The position numbers and the translations under genes are program-made. Shown one piece after another: positions 1 to 64,000 of a DNA stretch of 64,000 nt. The notes beneath the pieces were generated by a model. It made no database searches. It saw only the letters and a list, made by a program, of their open reading frames with translations, and had not been told where the DNA came from. The stretch is from NCBI GenBank assembly GCA_030655315.1, contig JAURVT010000002.1, forward strand, positions 124,001 to 188,000, read 5' to 3'. The stretch is from Nocardioidaceae bacterium (GTDB lineage: Bacteria > Actinomycetota > Actinomycetes > Propionibacteriales > Nocardioidaceae). How positions within the stretch are numbered: position 1 is the stretch's first letter; every line of letters begins with the position of its first letter.

Positions 1-1253
1 GTGACGGCCGACGGCGCGTCGTTGGTGTGCAGGGTCGAGAGCACGAGGTGGCCGGTGAGGGCGGCCTCGATGCCGAGCTGGGCGGTGGCGGGGTCGCGGA
101 TCTCGCCGATCAGGACGACGTCGGGGTCCGACCGCAGGATCGCGGGCAGCACGGCGGCGAACGTCAGACCCGCCTTGGCATTGACCTGTACCTGGTTGAC
201 GCCGGCCAGTCGGTACTCGACCGGGTCCTCGACGGTGATGATGTTGACCGAGGGGTTGCTGATCTCGGACAGCGTCGCGTAGAGCGTCGTGGACTTGCCC
301 GACCCCGTCGGCCCGGTGACGAGCACCATGCCGTGCGGCTTGCCGAAGGACGTCGCGAACCGTGCGTAGTTGGCCTCGGAGAAGCCGAGCTTGCGCAGCT
401 CGAGGTCGATGCCGCCGGTGTCGAGCACGCGGAGGACGACCTTCTCGCCCCACACCGTCGGCAGCGTGGCGACGCGCAGGTCGACCTTCTTGTTGTTCAG
501 GCGCACCGTGATGCGGCCGTTCTGCGGGACGCGCTTCTCGGTGATGTCGACGCTCGCCATGATCTTCAGGCGGGAGATGAGGGGGCCCTGGACGGCCGCG
601 GGGACGCTGTCGACGTCGTGCAGGACGCCGTCGATGCGGAACCGGACGCGCAGCTCGCCCTCGGTGGGCTCGATGTGGAGGTCGGACGCACGGCTCTGGA
701 TGGCCTGCTCGATGAGCGAGTTGACGTAGCGGACGACGGGCGCGTCCTCGCCGTCGGGCACCACCGCGGTCATCGTGGTCTCGGCCTCGACGAAGGAGGC
801 GGCGATGTCGGCGAGGTCGGTCTGCTCGCGCTTGATGCGGTCGATCAGCCGGCGGAGCTCGCTGCGTGCGCCCACGACGGGCACGACGCGCAGGCCGGTC
901 GCAGCCCGGATGTCGTCGAGCGCCACGACGTCCTCGGGGTCGGAGATGGCCACGACGAGAGCTGGTCCGGACCACCCGATGCCGAGCACCCGGTGCCGCG
1001 TCACGAGCTGGAGCGGGATCTTGCCCATGGCCTCGGCGTCGAGCGGGTAGCCGACGAGGTCCACGCTGTTGAGCCCGTTGGCCTCGGCCGACGCCTCAGT
1101 CAGCTCCATCTCGGTGATGATGTTGTCGTTGACGAGGACGTCGCGGATCGACCGGTCGCTGCGCTCGCACTCCTCGGCGGCCTCGGCCAGGGCGTGGGCG
1201 TCGATGCCACGGTCGGCGAGGGCGTCGAGCAGGGGTCGGTACGAGGGGATCAT
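1..1253 (-). CDS. pilB: Type IV pilus/type II secretion assembly ATPase, PilB/GspE family (3' end beyond window)
   Basis: Hexameric secretion ATPase that would power pilus polymerisation at the inner face of the membrane. The reading frame runs from ATG at 1253 leftwards with no stop to the window edge, giving 417 codons. Residues about 1-150 match the N-terminal GspE/MshE-type domain. Walker A is GPTGSGKST at residues 314-322 (Lys320). Walker B is DPDVVLIGEIRD at about 376-387. The His-box STLHTND lies just before the cut. The start is supported by AAGGAGG about 5 bases upstream. About 140 C-terminal residues, including the usual zinc Cys cluster, should lie outside the window. PilB and GspE cannot be separated here because no neighbouring pilus gene is visible. 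Confidence 0.9.
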   Translation of the reverse strand, partial: MIPSYRPLLDALADRGIDAHALAEAAEECERSDRSIRDVLVNDNIITEMELTEASAEANGLNSVDLVGYPLDAEAMGKIPLQLVTRHRVLGIGWSGPALVVAISDPEDVVALDDIRAATGLRVVPVVGARSELRRLIDRIKREQTDLADIAASFVEAETTMTAVVPDGEDAPVVRYVNSLIEQAIQSRASDLHIEPTEGELRVRFRIDGVLHDVDSVPAAVQGPLISRLKIMASVDITEKRVPQNGRITVRLNNKKVDLRVATLPTVWGEKVVLRVLDTGGIDLELRKLGFSEANYARFATSFGKPHGMVLVTGPTGSGKSTTLYATLSEISNPSVNIITVEDPVEYRLAGVNQVQVNAKAGLTFAAVLPAILRSDPDVVLIGEIRDPATAQLGIEAALTGHLVLSTLHTNDAPSAV

Positions 1254-1386
1254 CGCCACCCTCCTTCATCACGTGGGCCGCGGCACCGGTCGCCGTCGGA
1301 AGAGCCTTGTACGTCCGACATCGGCAGTGCCCCCCACGACCTGAGGATTCGGGCCACATCGACCCCAAGGGGCCTAGGCTCCCCCG

Positions 1387-2094
1387 GTGGCCCCCTGGAC
1401 CGAGCGCGTCGAGGCCGTGCACGACCGCGAGGTCGGTACGGCGGTGGCGGTGACCGACGACGCCGAGGTCGTCGCGCTGGCGTCCGGCGGCCGCGTGCGC
1501 GTCCGGGTGCCGTCGTCCGTGGCGGACCGGGCGGTGCCCCGCCTGCGCCGCGACGACGCGCTCCCGCTCGACCCTGCCTGGTGGACCGAGGTGCTCGGCC
1601 GCGCCCCCGCAAGGGTCGTCGGCCCGACCGTGCACGCCTACACCGCCGCGCTGCCCGACGTCCTGCTGCGCCACGAGGTCGAGCAGGTCGCCCTCTGGCG
1701 CCTCACCCGGCTCCACGAGGCGGTGACGGCGCGGGAGCGGGCGGCCGGCGGGTTCGCGTCCGACGTCGAGGTCGCCTTCGGGCGCTTCAGCGAGCCGGTC
1801 GACCCGCCCGCCTGGATGGCCCGCGCCACCCCCGCCGCCCGCCGCACCGAGGTCTCGGCCGCCGCGAGCCTGCGTGCGTGGGACGGCGCGCCCGTCGACG
1901 TCGGTGTCCTGGTGCACCCCGACCACCGCGGTCGCGGCCACGCCGTCGAGGTGGCGGCCGCCGCCGTCGACCTCGCCGTCCGCACCGCCGGCCTCGCTCG
2001 CTGGTGCGCCGACGAGACCGACGCCGCCGCCCGCGCTGTCGCCACCCACCTCGGCTTCACCCCCTGGGCCCGCGAGCTCCGCCTCCTCCCCTGA
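1387..2094 (+). CDS. GNAT-like N-acetyltransferase domain protein
   Basis: A 235-residue protein with GTG start, reading away from the pilB-type gene. The C-terminal third contains VGVLVHPDHRGRGHAVEV, which fits the acetyl-CoA pyrophosphate-binding loop (R/Q-x-x-G-x-G/A) of GNAT acetyltransferases, followed by a helix and a final strand ending LGFTPWARELRLLP. The N-terminal half (about residues 1-100) matches no family I recognise and may be a degenerate GNAT repeat, as in two-domain GNAT proteins. The acceptor substrate cannot be told from sequence. It appears to be a single-gene unit, since the next 260 bases hold repeats rather than a gene. Confidence 0.7.
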   Translation: MAPWTERVEAVHDREVGTAVAVTDDAEVVALASGGRVRVRVPSSVADRAVPRLRRDDALPLDPAWWTEVLGRAPARVVGPTVHAYTAALPDVLLRHEVEQVALWRLTRLHEAVTARERAAGGFASDVEVAFGRFSEPVDPPAWMARATPAARRTEVSAAASLRAWDGAPVDVGVLVHPDHRGRGHAVEVAAAAVDLAVRTAGLARWCADETDAAARAVATHLGFTPWARELRLLP

Positions 2095-2108
2095 CCCCGT
2101 CCCCCTCT

Positions 2109-2192
2109 CGCCGAGCGGCGCAAGTCCGGGCCGACACGCCGATGCGGACCCCGATCTTGCGCCACTCGGGCACAGGTCTGCGCCACTCGGTA
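2109..2192. repeat. Dispersed GCGCAA-type repeat units (partial element)
   Basis: Just after the GNAT-like gene lie one unit CGCCGAGCGGCGCAAG (2109-2124) and two opposite-strand units with core TGCGCCACTCGG (in 2154-2171 and 2175-2192). The same unit forms the large inverted-repeat element at 60397-60631. Here the arms are shorter and not closed into a full hairpin, so this looks like a decayed or partial copy. Confidence 0.65.
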
Positions 2193-2260
2193 CACGGTCC
2201 CGACGCGGTCAGGATCGCGAGGCCACCTCTTCGCGACGTGCGGAACCTGGCGCACGCTCC

Positions 2261-2341
2261 CGTCCACAGAGGGGACGACGCGTCACCTCGCCGCCGGACG
2301 GCCCCGAGACGGGGGTGCTGCCCTCCACCCGAGGAGATCCC
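2261..2341 (+). repeat. Orphan leader, copy A (resembles the leader of the secreted-protein gene at 18198)
   Basis: This stretch shares ordered blocks with 18112-18197: CGTCCACAGA, GCGTCAC, GACGGCCCC and the 13-mer CCGAGGAGATCCC, with similar spacing. In copy B the last block is the ribosome-binding site directly before a GTG start. Here the bases after ATCCC are AGG, so the start codon is lost and the sequence runs into a LysR gene fragment. It may be the remnant of a gene start cut by recombination. The similarity is imperfect, so it is not a fresh duplication. Confidence 0.5.
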
Positions 2342-2356
2342 AGGCGGCGCAACGGC

Positions 2357-2869
2357 GTCAAGGTCCAGCTTCCCCTGCCCGGTGCCCGCGTGGAGCCGCT
2401 CGAGACCCATCTTCGGGTCGCCGACCCGGACGCCCTGCCGAGCAGCTCCACCGAGGACGTGCGCATCGTCGACGACGAGCTCATCGTCCTCATGAGCGCC
2501 GACCACCCCCAGGCCCACCAGACCCTGACGCTCGACGCTTACCTCGACCTCGTGCACGTGAAGGTGTCGCCCTCAGCGCTCGGCACGAACGTGATCGACG
2601 ACGCCCTCGGTTCGCAGAACCTCGAACGCCACGTGGCCATCACCGTGCCCAGCTGGTTCGAGATGCGCACCGTCGTCGCGAACACCGACATGGTCGTGGC
2701 CATGCCCCGCCGCTGGGCCAGCGACCCCGCCTTCTCGGCGGGCTGCGTCTGGCAACCTCTCCCCCTCGACGGGGTGGCGTTCTCGGTCGATCTCCGCTCG
2801 CGACGCCGAGACCACCACGACCTGGGAACCCTGTGGCTGAGACGCCTCATCACCACATCGGTGGTCTGA
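2357..2869 (+). pseudogene. LysR-family regulator fragment (effector-binding half only)
   Basis: The frame ending at TGA 2867-2869 reads as the C-terminal half of a NahR/DntR-like LysR regulator. Recognisable features are the LPLPGARVEPLETH strand, DDELIVLMSADHP, LTLDAYLDLVHV, VPSWFEMRTVVANTDMVVAMPRR and the final WLRRLI helix. The N-terminal helix-turn-helix and first half of the effector domain (about 150 residues) are absent, and there is no start codon or Shine-Dalgarno at the expected place. The break falls immediately after orphan leader A. It converges on the catabolic operon ending at 3074, and may be the remains of that operon's earlier regulator (inference). The 200 bases between 2870 and 3073 show nothing recognisable. 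Confidence 0.75.
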
Positions 2870-3073
2870 CCCCGCCACGGTGGCCCGCAGCAGGAAGCTC
2901 ACGACCCATCGGCTGCGACCGGCCTGAACCGGCACCGGCGAGCTCTGGCCCGGTGGTCACCGATCGCTGCCCGAGACTCCGGTGGCACATCCCGACTCCA
3001 CCACTACCCCGCCGCCCCTCTCGCGGTCGAGGGAGTGCCCACCGATCAGGAGGCGGGGTGGAGCGGGACGGCC

Positions 3074-3805
3074 CTACGTCACGCCGCCGTCGACGGTCAG
3101 GACCTGCCCGGTGACGTAGGACGATGCGCTGCCCGCGAGGAACACCACCATCGCAGCGATGTCCGCCGGCGTCCCCAGGCGACGCGCCGGGATCTGCGCC
3201 ATCACCGCGTCGCCCACCTCACCGACGAAGACGTCACGGGTCTGGTCGGTCGCGATGAAACCGGGGGCGACCGCGTTGACCGTCACGCCGCGGTGGGCGT
3301 ACTCCCGGGCGAGTGCCCGGGTGAACCCGATGACCCCACCCTTGGAGGCAGCGTAGGCCGACGTGTGGGCCTCGCCCTTGGTCGCGGTGATGGACGCCAT
3401 CGAGATGACGCGCCCGTACCCGCGTGCCGTCATCAGGGTCCCGACCGCCTGGGTGCACCAGATCGTGCCGAGGAGGTTGACCCTGATGACCGCCTCGATC
3501 TCGTCGGACGTGAGGTGTCGCAGGGGCTTGTTCCGCAGAATGCCCGCATTGTTGACGAGGACCTCGACCGGCCCGTTCTCGGCTTCGATCGCGTCCACCA
3601 TCTCCTGCACGGCGCCGGCGTCCGACACGTCGCACGTCCTCATCGCCACGCCGTCGCGGGAGACCACCTCGCCGAGGTCGCACCCCACGACCTCGTGCCC
3701 GGCACGGGCCAGCGCATCGGCGACCTCCGCCCCGATGCCGCGCGCGGCACCGGTCACCAGCGCCACCCCCGGGACTGTGCTCGGTCTTTCTGGTGCTGTG
3801 CTCAT
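3074..3805 (-). CDS. SDR-family NAD(P)-dependent oxidoreductase (FabG-like)
   Basis: A 243-residue classical short-chain dehydrogenase. It has the cofactor motif TGAARGIG at residues 18-25, NNAG in the middle, a catalytic Ser in SMAS and a YAASK active-site Tyr/Lys, and ends ...TVDGG as FabG-type enzymes do. It probably oxidises or reduces a hydroxyl/keto group of an intermediate in the pathway encoded upstream. It is the last gene of the 11-gene operon and its start overlaps the stop of the acyl-CoA ligase gene by 4 bases, so translation is likely coupled. The association with an acyl-CoA ligase suggests a 3-hydroxyacyl-CoA or hydroxy-acid substrate, but this is inference. Confidence 0.9.
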   Translation of the reverse strand: MSTAPERPSTVPGVALVTGAARGIGAEVADALARAGHEVVGCDLGEVVSRDGVAMRTCDVSDAGAVQEMVDAIEAENGPVEVLVNNAGILRNKPLRHLTSDEIEAVIRVNLLGTIWCTQAVGTLMTARGYGRVISMASITATKGEAHTSAYAASKGGVIGFTRALAREYAHRGVTVNAVAPGFIATDQTRDVFVGEVGDAVMAQIPARRLGTPADIAAMVVFLAGSASSYVTGQVLTVDGGVT

Positions 3806-5400
3806 CGCTGGTCCTCACCGGTGTGCGTGCGGATCCTCCCCCGCCCCGACCCCGGGTCGGGATCGTTCAACCGAGCCTTGACGACCTTGCCCATGGCGTT
3901 GCGAGGCAGACCCGCGACCACCACGATCGTGCGGGGGATCTTGTAGTCCGCCAGCTTGTCGACGAGGAACCGTCCGACCGCTTCGGTGTCGAGGCCGGGA
4001 TCGGCCACGACGAAAGCCTTCAGGTCCTCGCCGAGGACCGCGTGCTCGATCCCGACGACCGCCGCCTCGTGGACCTCGGGGTGACTGGCCAGGACGGACT
4101 CGACCTCGACGGTGCTGACGTTGAAACCGCCGCGGATCACGCTGTCGGCCATGCGGTCCACGTAGAACAGGTACCCGTCGGCGTCACGTCTGCCCAGGTC
4201 GCCCGTGCGGAGCCACCCGTCCACGAGCGTCGTGGCCGTCTCCTCGGGGCGGCCGCGGTACCCGCGCATGACCGCCGGCGACCTCAGCTGGATCTCACCG
4301 GTCTCCTCGACGTCGGTCTCGACGCCGTCGGGGCGAGCCACCCGGAAGGTGGTCCAGGGACCGTTGCCCCGACCTCCGACGGACTCGGGCTTGTCGGCGA
4401 TGTCGTCCGGCCCGACCACCGTGCCACCCGGGCCGGCCTCGGTCTGCCCGTAGGAGTTGATCAACCCGCGACCGGGGAACGCCGCATGGATGCGCGCCAC
4501 GCCGTCGGCGGTCATCACCGAGCCACCGGTCACCAGGGTGCGCAGGGTGTCGGGGAGGTCGCTGAGGTCGACGTCCCGCAGGAGCAGCAGGTACATCGAG
4601 GGGACACCGAAGTAGATCGTCGTCCCGAACCTCCTCATCACCTCGATCGTGTCGTGCTGGTCGAAGCTCGGCTGGAGGACGAGGTGGGCGCCACCGCAGA
4701 GGGCTGCGAACGGATTGGTGTGTGCCCCGGTCGAGGAGAAGTACGGGACCGCCGACTGGTAGACGTCACCGGGGCGGACCCCGTAGGCGTGCACCAGCTC
4801 CAGGCCGCCGGCGACGCAGCTCGCGTGCGTGATCTCGACGCCCTTGGGGGTCCCGGAGGTGCCCGAGGTGTAGAGAAGGTCTGCCACGTCGTGCTCGCTC
4901 ACCGGTGCCCGCCGCCCCGGGACGAGGTCGCGCACCATCCGCACCAGTCCGTCCGAGAGGTCAAGCAACCGGGTGTCCAGACCGTCGATGGCCATCGACG
5001 CGACGCCACGCAGGTCACCGGCGGTGCACAGCACGCCGAGGTCCGCGTCGACCGCGACGGCTCGCAGCTCCCGTTCGGAGAACCTGGCGTTGACCGGCAC
5101 CACCACCCCGCCGCACCAGTGCACGGCGTGATGGAGCACGAGGGCCTCGAACCCGAACCGGTTGTCGAACTCCAGTCCGACCAACATGCCCGGTCGCACA
5201 CCGTGGGCACGGAGGAGCTCGGCCGCACGGCCGACCAGGTCGGGCAGCTCGCCGTAGGTGACGGTCCTGGTCCGCCCGTCGGCCGACGTCGCGGTGAGCC
5301 ACGGCTGCGAACCACGTCCGGCCGCGGCGTCGACGAGGTCGGCCATGGTCCGCCACGGCGCGGCGTCCGGGAGCGGGGGCATGGCGCTGGGCGTCGTCAT
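3802..5400 (-). CDS. AMP-dependent acyl-CoA synthetase/ligase
   Basis: A 532-residue member of the ANL superfamily, which adenylates a carboxylic acid and transfers it to CoA. The phosphate-binding loop TSGTSGTPKG is at residues 178-187. Then come YGQTEAGPGG, TGDLGRRD with the hinge, VIRGGFNVSTVEVE and the C-terminal catalytic Lys in AMGKVVKARL, so all the motifs for activity are present. Length is normal for the family. It overlaps the HAD gene upstream and the SDR gene downstream by 4 bases each. Its presence at the end of a sugar-kinase/transketolase operon is unusual and implies that the pathway yields, or the substrate carries, a carboxylic acid. The acid is not identifiable from sequence. 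Confidence 0.9.
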   Translation of the reverse strand: MTTPSAMPPLPDAAPWRTMADLVDAAAGRGSQPWLTATSADGRTRTVTYGELPDLVGRAAELLRAHGVRPGMLVGLEFDNRFGFEALVLHHAVHWCGGVVVPVNARFSERELRAVAVDADLGVLCTAGDLRGVASMAIDGLDTRLLDLSDGLVRMVRDLVPGRRAPVSEHDVADLLYTSGTSGTPKGVEITHASCVAGGLELVHAYGVRPGDVYQSAVPYFSSTGAHTNPFAALCGGAHLVLQPSFDQHDTIEVMRRFGTTIYFGVPSMYLLLLRDVDLSDLPDTLRTLVTGGSVMTADGVARIHAAFPGRGLINSYGQTEAGPGGTVVGPDDIADKPESVGGRGNGPWTTFRVARPDGVETDVEETGEIQLRSPAVMRGYRGRPEETATTLVDGWLRTGDLGRRDADGYLFYVDRMADSVIRGGFNVSTVEVESVLASHPEVHEAAVVGIEHAVLGEDLKAFVVADPGLDTEAVGRFLVDKLADYKIPRTIVVVAGLPRNAMGKVVKARLNDPDPGSGRGRIRTHTGEDQR

Positions 5401-6068
5401 GCCGGCCCGCCCGTGAGCAACCGGGCGAGATCGGCCGGCGTCGCCGCCACGTGGTCCGCGCCGGCCTCTCTCAGCGCCTCCCGACCGTAGTAGCCGTAGA
5501 GGACCGAGATGGTCGACGCACCGCAGGCGCGTCCCGACCTGGCGTCCTGCGGACCGTCGCCGACGTAGACCGTCTCAGCGGCACCGACCCCCGCGGTGGC
5601 GATCCCCAGGGCGACCGGAGCCGGGTGCGGCTTGCGCTCGACGGTGTCCTCGGCGCAGACGACGGCAGCCAACGATCCGGGCTCGATCCCCACCCAGGCG
5701 AGGTCGCGCTCCGCACGGGCCCGCCCCTTGTTGGTCACGATGCCCGTGACGACGCCTCTTCCTCGCAGCACGGCCAGCATGTCGAGGATGCCCGGGTAGG
5801 GGGTGACGAGCCGGTACGTGGTGTCGCGGTAGTGCCGGTCGTAGGCCTCGACGCAGTCGCCCGCACGGGGGCCGGCGACGTCCGTGCACACCTCCAGCAC
5901 CCGGGGTGTCAGGAAGCGCTCGGGATCGTCCTCGAGCTCGGGGAACTCCGTCCCCAGTACCTCGTCGAAAGCCGCGCGGTAGGCCGCGACGAGCGCAGGT
6001 CGGGAGTCGATGAGGGTGCCGTCCAGGTCGAACAGGACACATCGGGCCGCGGGGCCGGAGGCGCTCAC
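5397..6068 (-). CDS. HAD-superfamily phosphatase, phosphoglycolate phosphatase-like
   Basis: A 223-residue HAD hydrolase. Motif I is DLDGTLID with nucleophile Asp14 and Asp16. Motif II is VTNKGRA, motif III has the Lys of ERKPHP and motif IV is VGDGPQDARSG. The alpha-helical C1-type cap between motifs I and II resembles phosphoglycolate phosphatase (Gph). In this operon it probably dephosphorylates a small sugar-derived phosphate, such as a 2- to 4-carbon fragment left after transketolase action (inference). Stop/start overlaps of 4 bases join it to the phosphotriesterase-like gene upstream and the acyl-CoA ligase gene downstream. Confidence 0.85.
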   Translation of the reverse strand: MSASGPAARCVLFDLDGTLIDSRPALVAAYRAAFDEVLGTEFPELEDDPERFLTPRVLEVCTDVAGPRAGDCVEAYDRHYRDTTYRLVTPYPGILDMLAVLRGRGVVTGIVTNKGRARAERDLAWVGIEPGSLAAVVCAEDTVERKPHPAPVALGIATAGVGAAETVYVGDGPQDARSGRACGASTISVLYGYYGREALREAGADHVAATPADLARLLTGGPA

Positions 6069-6988
6069 GACGTGGCCTCAACCGGTTCGAACGCGAAGAA
6101 GCGCGCGGGGTTGCGGACCAGCACCAGATCGGCGATCTCGTCGCCCAACCGGCCTCGGACGGTCTCGAGGATGCCGGAGAAGCCCGGCCCTCCCCCGTGG
6201 GCGAGCTGGTAGGACGGCCGTCCGAGGTCGCCCGACACCATGATCCGGTCGTGGCCTGCCTCCAGGAGACCTCGTACCTGGGCGACTCGATCATCGTCCT
6301 CGGCGTACTTGGACTTGGTCCAGTGATCGAAGCCCAGCCAGGCTCCGCCCTGGGCCATGGCTCGGAGGTACCCGGGGTCCAGGTTCCGGTCGACGTGCCC
6401 GATGAGCACCGAGGCGGGCGGGACACCGGCGTCGACGAACCGCTCGAGCTGGACGTCGCCGAGGGTCCCCGCCTGGGTGTGGGTGGAGATCGGCGCTCCG
6501 CTGGCGAGGTGCGCGGAGGCGACCGCCGACAGGACCGCGCCCTCGTCGTCGCGGATGCGATCAGTGCGGCAGGTGCCGAACTTGATGACGCCGGCACGGG
6601 CCCGCGTGCCGTCCATCCCGACGGAGACGTCCTCGACCATGCGGGACGCGAGGTCCTCGACCGGCGTCTCGTGCAGGCCGTCGGGGTAGTAGATGCCCTT
6701 CTGGTAGCCCGTCGCCGCGACGACGCGGACGTCCGACCGCTCGGCGACACCGAGCAGGGCCGCGGCATCACGGCCGTAGTCGGTCGTGGTCATCTCGACG
6801 AGCGCACCACCCCCGGCAGCGGCGTAGGTGTCCAGCTCGGTCGCCGCCTTGTCGGGATCGGACAGCAGCAGGTCGGCGTCCACCTCGAGGGCCCATTGCG
6901 GTGGGCGCGTCAGCAGGTGCTCGTGGCACAGGGTGATGCCGAGCGACGACGCGCTGACGTCGCCGGTCATGGTTCGGACGATGCTCAC
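6065..6988 (-). CDS. Phosphotriesterase-family metal-dependent hydrolase (probable lactonase)
   Basis: A 307-residue amidohydrolase-superfamily protein of the phosphotriesterase-homology type. The binuclear metal ligands appear complete: HEH near residue 22, the bridging Lys in AGVIKFGT, His in ISTHTQ, His in IGHVDR and the catalytic Asp in MVSGDLGR. Characterised bacterial members of this family in sugar operons hydrolyse sugar lactones or lactone phosphates, not organophosphates. With a neighbouring kinase and dehydrogenase, a lactonase role is the most economical reading. The substrate is unknown. It overlaps the FGGY kinase gene (upstream) and the HAD gene (downstream) by 4 bases. Confidence 0.85.
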   Translation of the reverse strand: MSIVRTMTGDVSASSLGITLCHEHLLTRPPQWALEVDADLLLSDPDKAATELDTYAAAGGGALVEMTTTDYGRDAAALLGVAERSDVRVVAATGYQKGIYYPDGLHETPVEDLASRMVEDVSVGMDGTRARAGVIKFGTCRTDRIRDDEGAVLSAVASAHLASGAPISTHTQAGTLGDVQLERFVDAGVPPASVLIGHVDRNLDPGYLRAMAQGGAWLGFDHWTKSKYAEDDDRVAQVRGLLEAGHDRIMVSGDLGRPSYQLAHGGGPGFSGILETVRGRLGDEIADLVLVRNPARFFAFEPVEATS

Positions 6989-8532
6989 GCAAGGCGCCTT
7001 TCGGAGTCGAGGAACGCGGCCCGAGCCCGCCAGAGCTCGGTGAAGCTCTCGCGCAGCCGCTGGTAGTCCGCGTAGCCGCGGTCGTAGGTCGGGCGGAGGG
7101 AGTGGTCCGGGTGCTGGGTCGAGCCGTTCCGCACGAGCCGGGCGATGCCGTCGGCGTAGTCGCGGAACCGTCCGGCGCCCACCCCGGCGGCGAGCGCGGC
7201 TCCCACCGCTCCGGACTCCTCCACCTGAGGGACGGCGAGCTCACGGCCGAGCACGTCGGCGCAGATCTGGCGCCACAGGGGGCTGCGCGCCCCTCCCCCC
7301 GTCATCCGGATCTCGTGGATGTCGACCGGCATGGCCGCGTAGCACTCGCGCATCGAGAAGGCGACGCCCTCGAGCACCGCACGCAGCACGTGGTGCCCGG
7401 ACGTCGTGGCGCTCAACCCGCTGAAGCTGCCTCGCGCCCAGGGGTCCACGAAGGGGGCGGTGGACCCGGCGGTGCTGAGGAAGGGGAGGAACGTGACCCC
7501 GGCAGCGAGCGGCGGGACCCCGGCGACGGGTCCCTCGACGAGGTCCTTGAGCGTCGTCTCGCCGGACCTCACCCGCGCCGCGTCGTCCCCGCACAGCGTC
7601 TCGAGGCACCAGTCCAGGCCGAGCGTCCCACCCCCGGTGTTGCACAGCAGACGCTGCCACCGCCCCTCGGGCATCAGGTAGGTGAAGCCCACTCCGGCGG
7701 GCTCGAGCACGGCCTCGTCGGTGGTGACGACGTTCATGAGGCTGGTGCCGATGACAGTCGCGGCCTGTCCCGGCCGGTGCGCACCGACTCCCAGCGCGTT
7801 GGCGACCGCGTCCCCGAGCCCTGCGACCACGGGCGTGCCCTCCGGCAGTCCCGTCCACCTCGACGCCTCCGCGGTCACGCGTCCGACGACGGTCTCGCTG
7901 GTCACCGCCGTGGGGAGCAGCCCCGCGAGCTCGGGCACCCCCATCAGGTCGAACAGCTCCGTCGACGGCGCTCGACGACGGATGTCGCAGGGCACGAAGG
8001 AGAGGTCCGACTCGTCCGTCGCGATCTGGCCGGTGAGGCGGTAGTTGACGTAGTCCTTCGCGAGGAAGACGGTCCGCAGGCGGCTGGCCCGTGCGGGCTC
8101 GTGCCGCACCATCCAGGCGTAGAGCACCGAGGGCATGCCGGCGATCAGGGCGTTCCCGCCGATCTCGAAGAAGCGCTCAGCCAGGCCCTGCGTGTCCCAC
8201 TCGTGGAGCAGGTCCACTGCTCGGCTGTCGGGCCACCCGATGGCCGGGCCCACCGGGTGACCGTCCGAGTCCAGGCCCCACAGGCCGCCCATGTGGCCAC
8301 AGACGCCGACCGCGACGACCTCGTCGCCGTGCTCCAGGGAGCTCAGGGACTCGGCGATCGTCTCTGCCACGCAGGCCCAGGTGGTGTCCATGTCCTCCTC
8401 GTGCCGACCGGCGCCGCCGTCGAGCGTGGGAGTGCGCCTCGTGGACGTCCCCACCACCGTTCCGTCGTCGGCGTCGAGGACGACGGTCTTGACCGCCGAC
8501 GTCCCCTTGTCGATCCCGACCAAGACCTTCAC
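6985..8532 (-). CDS. FGGY-family carbohydrate kinase (xylulose/erythritol kinase-like)
   Basis: A 515-residue two-domain sugar kinase. It starts at GTG 8532, where VKVLVGIDKGTSAVK supplies the phosphate-1 loop. The upstream frame stays open but overlaps two other genes and has no kinase homology. Other marks are GHMGGLW and GWPDSR in the first domain, GTSLMNVV, the C-terminal signature GVTFLPFLSTAG with DPWARGSFSGL, and the ATP-binding GGGARSPLWRQI. The pattern around the C-terminal signature is closer to L-xylulose or erythritol kinases than to XylB. It presumably phosphorylates the ketose produced by the zinc dehydrogenase encoded upstream. It overlaps by 4 bases the start of an unusual FGGY C-terminal-like gene upstream. 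Confidence 0.9.
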   Translation of the reverse strand: MKVLVGIDKGTSAVKTVVLDADDGTVVGTSTRRTPTLDGGAGRHEEDMDTTWACVAETIAESLSSLEHGDEVVAVGVCGHMGGLWGLDSDGHPVGPAIGWPDSRAVDLLHEWDTQGLAERFFEIGGNALIAGMPSVLYAWMVRHEPARASRLRTVFLAKDYVNYRLTGQIATDESDLSFVPCDIRRRAPSTELFDLMGVPELAGLLPTAVTSETVVGRVTAEASRWTGLPEGTPVVAGLGDAVANALGVGAHRPGQAATVIGTSLMNVVTTDEAVLEPAGVGFTYLMPEGRWQRLLCNTGGGTLGLDWCLETLCGDDAARVRSGETTLKDLVEGPVAGVPPLAAGVTFLPFLSTAGSTAPFVDPWARGSFSGLSATTSGHHVLRAVLEGVAFSMRECYAAMPVDIHEIRMTGGGARSPLWRQICADVLGRELAVPQVEESGAVGAALAAGVGAGRFRDYADGIARLVRNGSTQHPDHSLRPTYDRGYADYQRLRESFTELWRARAAFLDSERRLA

Positions 8533-9077
8533 GGTCGGACCGCCCGTCCCTCGATGGTGTCGATGCACTGCCGGTACAGGGCGTGCAGTGCCGCGTGCGA
8601 CGCGATGCCTCGTGCGGTCGGTTGGTCGGTGCCGTCCTCGGAGGCGACGGCGACGCCGACGGCCTTGGCCAGCAGCTCGCGCCACAGCGCACCGGAGGCA
8701 TCGCGAGTGACGAGCCGGATGGACGCCGGACGCACGCCGTGGTCGTCCATCACGGTGACAGCCGCATGGATCAGCCCCTCGAAGACCGCGCGGGCGCACT
8801 CGGCCAGCCTCGTCTGGTAGGTCATGCCGAAGAACGTCCCGCCTCCCTCCGTGGGGACGAAGAGCACCCCGGTGCTGCCGTCGGCGACGCTGGCGGCAGC
8901 GGCATCGAGCTGGGCGAACGGTGCGTCGTCCGCGCCCGCCCACGTCGCGCAGAAGGTCTCCCGGAACCACCGGACCGTCGACAGTCCGGGGCCCAGCACC
9001 AGCACGGAACCGTCCTGGCGCTGCAGGCTCAGCTCGTCGCCGACCTCGACCACGACCGCGGCCTCGTTCCCGCTCAC
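8529..9077 (-). CDS. Stand-alone degenerate FGGY kinase C-terminal domain protein
   Basis: A 182-residue protein that aligns by eye with only the C-terminal half of the FGGY kinase encoded next to it. Matching segments are GLSTVRWFRETFC (kinase: GTLGLDWCLETLC), GVLFVPTEGGGTFFG (GVTFLPFL...GSFSGL), ARAVFEGLIHAAVTVM (LRAVLEGVAFSMREC) and ASIRLVTRDASGALWRELLAKAVG (HEIRMTGGGARSPLWRQICADVLG). The ATP-binding GGGARS is replaced by TRDASG, and the sugar-binding N-terminal domain is absent, so kinase activity alone is unlikely. It may be a regulatory or structural partner of the full kinase, or a decaying duplicate. The intact frame and 4-base overlaps on both sides argue that it is still translated. 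Confidence 0.75.
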   Translation of the reverse strand: MSGNEAAVVVEVGDELSLQRQDGSVLVLGPGLSTVRWFRETFCATWAGADDAPFAQLDAAAASVADGSTGVLFVPTEGGGTFFGMTYQTRLAECARAVFEGLIHAAVTVMDDHGVRPASIRLVTRDASGALWRELLAKAVGVAVASEDGTDQPTARGIASHAALHALYRQCIDTIEGRAVRP

Positions 9078-10087
9078 CGCTCGGTCCTCGGATCGAGCAG
9101 CACCTTGGTGTACTCGCCCGCACGGTGCCGGCGGTAGACCTCGGTGATGTCCGACAGCGGCTCGACGGCCGTGATGAGCGGCGCCAGCTCGACGTGGGCC
9201 AGCATGGCGACCGCGCGCGGGAACACGTGGGCGGTCGCGTAGGCCGATCGCACCACCAGCTCCCGCGCGTAGAGCAGGTGGGGGCTCACGGCCAGACGGG
9301 TCGCCGGAGCATGCACGGCGATGACGACCAGACGGCCACGCGTGGCCAGCAGGCCGAGCGCCTCCTCGGTGGCGGTCGCCGCGCCGGCGGCGTCGTACAC
9401 GACGTCGAACCCGCGACGACGTCCCACGCCCTTGGCGTAGGCATGCAGGTCCGTCACCCGCGGGTCCACGGCCACGTCAGCCCCGAGGCTCGTGGCGAGG
9501 TCGCGCTTGGCCGGGTCCAGCTCGCTGACCACGACGAGACCTGCTCCGGCGCGACGGGCGAGCTGCGCGGTCAGCAGCCCCATGGTTCCACCCCCGATCA
9601 CCAGGACGTTCTCGCCCGAGCGCAGCTCACCCTGCTCCAGGGCGTACAGGCACGTGGCGAGAGGCTCGAGCAGGGCACCCTCCCGGGTCGACACCCCCTC
9701 GGGGAGCCTGAACACCTGCGACGCCTTGTAGGTCGCGAGCTCGGCGAATCCACTGGCTCCGTAGAACTTGCGGCGGCACATGTTGGGCTGGCCGTCGGAG
9801 CACCACGCGCACGACCCGCACGGGGCGTAGAAGTTGCACGCGACGCGGTCGCCCACGGCGATGTCGTCGACGTCCTCACCCACGGCCTCGACCACGCCGG
9901 AGACCTCGTGCCCGAGCACCTGCGGCGGGGGCCCGACCGCGAGCGTGCCCTCGATGATGTGCGGGTCCGACCCGCACATGCCGCAGAAGTGGATGCGTAC
10001 CGTCACCTCGTCCGAGGCCATGGTCGGCTCGGCCCACTCGCGGTACTCCAGGATCCCGGGACCGGTCCACACGCCGGCTCTCATCAT
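9074..10087 (-). CDS. Zinc-dependent alcohol/polyol dehydrogenase (MDR family)
   Basis: A 337-residue medium-chain dehydrogenase of the sorbitol/threonine dehydrogenase type. The catalytic zinc ligands are the Cys of CGMCGSD and the His-Glu of GHEVSG. The structural zinc Cys cluster is in CGSCAWCSDGQPNMC. The Rossmann motif is VIGGGTMGLLTAQLA. The start was placed at ATG 10087 because AGGAG lies 6 bases upstream; ATG 10084 is equally possible, and a longer frame to 10147 lacks homology. It likely oxidises a polyol or secondary alcohol to the ketose phosphorylated by the FGGY kinase. A 44-base gap separates it from the transporter ATPase gene, and its stop overlaps the FGGY-fragment gene by 4 bases. 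Confidence 0.9.
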   Translation of the reverse strand: MMRAGVWTGPGILEYREWAEPTMASDEVTVRIHFCGMCGSDPHIIEGTLAVGPPPQVLGHEVSGVVEAVGEDVDDIAVGDRVACNFYAPCGSCAWCSDGQPNMCRRKFYGASGFAELATYKASQVFRLPEGVSTREGALLEPLATCLYALEQGELRSGENVLVIGGGTMGLLTAQLARRAGAGLVVVSELDPAKRDLATSLGADVAVDPRVTDLHAYAKGVGRRRGFDVVYDAAGAATATEEALGLLATRGRLVVIAVHAPATRLAVSPHLLYARELVVRSAYATAHVFPRAVAMLAHVELAPLITAVEPLSDITEVYRRHRAGEYTKVLLDPRTER

Positions 10088-10131
10088 CTTCTGCTCCTGT
10101 CGGTCGAGCGGGATCTCATCCCTACGTGCGT

Positions 10132-10858
10132 TCAGAACAGCTCCCACCAGTCGTCTCGTGCGGCAGCCTCGGCACCCGTCTCGGAGAGCAGGATCTCCCC
10201 GGTGCGCAGGTAGTAGACGTGGTCGGCGATGGGTAGAGCGGCACGCACGTTCTGCTCGACGAGCACGACGGAGATCCCGGCGGTGCGGGTCAGCTCCCGG
10301 ATGGTCGCGAAAAGCTCCTGGACCAGGCTCGGCGCGATGCCCAGCGAAGGCTCGTCCAGCAGCAGCAGCTCCGATCCGCTCATCAGCGCGAGGCCGATCG
10401 ACAGCAGGCGCTGCTGCCCGCCGCTCAGCCGCCCGGCGACCTGGTTCCCGCGGTCGCCGAGGATGGGGAAGAGTCCGTGCACCTGACCCAGCCGCTCGGC
10501 CCGGACGGCGGGGTCTCGCACCGTGAAGGCGCCCAGCTCGAGGTTCTGGCGCACCGTCAGGTCGCGGAAGATCGAGCCCGTGGCCGGGGTGTAGGAGATA
10601 CCGCCCAGGACCCGTGCGGACGTCGAGGACCGGGAGATGTCCCGTCCCTCGTGCGTGACGGTCCCGGCGTCGAGATCGACGAGTCCGAACAGGGCCTTCA
10701 GCACGGTCGTCTTGCCCGCCCCATTGTGCCCCAGGATGGTGACGACCTCACCGACTCCCACGCTCAGGGAGACGTCGTGGAGCACGCTGCGCTTGCCGTA
10801 CCCACAGACGAGGTTGCTCGCGACCAGGCGGTCGCGTGCGGTGGTCGAGGTGCGCTCT

Positions 10859-10869
<11 letters not shown>
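10132..10869 (-). CDS. LivF-type ABC transporter ATP-binding protein
   Basis: A 245-residue nucleotide-binding subunit of a branched-chain-amino-acid-type (HAAT) importer. It has Walker A GHNGAGKTT, signature RLSGGQQRLLSIGLAL, Walker B LLLLDEPSLGI and the H-loop region VVLVEQNV. The likely start is TTG 10869 (leader MEPEERTS), overlapping the end of the LivM-LivG fusion gene by 11 bases. It pairs with the LivG domain of that fusion to form the two ATPase sites. The family usually handles amino acids, amides or short acids; here the neighbours are sugar-kinase-type enzymes, so the cargo is uncertain. Confidence 0.9.
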
Positions 10870-12655
<1,786 letters not shown>

Positions 12656-12662
12656 GTGACTC

Positions 12663-13559
12663 CTAAGCCGCGATCTTGCCGAACAGGCCCTGCGGCCGCA
12701 CGATCAGGAAGACGAACAGCAGTCCGAAGATGACTGCTGTCTGGAAGGTCTGCGCGAGCCACAGACCGCTCAGGCTGACGACCATCCCGAGGACCAGACC
12801 AGCGAACGGCGCACCCTTCTGGCTCCCCACCCCGCCCAGGAAGGTCGCGATGAAGCCGAGCAGCACGGGCTGCAGACCGATGTTCGGGGTGGCCGACTGG
12901 TTCAGCAGGAACAGGACCGCCGCCACACCCACCAGGAACGAGCCGACGCCGAAGACGTAGACGTGGACTCTCTGGGGAGATATCCCCACGGCGGACGCCA
13001 GTTCCCGGTTGGCGCTCACGGCGATCGAGGCCAGTCCCCATCGAGAGCGTCGCATCGCCAGCACGCCTCCGATCAGCGCCCAGGAGACGACGACCGTGAG
13101 GACGTCCCAGGTCGTGAAGGTCGCCGTGCCCAGGGTGAACAACCGCGGGTCGCCGGCCGGGAAGCCGCGGCCGTCGGGTCCGAACATGATCTGGATCAGG
13201 TTCGGACCGGCGATGGACAGCCCGAGGGAGGCCAGGAAGATTCCCAGCGAGTCCGCCCCCGATCGACGCATCGGCCGGTACACGACGAGCTCGATACCGA
13301 CGCCGAGCACGACGGCCACCAGGAGCCCCGCCGCGATGGCCACCGCGAGGGGCAGCCCCAGGGAGCTGGCCGTCGCCAGCGCGACGTAGGCGGCCGCGGT
13401 GTAGACGAAGGCGTGCGCGAAGTGGAACACCTTGGTCGTCGAGTAGATGGTGCTGACGCTGGTGCCCAGCAGGGCGTAGGTGGACCCGAGGACGATGCCG
13501 CTGACCAGGAGCTGGAGGAACAGCGACGGCGACACGTCGGAGGCGGTGAGCAGGGGCAA
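12663..13559 (-). CDS. LivH-type ABC transporter permease
   Basis: Second permease of the HAAT-type importer, about 298 residues with eight or so hydrophobic segments. Typical LivH wording is LLVSGIVLGSTYALLGTSVSTIYSTTKVFHFAHAF near the start and PQGLFGK at the end. I chose TTG at 13559 because it follows a GAGG element and begins just past the stop of the binding-protein gene. A GTG at 13601 in the same frame would overlap that gene by 35 bases and add 14 residues that do not look like LivH. It ends a few bases before the start of the LivM-LivG fusion gene. Confidence 0.88.
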   Translation of the reverse strand: MPLLTASDVSPSLFLQLLVSGIVLGSTYALLGTSVSTIYSTTKVFHFAHAFVYTAAAYVALATASSLGLPLAVAIAAGLLVAVVLGVGIELVVYRPMRRSGADSLGIFLASLGLSIAGPNLIQIMFGPDGRGFPAGDPRLFTLGTATFTTWDVLTVVVSWALIGGVLAMRRSRWGLASIAVSANRELASAVGISPQRVHVYVFGVGSFLVGVAAVLFLLNQSATPNIGLQPVLLGFIATFLGGVGSQKGAPFAGLVLGMVVSLSGLWLAQTFQTAVIFGLLFVFLIVRPQGLFGKIAA

Positions 13560-13566
13560 GGTCAGC

Positions 13567-14886
13567 TCATCCCTCGGAGACGCCGGAGGCCGGGTCGCCA
13601 CCCTCAGGGACCTCGGTGATGGTCGCCACCTGGGTCAGCTTGCAGTCGCTGATCGTGTAGACGCCCATGGGCTTGACCGGAAGGTGGGTCTTCTCGTCGA
13701 TCGACATCGTGCCGACCTCGTCGGCCGTGCCGCCGTAGACGGACTTGAAGGTCGTGTCCGCCTCGAGAGCCTTCTGCAGCTGCTCACCGCTCGTGGTGTC
13801 GCCGTCGTCGGCGATGACTCGCTTGACGAGCTCCCAGAAGACGAACATCTCCTCGTAGTAGTTGGCGGCGAAGATGTCGGGGTTCTTGCCGTACGCGGCG
13901 TTGTACTCCTCCACGAACTGCGCGTTGAACGGGTTGGGGTTCGCGGGGTCGTAGTTCTCGCCCAGCGCGATCACCGTGTCGAACTCCTTCGGCGCCAGCT
14001 TGCACACCTCTTCGCCACCGGTCTCGGACGAGACCACCGGAGCGGTGACGCCGGCACGCCGCAACGCCTTCATGAACGTCGCGTTGTCGCCGCCCTGCTC
14101 GAAGATCCAGATCACGTCGGGTCGGGCTGACTGGAGCTTGGCGATGATCTGACCGAAGTCCTTGATTCCGACCTCGTGCTGCTCGTTGGCCACGACGGTG
14201 CCCCCGTCGGCCACGGTGGGCCAGATGGTCGGGATGAGCTCCTTCTGCGCGTTGATGCCGTTCTCCAGCGTGCCGACGACCGCCATCCTCTTCGCGTCCG
14301 GGTACTCCTGAGCGACCCACGCAAGGCCCCCGGGAATGCTCGGGTCGGCGAACAGCTGGCGGGTGTTCCACAGGTAGTCCTTGCCGATCTGGCCCGGGCT
14401 CGTGCCACCGCCCTGCAGGGTCAGGACCTTGTTCTGCTGGACCAGGGGGATGATCGCCTCGGAGACCCCGCCGAACGAGGTCTGCAGGACGTTGATGCCC
14501 TCCTGGCTGATCAGCTTGCGCGCGGCGGCCACGGCGGCGGGGACGCTGCCGCTCTCGTGGTCACCGATGGAGATCTCGAAGTCGGGACCGCAAGCGGCCT
14601 GGATCTGCTTGGCGGCCAGCTCGGCGCCCTGGCTCATGACCTCGCCGTAGGACGATCCCGAGCCGGTCATCGCGAGGAGCATGCCGACCTTGACGGTCTG
14701 GCCCTGACCGGCCGGCTTCCCACCGTCGCCGAAGTAGGTGTTGATGGCGGTGTCGCCCGAGCATGCCGCGGACGCTCCCGAGTCCGACGACCCACCACAC
14801 GCCGTCAGACCGATGGAGGTCAGGGCCACCGCGCCGACCAGGGCGGAGATCCGTCGGAGCCGGCTGCTGCGGGCGGTTGCTGTCAT
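13567..14886 (-). CDS. Branched-chain-type ABC transporter substrate-binding lipoprotein
   Basis: A 439-residue periplasmic-binding-fold protein of the LivJ/LivK (type I) family. The lipobox LTAC places the lipidated Cys at residue 30 after a positively charged, hydrophobic signal. The mature part opens VKVGMLLAMTGSGSSYG, a usual ligand-binding start for the family. ATG 14886 was preferred over ATG 14895 because AAGGA sits at proper spacing only for the former. It is the first gene of the 11-gene operon. The promoter carries the TCCGGATTCCGGA palindrome overlapping a GATAAT-like -10 box. The ligand is unknown; the neighbouring enzymes suggest something other than leucine or valine. Confidence 0.92.
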   Translation of the reverse strand: MTATARSSRLRRISALVGAVALTSIGLTACGGSSDSGASAACSGDTAINTYFGDGGKPAGQGQTVKVGMLLAMTGSGSSYGEVMSQGAELAAKQIQAACGPDFEISIGDHESGSVPAAVAAARKLISQEGINVLQTSFGGVSEAIIPLVQQNKVLTLQGGGTSPGQIGKDYLWNTRQLFADPSIPGGLAWVAQEYPDAKRMAVVGTLENGINAQKELIPTIWPTVADGGTVVANEQHEVGIKDFGQIIAKLQSARPDVIWIFEQGGDNATFMKALRRAGVTAPVVSSETGGEEVCKLAPKEFDTVIALGENYDPANPNPFNAQFVEEYNAAYGKNPDIFAANYYEEMFVFWELVKRVIADDGDTTSGEQLQKALEADTTFKSVYGGTADEVGTMSIDEKTHLPVKPMGVYTISDCKLTQVATITEVPEGGDPASGVSEG

Positions 14887-14925
14887 GGCGTCCATCCTTC
14901 GAGGAAGTGCTCTCGTCGTGTATTA

Positions 14926-14938
14926 TCCGGATTCCGGA
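14926..14938. promoter_or_regulatory. Putative IclR operator 1, upstream of the importer operon
   Basis: TCCGGATTCCGGA, a 13-base palindrome of two self-complementary TCCGGA boxes around one base. The identical 13-mer occurs at 17775-17787 before the transketolase genes. On the operon strand it abuts GATAATAC, a good -10 candidate, so a bound regulator would block initiation. It also lies in the divergent region shared with the IclR gene at 15048. A further TTCCGG half-site is at 14945-14950. Assignment to the IclR protein is inference from position. Confidence 0.6.
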
Positions 14939-15047
14939 CTCACGTTCCGGTGCACGGACAGCATCACGTGACCTGAGACACGTTGTCAAGCACTCGCCGA
15001 TGAGTCCGTGAGCGTGCACAGCGAAGGGAAAACGGCAGGATGCAACC

Positions 15048-15842
15048 ATGACCGGACCCACGTGGCCGACCATCGACCCGAAGAACCACGTCGCGTCCGT
15101 GGTCAAGGCGATCAGCCTGCTCGAGCTGTTCACCAGCGAGCAGCCCGAGCTCAACCTCGCGACCCTCGTCGAACGCGGCGGGCTCACCCGCACGACCACC
15201 CACCGCCTCCTCGCGACGCTCGAGCTGGTCGGCTGGCTCGAGCGCAGAGGTGAGAACTACCGCCTCTCGCTGCGGGTGTTCCGCCTCGGCTCGACCGCCG
15301 TCGGGGCCATGGAGCTGCGGCACGAGGCCAGCCACGTCATGTCCGAGCTGGCTGCCAAGTTCGGCGAGGACGTCTACCTCGTGGTCCCGGACGGTCCTCG
15401 CGCCGTGTGCCTCGAACGCATCGAGGGCCGCTCCCCCGTCCACGTGATGGCCCTCGACGTCGGCAAGTCGCTGCCCCTGTTCATCGGCGGCGGCGGCGTG
15501 GCGCTCCTCGCCGAGAAGGAGGCCGAGCTGCTGCCGCTGGTCCTCGCCGAGGGCGAGATGATCACTCCGACCGGCGCGCGCATCACGCTCGAGCAGATGC
15601 AGGACAAGCTCGCCCAGACGCGTGCCCGTGGCTACTCCATCAGCATGGAGGACGTGACCGTCGGCGTCGGAGCGCTGGGGTCCGTGGTGCGCGACTCACG
15701 CGGCACCGCCGTCGCCGCCATCAGCCTCGGGGGCCTGCTGCACAAGCTCGCGCCACCGCGTCAGGACGAGCTCGCGGCGGGCGTCCGAGCGGCAGCGGAC
15801 GAGATCTCGGCGCGCCTGGGCCACCGCCCGTCTCGGCCCTGA
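15048..15842 (+). CDS. IclR-family transcriptional regulator
   Basis: A 264-residue regulator. The N-terminal winged helix is at about residues 15-75 (VVKAISLLELF, LTRTTTHRLLATLELVGWLER), followed by the IclR effector domain with GGGGVALLA and GYSISMEDVTVGVGALGSVVRD. It stands divergent from the importer operon with about 160 bases between start codons, and tail-to-tail with the transketolase pair. It is the only intact regulator in the island, so it is the likely controller of both minus-strand units through the TCCGGATTCCGGA sites. IclR proteins typically sense a small organic acid or sugar-derived ligand. The ATG start has AGGA upstream. Confidence 0.92.
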   Translation: MTGPTWPTIDPKNHVASVVKAISLLELFTSEQPELNLATLVERGGLTRTTTHRLLATLELVGWLERRGENYRLSLRVFRLGSTAVGAMELRHEASHVMSELAAKFGEDVYLVVPDGPRAVCLERIEGRSPVHVMALDVGKSLPLFIGGGGVALLAEKEAELLPLVLAEGEMITPTGARITLEQMQDKLAQTRARGYSISMEDVTVGVGALGSVVRDSRGTAVAAISLGGLLHKLAPPRQDELAAGVRAAADEISARLGHRPSRP

Positions 15843-15855
15843 CCCGCCGGCCGCC

Positions 15856-16854
15856 TCAGCTGCCCAGGAGCGCGCGGGCCCGGGTGGCGATGCCGGCCGG
15901 GTCGAGCCCGTAGTGCCGCCACAGGTGGGTCGGAGGGCCGATGAGCGCGTACTCGTCCTGGATCCCGTGGCGCCTGAATCTCGTCGAGCCACCCGATTCG
16001 GCGATCACCTCGGCCACCGCGCTCCCCAGACCACCCATCACGTTGTGGTCCTCGACCGTCAGGATCCCTCCGGTCTCCGACATGGCCGCCAGCACGCCGT
16101 CGACGTCGAACGGCTTGAGCCACAGCGCATCCAGCACGCGGACCTCGATGCCCTCGGCCGCCAGCAGCCCTGCTGCTCCCACGGCTCCTTGCACGCCGAT
16201 GCCGGTCGCGATGATGGTCAGGTCCACGCCCTCGCGGACCAGCTGGAACCTGCCTCTGGACACCTCGGGCGGCGAGTCGTAGATGGGCTTCTCCCGGCCA
16301 CGCCCCATGCGGACGTACACCGGCCCGGGTTCGTCGACGGTGGCGCGCAGCAGTGCCCGGGTGGATGCCGCGTCGCTCGGGGCCACGACGGTCAGCCCGG
16401 CAATAGCGCGAGTGATGGCGATGTCCTCGGTCGCGTGGTGCGAGGTGCCGTAGAAGCCGAAGCTGATGCCCGAGTGATGACCGAGCACACGGACCTTCAT
16501 CTGCGGATAGGCCAGGTCCGTGCGGATCTGCTCCGCGCACATCAGGGCGGCGAAGGAGGCGAACGTCGAGATGTAGGGGACGAACCCGGCGCTGGCGAGA
16601 CCGGCCGCGACCGAGGTCATGTTCTGCTCGGCGATCCCGAGGTCGACGAAGCGGTCGGGATGCCGGTGCTGGAAGTCGTTCGTCCGGTTGGACGTCGCCA
16701 GGTCGGCCGTCAGCACCATGATGTCGTCCCGGTCGTCGGCCATGTCGGCCAGCTCCTCACCGTGGACGAACGAGTACATCAGCGGCAGCGAGGTCTCCAT
16801 GTTCCAGGACCTGGCGTCCCGCAGCCCCGGGCGCGGATCGGTCGTCTCGGTCAT
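15856..16854 (-). CDS. Split transketolase, C-terminal subunit
   Basis: A 332-residue protein corresponding to the pyrimidine-binding and C-terminal domains of transketolase. It carries the conserved Glu in DLGIAEQNMTSVAAGLA, then LGHHSGISFGFYGTSHHATEDIA, VRMGRGREKPIYD and a final Rossmann-like domain with VEDHNVMGGLGSAVAEVIAE. The start ATG 16854 overlaps the stop of the N-terminal subunit gene by 4 bases, so the two halves are translationally coupled. Such paired transketolases are known for sugar substrates such as apulose 4-phosphate and sulfo-sugar phosphates. Which ketose phosphate is used here cannot be told from the sequence. Confidence 0.92.
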   Translation of the reverse strand: MTETTDPRPGLRDARSWNMETSLPLMYSFVHGEELADMADDRDDIMVLTADLATSNRTNDFQHRHPDRFVDLGIAEQNMTSVAAGLASAGFVPYISTFASFAALMCAEQIRTDLAYPQMKVRVLGHHSGISFGFYGTSHHATEDIAITRAIAGLTVVAPSDAASTRALLRATVDEPGPVYVRMGRGREKPIYDSPPEVSRGRFQLVREGVDLTIIATGIGVQGAVGAAGLLAAEGIEVRVLDALWLKPFDVDGVLAAMSETGGILTVEDHNVMGGLGSAVAEVIAESGGSTRFRRHGIQDEYALIGPPTHLWRHYGLDPAGIATRARALLGS

Positions 16855-17762
16855 CGTGAACCTCCCGGCACCGAGGTACCCGCTTCCATGCGTGCGGTGA
16901 TCTCGGCCTCCGCGTCGGCGCGGTCCACCTCGCCGAGGTAGCCCAGGTGCCAGTGCAGTGACAGGTCCATGAACGACACGCCGGCGCCCTTGCGCGTGTG
17001 CGCCAGCACGCACGTCGGCACCGACGAGTCGGTCGCGGGCAGCGCGTCCAGGGCCTCGATGACGCTGCTCGGATCGTGACCGTCGATCTCGGTGACGGCC
17101 CACCCGAACGCGCGCCACTTGTCGACGATGGGCTCGACCGGCATCACGGCCGAGACCGACCCGTCCAGGCACATCTGGTTCTCGTCGACGATCACGGTGA
17201 GGTTGCCCAGGTCGAACGCCGCGGCGCTCATCGCGGCCTCCCAGACCTGCCCTTCATTGAGCTCACCGTCGCCGATCATGACCACGGTGCGGAAGTCGCG
17301 GCACTGCTTGCGCGCCGCGAGCGCCATGCCCACCCCCACGGACAGGTTGTGGCCGATGGAACCCGAGCTGAAGTCGATGCCGGGGATCTTCCTCATGTCG
17401 GGGTGATCACCGAATCGGCTGCCCACGCGCGCGTAGTCCGCGAGCCAGTCGTCAGGGAAGAAGCCCAGGTCCGCGAGCATCGGGTAGACACCGATGGCCG
17501 CGTGACCCTTGCCGAGCAGGAATCGATCACGGTCGGCCCACTGCGGGTCCTTCGGATCGAGCCGCAGCGCGCGATAGTAGAGCGCTGCGAAGATCTCCGC
17601 GCAGGAGAAGACGCTCGAGTAGTGCCCGCTGCCCGCGATCTCGACGAGCTCCACCGTCTTCAGGCGGACCCAGTCCGCCCGCCACGCCAGGCCTTGGGCG
17701 GTCAGGACACGACCTCGGTCCAGGCGGGAGCTTGTCGTCTCCGGCGGCGATGTCGAACTCAC
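16851..17762 (-). CDS. Split transketolase, N-terminal (thiamine diphosphate-binding) subunit
   Basis: A 303-residue protein equal to the first domain of transketolase. The thiamine diphosphate/Mg motif runs from GDGELNEG at residues 164-171 to NQ at 195-196. GKGHAA and SGSIGHNLSVGVGMALA are also typical. It starts at GTG 17762 with AAGGAG 4 bases upstream and forms a two-gene unit with the C-terminal subunit gene. The leader is very short, with two operator-like palindromes around the -10 region. It would transfer a two-carbon ketol unit from the kinase product, linking the island to the pentose phosphate pathway (inference). Confidence 0.92.
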   Translation of the reverse strand: MSSTSPPETTSSRLDRGRVLTAQGLAWRADWVRLKTVELVEIAGSGHYSSVFSCAEIFAALYYRALRLDPKDPQWADRDRFLLGKGHAAIGVYPMLADLGFFPDDWLADYARVGSRFGDHPDMRKIPGIDFSSGSIGHNLSVGVGMALAARKQCRDFRTVVMIGDGELNEGQVWEAAMSAAAFDLGNLTVIVDENQMCLDGSVSAVMPVEPIVDKWRAFGWAVTEIDGHDPSSVIEALDALPATDSSVPTCVLAHTRKGAGVSFMDLSLHWHLGYLGEVDRADAEAEITARMEAGTSVPGGSR

Positions 17763-17774
17763 AGCTCTCCTTGT

Positions 17775-17807
17775 TCCGGATTCCGGATATAGTTACCGTA
17801 TTCCGGA
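17775..17807. promoter_or_regulatory. Tandem putative IclR operators upstream of the transketolase genes
   Basis: A perfect TCCGGATTCCGGA at 17775-17787 and a related ACCGTATTCCGGA (two mismatches) at 17795-17807. The centres are 20 bases apart, about two helical turns, so dimers would sit on the same face of the DNA. On the coding strand a TATAT -10-like sequence lies between the two, so the sites would cover the core promoter and transcription start. The perfect copy matches the site before the importer operon. Confidence 0.6.
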
Positions 17808-18111
17808 CGAGACTACGGATGACCACCCGACGTCGTCAAGGGCGGGTGCACGTCCGGTCCGGTCCCACTGAACGCGGGACGGCGCACACCTCACGCTGAC
17901 CGTGGCCCGGCGGAACCGGACGAGTCGGCACCGGGCGGCCGGAGACGCGTCGTCCCACCAGTCGGCTGGCAGGCACGGCCGTCACCACGATGCGGGAGAG
18001 CTGCCTCCCACCGTCACGTCCCGCCGAACGGGGCGACCTGGTGGATTCCCGGCGTGCGATCCCAGACGAGTGGTCCGCTCCATCCCCACAGGCAGGGCTC
18101 GACGCGCGCCG
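17808..18111. other. Spacer without a recognisable gene
   Basis: Between the transketolase promoter and the leader of the secreted-protein gene. Open frames here are short or are antisense/offset shadows without homology, and I see no hairpin, repeat or RNA gene. It would mark the outer edge of the catabolic island. Confidence 0.5.
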
Positions 18112-18197
18112 CGTCCACAGAAGGCCAGGCGGGGCGTCACTTCCGCGTCCGACGGCCCCATGGTCTTGGCACCTGTTGGTCCATCCGAGGAGATCCC
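18112..18197 (+). promoter_or_regulatory. Leader of the secreted-protein gene, copy B of the duplicated leader
   Basis: This 86-base leader ends in CCGAGGAGATCCC directly before the GTG at 18198, so it includes a strong ribosome-binding site. It shares ordered blocks with the orphan leader at 2261-2341. Whether the conserved upstream blocks (CGTCCACAGA, GCGTCAC, GACGGCCCC) are promoter elements, a regulator site or simply shared ancestry is not clear. Confidence 0.45.
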
Positions 18198-18746
18198 GTG
18201 CCCCGTCGTCCCCGCCCCACCCTCGTCGCCCTCGCCGCCGCCGGCGCGCTCGCCGTGCCCGCCGCCGGTGCTGCCTATGCCGCCACCTCGCCCAACCCCG
18301 TCACCACGCACGTCACCGTCGCCGACCGCGTGGACACCGAGGGTCCGCTCGACGTCGAGCAGGCCGTCCACGTCGTGGGCACCGACGACGACACCGTGGT
18401 CTACAAGATCAGGACGTACGAGCCGTTCGACGTCGGAGATCTTTCGCGCACCAAGCGGACGGTCGTCGTCGAGCTCGACACCGACGGCGAGCCGGGCTCG
18501 GAGCGCAGCATCCGCGTGAGCGCCCCCGCGGGGAGGCTGCGTGCCGAGCTGATCTCGAACGCCACCCGTGAGGTGATCAAGCCCGTCGCCGTCCAGCTGC
18601 TCGGCGAGCGGACGCTGCGGCTCACCGGTGCCCGGGCCGACATCGGCGCGCGCAAGTACTTCTGGGTCACCACCTACCACTTCGCCGGAGACCCGATCAC
18701 CCGTCAGGACGTGGTGCCCGACCGCGGCTGGATCCGCCAGCGGTGA
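18198..18746 (+). CDS. Secreted protein of unknown function
   Basis: A 182-residue protein. GTG 18198 was chosen because GAGGAG lies 7 bases upstream and a signal peptide follows at once: basic start (PRRPRP), hydrophobic core rich in Ala/Val, and AYA-A cleavage near residue 26. The mature domain of about 155 residues has alternating charged and hydrophobic strands (TVVYKIRTYEPF, KRTVVVELDTDG, WVTTYHFAG), suggesting a beta-sandwich exported domain. No family is recognised. It is a single-gene unit convergent with the gene ending at 18762. Confidence 0.75.
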   Translation: MPRRPRPTLVALAAAGALAVPAAGAAYAATSPNPVTTHVTVADRVDTEGPLDVEQAVHVVGTDDDTVVYKIRTYEPFDVGDLSRTKRTVVVELDTDGEPGSERSIRVSAPAGRLRAELISNATREVIKPVAVQLLGERTLRLTGARADIGARKYFWVTTYHFAGDPITRQDVVPDRGWIRQR

Positions 18747-18761
18747 GCCGTGGCAGCGAGG

Positions 18762-19406
18762 TCAGCGGGTCTCGCCGTCGCCCTGGCCGCGGCGACGCTC
18801 GCGGTTCCTCCTGCGCAGCTGGGGCAGGAAGAACGACGCCGCCAGGGCGATCGCGAGCACGAGGCCGACGGCGAGGGTGGGGGTGCTGGTGTCGGCCTCC
18901 TCCGAGGCCGCGGGCGACGGGTCGGCGCCGGCGGTCGGCGTCGGGGTGGCCGAGGGGCCGGCTCCGGGGTCAGCGTCCGGGGCCTGCGCGCCGGCGCCCC
19001 GGCCGAGCGGTGTGGCGGGGCCGAACGCGGTCTGCGCCGATGCGAGCACCTGGTCGCTCACCTCGGCGGTGCCGTCGCAGTCGGTGGTGCTCAGCACGCC
19101 GTCGTCGCTCCGGGCGAGCACCAGGTACTGGCGGTCGGTCCGCCAGCCGACACCCACCGACGACGTCGGCTCGTCGCCGTCGACCACGACCTGGGCCCCC
19201 GGCGAGCCGGCGTACACGTCGGTGACGACGAGCCGGGCGGCGCCGCCGCGCACCTGGGTGACGGTGCCGACGAACGCGACGTCGGCGCGCGCGGCGAGGG
19301 CCGCGAAGTCCGTGGTGGAGCACGAGGCGGCCGCGGGGGCGCCGGGGACGAGGAGCGCGGTGGTGCAGGAGACCACCGCGAGGACCGCCTTCGTCCAGCC
19401 CGTCAC
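18762..19406 (-). CDS. Secreted, C-terminally membrane-anchored protein of unknown function
   Basis: A 214-residue protein with an N-terminal signal peptide (core AVLAVVSCTTALLV, cleavage near AAA). The extracellular domain of about 100 residues carries three Cys and strands such as VAFVGTVTQVRGG and YLVLARSDDG. A Pro/Thr/Ala-rich stalk, a single transmembrane segment (LAVGLVLAIALAASFFL) and a basic tail RRRNRERRR follow. This is the classic layout of an actinobacterial cell-surface protein. The extracellular part is reminiscent of OB/TIMP-like domains (C-x-C start, 'FVGTVT' strand), but I do not assign it. It is divergent from the DNA ligase gene. Confidence 0.75.
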   Translation of the reverse strand: MTGWTKAVLAVVSCTTALLVPGAPAAASCSTTDFAALAARADVAFVGTVTQVRGGAARLVVTDVYAGSPGAQVVVDGDEPTSSVGVGWRTDRQYLVLARSDDGVLSTTDCDGTAEVSDQVLASAQTAFGPATPLGRGAGAQAPDADPGAGPSATPTPTAGADPSPAASEEADTSTPTLAVGLVLAIALAASFFLPQLRRRNRERRRGQGDGETR

Positions 19407-19465
19407 GGTCCGCTCCCCTCGTCGCCCGATCCACGGTGTGACGCGGGGTGGGCCACCATGGTTCC

Positions 19466-20989
19466 ATGCTGCTCGCGCGACTCGCCTCCTGCTCCGACGC
19501 GCTGGCCGCCACCTCGTCGCGGCTGGAGAAGCGCCGCCTCGTCGCCGAGGCCGTGACGCAGGCTTCCGCGGAGGAGGTGCCGCTCGTCGTGTCGTACCTG
19601 TCGGGGGCGCTCCTGCAGCGCCGCACCGGCATCGGGCATGCCTCGCTGCGCGACCTGCCGCCGCCGGCCGACGACCCCACGCTCGACGTGCTCGAGGTCG
19701 ACGCCGCCCTCGACGCCGTGTCGCGGGTGGCCGGCCAGGGGTCGGCGGCGGTCCGCGCCGAGGCGGTCCGGTCGCTGTTCGCCCGGGCCACGGCGGGCGA
19801 GCAGCGCTACCTGGTCGCGCTGATCTCCGGCGAGGTGCGGCAGGGGGCGCTCGAGTCGGTCGCCCAGGACGCCGTGGCCGAGGCCCACGGCATCGCCCAG
19901 GCCCGCGTGCGACGGGCGGCGATGCTGCTCGGCTCCACGGTGGAGGCCGCTCGGCTGCTCGTCACCGAGGGCGCGGAGGCACTGGACGCCGTCCGCCTGC
20001 AGGTGGGCGTGCCGGTCAGCCCGATGCTCGCGGCGTCCGCCGCCGACCCCGCCGCCGCGGCGGAGAAGGCCGGGCTGCCCGCGCTCGTCGACGCCAAGCT
20101 CGACGGCATCCGGGTGCAGGTGCACCGTGACGGCGACGAGGTGCGGATCTGGTCGCGCAGCCTCGACGAGCTCACCGACCGCCTGCCCGAGGTGGTGGAG
20201 GTCGTCCGCGCGCTCCCCCAGCAGCAGCTGGTGCTCGACGGCGAGGTGATCGCGCACCGTGCGGACGGTGCTCCCGAGGCCTTCCAGGTGATCGCGTCGC
20301 GCACCGCGAGCCAGGTCGACGTCGCGGTCGCGCGTGAGCGCACACCGGTACGGCTGTGGGTGTTCGACCTGCTGCACCTCGAGGGCCGCGACCTGATGGA
20401 CGAGCCGCTGGAGGCACGGGTCGCCGAGGCGGCGCGCGCGCTGCCGGCCGACCTGCTCGTGGAGCGCACGCTCGTGGACGACGTCGACGCGCTCCGCACG
20501 GTGTTCGAGGACGCCGTCCTGCGGGGGTACGAGGGCGTGGTCGTCAAGCGGCCGGATGCGCCCTACGCGGCCGGCCGTCGCGACAGCGGCTGGGTCAAGG
20601 TCAAGCCGCGACACACCCTCGACCTCGCCGTCGTCGCCGCCGAGTGGGGACACGGCCGGCGCACGGGCAAGCTGTCCAACCTGCACCTGGCCGCCCGCAC
20701 CGACGACGGCGACGGCTTCGTCATGCTCGGCAAGACCTTCAAGGGCCTCACCGACGACGTGCTCGCCTGGCAGACCGAGCAGCTGCTCGCTCGCGAGGTG
20801 CGCCGGACCGCCGCGACGGTCCACGTCGACCCGCCACTGGTCGTCGAGATCGCCCTCGACGGCCTGCAGGACTCGACCCGCTATCCCGGGGGCGTCGCGC
20901 TGCGGTTCGCCCGCGTGCTGCGGTACCGCGACGACCTCGGACCGGACGACGTCGACACCCTCGCCACGGTGCGCGCCCTGCGCAGCTGA
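19466..20989 (+). CDS. ATP-dependent DNA ligase (mycobacterial LigB-like)
   Basis: A 507-residue ligase. Residues about 1-170 form the all-alpha N-terminal domain (YLSGALLQRRTGIG). The nucleotidyltransferase motif I is AKLDGIR with adenylated Lys211, followed by motif III (VFDLLHLEG), motif IV (YEGVVVKRP) and motif V (GWVKVKPRHTLDLAVVAAEWG). The C-terminal OB domain completes it. Length and order match the LigB class of actinobacterial ATP-dependent ligases, which coexist with the essential NAD-dependent LigA and act in repair. ATG 19466 was chosen over an upstream GTG at 19448 because it begins at the conserved MLLARLA. Confidence 0.92.
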   Translation: MLLARLASCSDALAATSSRLEKRRLVAEAVTQASAEEVPLVVSYLSGALLQRRTGIGHASLRDLPPPADDPTLDVLEVDAALDAVSRVAGQGSAAVRAEAVRSLFARATAGEQRYLVALISGEVRQGALESVAQDAVAEAHGIAQARVRRAAMLLGSTVEAARLLVTEGAEALDAVRLQVGVPVSPMLAASAADPAAAAEKAGLPALVDAKLDGIRVQVHRDGDEVRIWSRSLDELTDRLPEVVEVVRALPQQQLVLDGEVIAHRADGAPEAFQVIASRTASQVDVAVARERTPVRLWVFDLLHLEGRDLMDEPLEARVAEAARALPADLLVERTLVDDVDALRTVFEDAVLRGYEGVVVKRPDAPYAAGRRDSGWVKVKPRHTLDLAVVAAEWGHGRRTGKLSNLHLAARTDDGDGFVMLGKTFKGLTDDVLAWQTEQLLAREVRRTAATVHVDPPLVVEIALDGLQDSTRYPGGVALRFARVLRYRDDLGPDDVDTLATVRALRS

Positions 20990-21033
20990 GTGTCGGTTGG
21001 ACACCGGCCAAAAGGGACGTCCTAGGATGAGGC

Positions 21034-21732
21034 GTGGCCTCGCAGGAGCAGGAACCCCAGGTCCGCCGCAGGACCGGCGCCATCGCCGCGCGCCGTCGCG
21101 AGCGCGAGGAGGAGATCCTCGCCGCCACCCGCGAGCTGTTCGACGCCGCCGGGGTGCGTGACGCGCAGATCGAGGACATCGCCAACGCCGTCGGCATCAA
21201 CCGCGCGATCATCTACCGGCACTTCTCCGGCAAGGAGGAGCTCTTCGCACTGACCCTGGTGGGCTACCTCGAGGAGATCACCGCGGCGATGCAGGCCGCG
21301 GACGACGCCTCGGCCCCGCCGTCCGACCGGCTGGCCCGGGTCAGCGGCGCCTTCCTGGACTACGGCGCCCGCTACCCCGCGTTCGGCGACTGCGCCCTGG
21401 CGCTGCTGCGACGTCCCGGGGACGAGCTCCTCGAGGACGTCAGCGAGGCCGCGATGCTGCGCCTCGGCCAGGGCATGGTCGGCGCGATCGGCAGCCTCGT
21501 CGCCGTGCTCCAGGCGGGCCAGGCGACCGGCGAGTTCGCGCAGCGCGACCCGCACCTGCTCGCGAACGTGCTCTACGCCCAGGCGCTCGGTGCGCTGCAG
21601 CTGGGCCGCAACCAGATCGCCGTCAGCGGCGAGGTCGACGGCACGCCGGAGATCCACCGGGTGTCGTTCGAGCAGGTCCGGGGCTACCTGATCGAGGCCG
21701 CCCTCGCGGTCGCCACCGGCCCCGCCGCCTGA
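21034..21732 (+). CDS. TetR-family transcriptional regulator
   Basis: A 232-residue repressor with GTG start. The helix-turn-helix is at about residues 25-70 (ILAATRELFDAAGVRDAQIEDIANAVGINRAIIYRHFSGKEELF), and the C-terminal ligand domain is all-helical. It is tail-to-tail with the thiolase gene (14 bases between stops). The divergent thiolase/reductase promoter nearby contains the palindrome ATACCGTCGGTAT, a plausible binding site. A TetR regulator adjoins the corresponding gene set in mycobacteria, so acyl-CoA-responsive control of that set is the likely job (inference). Confidence 0.9.
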   Translation: MASQEQEPQVRRRTGAIAARRREREEEILAATRELFDAAGVRDAQIEDIANAVGINRAIIYRHFSGKEELFALTLVGYLEEITAAMQAADDASAPPSDRLARVSGAFLDYGARYPAFGDCALALLRRPGDELLEDVSEAAMLRLGQGMVGAIGSLVAVLQAGQATGEFAQRDPHLLANVLYAQALGALQLGRNQIAVSGEVDGTPEIHRVSFEQVRGYLIEAALAVATGPAA

Positions 21733-21745
21733 CCCGGCTCGACCC

Positions 21746-23059
21746 TCAGCGCTCGAGGATCGCGGTGACGCCCTGCCCGCCGGCGGCGCAGATCGAGATG
21801 ACGCCGCGCCCCTGACCCTTCTCGGCCAGCAGCTTCGCGAGGTTGGCGACGATGCGCCCACCGGTGGCCGCGAACGGGTGACCGGCCGCGAGCGATGATC
21901 CCGCGACGTTGAGCTTGGCGCGGTCGATCGAGCCGAGCGGCGCGTCCAGGCCCAGGCGCTCCTTGCAGAAGATCGGGTCCTCCCACGCCTTGAGCGTCGA
22001 GAGCACCTGCGACGCGAACGCCTCGTGGATCTCGTAGAAGTCGAAGTCCTGCAGCGTGAGGCCGTGACGCTCGAGCATCCGCGGCATCGCGTAGGTCGGG
22101 GCCATCAGCAGGCCCTCGCCGCCGTGCACGTAGTCCACGGCGGCGGTCTCGTAGTCGGTGAAGTACGCGAGCGGCTCCCAGCCCTTGGACGCGGCGTACG
22201 ACTCCGACGCGAGCAGCACCACGGACGCGCCGTCGGTGAGCGGGGTCGAGTTGGCGGCCGTCATGGTGCCGGCCGCGCCCTTGCCGAACACCGGCTTGAG
22301 GGTCGCGAGCTTCTCGACGCTGGAGTCCGGACGCAGGTTCTGGTCGCGGTCGAGGCCGAGGAACGGCGTGACCAGGTCGTCCTGGAAGCCGCGCTCGTAC
22401 GAGGCGGCGAGGTGGTGGTGCGACGCGACCGCGAGCTCGTCCTGCTCCTCGCGCCCGATCTCCCACTCGACGGCGGTGAGCGCCTGGCTCTCCCCCATCG
22501 ACAGGCCCGTGCGGGGCTCGGAGTTCTGCGGGATCGACGGCACGAGGTGCGCCGGGCGGACACGGGCCAGCACCGCGAGCCGGGCCTGCAGGGTCTTCGC
22601 CCGGTTGGCGTCGAGCAGGATGCCGCGCAGCTTCTCGCCGACGGCGATCGGCGCGTCCGACGTGGTGTCGGAGCCGCCGGCGATGCCGACCTCGATGCGT
22701 CCGAGCGCGATTTTGTTCGCCACCTGGATCGCCGCCTGGATGCCCGTGTCGCAGGCCTGCTGGATGTCGTAGGCGGGAGTGTCGGGTGCCAGCACCGACC
22801 CGAGGACGGCCTCGCGGGTCAGGTTGAAGTCCTTGCTGTGCTTGAGCACGGCACCGGCCACCACCTCGCCGACGCGCTCGCCCGCGAGGTCGTGGCGCGC
22901 GGCCAGGCCGTCGATCGCCGCGGTCAGCATGTCCTGGTTGGACGCGTGGCTGTAGACCGTGTTGGAGCGGGCGAACGGGATGCGGTTGCCGCCGATGACG
23001 GCGACGCGCTGCGTCCGCGTGGCCGCGGACTTCGAGGCCTGGGTCCTGGTCTGCGCCAT
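21746..23059 (-). CDS. Acetyl-CoA C-acyltransferase (thiolase), FadA2/FadI-like
   Basis: A 437-residue thiolase. The acylated Cys is in QQACDTGIQAA, the active-site His in LAAGHPFAATG and the second Cys in SICAAGGQG. NFEIHEA-type wording appears as DFYEIHEAFASQVL. ATG 23059 with a GGAG-type element upstream begins MAQTRTQASK; the longer frame lacks homology. It cleaves 3-ketoacyl-CoA. It is divergent from the FabG4-like reductase gene, an arrangement I recognise from mycobacterial fadA2-fabG4-htdX clusters. With the reductase and dehydratase it forms a set able to run a beta-oxidation or reverse elongation cycle. Confidence 0.92.
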   Translation of the reverse strand: MAQTRTQASKSAATRTQRVAVIGGNRIPFARSNTVYSHASNQDMLTAAIDGLAARHDLAGERVGEVVAGAVLKHSKDFNLTREAVLGSVLAPDTPAYDIQQACDTGIQAAIQVANKIALGRIEVGIAGGSDTTSDAPIAVGEKLRGILLDANRAKTLQARLAVLARVRPAHLVPSIPQNSEPRTGLSMGESQALTAVEWEIGREEQDELAVASHHHLAASYERGFQDDLVTPFLGLDRDQNLRPDSSVEKLATLKPVFGKGAAGTMTAANSTPLTDGASVVLLASESYAASKGWEPLAYFTDYETAAVDYVHGGEGLLMAPTYAMPRMLERHGLTLQDFDFYEIHEAFASQVLSTLKAWEDPIFCKERLGLDAPLGSIDRAKLNVAGSSLAAGHPFAATGGRIVANLAKLLAEKGQGRGVISICAAGGQGVTAILER

Positions 23060-23164
23060 GGGGGGCTCCTCGGGTTGGGCTCGGCTCGAGCGGCGTTGCG
23101 AGCGCCACACCCGACGGTGTGGACTGCCTGGGAGCACCACGTTACAGTCGCAGGAGAGTTTCAG

Positions 23165-23177
23165 ATACCGTCGGTAT
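23165..23177. promoter_or_regulatory. Putative TetR operator in the divergent thiolase/reductase promoter
   Basis: ATACCGTCGGTAT, two perfect six-base arms around one base, 22 bases before the FabG4-like start and in the 139-base region shared with the thiolase gene. Form and position suit a TetR-family dimer such as the one encoded at 21034. The link is by proximity only. Confidence 0.55.
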
Positions 23178-23198
23178 TCGAGAGATGGGACACACCCG

Positions 23199-24563
23199 AT
23201 GAGTGACCGCTACCAGGCGCTGACGCACAGCACGATCGGCCGGCTGCTGGTCAAGAACCTCGGGCTGCCCGACCCGCCGCTGCTCGAGCGCTGGACCGAG
23301 GGCTCCCCCGTCGTCGACGGCACCGTGCTCGTGGGCGCGGCACCTGGGAGCTCGCTGGGCGACGGGCTGGTGCGCGCGCTCGGCGAGGGCGGCGTGACCA
23401 CCGCGACCGCCCGGCTCGACGGCGAGCGGTACAAGGGACTGGTCCTCGACGCCACCGGCATCGGCTCCACCGCCGACCTGGCCGCCGTCCCGGAGTTCTT
23501 CACCCCGGTGCTGCGCAGCCTGCGCTCCAACGCCCGCGTCGTCGTGGTGGGCACGCCGCCGGCCGAGGCCGACACCGACTCCCGCGCCATCGCCCAGCGC
23601 GCGCTCGAGGGCCTCACCCGCTCGCTCGGCAAGGAGGTCGGCGGGGGGACCACGGTCAACCTCGTCTACGTCGCCGACGGCGCGCACGAGGCGCTGCGCT
23701 CGACGCTCGAGTTCCTGCTGTCGCCCAAGTCGGCCTACGTCTCGGGCCAGGTCGTGCGGGTCGGCACGGTCGGCGTCACCGACGCGCCCGCGGTGGCCGA
23801 CCCGCTGAAGCCGCTCGACGGCAAGGTCGCGCTCGTCACCGGTGCGTCCCGCGGGCTCGGCCTCGCGATGGCCTGCACGCTGCACCGCGACGGCGCCCAC
23901 GTCATCGGCCTCGACGTCCCGCAGCTCGCCGGCGAGCTGCAGACCCAGATGGCCGCGATCGACGGCGAGACCATCGCGCTCGACATCACCGCCAAGGACG
24001 CCCCGAAGCGCATCGCGCGCCACGTCAGCACCCAGGCCTTCACCAAGAAGCACGGCGCGGGCCTCGACGTGCTCGTCCACAACGCCGGCGTCACCCGCGA
24101 CAAGCGGCTGCGCAACATGCGGACCGAGGTCTGGGACTCGGTGATCGACATCAACATCGGCGCCCCCCAGCGCATCACCGCCGAGCTGCTCGACCAGGAC
24201 CTCCTCAAGCCGCACGCCAGCGTCATCGGCGTCTCGTCCATCGCGGGCATCGCGGGCAACAACGGCCAGACCAGCTACGCGACGTCGAAGGCTGCGGTGA
24301 TCGGCTTCGTCGACGAGCTGTCCCGCCGGGTGGCCGTCCGCGGCATCAGCGTCAACGCCGTCGCACCGGGCTTCATCGAGACCGACATGGTCGCGACCAT
24401 CCCGTTCGCGGTCCGCGAGGCCGGACGCCGGATGAACTCGATGACCCAGGGCGGGCGTCCGGTCGACGTCGCCGAGGCCGTGGCCTGGTACGCCCACCCC
24501 GGCTCGTCCGCGGTGTCGGGCAACGTCATGCGGGTGTGCGGCCAGAGCCTGCTGGGCGCCTGA
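23199..24563 (+). CDS. High-molecular-weight 3-oxoacyl-ACP/CoA reductase, FabG4-like
   Basis: A 454-residue reductase, about 200 residues longer than ordinary FabG. The first 200 residues form a degenerate Rossmann-like domain without a clear nucleotide motif (GRLLVKNLGLPDPP, ARVVVVGTPP). The catalytic SDR domain begins near LDGKVALVTGASRGLGLAMA and has HNAGVTRDKRLRNM, SSIAGIAGNNGQTSYATSKAA and NAVAPGFIETDM. This bipartite layout is that of mycobacterial FabG4, which uses NADH and acts on CoA substrates. It is followed after one base by the MaoC-type dehydratase gene, so the two are co-transcribed. Confidence 0.92.
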   Translation: MSDRYQALTHSTIGRLLVKNLGLPDPPLLERWTEGSPVVDGTVLVGAAPGSSLGDGLVRALGEGGVTTATARLDGERYKGLVLDATGIGSTADLAAVPEFFTPVLRSLRSNARVVVVGTPPAEADTDSRAIAQRALEGLTRSLGKEVGGGTTVNLVYVADGAHEALRSTLEFLLSPKSAYVSGQVVRVGTVGVTDAPAVADPLKPLDGKVALVTGASRGLGLAMACTLHRDGAHVIGLDVPQLAGELQTQMAAIDGETIALDITAKDAPKRIARHVSTQAFTKKHGAGLDVLVHNAGVTRDKRLRNMRTEVWDSVIDINIGAPQRITAELLDQDLLKPHASVIGVSSIAGIAGNNGQTSYATSKAAVIGFVDELSRRVAVRGISVNAVAPGFIETDMVATIPFAVREAGRRMNSMTQGGRPVDVAEAVAWYAHPGSSAVSGNVMRVCGQSLLGA

Positions 24564-24564
24564 G

Positions 24565-25449
24565 GTGACCACCCGCACGGTCGACGGCGCACCGTCGACG
24601 CTGCCGCTCTACCTGCGCGCGGCACTGCCCGCCCTGCCCGGCATCGGCTCGCTGCCCGGCGTCCGCCACTCCGGTCGCGACGTGCCCGACCTGACGCTGC
24701 GTCGTGAGGGCGTGGGCACCGACCTCCGCGAGCTCGCCGAGTACGCCCGGGTCTGCGGATTCCCGCTCGGTTCCGACCTGCCCGTGACCTACCCGCACAT
24801 GGCCGCGTTCGCCCTGCACCTGCAGCTGATGTGCGACACCGCGTTCCCGTTCGCCCCGATGGGGCTGGTGCACCTGCGCAACACCATCGTCCAGCACCGC
24901 CCGATCGGCACCGGCGAGACGTTCGACGTCGAGGTGCGCGGAGCCCGTCTGCGTCCGCACCCCAAGGGCCGGCTCGTCGACATCGACACCTCGGTGACGG
25001 CGTCCGGCGCCCTGGTGTGGGAGGAGGTCACCACGCTGCTCGCCCGCGGCTCCGGACGTGGGGACGAGACGTCACCGCCTCCGTTGGACGGCGTCGACGC
25101 GCCACTGGGCAGCACGCGCTGGCGGCTGCCGGCCGACCTCGGTCGCCGGTACGCGGCCGTGTCGGGCGACCGCAACCCCATCCACCTCTACCAGGTGACG
25201 GCCAAGGCCTTCGGCTTCCCGCGTCAGATCGCCCACGGCATGTGGACGACGGCTCGCGCCCTGGCCGCGCTGGAGGGACGCCTGCCCGACGCGGTGAGGG
25301 TCGACGTCGAGTTCCGCCGCCCGGTGCTCCTGCCGACCACCGTGCAGCTCGGCACGCGGGTCGACGACCGCACCACCACGTTCGGCGTCACCAGCACCCG
25401 GGGTGAGAAGACGTCGACGCACCTGGTCGGACGCGCCGCGCCCGCCTGA
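24565..25449 (+). CDS. MaoC/hot-dog 3-hydroxyacyl dehydratase, HtdX-like
   Basis: A 294-residue double hot-dog protein. The hydratase motif lies in the second half: YAAVSGDRNPIHLYQVTAKAFGFPRQIAHGMWT, with the Asp/His pair used for water addition or removal. The first half is a degenerate hot-dog fold (TYPHMAAFALHLQLM). GTG start one base after the reductase stop. It interconverts 3-hydroxyacyl and trans-2-enoyl thioesters. With the thiolase and FabG4-like reductase it supplies three of the four steps of a beta-oxidation-like cycle; the missing acyl-CoA dehydrogenase is not in this window. Confidence 0.9.
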   Translation: MTTRTVDGAPSTLPLYLRAALPALPGIGSLPGVRHSGRDVPDLTLRREGVGTDLRELAEYARVCGFPLGSDLPVTYPHMAAFALHLQLMCDTAFPFAPMGLVHLRNTIVQHRPIGTGETFDVEVRGARLRPHPKGRLVDIDTSVTASGALVWEEVTTLLARGSGRGDETSPPPLDGVDAPLGSTRWRLPADLGRRYAAVSGDRNPIHLYQVTAKAFGFPRQIAHGMWTTARALAALEGRLPDAVRVDVEFRRPVLLPTTVQLGTRVDDRTTTFGVTSTRGEKTSTHLVGRAAPA

Positions 25450-25459
25450 GCCCGCTGCT

Positions 25460-26347
25460 CTACGCGCGCCTGCGCGCCGGGTCGACGGGGCGGATCAGGC
25501 CCTCCTGCGCGACGCTGGCGACGAGCGTGCCGTCCTCGGCGTAGACGTTGCCGGTGGCGAAGCCCCGGGCGCCGGCGGCCGACGGCGAGGTCTGGTCGTA
25601 GAGCATCCACTGGTCGGCGCGGACCTCGCGGTGGAACCACACTGCGTGGTCCAGGGACGCGGCCTGCACCTTGCTCGAGCCGATCAGCACCCCGTGGGGC
25701 ACCAGGGCCGAGCCCAGGAGGGTGAGGTCGCTGGCGTAGGTGAGCACGGACGCGTGCAGCGCGTGCTGGTCGCCGGACGGCATCGTGCCGTTGCCGCGGA
25801 ACCACAGCCGCTGGACGGCGGGCACCTCCTCGCGCTCGCGTCCGCCCTCGGGACGGTTGTCGCCCACGTAGCGGACCTCCAGCGCGGCCCACTCCTCGCG
25901 CCAGCGTCGCGCTCGCTCGCCGCCGGCCTCGCCGAAGAGCTGCTCCAGCGTGAGCGAGTCCTCGACCCTGGGCACGTCGGGCATCACGTCCTGGTGGTCC
26001 CAGCCCGGCTCCTGGCGGTGGAACGACGCGGTCAGGTAGTAGATGATCTCGCCGTGCTGGCGGGCCGAGACCCGGCGCGTGCTGAACGAGCCGCCGTCGC
26101 GGATGCGCTGCACGTCGTAGATGATCGGGATCGCCGGGTCACCGCCGAGGATGAAGTACGAGTGCAGCGAGTGCACCCGCCGGTCGGGGTCGACGGTGGC
26201 CGACGCGGCCATCAAGGCCTGCGCGGCGACCTGGCCCCCGAACACCCGCACCAGCTCGGACTCACGGGGTTGCGCACCGCGGTACAGGTCGACCTCGAGC
26301 TGCTCGACCTCGAGCAGCTCGACCAGCTCGTCCAGGGAAGAAGGCAT
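25460..26347 (-). CDS. Acyl-CoA thioesterase II (TesB family)
   Basis: A 295-residue double hot-dog thioesterase. The N-terminal half has VFGGQVAAQALMAASATV and HSLHSYFILGGDP. The C-terminal half has SLDHAVWFHREVRADQWMLYDQTSPSAAGARGFATGNVY, the usual TesB signature including the catalytic Asp and Gln/Ser region. It hydrolyses medium- to long-chain acyl-CoA to free acid and CoA. It converges on the HtdX-like gene (11 bases between stops) and reads in the same direction as the PAC2 gene upstream. Confidence 0.93.
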   Translation of the reverse strand: MPSSLDELVELLEVEQLEVDLYRGAQPRESELVRVFGGQVAAQALMAASATVDPDRRVHSLHSYFILGGDPAIPIIYDVQRIRDGGSFSTRRVSARQHGEIIYYLTASFHRQEPGWDHQDVMPDVPRVEDSLTLEQLFGEAGGERARRWREEWAALEVRYVGDNRPEGGREREEVPAVQRLWFRGNGTMPSGDQHALHASVLTYASDLTLLGSALVPHGVLIGSSKVQAASLDHAVWFHREVRADQWMLYDQTSPSAAGARGFATGNVYAEDGTLVASVAQEGLIRPVDPARRRA

Positions 26348-26379
26348 GCCCGGGATCCTGCCACGTCGCCCGGCGACCC

Positions 26380-27303
26380 TCAGTCGCGGTCGTCCGGACG
26401 GTCCATCCGCGCCAGGAAGCGCTCGAACTGCTGGCCGAGCTCGTCGGCGCTGGGGATCTCCTCGTCGTCGGCGAGCAGCGAGTCCTCGGCACCGCGGGTG
26501 AAGACGTCGTACTGGGCCTCCAGGCCGGCGAGCACCTCGCCGCCGTCCTGCAGGGCGATCTGCTTCTCGATGTCGGCGAGAGTGTCGGCCTGCTTGAGGC
26601 GCAGGGGCTCGAGGTCGAGCTGCAGCCCGGTGCGGTGCGACAGCGCCTCGAGCAGCGAGATCGCCGCCGTCGGGTAGTCGATCTGCGCGAGGTATTGGGG
26701 CACGTGGACGACGTAGCCGACCGCGTCGTGCTCCCACTCCCCCAGCCGCAGCTCGAGCAGCGCCTGGGCGCTGCCGGGCACGACCAGCTGGCCGGACCAC
26801 AGGTTCTTGCGGTCGACCAGCTCGGGACGGCTCGCGTGGGACGTGATCATCAGCGGGCGGGTGTGGGGCACGCCCATCGGCACCGCGCCGAGCCCGACCG
26901 ACAGCGAGACGTCGAACGAGTCGACGACGTCGTGCACCTCGCCGACGAACTGCTCCCAGCGGTAGTCCGGCTCGGGACCGGTGAGCAGCAGGTACGGGGT
27001 GCCGGCGGCGTCGTGCTGCAGCCGGACGTCGAGCCGCGGGGCGTCGTAGGAGGTGTACCGGTCGCGGTCGAACACCATGGGCGGACGACGGGCGCGGTAG
27101 TCGTAGAAGTCGTCGACGTCGAACGAGGCCACGACGGGCGCGTCGTCGTCCTTGAGGTGCTCGGCGGCCAGGCGCGGCGCCGAGCCGGCTCCGAGGAACC
27201 CGTCGAGGGCGTGCACGAGGACCGGACGCGAGCCCGGCGGCAGCAGGCCGTCCGTGGCGTCGTCGTCACGGTCGCGGGAGAAGTACTGCGAGAACCGGCC
27301 CAT
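26380..27303 (-). CDS. PAC2-family (proteasome assembly chaperone-like) protein
   Basis: A 307-residue protein of the PAC2 family common in actinobacteria. Hallmarks are the N-terminal VLVHALDGFLGAGSAPRLAAEHL, VASFDVDDFYDYRARRPPM, and later PVMVFGxGAVPMGVPHTRP-like wording (VGLGAVPMGVPHTRPLMITSH). The tail is acidic, helical and probably coiled. The exact role in bacteria is unsettled; in eukaryotes relatives assist proteasome assembly. ATG 27303 was selected with GAGGAG close upstream; a GTG four codons earlier is possible. Confidence 0.88.
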   Translation of the reverse strand: MGRFSQYFSRDRDDDATDGLLPPGSRPVLVHALDGFLGAGSAPRLAAEHLKDDDAPVVASFDVDDFYDYRARRPPMVFDRDRYTSYDAPRLDVRLQHDAAGTPYLLLTGPEPDYRWEQFVGEVHDVVDSFDVSLSVGLGAVPMGVPHTRPLMITSHASRPELVDRKNLWSGQLVVPGSAQALLELRLGEWEHDAVGYVVHVPQYLAQIDYPTAAISLLEALSHRTGLQLDLEPLRLKQADTLADIEKQIALQDGGEVLAGLEAQYDVFTRGAEDSLLADDEEIPSADELGQQFERFLARMDRPDDRD

Positions 27304-27357
27304 CACGCTCCTCACAACACCGGGGGCGGCGGGGCGATTCCCACCGAGGCCCCAACC

Positions 27358-28860
27358 CTACTGCGAGGCCTGCTCCCGCTCACGCTGGCCGAGGCGGCTG
27401 TGCGAGCGGCCGTAGGCGAAGTAGACGACGATCCCGATCGCCATCCAGATCAGGAAGCGCACCCAGGTCTCGCCCTCGAGGTTGAGCATCAGGTAGACGC
27501 ACAGCACGGTGGCGAGGGTCGCGACGAGGGTGACGGCCGGCACCCGGAACGCCCGCGGCAGGTCGGGGTGCGTGCGGCGCAGGATGACCACGCCGATGCT
27601 GACGAGCGTGAAGGCGAACAGCGTGCCGATGTTGACCAGCTTGGCGAGCTCGCCGAGCGGCACGAAGCCCGAGATCGCGGCGACGGCGACACCGGTGATG
27701 AGGGTGATGCGGTACGGGGTGCCGTACGTCGGGTGGGTACGGGCCAGTCCGCGCGGCAGCAGCCCGTCGCGGGCCATGGCGAAGGCGACGCGGGTCTGGC
27801 CGAGCATCAGGATCATCACCACGACCGTGAGACCGATGCACGCGCCGATGGCGATGATGTTGCCCATCCAGGTGAGGCCGACGGCGTCGAAGGCGGTGGC
27901 GAGCGGGGCACCGTCCTCGGCGTCGATCTCGCGGTAGTCCTGCATGCCCGTGATGATCAGGCTGACCGCCATGTAGAGGACGGTGACGATGGCGAGCGAG
28001 CCGAGGATGCCGATCGGGACGTCGCGCTGGGGGTTCTTGACCTCCTCGGCCGTGGTGGCGACCACGTCGAACCCGATGAAGGCGAAGAACACGAGCGCGG
28101 CGGCCGAGATCACGCCGGCGAGGCCGTAGGTGGCCGGCTCGATGCCGAGGATCGTCTGGATCAGCGGCGTGTCGAGGAAGCCTCCACCGGTGCCGTCCGA
28201 GGGCTGCGACGGCGGGACGAACGGGGTCCAGTTGCTCACCGAGACGTACCCGACGCCCGCGATGATGACGAGCGCGACGACCGCCAGCTTGATCGCGACG
28301 ACGACCTGGTTGAAGACGCTGGAGAACTTGATGCCGCCGATCAGGATCAGCATCACCAGCAGGGAGATGACGATGGCCGGCAGGTCGAGGACCCCGTCGC
28401 CGGAGGCCGAGCGCAGCGACGCGGGCAGCGCGAACGCCGTGCCGTCGAGCAGCGTGTTGAGGTAGCCCGAGAAGCCGGACGCGAGCGCGGCCGAGCCGAT
28501 GGTGAACTCGAGCACGAGGTCCCAGCCGATGATCCAGGCGATGAGCTCGCCGAAGGTGGCGTAGGAGAAGGTGTACGCGCTGCCGGCGACGGGCACCGTC
28601 GAGGCGAACTCGGCGTAGCACAGGGCCGCGAGGCCGCACGCGAACGCCGCGATCAGGAACGACAGCGCGATCGCGGGCCCGGCGTTGGTCTTGGCGACCT
28701 GACCGGTGATGACGAAGATGCCGGCGCCGATGATCACGCCGACCCCGAACACGACCAGGTCGAGGGCGCCGAGGTTCTTCTTGAGCTGGTGCTCGGGCTC
28801 CTCGGTGTCCTTGATCGACTGCTCGACGGACTTCCGGCGCATCACACTCCCGCTGCTCAT
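27358..28860 (-). CDS. APC-family cationic amino acid permease
   Basis: A 500-residue multi-pass transporter with about 12-14 hydrophobic segments. The first membrane segment has the substrate-binding GVGVIIGAGIFVITG after LGALDLVVFG, typical of the CAT subgroup of the amino acid-polyamine-organocation superfamily. Later segments have FFAFIGFDVVATTAEEVKNPQRDVPIGI. The C-terminus ends in a short basic, soluble tail. The substrate is probably Arg, Lys or a similar amino acid, but specificity cannot be read. It appears monocistronic. Confidence 0.9.
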   Translation of the reverse strand: MSSGSVMRRKSVEQSIKDTEEPEHQLKKNLGALDLVVFGVGVIIGAGIFVITGQVAKTNAGPAIALSFLIAAFACGLAALCYAEFASTVPVAGSAYTFSYATFGELIAWIIGWDLVLEFTIGSAALASGFSGYLNTLLDGTAFALPASLRSASGDGVLDLPAIVISLLVMLILIGGIKFSSVFNQVVVAIKLAVVALVIIAGVGYVSVSNWTPFVPPSQPSDGTGGGFLDTPLIQTILGIEPATYGLAGVISAAALVFFAFIGFDVVATTAEEVKNPQRDVPIGILGSLAIVTVLYMAVSLIITGMQDYREIDAEDGAPLATAFDAVGLTWMGNIIAIGACIGLTVVVMILMLGQTRVAFAMARDGLLPRGLARTHPTYGTPYRITLITGVAVAAISGFVPLGELAKLVNIGTLFAFTLVSIGVVILRRTHPDLPRAFRVPAVTLVATLATVLCVYLMLNLEGETWVRFLIWMAIGIVVYFAYGRSHSRLGQREREQASQ

Positions 28861-28888
28861 GCGCGAGAGACTATGAGCAAAGGGCGGG

Positions 28889-30760
28889 TCAGGGCGAGTC
28901 GGACAGGCCCGCGAGCGTGTCGGCGACGATCGCCGGGGCGGTGAGGCCGATCCGCTCGAGGATGACGTCGCGCTTGGCGTGGGTGAGGAACTCCTGCGGG
29001 ACGGCGTGGATGCGCAGCGGCGTGCGGACGCCGGCGTCCATCAGCGCGAGGCCGACCATCGACCCGACGCCGCCCGAGCGCCCGTTGTCCTCGATCGTGA
29101 CGACGAGGTCGACCTCGCGGGCGAGGTCGACGATCGAGTCGTCGACCGGCTTGACCCAGCGGGGGTCGACCACGGTGCTGGCGTGGCCCGCCTCGGCGAG
29201 CGCGTCGGCGACGGCGAGCCCCGTCGGGACCATCGAGCCGACGGCGACGACGAGCACGCGGGCGTCGCCGTCGCGACGCAGGACGTCGGTGCTGCCGACC
29301 CGCTCGAGCGCGGGGATGTCGTCGGGCACGGGCGTCTTGGCGAACCGCAGGACGGTGGGGGCGTCGTCGACGTCGACGGCCTCGCGCAGCTGCTCGCGGA
29401 GCTGGGCCCCGTCGCGCGGGGCGGCCAGGCGCAGACCGGGCACCAGCTGCAGCATCGACATGTCCCACATGCCGTTGTGGCTGGCGCCGTCGTCGCCGGT
29501 GACCCCGGCGCGGTCGAGCACGAACGTCACGCCGCAGCGGTGCAGGGCGACGTCGAGCAGCACCTGGTCGAAGGCGCGGTTGAGGAAGGTGGCGTAGACG
29601 GCGACCACGGGGTGCAGGCCGCCCATCGCCATGCCGGCCGCGCTGGTGACGGCGTGCTGCTCGGCGATGCCGACGTCGAACACGCGGTCGGGGAACTTGT
29701 CGGCGAACGCGTCGAGCCCGACGGGGTAGAGCATCGCGGCGGTGATGCCGACGACGTCGGGCCGCTCGTCGGCGACGCGGACGATCTCGTCGCGGAACAC
29801 CGAGGTCCACTTGGGCGGGTCGACGGTGGTGGCCAGGCCGGTGGCGCGGTCGAACACGCCGGCCTGGTGCATCTGGTCGATCTCGTTGGCGACCGCGAGG
29901 TCGTAGCCCTTGCCCTTGGTGGTGAGCACGTGGACGAGGACCGGGCCGCCGAAGCTGCGGGCGCGGGTGAGGGCGTGCTCGACCGCGCGGCGGTCGTGGC
30001 CGTCGATCGGGCCGATGTACTTGAGGCCGAGGTCCTCGAACATGCCCTGCGGAGCGAGGACGTCCTTGAGGCCCTTCTTCACCGCGTGCAGCGCGTCGTA
30101 GGCGGCCGGCCCGACCAGGCGGGTGCCGGTGACGACCTCCTTGATCCGCTCGAGCGTGGGCTCGTAGCGCGGGCTGGTGCGCAGGCTCGTCAGGTGGTCG
30201 GCGAGGCCGCCGACGGTCGGCATGTAGCTGCGGCCGTTGTCGTTGACGACGACGACGAGGCGCCGGTCGTGGTCGGCGGCGATGTTGTTGAGCGCCTCCC
30301 AGGCCATGCCGCCGGTGAGGGCACCGTCGCCGATCACGGCGACGACGTGGTCGTCACGGCCCTGGAGCGTGTTGGCCTTGGCCAGGCCGTCGGCGTAGGA
30401 CAGCGACGTGGACGCGTGCGAGTTCTCCACCAGGTCGTGCGGGGACTCGGCGCGGTCGGGGTAGCCCGACAGACCGCCCTCCTTGCGCAGGCGCTCGAAG
30501 TCGGCGGCGCGGCCGGTCACCATCTTGTGGACGTAGGCCTGGTGGCCGGTGTCCCAGACCACCTGGTCGCGCGGGGAGTCGAAGACGCGGTGGATCGCGA
30601 GCGTCAGCTCGACCACGCCGAGGTTGGGCCCGAGGTGCCCGCTGTTGGCGGCGACCGCGACGATGACGCGCTCGCGGATCTCGGCGGCGAGCTCGTCCAG
30701 CTGCTCGTCGGTGAGGGCGCGGAGGTCCGCGGGCTCACCGATGCGGTCGAGCAGGCTCAT
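28889..30760 (-). CDS. dxs: 1-deoxy-D-xylulose-5-phosphate synthase
   Basis: A 623-residue DXS. It catalyses pyruvate plus glyceraldehyde 3-phosphate to DXP, the first step of the MEP isoprenoid pathway and a thiamine/pyridoxal precursor route. Key marks are [14 protein letters not shown] with the catalytic His, the thiamine motif [34 protein letters not shown] and [20 protein letters not shown]. Start ATG 30760 (MSLLDRI) matches family starts. It has no close operon partner; the 128-base upstream spacer has two direct copies of CGTCGGCCCC followed by CCGCCG but no clear riboswitch. Confidence 0.97.
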
Positions 30761-30888
30761 GGACGTGGACCTCCGGATCCGGGTGCGGGGCGGTCTCTCG
30801 ATGGTACCGGCCACCCCCCGGGGAGCGCCGGACCGCCGAGACGTCGGCCCCTTCCGCCGCGACCGGCGTCACGTCGGCCCCACCGCCG

Positions 30889-31497
30889 TCAGCCCGGACG
30901 CGCGACCTCCGCCGTCACGAGGTACCGCTCGTCGACGATCTCGCCGCCCCACAGGACGGGGTCCGTCAGGGGGACGACGACGGGGTCGAGGCCCGCGTCG
31001 GACAGGAGTGCGACGACCTCGGCCGCGCGCAGTCCGGCGCCGGTGTGCCAGGACCCCTCGACGAGGACGAGCCGTCCACCGCCGGCCAGCAGCCGCAGCC
31101 AGCGCTCGACGGCCAGCGTCGGGTCCGGCAGCGCCCACAGGACGTGGCGGCAGACGACCGCGTCGTAGGTCGGGTCCGGCGGACGCGGGTCCTGGCCGTC
31201 GCCCTCGAGCAGGCGCACCGCGTCGCCGTGGCGGGCGACCTTGGCGCGGCCGACGTCGAGCATGGCCGGCGACAGGTCGATCCCGTCGACGCGGTGGCCG
31301 AGGTCGGCGAGCAGGTCGGCGACCGTCGCGGTGCCGCAGCCCATCTCGACGACGCGCAGCGACGCCGGGCCGAGGGCGGTCGCGAGGACGTCGGCCCACG
31401 CCGCCCGGGCGACCGGGTCGAGCAGCCCGTGGTCGGGGGCCTGGTCGTAGGTGGGCGCCTCGGCGTCCCAGACCCGGCGGACGTCGTCCGCGCTCAT
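30889..31497 (-). CDS. Class I SAM-dependent methyltransferase
   Basis: A 202-residue methyltransferase of the type 11/25 kind. It has the SAM-binding motif I VVEMGCGTATVADLLADLG, motif II acidic residue in VDGIDLSPAMLDVGRAK and motif IV YDAVVCRHVLWALPDP. The substrate is unknown. The start overlaps the stop of the frameshifted cation transporter gene by 4 bases, and that gene likewise overlaps the ArsR gene, so the three look like one operon. This raises the possibility of a metal/metalloid-linked role, but sequence alone does not show it. Confidence 0.88.
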   Translation of the reverse strand: MSADDVRRVWDAEAPTYDQAPDHGLLDPVARAAWADVLATALGPASLRVVEMGCGTATVADLLADLGHRVDGIDLSPAMLDVGRAKVARHGDAVRLLEGDGQDPRPPDPTYDAVVCRHVLWALPDPTLAVERWLRLLAGGGRLVLVEGSWHTGAGLRAAEVVALLSDAGLDPVVVPLTDPVLWGGEIVDERYLVTAEVARPG

Positions 31498-32476
31498 CGG
31501 ACGAGGTCCTCGGTCGAGGCGTGCGGCGGGTACGCGTGGACCGTGGCCCCGGTCAGGCGGGGCACCGCGTGCACGAGCGCGTGCTCGACCCGGTGCGCCA
31601 GGTGGTGCGCCTCGGCGAGCGAGAGGCCGGGTCCACCGCGACGTCGAGCTCGGCATGCATCGTGTGGCCGATCCAGCGGAGCCGGACCCCGGCGACCGAC
31701 TCGACCCCGTCGACGTCGACCGCCGCGGCGGCGGCCGCGTCGACCAGGTGCGGGTCGACCCCGTCCATCAGGCGCCGCCACACGTCGCGGGCCGCGGTGC
31801 GCAGGACGCCGAGGATCGCGACGGTGATGACGAGGCCGACGACCGGGTCGGCGGCCGGCCAGCCGAGTGCGACGCCGCCCGCGCCGAGCACGACGGCCAG
31901 CGACGTGAACCCGTCGGTGCGGGCGTGGAGGCCGTCGGCGACCAGCGCGGCCGACCCGATCCGACGCCCGACGACGATCCGGTAGCGCGCCACCACCTCG
32001 TTGCCCACGAACCCGACGACCCCCGCCGCCGCGACCCAGCCGAGCCCGGAGACGGGTTGCGGGTCGAGCAGCCGGCGCACCGCCTCGACGCCCGCGACGA
32101 CGGCCGACGCGGCGATCATCACCACCACGAACAGGCCCGCGAGGTCCTCGGCGCGGCCGTAGCCGTAGGTGTACCGGCGGGTCGGCGCGCGCCGCCCCAG
32201 CACGAACGCCACCCACAGCGGCAGCGCGGTGAGCGCGTCGGAGAGGTTGTGCACGGCGTCGGCCAGCAGGGCCACCGAGCCGGACCAGAGCACCACGACG
32301 GCCTGGAGCGCCGCCGTCACGCCGAGCAGCACGAGGCTGATCTTGACCGCGCGGATCCCCTGCGCGCTGCCCTCGAGGGCGCCGTCCACCGAGTCGACCG
32401 CGTCGTGGCCGTGCGGCCGGAGGACCGACCCGACGGCGTGCCGCCAGCCCGTCGGGTGCGGGTGGTCGTGGTTCAC
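31494..32476 (-). pseudogene. Cation diffusion facilitator (zinc/cation efflux) transporter, frameshifted
   Basis: The gene starts at GTG 32476 (VNHDHPHP, His-rich) and reads through the CDF membrane domain with HNLSDALTALPLW and HARTDGFTSLAVVLG, which supply the HxxxD metal sites. Near 31627-31631 (a CCCGG run on the coding strand) the frame breaks: the original frame ends at 31553 with unrelated residues. The next frame continues GLSLAEAHHLAHRVEHALVH and the typical CDF cytoplasmic tail to the stop at 31494. One missing G would restore it. The downstream stop overlaps the methyltransferase start by 4 bases, so the second frame was the real one. Either a true mutation or a sequencing error in a GC run. 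Confidence 0.82.
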
Positions 32477-32856
32477 GCGTCGAGGTCCCGGACCGGGCGC
32501 AGCGTCGTCGCGTCCGCGCGGTGGTGCGGCGGCGTCCCCGGACCGGCGTGCTCGGCGTGGTGGACGGCGTCGGTGACCAGCTGGGCCACGTGCTCGTTCT
32601 CGAGCCGGTAGAACACGCGCGTCCCCTCGCGTCGGGTCTGCACCAGCCGCGCCATGCGCAGCTTCGCGAGGTGCTGCGAGACCGAGGTGGGCGTGCGTCC
32701 GAGGTGGACGGCGAGGTCGTTGACGGCGAGCTCGCGGTCCACCAGCGCCCACAGCACCTGAACCCGGGTGGCGTCGGACAGCATCCGGAAGATCTCGACG
32801 GCGAGGTCGACCTGGTCGTCGGGGAGCGGAGCCGGAGGCTGGTTACCTGCAAACAT
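32473..32856 (-). CDS. ArsR/SmtB-family metal-responsive repressor
   Basis: A 127-residue winged-helix regulator with LAVEIFRMLSDATRVQVLWALVDRELAVNDLAVHLGRTPTSVSQHLAKL as the DNA-binding region and a beta wing VQTRREGTRVFYRL. The C-terminal His-rich part (VHHAEHAG, HHRAD) resembles the zinc-sensing alpha-5 site of CzrA/SmtB-type sensors, which suits its position just before a zinc/cation efflux gene. Start ATG 32856 was chosen: a TATTAT -10 box lies 7 bases upstream on the coding strand, so the mRNA would be leaderless. Its stop overlaps the transporter's GTG by 4 bases. Confidence 0.9.
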   Translation of the reverse strand: MFAGNQPPAPLPDDQVDLAVEIFRMLSDATRVQVLWALVDRELAVNDLAVHLGRTPTSVSQHLAKLRMARLVQTRREGTRVFYRLENEHVAQLVTDAVHHAEHAGPGTPPHHRADATTLRPVRDLDA

Positions 32857-32868
32857 GTGCAGATAATA
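32847..32868 (-). promoter_or_regulatory. ArsR promoter with operator overlapping the start codon
   Basis: On the coding strand a TATTAT -10 hexamer is followed after six bases by the ATG. An inverted repeat CTGCA-N6-TGCAG (32847-32862) spans the start. A dimeric ArsR protein bound here would cover the transcription start. This is sequence-visible; autoregulation is inferred from the family. Confidence 0.6.
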
Positions 32869-32901
32869 GGACGACGTCAGCGCGGGCGCCACCGCGGGAC
32901 G

Positions 32902-33675
32902 TCAGCGATGTCCGCGCAGCCGGGACCACGGGCTCGGACCGAGCCCGCGCGGCATCCGGGAGGCCGGCTCGAGCGCCCCGCCGTCGGGGGGCCGTCGCGC
33001 GGTCAGGGCGGCGGGGAGCCAGGTCGACGCGGCGTCGGGACCGTCCTCGGACCAGCCCTGGAGGAGCCCGCCGCCGAGCTCGGTGGGACCGGGCAGGTGG
33101 CGCGAGACCAGGCGGACGTAGGGCGGCCCGAACCACGTCCACGTCACCGGGGCCGGCGGCAGCCCCGCGAACCGTCCGAGCGGCGCGAGGTAGGGACTGC
33201 CCGACGGTCCGAGGTGGACCAGCTCGCCCTCGCTCAGCAGGACCCCGTGCTCCACCGTCGCCTCGGCGAAGAAGCACCCGGCCGCGTCCGCGAAGCCGGC
33301 GAGGAGGCCACGGACGTCGGTGTCGTGGTCGACCGCGAGGGTGGCGACCTCCACCGGGCCCGCCCACGTCTCCGGCGTGGCGCCCGGCAGCGAGCCGCCG
33401 TGCGCGGGACGGGTGCCCGCGGTGAACAGCAGCCCCGTCGTCGCCGCCAGCGCGGCGACGAAGCCCGCGTCCCCGTCCCGGTCGAGACGTCCTCGCAGCG
33501 GCTCGGCGTCGCCGAACCTGCGGGGCAGGGCCGCCGGGAGGTGCCGGCGGCACTGGCTCAGCCAGCGCTCGGCGAGGTCGCCCGGGCGGTCGTCGCGGCG
33601 GGCGTACCAACGCAGGTGCAGGGTGTCGATGGTCTGGTCGGGCAGGGGCACGAGGCGATCATCCCGCGGCGGCAT
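32902..33675 (-). CDS. Protein of unknown function
   Basis: A 257-residue protein with no family I recognise. It has no signal peptide or membrane segment. The middle section (LLFTAGTRPAHGG, VEVATLAVDHDTDVRGLLAGFADAAGCFFAEATVEHGVLLS) looks like an alpha/beta cytoplasmic fold, and the Trp/Pro-rich stretch VTWTWFGPPYVRLVSRHLPGP is distinctive. Coding quality is good and it stands divergent from the YhhN-like gene with about 30 bases between starts. Those features argue that it is real. Confidence 0.65.
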   Translation of the reverse strand: MPPRDDRLVPLPDQTIDTLHLRWYARRDDRPGDLAERWLSQCRRHLPAALPRRFGDAEPLRGRLDRDGDAGFVAALAATTGLLFTAGTRPAHGGSLPGATPETWAGPVEVATLAVDHDTDVRGLLAGFADAAGCFFAEATVEHGVLLSEGELVHLGPSGSPYLAPLGRFAGLPPAPVTWTWFGPPYVRLVSRHLPGPTELGGGLLQGWSEDGPDAASTWLPAALTARRPPDGGALEPASRMPRGLGPSPWSRLRGHR

Positions 33676-33704
33676 CGGTGTGCGGCGGACCTACGATCGG
33701 CCGG

Positions 33705-34343
33705 GTGACCGCGACCGCCTCGTTGCTCCTCGTCGTGACGGTTGCGCTCGCCGTCGTGGACTGGTGGGCGGTGGCGTCGGCCCGCCGGGGCCTCGAGCTG
33801 CTGGCCAAGCCGGCGACGCTCCTTGCGCTGGTGGGCGTCGCGCTGGCGATCGACCCCGTGGACGGCACGGCCCGCGGCTGGCTCGTGGCGGCGCTCGCCC
33901 TGTGCCTGCTGGGCGACGTGCTGCTGGTGCTCCCCCGCGACGCGTTCGTGCCGGGGCTGGCTGCCTTCCTGCTCGGCCACCTGGCGTACGTCGTGGCGTT
34001 CTGGCCGCTCGCGTCGTCATGGGTGGGCGGGGCGGCAGCGTTGGTCGTCGCCGCCTCGTCGTCGCTGGCGGTGCTGCCGGGTGCGCTGCGCGGCGCCCGG
34101 GCCGAGGGTGGCGCCCCGCTGGCCGGGGCCGTGACGGGCTACGTGGTCGTGATCGCCGCGATGGCGACCGTCGCCGGCGCGAGCGGCTCGGCGTGGGGCT
34201 GGGCGGGCGGGGTCCTGTTCGTCGCGTCGGACGCGCTGTTGGCGTGGAGCCGCTTCGTGCGCCCCCTGGCCCACGGCCATCTCGCGGTGATGGTGACCTA
34301 CCACCTCGCCCAGGTGTCGCTGGTGCTCGCGTTCGTCAGGTGA
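33705..34343 (+). CDS. YhhN/TMEM86-family lysoplasmalogenase-like membrane protein
   Basis: A 212-residue integral membrane protein with about eight hydrophobic segments. Family hallmarks are the KPATLLALV helix, CLLGDVLLVLPRDAFVPGLAAFLLGHLAYVVAF (conserved Asp and Gly-His) and the C-terminal SDALLAWSRF and YHLAQ. Relatives hydrolyse the vinyl-ether bond of lysoplasmalogens; the bacterial physiological substrate is often unclear. GTG 33705 was chosen as the start because the first membrane helix follows at once. Its end overlaps by 8 bases the stop of the AlkZ-like gene on the other strand. Confidence 0.85.
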   Translation: MTATASLLLVVTVALAVVDWWAVASARRGLELLAKPATLLALVGVALAIDPVDGTARGWLVAALALCLLGDVLLVLPRDAFVPGLAAFLLGHLAYVVAFWPLASSWVGGAAALVVAASSSLAVLPGALRGARAEGGAPLAGAVTGYVVVIAAMATVAGASGSAWGWAGGVLFVASDALLAWSRFVRPLAHGHLAVMVTYHLAQVSLVLAFVR

Positions 34344-35466
34344 CGCGCAGCTCGGTGATCGTGGTGCCCGTCGCCGCGGCGACCGCGGCCACCTGGTCGT
34401 CGAAGAGGTCGTCGGGCAGGGGCGACTCCCCGCTCAGCGTCGCGACGTCGACACGGTGGCCGCCACCGTCGACGACGAGCCGCCACGTGGCCACGACCCG
34501 CTGGTCGTGCAGCACGCCCGCGATCAGCTGGCCGTTCTCACGGATCCAGACCTCGGGGAGGTGCCGGGCGGCCAGGAAGCGGTCGTGCGCGGGCCCCGCG
34601 TAGCCCACCAGCAGGCCGTCGAACTCAGACAGCAGCCGCAGCCCCGGATCGGCCTGGCCGCCCGTCGGCGGCTCGGCGAGGTCGAGGTGCTCGACGCCGT
34701 CGGGGCCCACGAGCCGCACGAGCTCGTCGCCGAGGCGCTGCACGGCGGCATCGACGCGTCGCAGGCCGCCGCCGAGCCACCACGCGACGTCCTTGCGCGT
34801 GGCCGGTCCGTAGGCGGCGAGGTGGAGCCGCACCATCGCCGCGACGGCCTCGTCCTCGCTGGCCTCGGCCTGCTCGACGACCGCCGACGCGGTGCGGTGC
34901 AGCGTGTCGGTGCGGGTGGCCCAGCGGTCGGTGTGCGGGCGCCTGACCAGGCCGGGGTGCCCCCAGCCGAGGGACCGTCCGAGGGTGGTGCGGCGCTTCG
35001 CGTCGTCCGCCACGGGCTCGTGCTCGTCGAGCCAGGCCAGCAGGTGCGCGACGACGTCCGCGCGCTCGCGCCACCCGTCGGCGCAGTAGCGCTCGATCTC
35101 GGCGTCGACGTCGCCGGGCGTGAGCCGGTCGAGCAGGAGGTGGTTGGCGGTGAGCAGGGCCCGGGGTCGACGGCACGCGACGGCCGACAGCGCGTGGTGG
35201 TCGGGCAGCGCGCTGTGCACGGTGCCACGCATCGTCGTGCCCTTGACCACCGCGAACGACCCGAAGGCGCCGTCCACGCTCGCGCGGGCGACCCCGGGGA
35301 GGCGCCCGGCCACGACGAGGTGCGCCGAGCGCGGCACCTGCGTCTGCACCGGCCCGAGCCGGCGGTACAGCTCCACCACCGCCGCCGTGCCCCGTCCGCG
35401 GACGGACGGGAACTGCCGGCGCAGCGTCGCCGCTCGCAGGCGCTCGGTGGTCAGGCGTGGGGCCAT
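34336..35466 (-). CDS. Winged-helix DNA-binding protein, AlkZ-like DNA glycosylase family
   Basis: A 376-residue protein of the HTH_42/AlkZ-YcaQ family. The N-terminal winged-helix tandem contains the diagnostic QxQ motif in LGPVQTQVPRSAHL, whose glutamines in AlkZ act in unhooking of interstrand cross-links. The C-terminal barrel part reads LLSEFDGLLVGYAGPAHDRFL and ENGQLIAGVLHDQRVVATWRL. It probably removes bulky or cross-linked bases, as inferred from AlkZ. ATG 35466 begins MAPRLTTERL; an ATG/GTG ten codons upstream is less like relatives. Confidence 0.85.
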   Translation of the reverse strand: MAPRLTTERLRAATLRRQFPSVRGRGTAAVVELYRRLGPVQTQVPRSAHLVVAGRLPGVARASVDGAFGSFAVVKGTTMRGTVHSALPDHHALSAVACRRPRALLTANHLLLDRLTPGDVDAEIERYCADGWRERADVVAHLLAWLDEHEPVADDAKRRTTLGRSLGWGHPGLVRRPHTDRWATRTDTLHRTASAVVEQAEASEDEAVAAMVRLHLAAYGPATRKDVAWWLGGGLRRVDAAVQRLGDELVRLVGPDGVEHLDLAEPPTGGQADPGLRLLSEFDGLLVGYAGPAHDRFLAARHLPEVWIRENGQLIAGVLHDQRVVATWRLVVDGGGHRVDVATLSGESPLPDDLFDDQVAAVAAATGTTITELRVT

Positions 35467-35518
35467 GGTCACGATCCTGCCCGACGGCACCGCCACCCGT
35501 CACGGGTCGGGCAGGGCG

Positions 35519-35920
35519 TCAGAGTGGGCTGAGCATCTCCAGCCGGTTGCCGTGGGGGTCGTCGACGTAGAAGCGGCGCATGCCGGGGAACGCGTCGTCC
35601 CACCGCACCTCGTGGTCGGCGGCCTCGAGGTCGCGCGCGAGCGCGTCGAGGTCGGTCACGACGATGCCGGGGTGGGCCTTGCGCTGCGGTGCGAATCCGT
35701 CCTCGACGCCGAGGTGGATCTCGAGCCCGTCGGCCCGGACCCACAGGCCGCCCCGCGCGGCCAGGAGCGGCGGCTTGGCCACCTCGGTCATCCCGAGCAC
35801 GCCGACGAAGAAGTCGCGGCTCACCCCCTCGCCGCCGGGCGGGATCGCGAGCTGGACGTGGTGCAGGCCGAACCCGTGGCCGGTCGACGCCGGCGGGTCC
35901 GCGTAGGGCTGGGCGGTCAT
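35519..35920 (-). CDS. VOC-family (glyoxalase/bleomycin-resistance fold) protein
   Basis: A 133-residue single VOC module. It begins the fold at GLHHVQLAIPPGGEGVSRDFFVGVLGM and ends with RFYVDDPHGNRLEMLSP, which supplies the metal-binding His and Glu of the family. It could be a glyoxalase-like lyase, a dioxygenase or a resistance protein; no substrate can be assigned. It is divergent from the HIT gene, and the intergenic region contains a CTCGACGTCAAG near-palindrome. Confidence 0.88.
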   Translation of the reverse strand: MTAQPYADPPASTGHGFGLHHVQLAIPPGGEGVSRDFFVGVLGMTEVAKPPLLAARGGLWVRADGLEIHLGVEDGFAPQRKAHPGIVVTDLDALARDLEAADHEVRWDDAFPGMRRFYVDDPHGNRLEMLSPL

Positions 35921-35940
35921 CCGGGTCCCCTCTCCGATAC

Positions 35941-35952
35941 CTCGACGTCAAG
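35941..35952. promoter_or_regulatory. GACGTC palindrome shared with the acnA promoter
   Basis: CTCGACGTCAAG followed by ATAC, in the 60-base region between the divergent VOC and HIT genes. The same plus-strand 15-base stretch with one change (TTGACGTCAAGATAC) lies upstream of acnA at 52990-53004. It is a candidate binding site for one regulator or a shared core-promoter element. Confidence 0.5.
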
Positions 35953-35980
35953 ATACTCCGGCCGGGGCGATGATGGGGAG

Positions 35981-36397
35981 GTGAGCGAGACCTGCCTGTT
36001 CTGCCGGATCGTGGCCGGCGACGAGCCCGCGCACGTCGCGTTCGAGGACGACGTCGCCGTGGGCTTCCTGGACGTCCGACCCCTCTTCGAGGGCCACGTG
36101 CTGGTGGTGCCCCGCACCCACGTCGTCACGCTGCCCGACCTCGCCCCCGACGACGTCGGGCCCTACTTCGCGGCCGTGCAGCGCGTCGCGACCGCGGTGC
36201 CCGAGGCGATGGGCGCCCAGGGCACCTTCGTGGCGATGAACAACGCCGTCTCGCAGTCCGTCGCCCACCTGCACACCCACGTCGTCCCCCGCACCAGGGG
36301 CGACGGCCTCCGCGGCTTCTTCTGGCCGCGCACCCGCTACGCCGACGACGACGCGGCCGCCGAGGTGGCCGCGCGCATCCGGGCGGTCGTCGGCTGA
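35981..36397 (+). CDS. HIT-family nucleotide hydrolase/transferase
   Basis: A 138-residue protein of the histidine-triad family. CLFCRIVAGDEPAHVAFEDDVAVGFLD is the usual N-terminus, and the catalytic triad lies in SVAHLHTHVVPR (H-x-H-x-H). HIT proteins hydrolyse nucleoside phosphoramidates or dinucleoside polyphosphates. GTG 35981 directly follows a GGGGAG run. It is probably monocistronic. Confidence 0.93.
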   Translation: MSETCLFCRIVAGDEPAHVAFEDDVAVGFLDVRPLFEGHVLVVPRTHVVTLPDLAPDDVGPYFAAVQRVATAVPEAMGAQGTFVAMNNAVSQSVAHLHTHVVPRTRGDGLRGFFWPRTRYADDDAAAEVAARIRAVVG

Positions 36398-36526
36398 CGG
36401 TCGTCCAGCGGCGCGAGCCCGTGGTCGAGACGCCTCGACCACGCCGAGGGGATCTGTCGAACTCCGAGCGCGACCACGTCGTCCGCTGCCATGATGCGGT
36501 CCGGACGCGTGAGCGAGGGGGACGTC

Positions 36527-36883
36527 GTGCTGCTGCTGGACAGCGTGCTGGGGCTGGTGCTGGTCGGGCTGTGGGTGTTCTGCCTGGTCGACGTGGTGAC
36601 CACGGACTCGTCCCTGTGCCGCAACCTGCCGAAGGTCGGGTGGGTGGTGGTCGTGCTGCTGTTCTCGGTGCTCGGCTCGCTCGCGTGGCTGGTGGCCGGG
36701 CGACCCCAGCGCGGCGCCGACCTGCCCTACCGCGGCAGCACCGGTGGCGCGTTCCCCGAGTACGAGCGGCCCGGCCGGTTCGTCGGCCACGACACCGAGT
36801 CCGACGAGGACTTCCTGCGACGGTGCCGCGAGCGCGCCGAGGAGCAGCGCCGCCGCTACCGCGAGGACCGCGGCGGGGCCTGA
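36527..36883 (+). CDS. PLDc_N-type small membrane protein
   Basis: A 118-residue protein with two hydrophobic segments. The first, LGLVLVGLWVFCLVDVVTTDSSLCRNLPKVGWVVVVLLFSVLGSLAWLVAGRP, has the D-V-x-x...LPK-x-x-W pattern of the phospholipase D-nuclease N-terminal (PLDc_N) family. A charged cytoplasmic tail (DEDFLRRCRERAEEQRRRYRED) follows. GTG 36527 was chosen with GAGGGGG six bases before it; GTG 36509 or ATG 36491 would lengthen it. No catalytic PLD domain is present, and such stand-alone proteins have no known role. Confidence 0.8.
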   Translation: MLLLDSVLGLVLVGLWVFCLVDVVTTDSSLCRNLPKVGWVVVVLLFSVLGSLAWLVAGRPQRGADLPYRGSTGGAFPEYERPGRFVGHDTESDEDFLRRCRERAEEQRRRYREDRGGA

Positions 36884-36886
36884 GGC

Positions 36887-37405
36887 TCAGTCGAGGTCGC
36901 GGTAGCGACCCCGCACGTGGGCGAGGCCGGTGACGTCACCCGCCACCTCGACGTGCTCGACGACGGCCTCGACCAGCAGGGCCCAGCCGGCGTGACGCGG
37001 CGCGGTGTCGACGAGCCGGGCGCCGATCCACCCGGACGCGTCGGCGAGCACCGGGCCCCAGGTGGTCTGCTCCCAGCCGCCGACCGTGAACGTGCCGCCG
37101 GGTGCGGGCGCCTGCCCGGCGAACACCTCGGCGAGGTTGCGGTGCGGGGCTGCGAGCAGGCTGACCGCCACCGGCGCACCCGGCTCGAGCACGTCGGCGA
37201 GGTCGGAGTCCTCGTCGACCAGGCCGAGCACGAGGGACGGGTCGCCGTCGGCCACGAGGAACGACGAGAGCGTGAGGCCCGCGCGCCCGCGTCCCTCCCC
37301 CGCCGCCCACACCGACACCGGCGACGGCGTGCGCCCACGGAACCGTCGCAGCGGGTCGCGGTCGCCGTCGGCGGGCAGGAACGGGTGCTCGGTGTGGATC
37401 GTCAC
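36887..37405 (-). CDS. Flavin reductase-like domain protein
   Basis: A 172-residue protein with the flavin-reductase/FMN-binding split-barrel pattern: PSPVSVWAAGEGRGRAGLTLSSFLVADGDPSLVLGLVDEDSDL, VSLLAAPHRNLAEVFAG and a late RGRYRDL. It probably binds FMN or FAD and reduces it with NAD(P)H. GTG 37405 was chosen because a longer open frame reads into the palindromic repeat at 37444-37500. The stop is 3 bases from the end of the convergent PLDc_N-like gene. Confidence 0.75.
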   Translation of the reverse strand: MTIHTEHPFLPADGDRDPLRRFRGRTPSPVSVWAAGEGRGRAGLTLSSFLVADGDPSLVLGLVDEDSDLADVLEPGAPVAVSLLAAPHRNLAEVFAGQAPAPGGTFTVGGWEQTTWGPVLADASGWIGARLVDTAPRHAGWALLVEAVVEHVEVAGDVTGLAHVRGRYRDLD

Positions 37406-37443
37406 GCCCCCATCCTCACCCCGACCGACCCGCCACCACTCCT

Positions 37444-37500
37444 CGAGATACGGGTTCTGCACCACTAAACGGCCCAGCGTGGTGCAGAACCCGTATCTCG
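37444..37500. repeat. Palindromic intergenic repeat, copy 1
   Basis: Perfect 22-base inverted repeat (arms 37444-37465 and 37479-37500) around a 13-base loop, with core GAGATACGGGTTCTGCACCA. It lies between the stop of the phosphatase gene and the start of the flavin reductase gene, both on the minus strand. A second copy is at 43121-43191. There is no T run, so it is a REP-like element that may also act as a transcription stop or mRNA stabiliser. Confidence 0.85.
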
Positions 37501-37504
37501 GCCG

Positions 37505-39196
37505 TCAGGGGCGGGCCGTCTCCCAATCGATCGTCTGCTGGGAGACCTGCTCGTCGGTGAGCACGGCCTGGGAGCGGGAGCGGCCGTTGCTCGACGGCAG
37601 CGGCTGGTCGGCGGTCTGCTCGAGGGCGCGCTCGCGGTCGCCGACGACGAACGACGCCCGGGTGAAGACGTCGGCGTCGGGCCGGGAGACGAAGGGCAGG
37701 CAGCGGAAGTCGGCGGTCATCTCCCGCGGCGTGATCCGGGTGTTGACGTAGCCGCGCAGGTTGTTCTGGAACTTCAGGTGCGGGTTCCAGGGGAACCACG
37801 GGTGGGACGTCGCCGGGGCGTCCGCGCCGTCACCGCCCGACGTGATCGACGAGCACACGAGCTCGGTGCCGACGGACTCGGCGGTCGGGTCGCGGTAGTC
37901 CAGCTTGAGGTCCGAGGCCCAGTGGGCGTGGACGTCGCCGGTCAGCACCACCGGGTTGCGGACGCCGGCGTCGAGCCAGCCCTGCGTGATGCGGTCGCGG
38001 GACGCGGTGTACCCGTCCCAGCTGTCCATCGACACCCGCGAGACCGGGCCCTGCTCGGCGTCGCGCTGGGAGAAGAACACCTGCTGCGCGATCACGTCCC
38101 ACCGCACGTCGGACCGGCGGAACCCGTCGAGCAGCCACTTCTCCTGCGCGCGGCCGGTGATGGAGCGTCGCGGGTCGGCCGCGGAGGGACAGTCCGACTG
38201 GTAGCCGTCCCCGCACGCCTGGTCGGAGCGGAACTGACGGGTGTCGAGCAGGTGGAACGACGCGAGCCGTCCCCACCGCACCCGCCGGAACAGCTGGATC
38301 TGGGTGCCCACGGGCACGCTCGACGCCCGCAGCGGCATGTTCTCGTAGTACGCCCGCGCCGCCGCCACGCGACGCTGCCGGAAGGTCGGCTGGTCGGCGG
38401 CGTCCTCGGGCACCGGTCCGGCCCAGTTGTTGTCGATCTCGTGGTCGTCCCACACCACCAGCCACGGGGCCACCGCGTGCGCCGCCTGGAGGTCGGCGTC
38501 GGTCTTGTACTGCGCGTGCCGCTGGCGGTAGTTGGCCAGCGTCACCGTCTCGGGCCCCTGGTGGTCCCGGACGTTGCCGCTGCCCGCGACGTAGTCCTGC
38601 GCCTTGTACTCGTACTGGTAGTCCCCGAGATGGAGCACCAGGTCCGGACGGTCCTCGGCCAGGCGCCGGTAGGCGGTGAAGAAGCCGTGCTCGTACTGCG
38701 AGCACGACACGAACGACATGTCGAGCGCCGACGGCAGGCTGCCCGCGGCCGGTGCCGTCATGGTGCGGGCCACCGCCGAGGCGTGGCGACCGCTGCGGAA
38801 CCGGTACCAGTACTCCCGTCCCGGTCGCAGCCCGTCGATCTCGACGTGGACGCTGTGACCCCACGCGGGCAGCGCCTGCGCGGTCCCGCGCCGCACCACC
38901 CGTCGCATCTGCTCGTCCTCGGCGACCTCCCACCTGACGGCGTGCGCGACGGCGCCCATGCCACCACGCCCGTCGTCGGCCAGCGGGCGCACCGCGAGGC
39001 GCGTCCAGATCACGACGCCGTCGGGCGTCGGGTCGCCCGAGGCGACCCCCAGGGTGAACGGGTCCACCGGCAGCGTCGCGGCATGGGCGCGGGCGTCCAG
39101 CGGCGCCAGGCCGGAGGCCCCCGCGGCGCCGACGACGCCCACCGCGAGGCCGGTGCGGACGAAGGTGCGGCGCGAGGGCAGGGTCGAGTGCGTCAT
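37505..39196 (-). CDS. phoD: Alkaline phosphatase D (PhoD family), Tat-exported
   Basis: A 563-residue secreted metallophosphatase. The N-terminus has the twin-arginine signal SRRTFVRTGLAVGVV and an Ala-rich cleavage zone near residue 38. The mature part has FTLGVASGDPTPDGVVIWTRLA, the metal-site motifs LHLGDYQYEYK, VVWDDHEIDNNWAG and TGDVHAHWASDLK, and GTELVCSSITSGGDG. It uses Fe/Ca in relatives and releases phosphate from phosphomono- and diesters outside the cell, usually under phosphate starvation; no PHO box was identified. Confidence 0.95.
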   Translation of the reverse strand: MTHSTLPSRRTFVRTGLAVGVVGAAGASGLAPLDARAHAATLPVDPFTLGVASGDPTPDGVVIWTRLAVRPLADDGRGGMGAVAHAVRWEVAEDEQMRRVVRRGTAQALPAWGHSVHVEIDGLRPGREYWYRFRSGRHASAVARTMTAPAAGSLPSALDMSFVSCSQYEHGFFTAYRRLAEDRPDLVLHLGDYQYEYKAQDYVAGSGNVRDHQGPETVTLANYRQRHAQYKTDADLQAAHAVAPWLVVWDDHEIDNNWAGPVPEDAADQPTFRQRRVAAARAYYENMPLRASSVPVGTQIQLFRRVRWGRLASFHLLDTRQFRSDQACGDGYQSDCPSAADPRRSITGRAQEKWLLDGFRRSDVRWDVIAQQVFFSQRDAEQGPVSRVSMDSWDGYTASRDRITQGWLDAGVRNPVVLTGDVHAHWASDLKLDYRDPTAESVGTELVCSSITSGGDGADAPATSHPWFPWNPHLKFQNNLRGYVNTRITPREMTADFRCLPFVSRPDADVFTRASFVVGDRERALEQTADQPLPSSNGRSRSQAVLTDEQVSQQTIDWETARP

Positions 39197-39282
39197 GTCG
39201 TCGTTGTGCCCACCGGGCGGGACCCCGCGATGACGGCCGGACGTCGGTCGCGCGTCGTCCGGGTGAACGGTCGGCGCGGGTG

Positions 39283-39300
39283 CCTTGACTTAGTTCAAGG
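39283..39300. promoter_or_regulatory. Putative operator upstream of xylB
   Basis: CCTTGACTTAGTTCAAGG, two perfect six-base arms with a six-base spacer, 20 bases before the xylB start. The left arm also supplies a TTGACT -35-like hexamer. Position suggests control by the ROK regulator encoded at 41905 (inference). Confidence 0.55.
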
Positions 39301-39319
39301 GTTGCACCAAACTGGCCGC

Positions 39320-40714
39320 GTGACGCCCGACACGCTGGTCCTCGGTATCGACTCCTCCACCCAGAGCTGCAAGGCCGTGCTGACGCGCGCCTCCGACGGC
39401 ACCGTCGTGGAGACCCGCACGGCCCGTCACCCCGACGGCACCGAGGTCGACCCACGCGCCTGGATCACCGCGCTCGAGGAGACGGCCGGCCCGCTGCTGC
39501 CGCGGGCCGCGGCGGTCGCCGTCGGTGGCCAGCAGCACGGCATGGTGGCGCTCGACGACGCCGGCGAGCCCGTCCGCGACGCCCTGCTCTGGAACGACAC
39601 CCGCTCGGCCGACGAGGCGCTCGCCCTGAGCGACGAGCTGGGCGGCGCGCAGGCCAGCGCCGACCGCACCGGCAGCGTCCTGGTGGCGTCGTACACCGTG
39701 ACCAAGCTGCGCTGGCTGCGCGACCACGAGCCGCAGAACGCCGCCCGCACGAACCAGGTGCTGCTCCCGCACGACTACCTGACGTGGCACCTCGCGGGCC
39801 GTCCCGACGAGGCCACCACCGACCGCGGCGACGCGTCGGGCACCTGCTACTACTCCCCCGCCGACGACCGCTGGCTCCCCGACGTGGCCGCGCTCGCGCT
39901 CGGCCACGAGCCGCGCCTGCCCCGGATCGCGCGCCCGAACGAGGTCGTCGGACGCACCGGCGGCGGCGCGGTCGTCGCGCCCGGCACCGGCGACAACATG
40001 GCCGCCGCGCTGGGCCTGGACCTCCAGCCCGGTGACGTGGCGGTGTCGGTCGGCACCTCGGGCGTCGCGTCCGCCGTCTCGACCACGCCCACCGCCGACC
40101 CCACCGGCATGGTGAGCGGCTTCGCCGACGCCACCGGACGGTTCCTGCCCCTCGCCTGCACGCTCAACGCGTCCCGCGTGCTCGAGCTGACCGCCCGGCT
40201 GCTCGGCGTCGACCACGCCGGGCTCTCCGAGCTCGCCCTCGCCGGCGAGCCCGGCGCGCACGGCCTCGTCCTGCTCCCCTACCTCGACGGCGAGCGCACG
40301 CCCAACCGTCCGCGCGCCACCGGCGTCACGTCGGGCCTGACCAGCGGCACCAGCCGCGAGGACCTCGCCCGTGCGACCGTCGAGGGCCTGCTGTGCTCCC
40401 TCGCCGACGCGGTCGACGTCATCGCGCAGGCCGTCGGCCGGCCGACGACGCGCGTGGTCCTGATCGGCGGCGGCGCCCGCAGCGAGGCCGTGCGCCGGCT
40501 CGCGCCGTCGGTGCTCGGCGTCCCCGTCGTGGTGCCCGACGACGGCGAGTACGTGGCCCGCGGCGCCGCGCGCCAGGCCGCCTGGGCCCTGTCCGGCGAG
40601 GCCGAGCCGCCCACCTGGCAGATGCCCGGCCAGCAGCTGTTCGAGGCCGACCCCACGCCCCACGTCCGCGAGCAGTACGCGCAGCTGCGCGACCGCACCG
40701 CCGACTGGTCCTGA
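39320..40714 (+). CDS. xylB: Xylulokinase
   Basis: A 464-residue FGGY-family kinase. Domain I begins [18 protein letters not shown] and has [15 protein letters not shown] with the xylulose-contacting QHG and LLWNDTRS. Domain II has [25 protein letters not shown] and [14 protein letters not shown]. It phosphorylates D-xylulose to xylulose 5-phosphate. GTG 39320 gives the family-typical start; a long open frame upstream is antisense to phoD. The gene is followed after 40 bases by xylA. It is a closer match to XylB than the FGGY kinase of the catabolic island. Confidence 0.95.
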
Positions 40715-40754
40715 CCACCCCGTCCCGCCACACCCACCACCTCTGGAGACACCC

Positions 40755-41918
40755 ATGGCCATCCCCACCCCCACCCCCGAGGACAAGTTCTCCTTCGGCA
40801 TGTGGACCGTCGGCTACGCCGGTCGCGACCCGTTCGGCGACCCGACGCGCAAGCCCCTCGACATGGTCTACGGCCTGGAGAAGCTGGCCGAGATCGGTGC
40901 CTACGGCATCAACTTCCACGACGACGACCTGATCCCGTTCGGCTCCTCCGACGCCGAGCGCGACGCGATCATCGAGCGGCTCAAGAAGGGCCTGGCCGAC
41001 ACCGGCCTCGCCGTCACGACCGCCACCACCAACCTGTTCGGCCACCCGGTCTTCAAGGACGGCGCGTTCACGTCCAACGACCGCGACGTCCGCCGCTTCG
41101 CGCTGAAGAAGACGATGCGCAACATCGACCTCGCCGCCGAGCTCGGCGCGTCGATCTACGTGGCCTGGGGCGGCCGCGAGGGCGCCGAGGGCGGCGCCAA
41201 CAAGGACATCCGCGTGGCGCTCGACCGCTACCGCGAGGGCTTCGACCTGCTCGGCGAGTACGTCACCGAGAAGGGCTACGACCTCCGCTTCGCCATCGAG
41301 CCCAAGCCCAACGAGCCCCGTGGCGACATCATCCTGCCGACGGTCGGCCACGCGCTCGCCTTCATCGAGTCGCTGCAGCGTCCCGAGCTGGTGGGCGTCA
41401 ACCCCGAGGTCGGGCACGAGCAGATGGCCGGCCTGAACGCCGCGCACGGCTACGCGCAGGCGCTGTGGGCGGGCAAGCTCTTCCACATCGACCTCAACGG
41501 CCAGAGCGGCATCAAGTACGACCAGGACCTCCGCTTCGGTGCGGGCAACGTCCGCGACGCCTTCTGGGTCGTCGACACCCTGGACCAGGCCGACTGGGAC
41601 GGCGCCGTGCACTTCGACTACAAGCCCGCCCGTACCGAGTCCGACGAGGGCGTGTGGGTCTCGGCCGCCGCGTGCATGACGAACTACCTCATCCTGCGCG
41701 ACAAGTCGCGCGCGTTCCGCGCCGACCCCGAGGTCCAGGCGGCCTTCGAGGCCGCCAACGTCGCCGGTCTCACCGTGCCGACGCTCGCCGAGGGCGAGAC
41801 CTGGAACGACATCGTGTCCGCGCCGAACCCGGACGTCGAGGCCATCGGCGACCGCGGCCTGGGCTACGAGCGCCTCGACCAGCTCGCGCTCGAGCACCTC
41901 TACGGTGTCCGCGGCTGA
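40755..41918 (+). CDS. xylA: Xylose isomerase
   Basis: A 387-residue group I (short) actinobacterial isomerase converting D-xylose to D-xylulose. Metal and substrate residues are recognisable: [11 protein letters not shown] with the catalytic His/Asp, the AWGGREG loop, [33 protein letters not shown] and HFDYKP. The length fits the Streptomyces-type enzyme. It starts at ATG after a GGAG element, lies between xylB and the ROK gene, and its last 14 bases overlap the ROK start, so the three form an operon. Confidence 0.97.
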
Positions 41919-43119
41919 CCTGACGCCGGCGACCCGCACGTCCGAGGACGTGCGGGTCGCCAACACCGCCCTGGTCCTGCGCACCCTGCGGGCCGACGGC
42001 CCGTCCAGCCGGGCGGTGCTCGCGGCGTCCACGGGGCTCACCAAGGGCACCGTCGGCACCATCGTCGGGCGCCTCAGCGACCTGGGTGCGGTGCACGAGG
42101 ACGCGCCGGGGGTCGCGCAGCCGGGCCCCGCCACGCGCGGACGCCCCTCCCGTCCGGTCACCCTCGAGGGCAGCCCCCTCGTCGGGCTCGGCATCGAGGT
42201 CAACGTCGACTACCGCGCCGCCGTCGCGCTCGACCTGGCCGGTGCGACGCAGCTGTTCACCGAGGAGCGCGGCGCCGTCGGTGGCGACCGTGTCGACGTC
42301 ACCGAGGTCGACGCGTTCGTCCGTCGCTGTCGCCGACGGCTCGAGGCCGACGGGCACCGGCTCCTGGGTCTGTGCCTGGCGGTCCCGGGGCTCGTCGAGC
42401 GCGACCGCCGCGTGGTCCGGTCGGCCCCCAACCTGGGCTGGCACGACCTCGACCTGGCCGCCGCCGTCACCGGGGGCGTCCCGGCGGGCACGCCCGTGCG
42501 CGTCGACAACGACGCCAACTGCGCCGCCCGGGCCGAGGCCTGGGTCGGCGTCGCGAGCGGTGCCGAGCACGTCCTCTACGTCACCGGCACCGTGGGCGTC
42601 GGCGGCGGTGTCGTCAGCGACGGTGACGTCGTGCATGGGCTGCGCGGGTTCGCCGGCGAGATCGGCCACATGCGGCTCGGTGACTCCGACGAGCGGTGCG
42701 GGTGCGGTCGACGCGGGTGCTGGGAGTCCCAGGTGGGGCTCCTCGCAATGCTGCGCCGGGTCGGCATGCCGCACGAGCCCGACGTGGACCCCCTCCTCGT
42801 CGCCGAGCAGGTCGCCCGCCGTGCCGCCGTCGACGCCGACGTCCGCGCCGGCCTCGCCCTGCTCGCGGACGACCTCGCCCGCGGGTGCGCCGTCCTGGCC
42901 AACGCCCTGGACCCCGGCACCATCGTCCTCGGTGGGTACTTCGCGACGCTCGCGCCGTGGCTGCTGCCCACCGTCCGCGACCGGCTCGCGCGCGACGTCT
43001 TCGCCGGCGGCTGCGCGGTCCGGACCAGCACGCTCGGCCTGCGAGCCGCCGCCACCGGCGCCGCCGCCCACGTCCTGTCCGACGTCTTCGACGCCCGCGT
43101 CCCCCTCCCGGCCCCCTGA
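41905..43119 (+). CDS. ROK-family transcriptional regulator (XylR-type)
   Basis: A 404-residue protein. An N-terminal winged helix ([30 protein letters not shown]) is followed by a ROK sugar-kinase-like domain with the ATP loop region, [44 protein letters not shown] (zinc-binding Cys/His cluster) and [13 protein letters not shown] start inside the end of xylA. In actinobacteria such ROK proteins repress xylose genes and release DNA on binding xylose. It likely controls xylBA, and perhaps the facing transporter operon. Confidence 0.92.
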
Positions 43120-43120
43120 C

Positions 43121-43191
43121 GAGTCGCCGAGATACGGCTTCTGCACCACCTGGAGCCGGATCCTGGTGCAGAACCCGTATCTCGGCGACTC
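43121..43191. repeat. Palindromic intergenic repeat, copy 2, between convergent ROK genes
   Basis: Arms 43121-43148 and 43164-43191 (28 bases with one mismatch) around a 15-base loop. It contains the same core as the element at 37444-37500. It fills the gap between the stops of two convergent genes, where it could end transcription from both sides. Confidence 0.85.
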
Positions 43192-43202
43192 CGGCGGGCG
43201 GG

Positions 43203-44414
43203 TCAGACGGGGTGCGGGACGGGGGTGTCGGCGAGGACGGAGGCGGGGTCCTCCAGCAGCGGGCCGAAGGCGAGCTCGGCGGCACCGAGCAGCACGGAGT
43301 CCGCGCCGAGGGCCGGGAGGACGATCCGCACCTGCGCCGCCGGGTCGCCGAGCGCGCCCTCCTCGAGGGTGCGCGCGACGACGCGCCGCACCAGCGGGTA
43401 GACGTCCCGCAGCAGACCGCCGAGCACGACCACCTCGGGGTTGAAGACGTTGACGAGGCTCGCGAGGCCGGCCCCGAGCTCGCGGCCGACCGTGACCATC
43501 GCGTCGTTGGGCTCGGTCATCGCGCGCACGCGCTCGGCCACGACCGCGAGGTCGTCGTCGGGGCACTCGACGGCGGCCGCGACCGCGGACGCGCCGATCT
43601 CGGTCTCCCAGCAGCCCCGGCTGCCGCAGCGGCAGACGAGCCCGCTGCTGCCGGTGCGCATGTGCCCGACCTCGCCGGCGAAGCCGCCGAAGCCGCGCAG
43701 CGTGTGGCCGTCGGCGACGACGCCGCCGCCCACGCCGATGTCGGCGGAGAGGTAGATCAGGTCGTCGCACCCGACGCCCGCACCGCGGACGTGCTCGGAC
43801 AGCACGCCCAGGTCGGCGTCGTTGCCCATCAGGATGGCGACGTCGACGCCGAGCGCGTCGCGCAGCAGCCGGCGCAGGTCGACCGCGGTCCAGCGCAGGT
43901 TGGGGGCGAACCCCACCACGCCGGCCCCGGACACCACGCCGGGCAGGCCGACGCCGATGCCGACCAGCGCCGCGCCGTCGGGCGCGCCGTCGACCATCTC
44001 CCGCACGAGCGAGGCGACCACGGAGGCCACCGCGCGGGGCTCGCGCGAGCGGGGCATCGCGCCGCCGCCGCGGGCGAGCACGTGGCCGGCGAGCCCGACC
44101 CGGGCCACCTCCACGCGCTCCACCCGCAGCTCGACCGCGACGACGAACACCTGGCGCTCACCGGGCGACACGTCGATCGACGGCCGCCCGGCACTGCTGC
44201 GCTCCCCCACCGGCATCTCCTGCCGGACCACTCCCAGGCCCTCGAGCTCGGCGACCAGGGCCGCGATCGTGCTGCGGTTGAGCCCCATCCGCGCCGTGAG
44301 GTCGGCCCGCGAGATCAGCTCCTCGCGGTGGACGTGTCCCAGCAGCGTGCCGAGGTTGTGGCGGCGGACCGCCTCCTGGTTGGTGCCAGATCCCGGGCGT
44401 GCGCGCCCGGTCAC
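43203..44414 (-). CDS. ROK-family transcriptional regulator linked to the sugar ABC transporter
   Basis: A 403-residue ROK repressor. The DNA-binding part is NQEAVRRHNLGTLLGHVHREELISRADLTARMGLNRSTIAALVAELEGLG. The ROK domain has MGNDADLGVLSEHVRGAG, GFAGEVGHMRTGSSGLVCRCGSRGCWET (zinc cluster) and FNPEVVVLGGLL. GTG 44414 is three bases past the permease stop, so it is the last gene of the transporter operon. It presumably senses the transported sugar. Having two ROK regulators face each other in one locus is noteworthy. Confidence 0.92.
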   Translation of the reverse strand: MTGRARPGSGTNQEAVRRHNLGTLLGHVHREELISRADLTARMGLNRSTIAALVAELEGLGVVRQEMPVGERSSAGRPSIDVSPGERQVFVVAVELRVERVEVARVGLAGHVLARGGGAMPRSREPRAVASVVASLVREMVDGAPDGAALVGIGVGLPGVVSGAGVVGFAPNLRWTAVDLRRLLRDALGVDVAILMGNDADLGVLSEHVRGAGVGCDDLIYLSADIGVGGGVVADGHTLRGFGGFAGEVGHMRTGSSGLVCRCGSRGCWETEIGASAVAAAVECPDDDLAVVAERVRAMTEPNDAMVTVGRELGAGLASLVNVFNPEVVVLGGLLRDVYPLVRRVVARTLEEGALGDPAAQVRIVLPALGADSVLLGAAELAFGPLLEDPASVLADTPVPHPV

Positions 44415-44416
44415 GG

Positions 44417-45694
44417 TCAGGTTCCCGTGACAGTGCGACGACGACGCGACAGCGCGTCGACGCTGGCGGCGATCAGCAGGACGACGCCGGTGACGATGAA
44501 CTTGACGTACGCCTCCTGGCCGAGCAGGCCGAGGCCGTTGTCGATCGTCGCGATGACGAAGCCGCCGATGACGGCGTCGCGCACCTTGCCGCGACCACCG
44601 AAGAGGCTGGTGCCTCCGATGACCGCCGCGCCCACCGCGTAGAGCAGCGTGTTGCCGGCTCCGGCGTCGGGCGAGACGCCGTTCAGGCGGGACGCGGTGA
44701 TGATGCCGCTGATCGCGGCCATCGACGAGGCGATGGCGAACACCGAGACGCGGATCGCGTCGACGTTGATGCCGGCTCGACGACCGGCCTCCTTGTTGCC
44801 GCCGACGGCGTAGACGTGACGGCCGTAGCTCGTCTTGGAGAAGATGAACGTCAGGACGATCAGCAGCACGACCACGAGCGGGACCACCCACGGCACACCG
44901 GCCAGGACGACGCCGACGGCCGGGGCACGGTCGACGCTGAGGATCGCGGTGAAGGCCACCACGAGCAGCGCGAGGCCGACGATGCGGGCCAGGACGAGGG
45001 CCAGCGGACCGTGCTGCAGGCCGCGCTTGACCTGCACCTGGTGCTTGCGCAGCGCGAGGAGGCCGTAGAGGACGATCGCCACGATGGCGACGACCCAGCC
45101 GAGCACCACGTTCATGTTGCTGTTCGAGATGTTCAGGATGGTCTCGTTGCGGACCGGGATCGACGCGCCGCTGCCGATGAGCTTGAGGTTGACGCCCTGC
45201 AGCCCGAGGAAGAAGGCCAGCGTCACGACGAAGGCCGGGATGCCGACCTTGGCGACCATGATGCCGATCAGCAGGCCGATGACGGCGCCGGTGAGCACAC
45301 CGACGACGACGGCGACCGGCCAGGACTGGCCGTGGTTGGCCAGCGCGAGCGCGGTGACCGCGGACGCGGTGCCACCGGACACGCCGGCCGACAGGTCGAT
45401 GTCGCCGAGCAGGAGCACGGGCACCAGGCCCATGGCCAGCACGCAGATCGCGCCGGCCTGCACGGTGAGGTTGGCGATGTTGCGGGGCGAGGGGAAGGTG
45501 TCGGGCTGGATGGCGCTGAAGACGATCAGCAGCACGATCAGGCCGAGGACGGCGGGCAGGGCGCCCATGTCGCCGCCGCGGATCTTGTCGGCGTACTCGC
45601 GGACGGCGCCACCGACCGTGGTGGCGCGCTGGTCACCGGAGAAGCCGGGGTCGGCCGCGGGCGCGGGCGACGGGGTCTGGGTGTCGACGCTCAT
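44417..45694 (-). CDS. CUT2-family sugar ABC transporter permease (XylH-like)
   Basis: A 425-residue multi-pass permease of the ribose/xylose type. After a 40-residue soluble start it has LPAVLGLIVLLIVFSAIQPDTFPSPRNIANLTVQ, LLGDIDLSAGVSGGTASAVTAL and the conserved cytoplasmic loop SKTSYGRHVYAVGGNKEAGRRAGINVDAIRVSVF. It ends AVIGGTSLFGGRGKVRDAVIGG. It works with the ATPase and binding protein encoded upstream. Context with xylA/xylB makes xylose the likely cargo. Confidence 0.93.
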   Translation of the reverse strand: MSVDTQTPSPAPAADPGFSGDQRATTVGGAVREYADKIRGGDMGALPAVLGLIVLLIVFSAIQPDTFPSPRNIANLTVQAGAICVLAMGLVPVLLLGDIDLSAGVSGGTASAVTALALANHGQSWPVAVVVGVLTGAVIGLLIGIMVAKVGIPAFVVTLAFFLGLQGVNLKLIGSGASIPVRNETILNISNSNMNVVLGWVVAIVAIVLYGLLALRKHQVQVKRGLQHGPLALVLARIVGLALLVVAFTAILSVDRAPAVGVVLAGVPWVVPLVVVLLIVLTFIFSKTSYGRHVYAVGGNKEAGRRAGINVDAIRVSVFAIASSMAAISGIITASRLNGVSPDAGAGNTLLYAVGAAVIGGTSLFGGRGKVRDAVIGGFVIATIDNGLGLLGQEAYVKFIVTGVVLLIAASVDALSRRRRTVTGT

Positions 45695-45708
45695 GTGTCG
45701 CTCCCCTC

Positions 45709-46506
45709 TCAGGCCGACTGGGCGGCGGTCGCGGGGGCGATGCCCATCTCGCCGGAACGACCCGACGTGATGAGCTCGACCACCTGGGTGTGGTTGACGG
45801 ACTTGGCCGGGACGTCCGCGGCCACCCGTCCGAGGAACAGCGCGGTGATGCGGTCGGCGACCTCGAAGACGTCGACCATGTTGTGCGAGATCAGCACGAC
45901 GCCGAGGCCGCGGTCGGCGAGGCGGCGCACGAGGTCGAGGACCTGGCGCGTCTGCGCGACGCCGAGGGCGGCGGTCGGCTCGTCGAGCAGGACGACCTTG
46001 GAGTTCCACAGGACCGCCTTGGCGATCGCGACGGTCTGGCGCTGGCCACCGGACAGGCTGGCCACGCTCTGGCGGACCGACTTCACGGTGCGGACCGACA
46101 GCGACGCGAGCGTCTCGCGCGCCTTGGACTCCATCTCGGGCTCGTCCAGCAGGACGCTGCCGCGGTGCAGCTCGCGGCCGAGGAACATGTTCTCGACGAT
46201 GTCGAGGTTGTCGCACAGCGCGAGGTCCTGGTACACGACCTCGATGCCGAGGTCGGCGGAGTCCTTGGGACCGTTCACCGTGACCGGCTTGCCCTCGAAC
46301 AGGTACTCGCCGGAGTCGGCGGGGTAGATGCCCGCCAGCGCCTTCACGAGGGTGGACTTGCCCGCGCCGTTGTCGCCCACCAGGGCGGTCACCTGGCCCG
46401 GGTAGACGGCGAAGTCGACGTCGTGCAGGACGTGGACGGCGCCGAAGCTCTTGTTGATGCCGCGCAGCTCCAGCAGCGGCTGGCCGGTGGCCTCAGGGGT
46501 GGACAC
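45709..46506 (-). CDS. CUT2-family sugar ABC transporter ATP-binding protein (single domain)
   Basis: A 265-residue ATPase with Walker A GDNGAGKSTLVKALAG, signature SLSGGQRQTVAIAKAV, Walker B KVVLLDEPTAALG and the His of VLISHNM. CUT2 ATPases such as XylG or RbsA are usually about 500 residues with two fused domains. This one has a single domain, like FrcA-type proteins, and presumably acts as a homodimer. It is the middle gene of the binding protein-ATPase-permease-ROK operon. Confidence 0.93.
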   Translation of the reverse strand: MSTPEATGQPLLELRGINKSFGAVHVLHDVDFAVYPGQVTALVGDNGAGKSTLVKALAGIYPADSGEYLFEGKPVTVNGPKDSADLGIEVVYQDLALCDNLDIVENMFLGRELHRGSVLLDEPEMESKARETLASLSVRTVKSVRQSVASLSGGQRQTVAIAKAVLWNSKVVLLDEPTAALGVAQTRQVLDLVRRLADRGLGVVLISHNMVDVFEVADRITALFLGRVAADVPAKSVNHTQVVELITSGRSGEMGIAPATAAQSA

Positions 46507-46590
46507 AGGGGTGCTCCTTGATCGGGCGTGAGGGTGGCGGAACGGGGGTCGCCCCGCCGGCGGAGTGCCGGCGGGGCGACCTGGACCGGA

Positions 46591-47679
46591 TCAGGAGATG
46601 CCGGCGTCCGTGCACTTCTGGGCGTAGTCGCCCGTGCACAGCTCCTCCTTGGTCACGCCACCGTCGCTGACGACGTCAGCCACGTTGTCGCTGGTGATCG
46701 AGACCGGGTCGAGCAGGACCGAGGGCACGTCGCGGCCGCTCTCGGAGTCCTTCGTGGTGCCCGTCGCCGAGCCCTCCTCGCCCTTGGCGAGCGAGATGGC
46801 CAGCTCGGACAGGGCGGCGGCCTCGTCCTTGGCCGACTTGTAGACGGTCATGCACTGCGTGCCGTCCATGATGTTCTGCAGACCCTGGACGGTCGCGTCC
46901 TGACCGGTGACGGGGACCTCGCCCGCGGCGCCGTTCTTCTTCAGGATCGAGATCACCGCGTTGCCCAGGCCGTCGTTGGCGGCGAGGACGCCGTTGATGT
47001 CGGGGTTCGAGGTGTACATCTGCTCGAAGATCGTCGCGGCCTGCTCGTTGTCCCAGTCGGGGACGGCCTGTTCGGCGACCTGCTTGTACTCGGTCACCTT
47101 GTCCAGGACGCTGTGGGCGCCCGCGGAGAACAGCGTCGCGTTGTTGTCGGTGGGCGAGCCGTTGAGGTAGGCGATGTTGGCCGCCTTGTCGCCGAGGCAC
47201 TTCTGCAGACCGGCGCCCTGGAGCTCGCCGACCTTGGTGTTGTCGAAGGAGACGTAGTAGTCGGCCGAGCCGTTGAGGGTCAGACGGTCGTAGTCGATGG
47301 TCTTGACGCCCTCGGTGGCCGCCTTCTTCTCGATCGCCGCGCCGGACTCGGAGTCCAGGTTGACGATCGCGAGGACGGTGACGCCGTTGGTGATCATCTG
47401 GTCGGCGATGGTCTGCATCTGGCTCGCGCTGCCCTGGGCGTTCTGGATGTCGGCCTCGACGCCGGCGTCCTTGAAGGCCTTCTCGAGGGCGGGACGGTCC
47501 GCGCTCTCCCAGCGGACCGACGACTGCGTGTCGGGCAGGATGACGCCCACCTTGCCGGTCTCGGCGCTGCCGCCGTCGCTGCCCGCGTCGCCGCCGCCGC
47601 CGCTGTCGCCACCGCACGCGGTGAGCGAGAGGGCCATGATCGCCAGACTTGACACTGCCAGCATGGGGATCCGCTTCAC
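46591..47679 (-). CDS. CUT2-family sugar-binding lipoprotein (XylF-like)
   Basis: A 362-residue periplasmic-binding-fold protein. The signal ends in the lipobox LTAC followed by a Gly/Ser/Asp-rich linker. The mature part opens KVGVILPDTQSSVRWESADRPAL and has YDRLTLNGSADYYVSFDN and VTGQDATVQGLQNIMDGTQCMTVYK, which resemble XylF/ChvE proteins that bind D-xylose. GTG start at 47679 with GGAGG upstream. It is the first gene of its operon. Confidence 0.94.
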   Translation of the reverse strand: MKRIPMLAVSSLAIMALSLTACGGDSGGGGDAGSDGGSAETGKVGVILPDTQSSVRWESADRPALEKAFKDAGVEADIQNAQGSASQMQTIADQMITNGVTVLAIVNLDSESGAAIEKKAATEGVKTIDYDRLTLNGSADYYVSFDNTKVGELQGAGLQKCLGDKAANIAYLNGSPTDNNATLFSAGAHSVLDKVTEYKQVAEQAVPDWDNEQAATIFEQMYTSNPDINGVLAANDGLGNAVISILKKNGAAGEVPVTGQDATVQGLQNIMDGTQCMTVYKSAKDEAAALSELAISLAKGEEGSATGTTKDSESGRDVPSVLLDPVSITSDNVADVVSDGGVTKEELCTGDYAQKCTDAGIS

Positions 47680-47761
47680 GCAGACCGCCTCCTAAGTTCT
47701 CGGGTGTGGGTGCGGCCGACCGGTCATCCTCAGGACATCCCGGTGTCACGTCCGCGTAATT

Positions 47762-47776
47762 GTTGTTCGACACAAC
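47762..47776. promoter_or_regulatory. Putative ROK operator upstream of the sugar transporter operon
   Basis: GTTGT-TCGAC-ACAAC, perfect five-base arms, 83 bases upstream of the binding-protein start and flanked by AATT. A second ACAAC half-site with adjacent AAATT is at 47813-47822. The A/T-rich GTTGT boxes stand out from the GC-rich background and resemble ROK-type sites in form. Confidence 0.5.
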
Positions 47777-47907
47777 GTAACCGGCGTCACAGGGGTCGTC
47801 CAGTGGTTTCAGACAACAAATTGGTCTCGGTCGGAGCGAACCGGACGAATCCCCCGCCCGGCCGTCGACGTCCCGTCCGTCCTGACGAGAGCGGCCACCC
47901 ACGACGA

Positions 47908-47940
47908 CGGCCCGCCCACCGGGACTCGGTGGACGGGCCG
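47908..47940 (-). terminator. Hairpin terminator after the HtaA-like gene
   Basis: Stem of 13 pairs (47908-47920 with 47928-47940; one G-U pair on the transcript) and a 7-base loop, starting 17 bases after the stop of the minus-strand gene at 47957. No T run, as is common in GC-rich actinobacteria. Confidence 0.7.
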
Positions 47941-47956
47941 TACGAAGGGCGCCGCC

Positions 47957-48577
47957 TCAGTGGCCGGTGACGAACTCCCCGAGCGCCGCGGCGATCTTCT
48001 CGGCGGCGTTGTTGCGCAGCCCCGCGCGGGTGATCGACGGCGTCGCGTAGGCGAACACGTCGCCGCCGGCGAAGGCCTCCACGCCGAACGTCGCGTTGAG
48101 GGCGCCGGCCGCGGCCCGCGTCAGCTTGAGCCGCGCGGGACCGTAGGTGTCGCTGGTGGCCCGGCTGATGGTGAACAGGTCGACGCGTCCGACCTTGCCG
48201 ACCTCGCTGCCCGAGACCCGGCCGCTGACGCGGGCCCGACCGAGGTCGACGGCCAGCTTGCTGATGCTGATGCTGCGTCCGGGGGCGGTCAGGCGGATGC
48301 CGCCCTTGTGGGTGGTGCGCAGGTTGGACGACTTGAAGCCCCGGATGGGGAAGTCGACCGCCAGGGTGCCCCGGGTGGGCCGGGCTGCGGCCTGACCGGT
48401 GGTGGCCGGCGTGATCCCCGCGCCGGCGACCAGGCGGTAGACCTTGGGCGAGATGACCACGGTGGTGGAGCCGAGCCGGGACGTGCCCGCGTCGGCCGCG
48501 GAGGACGAGCCCGCGCCGGCGACGAGGCCGCCGACGGCCAGCGCGCTGGCGAGCAGGGTGAGGGCGATGCGCTTCAT
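47957..48577 (-). CDS. Secreted protein with HtaA-like beta-rich pattern
   Basis: A 206-residue exported protein. The signal peptide is MKRIALTLLASALAVGGLVAG with cleavage near SSAADA. The mature domain has TLAVDFPIRGFKSSNLRTTHKGGIRLTAPGRSISISKLAVDLGRARVSGRV, which resembles the strand pattern (FP-x-x-G... H-x-GG-x-x-L ... L-x-x-x-VDL) of HtaA-type surface domains and related exported proteins of actinobacteria. HtaA proteins bind haem, but the conserved haem ligands cannot be confirmed here. It is divergent from the ECF sigma factor gene. Confidence 0.72.
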   Translation of the reverse strand: MKRIALTLLASALAVGGLVAGAGSSSAADAGTSRLGSTTVVISPKVYRLVAGAGITPATTGQAAARPTRGTLAVDFPIRGFKSSNLRTTHKGGIRLTAPGRSISISKLAVDLGRARVSGRVSGSEVGKVGRVDLFTISRATSDTYGPARLKLTRAAAGALNATFGVEAFAGGDVFAYATPSITRAGLRNNAAEKIAAALGEFVTGH

Positions 48578-48714
48578 GTCGTGCTCTCTTCTCGGGAGGG
48601 TGCGGGCCGGGCAGGTGCGCACGGCCTGCCCCCACTTCGCCCGTCGGGCCCCGCTTGGATGCACCACCCCCGCTCCGGTCCCCTACGATCGGTGCCGAGC
48701 GGCCGGGAGGTCCT

Positions 48715-49278
48715 GTGAGCGTGGGCGAGACCGTCGGCTTCGGCGAGAGCGGGGCCGACGACGTGGGTGCGCGTCTCGTCGCGGGCTCGCACCAGGCCCT
48801 CGAGGAGGCGTTCCGCCGCTGGTCCTCGCTCGTGCACGCCCTGGCCTACCGCTCCACCGGCAGCTCCGCCGCGGCCGACGACGTGACCCAGCAGGTCTTC
48901 GTCCGGGCCTGGCAGGGACGCGCGCGCTACGACCCGGAGCACCGACCACTGCCGGCGTGGCTGGTCGGCATCGCCCGTCACGTGCTCGCCGACCACCACG
49001 CCGCCACCGCCCGCGAGCGGCGGCTGGTGGAACGGGCCGCACCGGTCCGCGCCCCGGCGCCGGACGACCGGCTGCTCGACGCCCTCGCCCTGGACGAGGC
49101 TCTCGGACGCCTCGGTCGTCCACGTCAGGACGTCGTGCGGCTCGCCTTCGTCGAGGGCCTCACCCATGCCGAGGTGGCGGCCCGCCTGCACCTGCCGCTC
49201 GGGACGGTCAAGAGCCACGTCCGCCGCGGGCTCCTGCAGCTGCGCGACCTGGTCGGGGGCGACGATGGAGCATCCTGA
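48715..49278 (+). CDS. ECF-type RNA polymerase sigma factor
   Basis: A 187-residue sigma-70 family protein. Region 2 is EEAFRRWSSLVHALAYRSTGSSAAADDVTQQVFVRAWQGRARYDP. Region 4 is ALGRLGRPRQDVVRLAFVEGLTHAEVAARLHLPLGTVKSHVRRGLLQLRDLV. GTG 48715 follows GGGAGG. The gene overlaps the downstream anti-sigma gene by 14 bases, so the pair is co-translated. The signal and target promoters are unknown. Confidence 0.93.
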   Translation: MSVGETVGFGESGADDVGARLVAGSHQALEEAFRRWSSLVHALAYRSTGSSAAADDVTQQVFVRAWQGRARYDPEHRPLPAWLVGIARHVLADHHAATARERRLVERAAPVRAPAPDDRLLDALALDEALGRLGRPRQDVVRLAFVEGLTHAEVAARLHLPLGTVKSHVRRGLLQLRDLVGGDDGAS

Positions 49279-49972
49279 CGCCGAGGTCCTGGCGGGCGCC
49301 GCGATCGGCGACCACCTGCCCGACGAGGTCGCCGCGCACGTCGTGGGCTGCGCGTGGTGCGCCGACGAGGTGCGCTCGCTCGCGACCGTCGCGACGCGCC
49401 TGCGGGCGAGCACCCACGTGCCGGTCGGTCCCCCGGTCCGTCCTGAGGTCTGGCAGGCCGTCGCCGAGGCCACGGCACCCGTCGCCCCGGTCGAGCCGGC
49501 GGCGTCCGCGCGTCGCCGGGTGCCGGTGGCCGCGCGCCTCGTCGCGGCGGCCGTCGTGGGTGCGGTCGTGGGCGGCGGCACGGTGCTCGCGGCCACGGGC
49601 GGCGGCTCCGAAACTCCCCCCACAGCCCCCTCCCCCACGGCCACCGTGCTGGCGCGGGCGGAGGTGACGCCCATCGGCGGCGCCTCGACGACCGGGTCGG
49701 CGGCACTGGTGCGGACCTCCGGCGGGCCGGTGCTGGACCTCGACCTCGTCGCGCTGGGCGACGTCCCGGCCGACCACTACGTCGAGGCGTGGCTGTTCGA
49801 CCCGGCCACGCTCGACATGGTCTCGGTCGGCGTCGTCGCGGGTGACCGCGCCCGGCTGGCCGTGCCCGCCGACCTCGACCTGGCCACGTACTCCTCGGTC
49901 GACCTGTCGCTCGAGCCGTTGGACGCCGACCCCGCCCACACCACCAGCATCGCCCAGGGCGACCTGCGCTGA
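49265..49972 (+). CDS. Membrane-anchored zinc anti-sigma factor (RskA-like)
   Basis: A 235-residue partner of the ECF sigma factor. The cytoplasmic N-terminus has the zinc anti-sigma motif with His-x3-Cys-x2-Cys in HVVGCAWC. One transmembrane helix is at about residues 87-107 (AARLVAAAVVGAVVGGGTVLAA). The extracytoplasmic C-terminus of about 120 residues (ALVRTSGGPVLDLDLVALGDVPADHYVEAWLFD) matches the anti-sigma K/RskA C-terminal domain. It holds the sigma factor until an external signal triggers proteolysis, as known for the family. Confidence 0.9.
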   Translation: MEHPDAEVLAGAAIGDHLPDEVAAHVVGCAWCADEVRSLATVATRLRASTHVPVGPPVRPEVWQAVAEATAPVAPVEPAASARRRVPVAARLVAAAVVGAVVGGGTVLAATGGGSETPPTAPSPTATVLARAEVTPIGGASTTGSAALVRTSGGPVLDLDLVALGDVPADHYVEAWLFDPATLDMVSVGVVAGDRARLAVPADLDLATYSSVDLSLEPLDADPAHTTSIAQGDLR

Positions 49973-49978
49973 ACGCGC

Positions 49979-50012
49979 CGACGCCCCGCACCGGTGTCGG
50001 TGCGGGGCGTCG
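49979..50012. terminator. Bidirectional hairpin terminator between anti-sigma and acnA genes
   Basis: Perfect 14-pair GC-rich stem (49979-49992 with 49999-50012) and a six-base loop, between the convergent stops at 49972 and 50056. Strong enough to stop transcription from both sides. Confidence 0.8.
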
Positions 50013-50055
50013 GTGGTGCCTCGGGCCTGACGCGGCCGGCGGGGAGCCGGATGCG

Positions 50056-52875
<2,820 letters not shown>

Positions 52876-52988
52876 CGTCTCTCCTCGGTCGTCCGGCAGG
52901 GCCCATCCTGCCGAGCCGCGACGTCCCGCGCAGGCTCAGGCTCACCTAACCTCGCGGACCGCGACCCGTGCTGGCGGTCACCATGTCT

Positions 52989-53000
52989 CTTGACGTCAAG
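52989..53000. promoter_or_regulatory. Palindrome in the acnA promoter region
   Basis: CTTGACGTCAAG, a perfect 12-base palindrome followed by ATAC, between the acnA start and the stop of the membrane-protein gene. A near copy lies between the VOC and HIT genes at 35941-35952. Candidate operator of a regulator of central metabolism (inference). Confidence 0.55.
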
Positions 53001-53045
53001 ATACACGACGTCGAACCACCTGTTCAACCCACGCCCGACACGCCG

Positions 53046-55610
53046 TCAGCGCAGGGCGCGCAGGGCGAGGGTGGCGGCGCGGGCCTGGCGGACGCGGCTC
53101 TCCCAGGTGATGCCGACGGCGAGCAGGGCGAGGCCGGCGACGGCCAGGACCACCCAGCGCGGCACGGCGTCGGCGTAGGGGCCGAGGTGGCGCAGTGCCA
53201 CGACCGCGGTGACCGCGGCACCCGCGACGACGGGGGCCTGCCACCTCAGGGCGACGCCCGCGCCGAGCACGGCGAGCGCACCCAGCCCGAGGAGCAGGCC
53301 GCGCAGGGTGGTGGGGTCCACCAGCACCGCCGGCAGGCTGGGCAGCAGGGCCAGCGCGAGGGCCGGGCCCAGCGCCGCCCAGCTGCGGGTGCGCGGACGG
53401 CGGCGCAGCACCAGCACGCCGGCCACGGCGAGCGCCACCGCGAAGGGCAGCGTGTAGGCCTCGACGACGCCGACGTCGCTGGCCAGCAGCCGCATCACGT
53501 ACGCACCCCCGAGGACCAGGGACCCCGCCACGCCCACGCGCCGGCGGTCGACCACGAGCAGCCCGAGCAGGGCCGCCCCCGCGCCGAGCACCGTCCACAC
53601 CAGGGCCCGCCACGCCAGCGTCTCCCCCGGCACCGCCACCAGCACCACCAGCGCGGCCGCGGCCGTCACCGCCTCGACGGGCACCCGCACCTCGGTCCGA
53701 CGCCCGGCGGCGACGACGTGCGGGACCAGCTGGGCGAGGGCGGCCACGACGAGCACGCCCACGGCGGCGAGCAGGTGCGTGACCCGGTCCGAGCCGGCCA
53801 CGAGGTCGACGCCGGCGGGCACGGCGCCCAGCACGAGCGCGGCGCCGGCCGTCGAGGCCGCGACGACGGCCCAGCGGCCCGCGGCCCGCCACGCCAGCAC
53901 CCCGCAGAGCGCCGCACCGAGCACCCAGGTGCCCGCGGACAGCGCCTGGTCCACGAGCGCCAGGCCGCAGGCCGCGGCCACCGCGGCGAGGACGACCCAC
54001 TCGCCCGCCCTCGACCGGCGCGCCACGGCTCCGACCAGCGCGGCCACCGCCGCGACGACGGCCACCGCCACGGGGACCCACGCGTCGACGGGGTGCAGCA
54101 GCGGCTGGACGAGCACCATGGCGAGGACGACCGCGACGGCCGCCCGCACGAGCACGCGGCGCACCTCCGCGGTGATCGGGCCCCGGCGCCACAGGGACGC
54201 GAGGACGAGCGAGACGGCGAGCACCGCGGCCAGCAGCAGCGAGGCCCAGGCGGGACCGAGCGGGTCGGCGGGATCGACGACGACCGGGTCGGTGGCCCGT
54301 CCGGCCCACGCCGGCAGGACGGTGTCGGCGGCCGCGACCGCCGCGAGCGCCAGCCACCCGGCGAGCAGGCCGGCGACCGGCAGGGCGGCCCCGGCCGACG
54401 CGACCCGCAGACCGCGTGACCAGGCGCCCCGGGCGGGGTAGGAGACCAGGACGAGCAGCAGCAGCACGACGGACGACGCCGCCGTCAGTGCGAGCGAGTG
54501 GTCGACGACCCGGGCGTCGGCCAGCGCACCGACGTACGCGGGGACGGCGAGCTGCGCGACGACGACGGCGACCGACGCGCTGAGCACGCCGTCGAGCGAG
54601 ACGCGTCGCACGGGTCGTCGCGAGCCCAGCACGGACGCCGTGACGGCCACGACGACCGCGACGACGGCGAGGGCCGCCGAGCGCTCCAGCACGTGGTCGG
54701 ACCAGCGCAGCCCGCCGGCGTCGGAGGCCGCGCCGAGCACCACCACCTGGCCGAGGCTGAGCCCGAGGTACTCCAGGCCCGCGACGACGGCGGCCCCGAC
54801 GACCAGGATCCGCTGACCGGAGGCGCGGGCCCCCACGGCCACGAGCGCGGCCAGGACCGCGCCGGCGAGGGCGGTCCAGAAGGACCCGCCCTCCGCGGCG
54901 GCCAGTCCCACGGCGACGCACGCCACGCCGAGCACCGACGCGAGCTCGGCGACGACGACCGTCGATCCGAGCCGGGTCCGCGAGACCAGCACGACGGCCA
55001 CGCCCCCCGCCAGCATCAGGACGCCGAACACCACGGTCGCGGGCGCCCCGTCGAGCGCGTCGAGGCCGGCGAGCCCGTAGCCGCGGGCGGCCCAGTAGTC
55101 GAGCGTCACGAGCCCGGCCGTCACGGCCCACAGGGCCTCGGCCGACCCGCGCAGCCGCCGCCAGGTGACGCCGGCGGCGACCGCGCCCACCAGCACCGTG
55201 ACCAGCACCAGGACGGCGGTCCGGCCGCCCGTGCCGAGCGACCCCCAGGCCACGCTCACGAACACGAACGCCGCGACCACCAGGAACAGCGCGCCCAGCG
55301 CGAGCAGCACGGCGCCCACCGACCACGAGCGCCGCGCCGGTGCCGCGCCGACCGCCGGGGGCGGGGGCCCCGGGGCGGGGAAGCGGGCCGAGGGCACGAA
55401 CGGACCGGTCTGCGGCGCCGGGGCCGCGGCCTGCCACGTCGCCGCCTCGGCGCGCATCGACCCCAGCAGCCGGTCGACGCCGGTCAGCAGGCGCAGCACC
55501 TCGCGGGCGTCGTCACCGCGCAGCACGACGGCGCACCGCCCGCAGCGCTCGGCCGCGGAGGCGGGCGTGCCGCAGGAGGGGCAGGTGGTGGGGTCGGCGT
55601 ACGTCCTCAT
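53046..55610 (-). CDS. Large multi-pass membrane protein with N-terminal zinc ribbon
   Basis: An 854-residue protein. Residues about 10-29 form a CPSC...CGRC zinc ribbon, followed by a soluble stretch and a Pro-rich linker to residue 93. The remaining 760 residues are almost continuous hydrophobic segments, on the order of 25 or more. This matches the layout of actinobacterial SCO-type integral membrane proteins annotated as hypothetical, with no known function. The composition is extremely Ala/Val/Leu-rich. It is transcribed towards acnA. Confidence 0.8.
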
Positions 55611-55677
55611 GCCACCAGGGTCGACCAGGGACGGGTCGCCGCGGCAGCGTTCGGCTACTCCGGTGCGGTGGGTACGG

Positions 55678-56913
55678 CTACTCAGGCGCCGGGACGAGCA
55701 GCGCGACGCACTCCACGTGGTGGGTCATCGGGAAGAGCGCGAACGCGCGGAGGCGGTCGAGCACGTAGCCCTCCTCGGCGAACGTCGCGACGTCGCGCGC
55801 CAGGGCGGCCGGGTCGCAGGCCACGTAGACCACGCGCGACGGACGGCGGGCCGCGATGGCTCGCACGACCTTGGCCTTGGCGCCGGTGCGCGGCGGGTCG
55901 AGGACGACGACGTCGACCTCGGGCGGCACGGTGTGGTGGTCCAGCGCCGGCTGCACGCCCGCCCGGGCGACGACGGCCTGCGGCAGGTCGGCGAGGTTGT
56001 GCTCGGCGTCCTGCGTGGCGCGTCCACCGGACTCGACGGCCACGACCAGGCCGGACTCCCCCACGGCCTCGCCGAGGAAGGCCGCGAACAGCCCGACCCC
56101 CGCGTAGAGGTCGGCCACGGTCTCGCCGGGAGCCGGACGGGCGGCGTCGAGCACCGCGTCGACCAGGACGCCGGCCGCGCGCGGGTGCACCTGCCAGAAG
56201 CCCGAGCCGCTGACCCGGAACGAGCGGTCGCGCACTCGCTCGGTCACCTGGTCGTGCCCGCTCACGTGGCGTCCGCGCTCGTCGACCACGCCGTGGAGGT
56301 CGAGCGACGGGAGGTCGCCGCGGGCGCCCTCGACGACGGCCAGCCGCTCGCCCGTGGACGACACGACGCCCTCGACGCGGACGGCGGGCCACGGCAGCGA
56401 CGTCAGGTCCGCCAGCGCCGGGTGGGCGATGGGGCACGGGTCGACCGGGACGACGTCGTGCGAGCGGTGCCGGCGGAGCCCGAGACGGTCGTCGTCGCCG
56501 ACGGCGTAGCCGACGCGCGTGCGCCAGCCCAGCCCGTCGCCGTGGTCGGGGGCCTCGACCACGACGTCGACCTCGAGGCCGGCGAGCCGCTGCAGCTGCT
56601 CGGCCACGACGGCACCGAGCAGCTCGCGCTGGACGGCGAGGTCGACGTGCTGGAAGTCGCAGCCGCCGCAGCCACCGGGGCCGGACACGGGGCAGCGCGG
56701 CTCCACCCGTCCCTCGGCGGGCTTGAGCACCTGGGTGGCGTCGGCCCGCAGGAAGCGCGAGTCCGCGTCGCCCTCGGTGACGGTGGCGACGACGCGCTCG
56801 CCCGGCAGGGCGTGGCGGACGAACACCACGCGGCCCTCGTGGCGCGCGACGCAGTGGCCCCCGTGCGCGACGGGGCCCACCTCGACGGCCAGCCGCTCTC
56901 CGACCAGGCTCAC
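55678..56913 (-). CDS. TrmA/RlmD-family 23S rRNA or tRNA (uracil-5-)-methyltransferase
   Basis: A 411-residue RNA methyltransferase. An N-terminal TRAM domain (about residues 1-60) precedes the iron-sulfur Cys cluster CPVSGPGGCGGCDFQHV. The SAM-binding motif is VADLYAGVGLFAAFLGEAVG, the NPP-type motif appears as VVLDPPRTGAKAKVV, and the nucleophile is Cys in VVYVACDPAALARDVA. It methylates C5 of a uridine; rRNA versus tRNA target is unresolved. GTG start overlaps the permease stop by 4 bases, so it is co-transcribed with it. Confidence 0.92.
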   Translation of the reverse strand: MSLVGERLAVEVGPVAHGGHCVARHEGRVVFVRHALPGERVVATVTEGDADSRFLRADATQVLKPAEGRVEPRCPVSGPGGCGGCDFQHVDLAVQRELLGAVVAEQLQRLAGLEVDVVVEAPDHGDGLGWRTRVGYAVGDDDRLGLRRHRSHDVVPVDPCPIAHPALADLTSLPWPAVRVEGVVSSTGERLAVVEGARGDLPSLDLHGVVDERGRHVSGHDQVTERVRDRSFRVSGSGFWQVHPRAAGVLVDAVLDAARPAPGETVADLYAGVGLFAAFLGEAVGESGLVVAVESGGRATQDAEHNLADLPQAVVARAGVQPALDHHTVPPEVDVVVLDPPRTGAKAKVVRAIAARRPSRVVYVACDPAALARDVATFAEEGYVLDRLRAFALFPMTHHVECVALLVPAPE

Positions 56914-58934
56914 GACTCGTCGTCCCTTCGGACGGGGGTGGGGTCGCCGCGGCGGACGTCACCGGGCACCGACCGCACGCGCGGCGGGCCGGCCTGCTTG
57001 GCCGACGTCAGCTGGTAGGGGACGCTCGTCACCATCACGCCGGGCGTGAAGAGCAGCCGGCCCTTCAGCCGCAGCGCGGTCTGGTTGTGCAGCAGCTGCT
57101 CCCACCACTTGCCCACGACGTACTCCGGGATGTAGACGCAGATGACGTCGCGCGGGCTGGCCTTGCGACGCTCGCGGACGTAGCGGACCACGGGACGCAC
57201 GAGCTCGCGGTACGGCGAGTCGAGCACCTTGAGCGGGGCCTGGATGCCCAGCTCGTCCCACCGGCGCAGCAGCTTGGCGGTGGTCTCGGCGTCGAGGTCG
57301 ACCGTGACGCCCTCGAGCGAGCTGGGGCGCGACACCTTGGCGTAGGCCAGCGCCCGCATGGTCGGCTTGTGCAGCTTGCTGACCAGCACGATCGCATGCA
57401 CCCGCGACGGGAGCGCGACGTCCATGTCGCTGATCTCGAGCTCGGTCTCGACGTGGCGGTAGTGCCGGCCGATGCCGCGCATGATCACGTAGATGACGAT
57501 CATCGCGGTGATCGCGATCCAGGCGCCCTGGAGGAACTTGGTGAGCAGCACGATGACGAGCACGGTGGCCGTCATCGCGAGGCCGAAGGTGTTGACCGCG
57601 CGCGAGCGCATCATCCGCCGTCGCTCGGCGGGGTCGGTCTCGGTCCTGAGGTGCCGCGTCCAGTGCTTGATCATGCCCAGCTGGCTGAGGTTGAACGAGA
57701 CGAAGACGCCGACGATGTAGAGCTGGATCAGCTTGGTGACCTCGGCGTCGAACGCGAGGATCAGGATGATCGCGCCGAACGCGAGGACGACGATGCCGTT
57801 GCTGAACGCGAGGCGGTCGCCGCGGGTGTCGAGCGCGCGCGGCAGGTGGCCGTCGCGGGCCAGGATCGAGCCGAGCACCGGGAAGCCGTTGAACGCGGTG
57901 TTGGCCGCCAGCACCAGGATGATGCCGGTGCACGCGATCGTGAAGTAGAACATGATCGGCAGGTTGTCGAAGACGGCCTTGGCGAGCTGGCCGATCACGG
58001 TGTCCTGGGAGTACGAGGGCCCGACGGGCTCGCCGTTCAGGAGCAGCTGGCTCTGCGGGTCCTCGGCGTAGCGGACGCCGGTGACGTCGGCCAGCACGAT
58101 GATGCTCATCAGCATCGTGATCGAGATGCTGCCGAGGAGGAACAGCGTGGTGGCGGCGTTCTTGCTCTTGGGCTTGCGGAACGCGGGCACGCCGTTGCTG
58201 ATCGCCTCGACGCCCGTCAGCGCCGCGCAGCCGGACGAGAACGCGCGCGCGATCAGGAACGTCATGGCGAGCGTGGTGATGGCGCCCTCGTAGGGCGGCT
58301 CGGCGGCGATGTCGAACTGTGCGCTCTCGACGGCCGGCAGCGTGCCGCCGGCGTAGCGGATGAAGCCCCACACCGACATCGAGAAGATCGCGAACATGAA
58401 CAGGTAGGTCGGGATCGCGAACGCGGTGCCGGACTCCTTGGCCCCGCGCAGGTTCATCGCCATCAGCAGCACCACCAGGACGCAGGCGGCGATGGCCTCG
58501 TGCCCGTTGAGGAACGGCAGGGCCGACGTCGCGTTCTGCACGCCCGAGGAGATGGAGACCGCGACGGTGAGGACGTAGTCGACGAGCAGCGCGCTGGCCA
58601 CCGTGACGCCGGCCTTGGGGCCGAGGTTGACCGTCGCGACCTCGTAGTCGCCGCCGCCGCTGGGGTAGGCGTGCACGTTCTGGCGGTACGAGGCGACCAC
58701 CGTGAGCATCACGAGCGCGACCGCGATGCCGATCTTCCAGTTGAAGGCGTAGGCCGACAGCCCGGCCATCGACAGCGTCAGCAGGATCTCGTCGGGCGCG
58801 TACGCGACGGACGACAACGCGTCGCTCGCGAACACCGGCAGCGCGACGCGCTTGGGGAGGAGCGTCTCCCCCAGCTGGGCGCTGCGGAGCTTGCGGCCCA
58901 CGAGGATGCGCTTGCCCGCCTCAGCCAGTCCCAC
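56910..58934 (-). CDS. APC-superfamily permease with soluble C-terminal domain (KimA/KUP-like)
   Basis: A 674-residue transporter. After VFASDALSSVAYAPDEILLTL it has about 12 membrane segments, including YPSGGGDYEVATVNLG and ARAFSSGCAALTGVEAISNGVPAFRKPKSKNAATTLF. A cytoplasmic domain of about 170 residues follows (VHAIVLVSKLHKPTMRALAYAKVSRPSSLEGVTVDLD), resembling a universal-stress-like fold. This combination is that of KimA-type potassium transporters. Two TrkA regulators are encoded divergently right beside it, which supports a potassium role. GTG 58934 is the best start; the open frame beyond is antisense to trkA. Confidence 0.9.
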   Translation of the reverse strand: MGLAEAGKRILVGRKLRSAQLGETLLPKRVALPVFASDALSSVAYAPDEILLTLSMAGLSAYAFNWKIGIAVALVMLTVVASYRQNVHAYPSGGGDYEVATVNLGPKAGVTVASALLVDYVLTVAVSISSGVQNATSALPFLNGHEAIAACVLVVLLMAMNLRGAKESGTAFAIPTYLFMFAIFSMSVWGFIRYAGGTLPAVESAQFDIAAEPPYEGAITTLAMTFLIARAFSSGCAALTGVEAISNGVPAFRKPKSKNAATTLFLLGSISITMLMSIIVLADVTGVRYAEDPQSQLLLNGEPVGPSYSQDTVIGQLAKAVFDNLPIMFYFTIACTGIILVLAANTAFNGFPVLGSILARDGHLPRALDTRGDRLAFSNGIVVLAFGAIILILAFDAEVTKLIQLYIVGVFVSFNLSQLGMIKHWTRHLRTETDPAERRRMMRSRAVNTFGLAMTATVLVIVLLTKFLQGAWIAITAMIVIYVIMRGIGRHYRHVETELEISDMDVALPSRVHAIVLVSKLHKPTMRALAYAKVSRPSSLEGVTVDLDAETTAKLLRRWDELGIQAPLKVLDSPYRELVRPVVRYVRERRKASPRDVICVYIPEYVVGKWWEQLLHNQTALRLKGRLLFTPGVMVTSVPYQLTSAKQAGPPRVRSVPGDVRRGDPTPVRRDDES

Positions 58935-59021
58935 GTCGGCATCGTAGGCCCAGGACCACCGCGCCCGAGGGCGGTCCCCGTACACCGTCGACCCAGGGCC
59001 CGTCTGGGGTACGGTCACCGC

Positions 59022-59681
59022 GTGCACATCGTGATCATGGGCTGCGGCCGGGTGGGCTCCACGCTGGCGCGCAGCCTGGAGCAGCGCGACCACACGGTCG
59101 CCGTCATCGACAGCAACCCGGACGCGTTCCGTCGCCTCGGTCCGTCGTTCGGCGGCACCACCGTGACCGGCCCGGGCTTCGACCGCGCCGTGCTCACCCA
59201 GGCGGGCATCGAGCACGCCGACGCGTTCGCCGCGGTCTCGAGCGGCGACAACTCCAACATCATCTCCGCGCGCGTCGCGCGCGAGCAGTTCAACGTCCCC
59301 ACCGTGGTCGCGCGCATCTACGACCCGGGCCGCGCCGAGGTCTACGAGCGTCTCGGCATCCCCACCGTCGCCACGGTCACGTGGGCCGCGGACCAGGTGC
59401 TGCGGCGCGTCCTGCCCGCCGGCACCGAGCCCACCTACCGCGACCCGACGGGCCGGATCCGGATGGACCAGGTGCTCGCGCCGGACGTCTGGGTGGGCCA
59501 CACGGTCGCCTCGCTCGAGCAGGCCACCGGTGGACGCGTGTCGCACCTGACGCGCCTCGGCGCGGGCATGATGCCGAGCGGCACGACCCGCATCCAGGAG
59601 GGCGACCTCCTGCACGTCTTCTCCGACACCGACGACGAGACGATCATGGCCGCCCTCAGCCAGGGCCCCGAGGAGGACTGA
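59022..59681 (+). CDS. trkA: TrkA-family potassium uptake regulatory protein
   Basis: A 219-residue RCK protein. The N-terminal Rossmann domain begins VHIVIMGCGRVGSTLARSLEQRDHTVAVIDSNPDAF (GxGxxG and an acidic residue for NAD binding). The C-terminal TrkA_C domain holds the final 70 residues. GTG start, 87 bases from the divergent KimA-like permease start. TrkA proteins gate potassium transporters in response to nucleotides such as NAD or c-di-AMP. The stop overlaps the start of the second TrkA gene by one base. Confidence 0.92.
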   Translation: MHIVIMGCGRVGSTLARSLEQRDHTVAVIDSNPDAFRRLGPSFGGTTVTGPGFDRAVLTQAGIEHADAFAAVSSGDNSNIISARVAREQFNVPTVVARIYDPGRAEVYERLGIPTVATVTWAADQVLRRVLPAGTEPTYRDPTGRIRMDQVLAPDVWVGHTVASLEQATGGRVSHLTRLGAGMMPSGTTRIQEGDLLHVFSDTDDETIMAALSQGPEED

Positions 59682-60373
59682 TGCTCGTCACCATCGCCGG
59701 AGCCGGCGCCGTCGGGCGCTCGGTCGCCCAGGAGCTGATCGAGAACGGCCACGAGATCCTGCTCATCGACAAGGACCCGCGGGCCATCAAGGCCGACCGG
59801 GTCCCCGGGGCGGAGTGGCTGCTCGCCGACGCGTGCGAGCTGTCCTCGCTCGAGGAGTCGCAGATGCAGCGCTGCGACGTCGTCATCGCCGCCACCGGCG
59901 ACGACAAGGCCAACCTCGTCATCTCCCTGCTGGCCAAGACCGAGTTCGGCGTGCCGCGCACCGTCGCCCGCGTCAACCACCCGTCCAACGAGTGGCTGTT
60001 CAGCGAGTCGTGGGGCGTCGACGTCTCGGTCTCGACGCCGCGCCTGATGTCGGCGCTCGTGGAGGAGGCGGTGACGGTCGGCGACCTCGTCCGGCTGTTC
60101 ACGTTCCGCCAGTCGACGGCGAACCTCGTCGAGCTGACGCTCCCCGAGGACTCCCCCTTCGTCGGCCGCCGCGTCGCCGAGGTGCCGTGGCCGGCCGACG
60201 TCGTCCTCGTGGCCATCCTGCGCGACGACAGCATCCAGACCCCCGAGCCCGACCGCTCGCTCGAGGCCGGCGACGAGCTGCTGCTCGTGGCGAACGAGGA
60301 GGTCGAGGACGAGATCGCCTCGCTCCTGTCCCCCTCGACCCACCCCGCCAAGCCCGCCTCCCGCACCGTCTGA
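59681..60373 (+). CDS. trkA: TrkA-family potassium uptake protein, second copy
   Basis: A 230-residue RCK protein with MLVTIAGAGAVGRSVAQELIENGHEILLIDKDP as the nucleotide-binding start and a C-terminal TrkA_C domain (LVELTLPEDSPFVGRRVAEVPWPADVVLVAILRDD). It is coupled to the preceding trkA gene through a TGATG junction. Pairs of small TrkA proteins, known as CeoB/CeoC in mycobacteria, are typical of actinobacteria. Confidence 0.92.
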   Translation: MLVTIAGAGAVGRSVAQELIENGHEILLIDKDPRAIKADRVPGAEWLLADACELSSLEESQMQRCDVVIAATGDDKANLVISLLAKTEFGVPRTVARVNHPSNEWLFSESWGVDVSVSTPRLMSALVEEAVTVGDLVRLFTFRQSTANLVELTLPEDSPFVGRRVAEVPWPADVVLVAILRDDSIQTPEPDRSLEAGDELLLVANEEVEDEIASLLSPSTHPAKPASRTV

Positions 60374-60396
60374 CCCGCCCGGTCCGTCCCCGCGAC

Positions 60397-60631
60397 CGCC
60401 GAGCGGCGCAAACTGGTCGGTTAACGCCTAGTAGGTGGGCGTCTTTGCGCCGGTCGGCGGGAGGTTTGCGCCGCTCGGCGCCGCCGGCCGGGTCGGGGGT
60501 CCGACGGGCGGAACGGGACCCCGCGGGTCCTCGTCGCTCGCTCCGGACGTCGAGCGGCGCAAACCGTCCGGCGAGTGGCGCAAGATGGTCGCCCTACTGC
60601 CCGGTAACCGACCAGTTTGCGCCGCTCGGCG
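60397..60631. repeat. 235-base inverted-repeat element built from GCGCAA units
   Basis: The outer arms are a perfect 27-base inverted repeat (60397-60423 and 60605-60631). Pairing continues inward imperfectly: GTAGG...CTTTGCGCC at 60431-60450 pairs with GGCGCAAGAT...CCCTAC at 60577-60598. Further opposite units GGTTTGCGCCGCTCGGCG (60463-60480) and GTCGAGCGGCGCAAACC (60549-60565) follow. It fills the gap between convergent trkA and DUF3159 genes. A partial copy is at 2109-2192. It resembles a non-coding mobile (MITE-like) or large REP element. Confidence 0.8.
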
Positions 60632-60644
60632 TGAGCGGGGCGGG

Positions 60645-61361
60645 TCAGGCCTGTGCGGGACGGGCGACGGGCGTGCGCCCGCGTCCGAGCACCCAGGCCA
60701 TCGCCGCGAACGCCGCGACCTGGAGGGGCCAGCCCAGGACGACCTTGGAGCCACCCAGCAGGGCGAACCACAGGCCGTCGTCGGCGCCGCGGGCCAGCAG
60801 GTACAGCGGCAGCTGGACGACGACGCGCACCAGGCACGGTGCCGCGAGCAGCCAGGTGAGGCGGCCGCACAGCTTAACCATCGGCTTGTCCTGGTGCCAG
60901 GCGGTGGGGTCGCCCGTGACGCTGCCGACCAGGAAGCCCACGACGGGCCAGCCGACGACGACGGAGAACATCAGCACGACCGCGTAGACGGCGTTGTAGA
61001 TGATGCCGGGCAGGAAGGCGTCGGCGGCGTCGCCCGAGCGCAGCGCGAACACCGCGGCGATGCCGATGCCCACCAGCGCGTTGACGACGAACTGTGGATT
61101 CTGCCGCTGCACCAGCCGCACCACGAGCAGGACGGCCGCGAGCGACCCGCCCACGATCAACGCGGTGCGGACCTCGCGGGTCAGGAGGTAGGTGATGGTG
61201 AAGGCGATCGTGGGGACGGCGCCCTCGAGCATGCCGCGGGCACCGCCGAGCGCCTTGGCGAGCTGGGCACGGACGACCTTCTCGACGGTGTCGTGCGCGG
61301 GGTCGTGCGCGGGCTCGGACGGGCCGGTCCCTCCGGTCCAGACCTGCTCGGAATCGCTCAC
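60645..61361 (-). CDS. DUF3159 membrane protein
   Basis: A 238-residue integral membrane protein with about six hydrophobic segments. Family wording includes LEGAVPTIAFTITYLLTREVRTALIVGGSLAAVLLVVRLVQRQ and DPTAWHQDKPMVKLCGRLTWLLAAPCLVRVVVQLPLYLL. The family is always found near dut, DUF3710 and an OB-fold gene in actinobacteria, but has no assigned function. GTG start overlaps the OB-fold stop by 4 bases. Confidence 0.88.
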   Translation of the reverse strand: MSDSEQVWTGGTGPSEPAHDPAHDTVEKVVRAQLAKALGGARGMLEGAVPTIAFTITYLLTREVRTALIVGGSLAAVLLVVRLVQRQNPQFVVNALVGIGIAAVFALRSGDAADAFLPGIIYNAVYAVVLMFSVVVGWPVVGFLVGSVTGDPTAWHQDKPMVKLCGRLTWLLAAPCLVRVVVQLPLYLLARGADDGLWFALLGGSKVVLGWPLQVAAFAAMAWVLGRGRTPVARPAQA

Positions 61362-61711
61362 GCGGTCAGCTCGTAGCGCGGGTTGAACATCACGCGCTCG
61401 CCCTCCTGGACGCTGAGGCGCCCCACGACGGTGAGCTGGCGACCCGTCGCGATGCCGGCGATCTGGCGGCGTCCGAGCCACACGACGCGCAGGCAGGCCG
61501 AGCCGTCGTACAGCTCGGCCTCGAGCGCGCAGACGCCGGACCGCGGCCGCAGGGTCACCGACCGCAGCACGCCGTGGACGGTGACCAGCTCGCGGGAGCC
61601 GTGCCGCGCGATCAGGTCGCAGCCCGCGCGGGCGGCGTCCTCGCGAAGGTCGGCGTCCTCGGAGCGTCCGCTCGCCGAGATGCGCTCGACGGTGCGTGTG
61701 AAGAGACCCAT
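61358..61711 (-). CDS. OB-fold nucleic-acid-binding domain protein
   Basis: A 117-residue protein whose second half is an OB fold: GVLRSVTLRPRSGVCALEAELYDGSACLRVVWLGRRQIAGIATGRQLTVVGRLSVQEGERVMFNPRYEL, close to the RecG/RecJ wedge-type OB domain. It probably binds single-stranded nucleic acid. It sits between DUF3710 and DUF3159 genes in a conserved actinobacterial order and is coupled to the latter by a 4-base overlap. Confidence 0.88.
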   Translation of the reverse strand: MGLFTRTVERISASGRSEDADLREDAARAGCDLIARHGSRELVTVHGVLRSVTLRPRSGVCALEAELYDGSACLRVVWLGRRQIAGIATGRQLTVVGRLSVQEGERVMFNPRYELTA

Positions 61712-61727
61712 GCGTCCAGCCTACGCG

Positions 61728-62435
61728 TCAGACGTCGCGCTCGGTGGGGTCCTGGTCGGACTCCGCCGAGTCGTCCGCCACGACCTGCTCGCCGGCCGGG
61801 ACGGCTCCGGCGGGGAGGGTGATCTCGATGGGCTCGCGGGGTGGCATCGCGTCGTTGCCACGGCGCACGACGACCTCGCGGAAGCCACGCTCCAGGACGC
61901 CGTCGGTGGCCGGCTCGAGCGCGGCGCGCCCCATGAAGGTGCCGCGCAGGAACCAGCGCGGGCCCTCGACGCCGACGATCCGCGACGGCTGGACGGCCTC
62001 CTGGCCGTCGGGCGTGCGGGCGGGCACCTGCACCTGGAGCTCGGGGCCGTGAGGTCCGTCGACCTCGACTACCTGGCCCTCGAGGCGCTGCACCTCCTCG
62101 GCGATCTCGGCACGGACCTCGTCCCAGAGGCCACCGGTCCGCGGCGCCGCGAAGGCGCGGATCTCGACCGCGGCGTCCTCGGTGACGAGCAGGACCGCGG
62201 CGAGGCGGTCGGTGCCCTCGTCCTTGGGGATCTGCAGGTCGAGCCCGACGCGACCCCGGACCACGAGCCCGCCGAGGTCGATGAACGCCGGCTGGTCGGC
62301 CGGGATCTCGAACTCGGTGTGGTCCCAGGGGCCGTCGGCCCGGGGGTCGACCGCGGCCTCGGCGTCGGTGGCGTCGACGTCGGTCGTCGACGCGTCGTCG
62401 ACGACCTCGTCCCTGTTGCGGCGGCCGAACTTCAT
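61728..62435 (-). CDS. DUF3710 protein
   Basis: A 235-residue soluble protein. It starts MKFGRRNRDE, then an acidic linker, and from about residue 37 the conserved domain GPWDHTEFEIPADQPAFIDLGGLVVRGRVGLDLQIPKDE, ending GVEGPRWFLRGTFMGRAALEP and REPIEITLP. This is the DUF3710 pattern, next to dut in most actinobacteria, function unknown. It lies 8 bases after the dut stop, so co-transcription is likely. Confidence 0.9.
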   Translation of the reverse strand: MKFGRRNRDEVVDDASTTDVDATDAEAAVDPRADGPWDHTEFEIPADQPAFIDLGGLVVRGRVGLDLQIPKDEGTDRLAAVLLVTEDAAVEIRAFAAPRTGGLWDEVRAEIAEEVQRLEGQVVEVDGPHGPELQVQVPARTPDGQEAVQPSRIVGVEGPRWFLRGTFMGRAALEPATDGVLERGFREVVVRRGNDAMPPREPIEITLPAGAVPAGEQVVADDSAESDQDPTERDV

Positions 62436-62442
62436 GCGGTCC

Positions 62443-62946
62443 TCATCCTCTGCGTGCGTCGGGGTCAGCGTGGTCGGGGTCGGCGTCTGGTCCTGCGGCG
62501 AAACCACCCGTGGAACCGTAACCCCCGGCGCCACGCTCGGACGGCGGCAGGTCGTCGACCTCGACGAACCGCGCACGCTCCACGCGCTGGACGACGAGCT
62601 GCGCGACGCGGTCGCCGCGGCCCAGGCGGACGGGCTGGCGCGGGTCGAGGTTGACGAGCAGGACCTTGATCTCGCCGCGGTAGCCCGCGTCGACGGTGCC
62701 GGGGGTGTTGACGATGGAGACGCCGCAGCGTGCGGCGAGGCCCGAGCGGGGGTGCACGAACGCCGCGAACCCCTCGGGCAGGGCGATCGCGATCCCGGTG
62801 GGCACGAGCGCCCGCTCCCCCGGCGCCAGCTCGACGTCGACGGTGGTGGAGAGGTCGGCACCGGCGTCGCCGGGACGCGCGTACGCGGGCACCGGGACCC
62901 CGTCGTCGAGCCGGCGCAGGAGCACCTCGACACCCTCGTGCTGCAC
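62443..62946 (-). CDS. dut: Deoxyuridine 5'-triphosphate nucleotidohydrolase
   Basis: A 167-residue trimeric dUTPase that removes dUTP and supplies dUMP for thymidylate. The five motifs are visible: PGDAGADL, the Ser-bearing [42 protein letters not shown] and the Gly/Tyr-rich motif 5 [11 protein letters not shown] 12-residue Asp-rich tail follows. GTG 62946 was chosen for its GGAGG eight bases upstream; a longer frame has no homology. It is divergent from the DUF3093 gene. Confidence 0.95.
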
Positions 62947-63049
62947 CGCTGCCACCTCCGCACATCGCCGGGACGACGGCCCGGGCGCGCCGTCGGCGGT
63001 CGAGCCTACCGGCGTGGGCACGCGCCCCTCTGCATGGCAGGCTGGCGTC

Positions 63050-63517
63050 ATGACCAGCCCGCCCGACGAGCACGCGTACGTCGAGCGGCTCAGCGTCCCG
63101 GCGTCGTGGTGGCTGGTCGGCGCCTTCACCACGCTGACGCTGTGGTGGATCTTCGTGCTGGCCACGCCGTCGTGGTTCGCCATCGGCGCGGCCGTCGTCG
63201 GCGGCGTCGCGATCGGGGCGGGCCTGTGGCAGTACGGGAGCGCCCGCGTCGAGGTGACCCGGCTGCACCTGCGCGCGGGCACGGCGCGGATCGCGCTGCA
63301 GCACTGCGGCGAGGTCGAGGCGCTGGACGTCGCGCAGACCCGTGCCCTGCACGGCCCGCAGGCCGACGCCCGCGCCTTCTTCTGCGTCCGTCCCTACGTC
63401 CACACCGCGGTGCGCGTCGAGATCCTCGACCCCCGCGACCCCACGCCCTACTGGCTCGTCGGCTCGCGCCACCCCCAGCGCCTCGCCACCGCGCTGCGCT
63501 CCCGCCGCCCCTCCTGA
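63050..63517 (+). CDS. DUF3093 membrane protein
   Basis: A 155-residue protein with two adjacent membrane segments near the start ([41 protein letters not shown]). A soluble beta-rich part follows ([47 protein letters not shown]) and it ends [17 protein letters not shown]. This matches the actinobacterial DUF3093 family found beside dut. Function unknown. ATG 63050 is the first start leading directly into the domain. Confidence 0.88.
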
Positions 63518-63522
63518 CGACC

Positions 63523-63564
63523 TGTCGGTGGCTGGTGATGCCGGGGCATCACCACGCACCGACA
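63523..63564. terminator. Long hairpin after the DUF3093 gene
   Basis: Nested stems TGTCGGTG/CACCGACA (63523-63530 with 63557-63564) and GGTGATGCC/GGCATCACC (63534-63542 with 63545-63553) with a two-base loop. It starts five bases after the stop. Probable terminator or REP-type element. Confidence 0.65.
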
Positions 63565-63644
63565 ACTCGGGCGGTGCGGGGGCGCTCGAGGGTGGCAGAC
63601 TGTCGACCCGGTCCGCAGACGGGTGGTCCGACGGGAGGAGCACG

Positions 63645-64000
63645 GTGGCGTCCAGCAAGAAGAGCGGCAAGAAGAAGCAGTCCGGGCGGGGTACCTGGCG
63701 GCTGCTCGACACCGGCGCCAAGGTGGCGGCCGCGGTCGTCGCGACCCGTGTCTCCGGCCTGACCTGGCGCGCGGCCACCGGCCACCGTCCCCCGACGCAG
63801 CACCCCGAGCTGCGCACCATCGAGGCCGTCACCTGGGCCGCTCTCGCCGGCGCCACCGTCGAGCTCTCCAAGGTGCTGATCAACCGCAAGGCGGTGCAGT
63901 ACTGGGTGCGCTCCACCGGCCAGCTGCCCCCCGGCATGAAGCCGATGTCCGCGATGACCGACGAGGACGACGCCGCCGCCCGCGCCAAGGACCTCGCCGC
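63645..64000 (+). CDS. DUF4235 membrane protein (3' end beyond window)
   Basis: 118 complete codons from GTG 63645 (GGGAGGAG upstream), with no stop before the window edge. A Lys-rich start (KKSGKKKQSGR) precedes a segment KVAAAVVATRVSGLTWRAATGHRPP and a second hydrophobic stretch AVTWAALAGATVELSKVLINRKAVQYW, the pattern of the small DUF4235 family. The Ala/Asp-rich tail suggests the end is near. Function unknown. Confidence 0.82.
   Translation, partial: MASSKKSGKKKQSGRGTWRLLDTGAKVAAAVVATRVSGLTWRAATGHRPPTQHPELRTIEAVTWAALAGATVELSKVLINRKAVQYWVRSTGQLPPGMKPMSAMTDEDDAAARAKDLA

Follow-up and report, generated by a model that had tools for sequence, protein, structure and literature searches.

Can a single domain of a sugar kinase, encoded on its own and without its nucleotide motif, serve the complete kinase that is encoded beside it? 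FGGY kinases have been described as enzymes that are self-contained and consist of two domains, and lone-domain proteins of the class considered here are commonly dismissed in annotation as truncated fragments. In the window, by which we mean the whole 64,000-nucleotide stretch of Nocardioidaceae DNA that was analysed, a gene for such a protein (SMALL) lies directly upstream of a full FGGY kinase gene (KIN). We conclude that SMALL is probably a non-catalytic partner of KIN and not a broken leftover, and that here a known domain has taken on a conserved role that is new and probably non-catalytic.

The locus and its relatives

The features of the locus are collected in Table 1; from the transporter to the short-chain dehydrogenase, the genes form a tightly packed operon. 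Window positions 3074-17762 form a catabolic locus (FGGY kinase, lactonase-like hydrolase, HAD phosphatase, split transketolase, IclR regulator) that is kept across three actinobacterial families.

Table 1. Features of the SMALL-KIN locus in window coordinates
Feature	Position	Strand	Remark
Short-chain dehydrogenase and acyl-CoA-ligase-like gene	3074..5400	-	operon end
HAD phosphatase (HAD)	5397..6068	-	directly after PTE in 7/7 loci
Phosphotriesterase-family (lactonase-like) hydrolase (PTE)	6065..6988	-	directly after KIN in 7/7 loci
KIN, complete FGGY kinase with both domains and its catalytic motifs	6985..8532	-	Pfam/NCBIfam and motif check
SMALL, 182-aa stand-alone FGGY_C-like domain	8529..9077	-	GTG start, TGA stop
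Degenerate adenosine-motif counterpart VTRDASGALW in SMALL	8682..8711	-	aligned to KIN TGGGARSPLW
Strand G80-T89 (GTFFGMTYQT) of SMALL, codons	8811..8840	-	ranks among the most conserved stretches; glycerol kinase FGGY_C dimer-contact pattern
Zinc alcohol dehydrogenase, between LivF and SMALL	9074..10147	-	
Branched-chain-type ABC transporter: ATPase, fused permease-ATPase, permease, binding protein	10132..14895	-	operon start
IclR regulator, divergent	15048..15842	+	present in 7/7 loci
Split transketolase (N and C halves), beyond IclR	15856..17762	-	same neighbourhood in 7/7 loci

The reading frame of SMALL is intact and overlaps each neighbour by four bases, as had been noted earlier (9074-9077 with the dehydrogenase, 8529-8532 with KIN, the latter junction reading GTGA). 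The gene is single-copy in its own genome.

Loci with KIN form a small set of seven from three families, with a KIN identity of at least 49%: the window, two Herbiconiux loci (L026, L027) and four loci of a genus referred to here as g99 (L072, L078, L079, L080). The constant genes of these loci are the IclR regulator, the small gene, KIN, PTE, HAD, the short-chain dehydrogenase and transketolase. The transporter type varies, being ABC in the window and in Herbiconiux and MFS in L072, and the zinc dehydrogenase was missed by tblastn in both Herbiconiux loci and in all four g99 loci, so that the SMALL-KIN pair persists despite a swap of the transporter and the gain or absence of a dehydrogenase. 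The zinc dehydrogenase fits exactly between the stop of the transporter ATPase and SMALL in the window (9074-10147) and is missing from the Herbiconiux loci (7450-7468), with reading frames that look seamless at the junction in both. A transporter permease and ATPase are fused into 598 residues (window 10859-12655), and the fusion is also found in Herbiconiux.

All seven KIN proteins possess the motifs DKGTS, the GxGD aspartate, GTS and TGGGARS, which we take to have their usual roles in this kinase. At the position of GERxP, the usual loop of FGGY kinases, all seven carry TAG[AS]TAPF, which may be a marker of the substrate or the partner of this kinase clade.

Domain identity and predicted fold

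The earlier note had read SMALL as a lone FGGY C-terminal domain that aligned with only the C-terminal half of KIN, had TRDASG in place of GGGARS, and was devoid of the sugar-binding domain. The assignment is borne out by the Pfam FGGY_C profile (PF02782), which matches SMALL with 27.6 bits at a gathering cut-off of 27 (E 3e-6), covering profile positions 98-196 of 198; the two Herbiconiux orthologues reach 24.5 and 26.6 bits, both under the cut-off. Pfam gave no FGGY_N match, and a chain of only 182 residues departs from the canonical FGGY_N plus FGGY_C architecture of these kinases (for domain limits see PMC4880283). The homology to the C-terminal half of KIN is genuine, if distant (29% over 73 residues, E 8e-5 in a single comparison). 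The earlier description has to be amended in one point: SMALL makes up a complete domain II and not a piece of that half.

The loss of the nucleotide motif is evident from the alignment with KIN (Table 1). A GGGxxS-type adenosine-binding motif is absent, its place being taken by VTRDASG in the window and by GPRAGN in Herbiconiux; furthermore, the GERxP-type loop is about 11 columns shorter than in KIN and the GTS stretch is unrecognisable. Because both the ATP motif and the sugar-binding domain are lost, SMALL should be unable to phosphorylate by itself. The best curated match (NCBIfam) is the xylulokinase XylB / PRK15027, TIGR01312, with 41.7 bits over 88 residues; this is far under the equivalog cut-off of 912 bits, and SMALL alone should not be an enzyme.

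A profile of three SMALL orthologues matched E. coli xylulose kinase (2itm, E 1.4e-6) and LsrK (5ya0, E 0.0011) in the PDB. AlphaFold2 modelling from the three orthologues only resulted in a pLDDT of 60.5, and all 50 of the 50 matches of this model listed by VIA are FGGY kinases (Z 7.1-10.3). Inclusion of the C-domains of three KIN orthologues in the alignment raised pLDDT to 85.3, with a pTM of 0.85, and the best VIA match among those listed was domain II of the xylulose kinase 3ifr (Z 20.3, 176 residues, 3.3 A). While one must keep in mind that the kinase rows might steer this second model, the order of elements is nearly identical in the kinase-free model, except that strand 72-83 is unformed there. 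The models argue well for SMALL being an entire FGGY domain II with an actin-like (RNase H-like) fold, predicted to run from the first strand to the last helix of the kinase domain.

Co-occurrence with the kinase

A scan with KIN of genome_contigs, which holds one genome each for 84,980 species, returned three loci, two in Herbiconiux with 72% identity and one, with 22%, that encodes an unrelated kinase. With a limit of E 1e-85, KIN was found in two of 394 genomes of the class (the genome of the window and one of genus g99, G539) and in 4/37 genomes of g99, and at E 1e-60 in two of 16 Herbiconiux genomes. The question whether the small gene always accompanies the kinase can be answered in the affirmative for this set: an intact small gene lies directly upstream of KIN in all seven loci, and no KIN orthologue was found without one. 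The refuting case named in the earlier note, a homologous locus with the gene absent or broken, thus did not turn up among them. The stop and start overlap by four bases in three loci (window and Herbiconiux) and by eight bases in the four g99 loci, if the start candidate nearest to the stop of the small gene is taken. In both Herbiconiux loci SMALL is intact, shares 48-50% identity with its counterpart in the window (50-51% by tblastn), and is flanked by the gene of the transporter ATPase on one side and by KIN on the other.

The reverse search gives the same picture. Among the 16 Herbiconiux genomes, strong matches to the SMALL profile (E < 1e-100) occur only in the two that have KIN; two further genomes gave weak matches (4.0e-9 and 2.1e-8) in kinase-sized frames of 513 and 503 residues. 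A profile of the g99 small genes matched in exactly the four of 37 g99 genomes having KIN. Searches with the single SMALL protein found nothing close in genome_contigs, in viral_contigs or in 293 other genomes of the family, and in the class sample only matches within long open frames of full-length-kinase size. Thirteen matches at 1e-8 in 398 genomes of the family of Herbiconiux consist of one known Herbiconiux gene and 12 in frames of 499-866 residues; six matches in 391 genomes of the order are the window's own and others in frames of 506-783 residues. The neighbourhoods of more distant kinases (L049-L064) were scanned by tblastn only, and absence of a small gene cannot be claimed for them because tblastn with SMALL missed even the g99 homologue. 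SMALL is thus linked in every one of these loci to the same, presumably active, homologue, as would be expected of a pseudoenzyme subunit, and the coupling proposed by the earlier note stands at the level of co-inheritance, gene order and overlapping frames.

The four g99 small proteins deserve separate consideration. They are 170-186 residues long, with 51-71% identity to the first of them and 20-23% to SMALL of the window. Pairwise BLASTP gave an E of 0.001, and hhalign of the SMALL profile against the g99 profile a probability of 82% (E 1e-5). When the four were mixed with 10,000 shuffles and scored with an HMM of the three close SMALL sequences they took ranks 1, 3, 5 and 10, which is supportive but not decisive alone; the hhalign comparison is the better argument. 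The one g99 protein submitted to Pfam gave no match, nor did the g99 profile find one in the PDB. Judging from the scores together with the identical position, there is good though not conclusive reason to regard the g99 genes as diverged homologues of SMALL.

Selection and conservation pattern

SMALL is under purifying selection, as had been supposed: dN/dS between the two Herbiconiux species is 0.176 (NG86). The same calculation gave 0.134 for KIN, 0.106 for LivF and 0.184 for PTE, where the L027 stretch extends a few codons past the stop. In third-position GC, SMALL (0.90) is on a par with the neighbouring genes (0.90-0.93).

The conservation of SMALL is reversed relative to KIN, in that a strand is near-invariant and the ATP motif drifts. 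In the three close genomes, strand 80-89 has nine of 10 sites invariant in SMALL and four of 10 in KIN, and the adenosine motif shows the opposite (4/10 in SMALL, 9/10 in KIN). The corresponding counts in the four g99 loci, which were made on an alignment already seen and after the idea had formed, are 9/10 for the strand and 5/10 for the motif counterpart in the small genes compared to 7 and 10 in the kinases. Across all seven small proteins, nine of the 16 invariant residues fall within the block G80-A105. The strand is not alone in this: 84 of the 182 SMALL sites are invariant among the three close sequences, and other ten-residue stretches in helix 2, adjoining the strand, equal it in conservation.

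Origin of the small gene

Nothing in its sequence relationships marks SMALL as an obvious copy of KIN of recent date. The matches from the plasmid collection are annotated as xylulokinase or unannotated, the best being enteric xylulokinases (39.6% over 88 residues). A recent duplication of KIN as its source is unsupported by the tree, where a very long branch carries SMALL and falls outside the clade of KIN, but the AU test is compatible with a grouping of SMALL with KIN (p 0.344), with tandem kinase B (0.465) and with tandem kinase A (0.361).

Head-to-tail pairs of FGGY kinases occur in other actinobacterial loci (L050, L059, L060, L061, L062), and their existence makes an origin of SMALL from a tandem pair attractive, the upstream kinase having been reduced to its C domain. 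In a tree of 53 rows, from which the downstream copy of L062 was left out, upstream and downstream tandem kinases form separate clades (100/100 each). KIN appears as a weakly supported neighbour of these clades and groups weakly with the upstream kinases, so that the tandem-pair origin is no more than a candidate. The tandem kinases are possibly another paired-kinase system.

Possible role of SMALL

As its motifs are intact, KIN should be active alone. With these motifs invariant in all seven loci, KIN would hardly need SMALL to complete it, and a regulating or stabilising role of SMALL is more likely. We regard it as an evenly balanced proposal that SMALL serves KIN as a dedicated accessory subunit without catalysis of its own, docking via FGGY_C.

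A hint towards a mechanistic aspect arises from the conserved strand. Chaetomium (fungal) glycerol kinase is reported to be dimeric via its C-terminal domains, with an interface described as "mostly mediated by beta-strands", and the contacts named in that account include Gly436, Thr437, Leu438, Phe439, Gly440, Ile441 and Thr445 (PMC7765489). The residues G80, T81, F82, F83, G84, M85 and T89 of SMALL have the same spacing; this match to the one glycerol kinase paper is by residue pattern, not by superposition, and was noticed after the conservation. By this analogy SMALL would most likely dock on the FGGY_C domain of KIN itself through the edge strand GTFFGMTYQT. A KIN-SMALL heteromer would then replace, or compete with, a putative KIN homodimer, and SMALL might set the oligomeric state, the stability or the domain closure of KIN. 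Against docking on the C-domain counts that HPr, a known protein regulator of the FGGY kinase LsrK, binds the N-terminal and not the C-terminal domain in the complex described in PMC10223898. The more specific proposal of a heteromeric FGGY kinase, in which an ATP-dead FGGY_C would bind one kinase clade at its C-domain dimer surface as an obligate regulatory subunit and control assembly or closure, is tentative, and we rate it slightly below an even chance.

The wholesale preservation of SMALL could also fit a different role. The entire fold and the 84 invariant sites exceed the needs of one interface strand, and PTE and HAD are linked to SMALL as constantly as KIN is, so the protein might act in the pathway on its own, as a scaffold or by binding a metabolite, with a new ligand or with a partner such as PTE or HAD. 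We consider this unlikely: SMALL overlaps KIN and not PTE, it lies immediately upstream of KIN in all seven loci, and where an FGGY-kinase-derived domain is encoded beside an FGGY kinase, pairing of the two is the simplest assumption.

Far less probable is a half-enzyme in which SMALL, instead of regulating, shares or swaps domains with KIN, so that its domain II would form part of a joint active site; FGGY active sites do sit between the two domains, as stated in PMC3245297, and in SMALL domain II is complete, but KIN has an intact domain II of its own with GTS and TGGGARS in 7/7 proteins, and the adenosine motif of SMALL is lost and unconserved. Equally improbable, and close to refuted, is that SMALL is what is left of a second kinase in decay, or an ORF whose sole use is translational coupling to KIN: it is short, motif-poor and faster evolving than its neighbours (50% identity compared to 72% for KIN), and tandem kinases exist elsewhere, but decay is contradicted by the intact frames in all seven loci and by dN/dS, and the conserved block G80-A105 and the high-confidence fold speak against this reading as well.

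Comparison with known systems

Searches of the open-licence PMC literature for a lone FGGY domain, an FGGY pseudokinase, a heterodimer or a regulatory subunit yielded no title describing such a kinase partner, and searches on the pathway and on xylulose kinase dimers found no papers. Zhang et al. 2011 (PMC3245297) briefly note single-domain FGGY_C proteins, which they excluded from their study. Like SMALL, these proteins have one FGGY domain, and the passage concerned gives them no function, context or conservation.

With the FGGY_C family (PF02782) SMALL agrees in fold and in sequence over the domain; it differs in having no FGGY_N in the chain, in the loss of GTS and TGGGARS, and in the deletion of the GERxP-type loop. 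With the autoinducer-2 kinase LsrK it shares the helix RWFR...FCA. LsrK is a two-domain kinase, unlike SMALL, and HPr, which regulates it, bears no relation to SMALL.

Pseudoenzyme partners are known from protein kinases. If the proposed partnership of SMALL and KIN is true, FGGY sugar kinases too have acquired such partners, in the form of a nucleotide-dead domain co-inherited with one kinase clade in three families, and the two proteins would provide a small system for direct tests of regulation by a lone domain.
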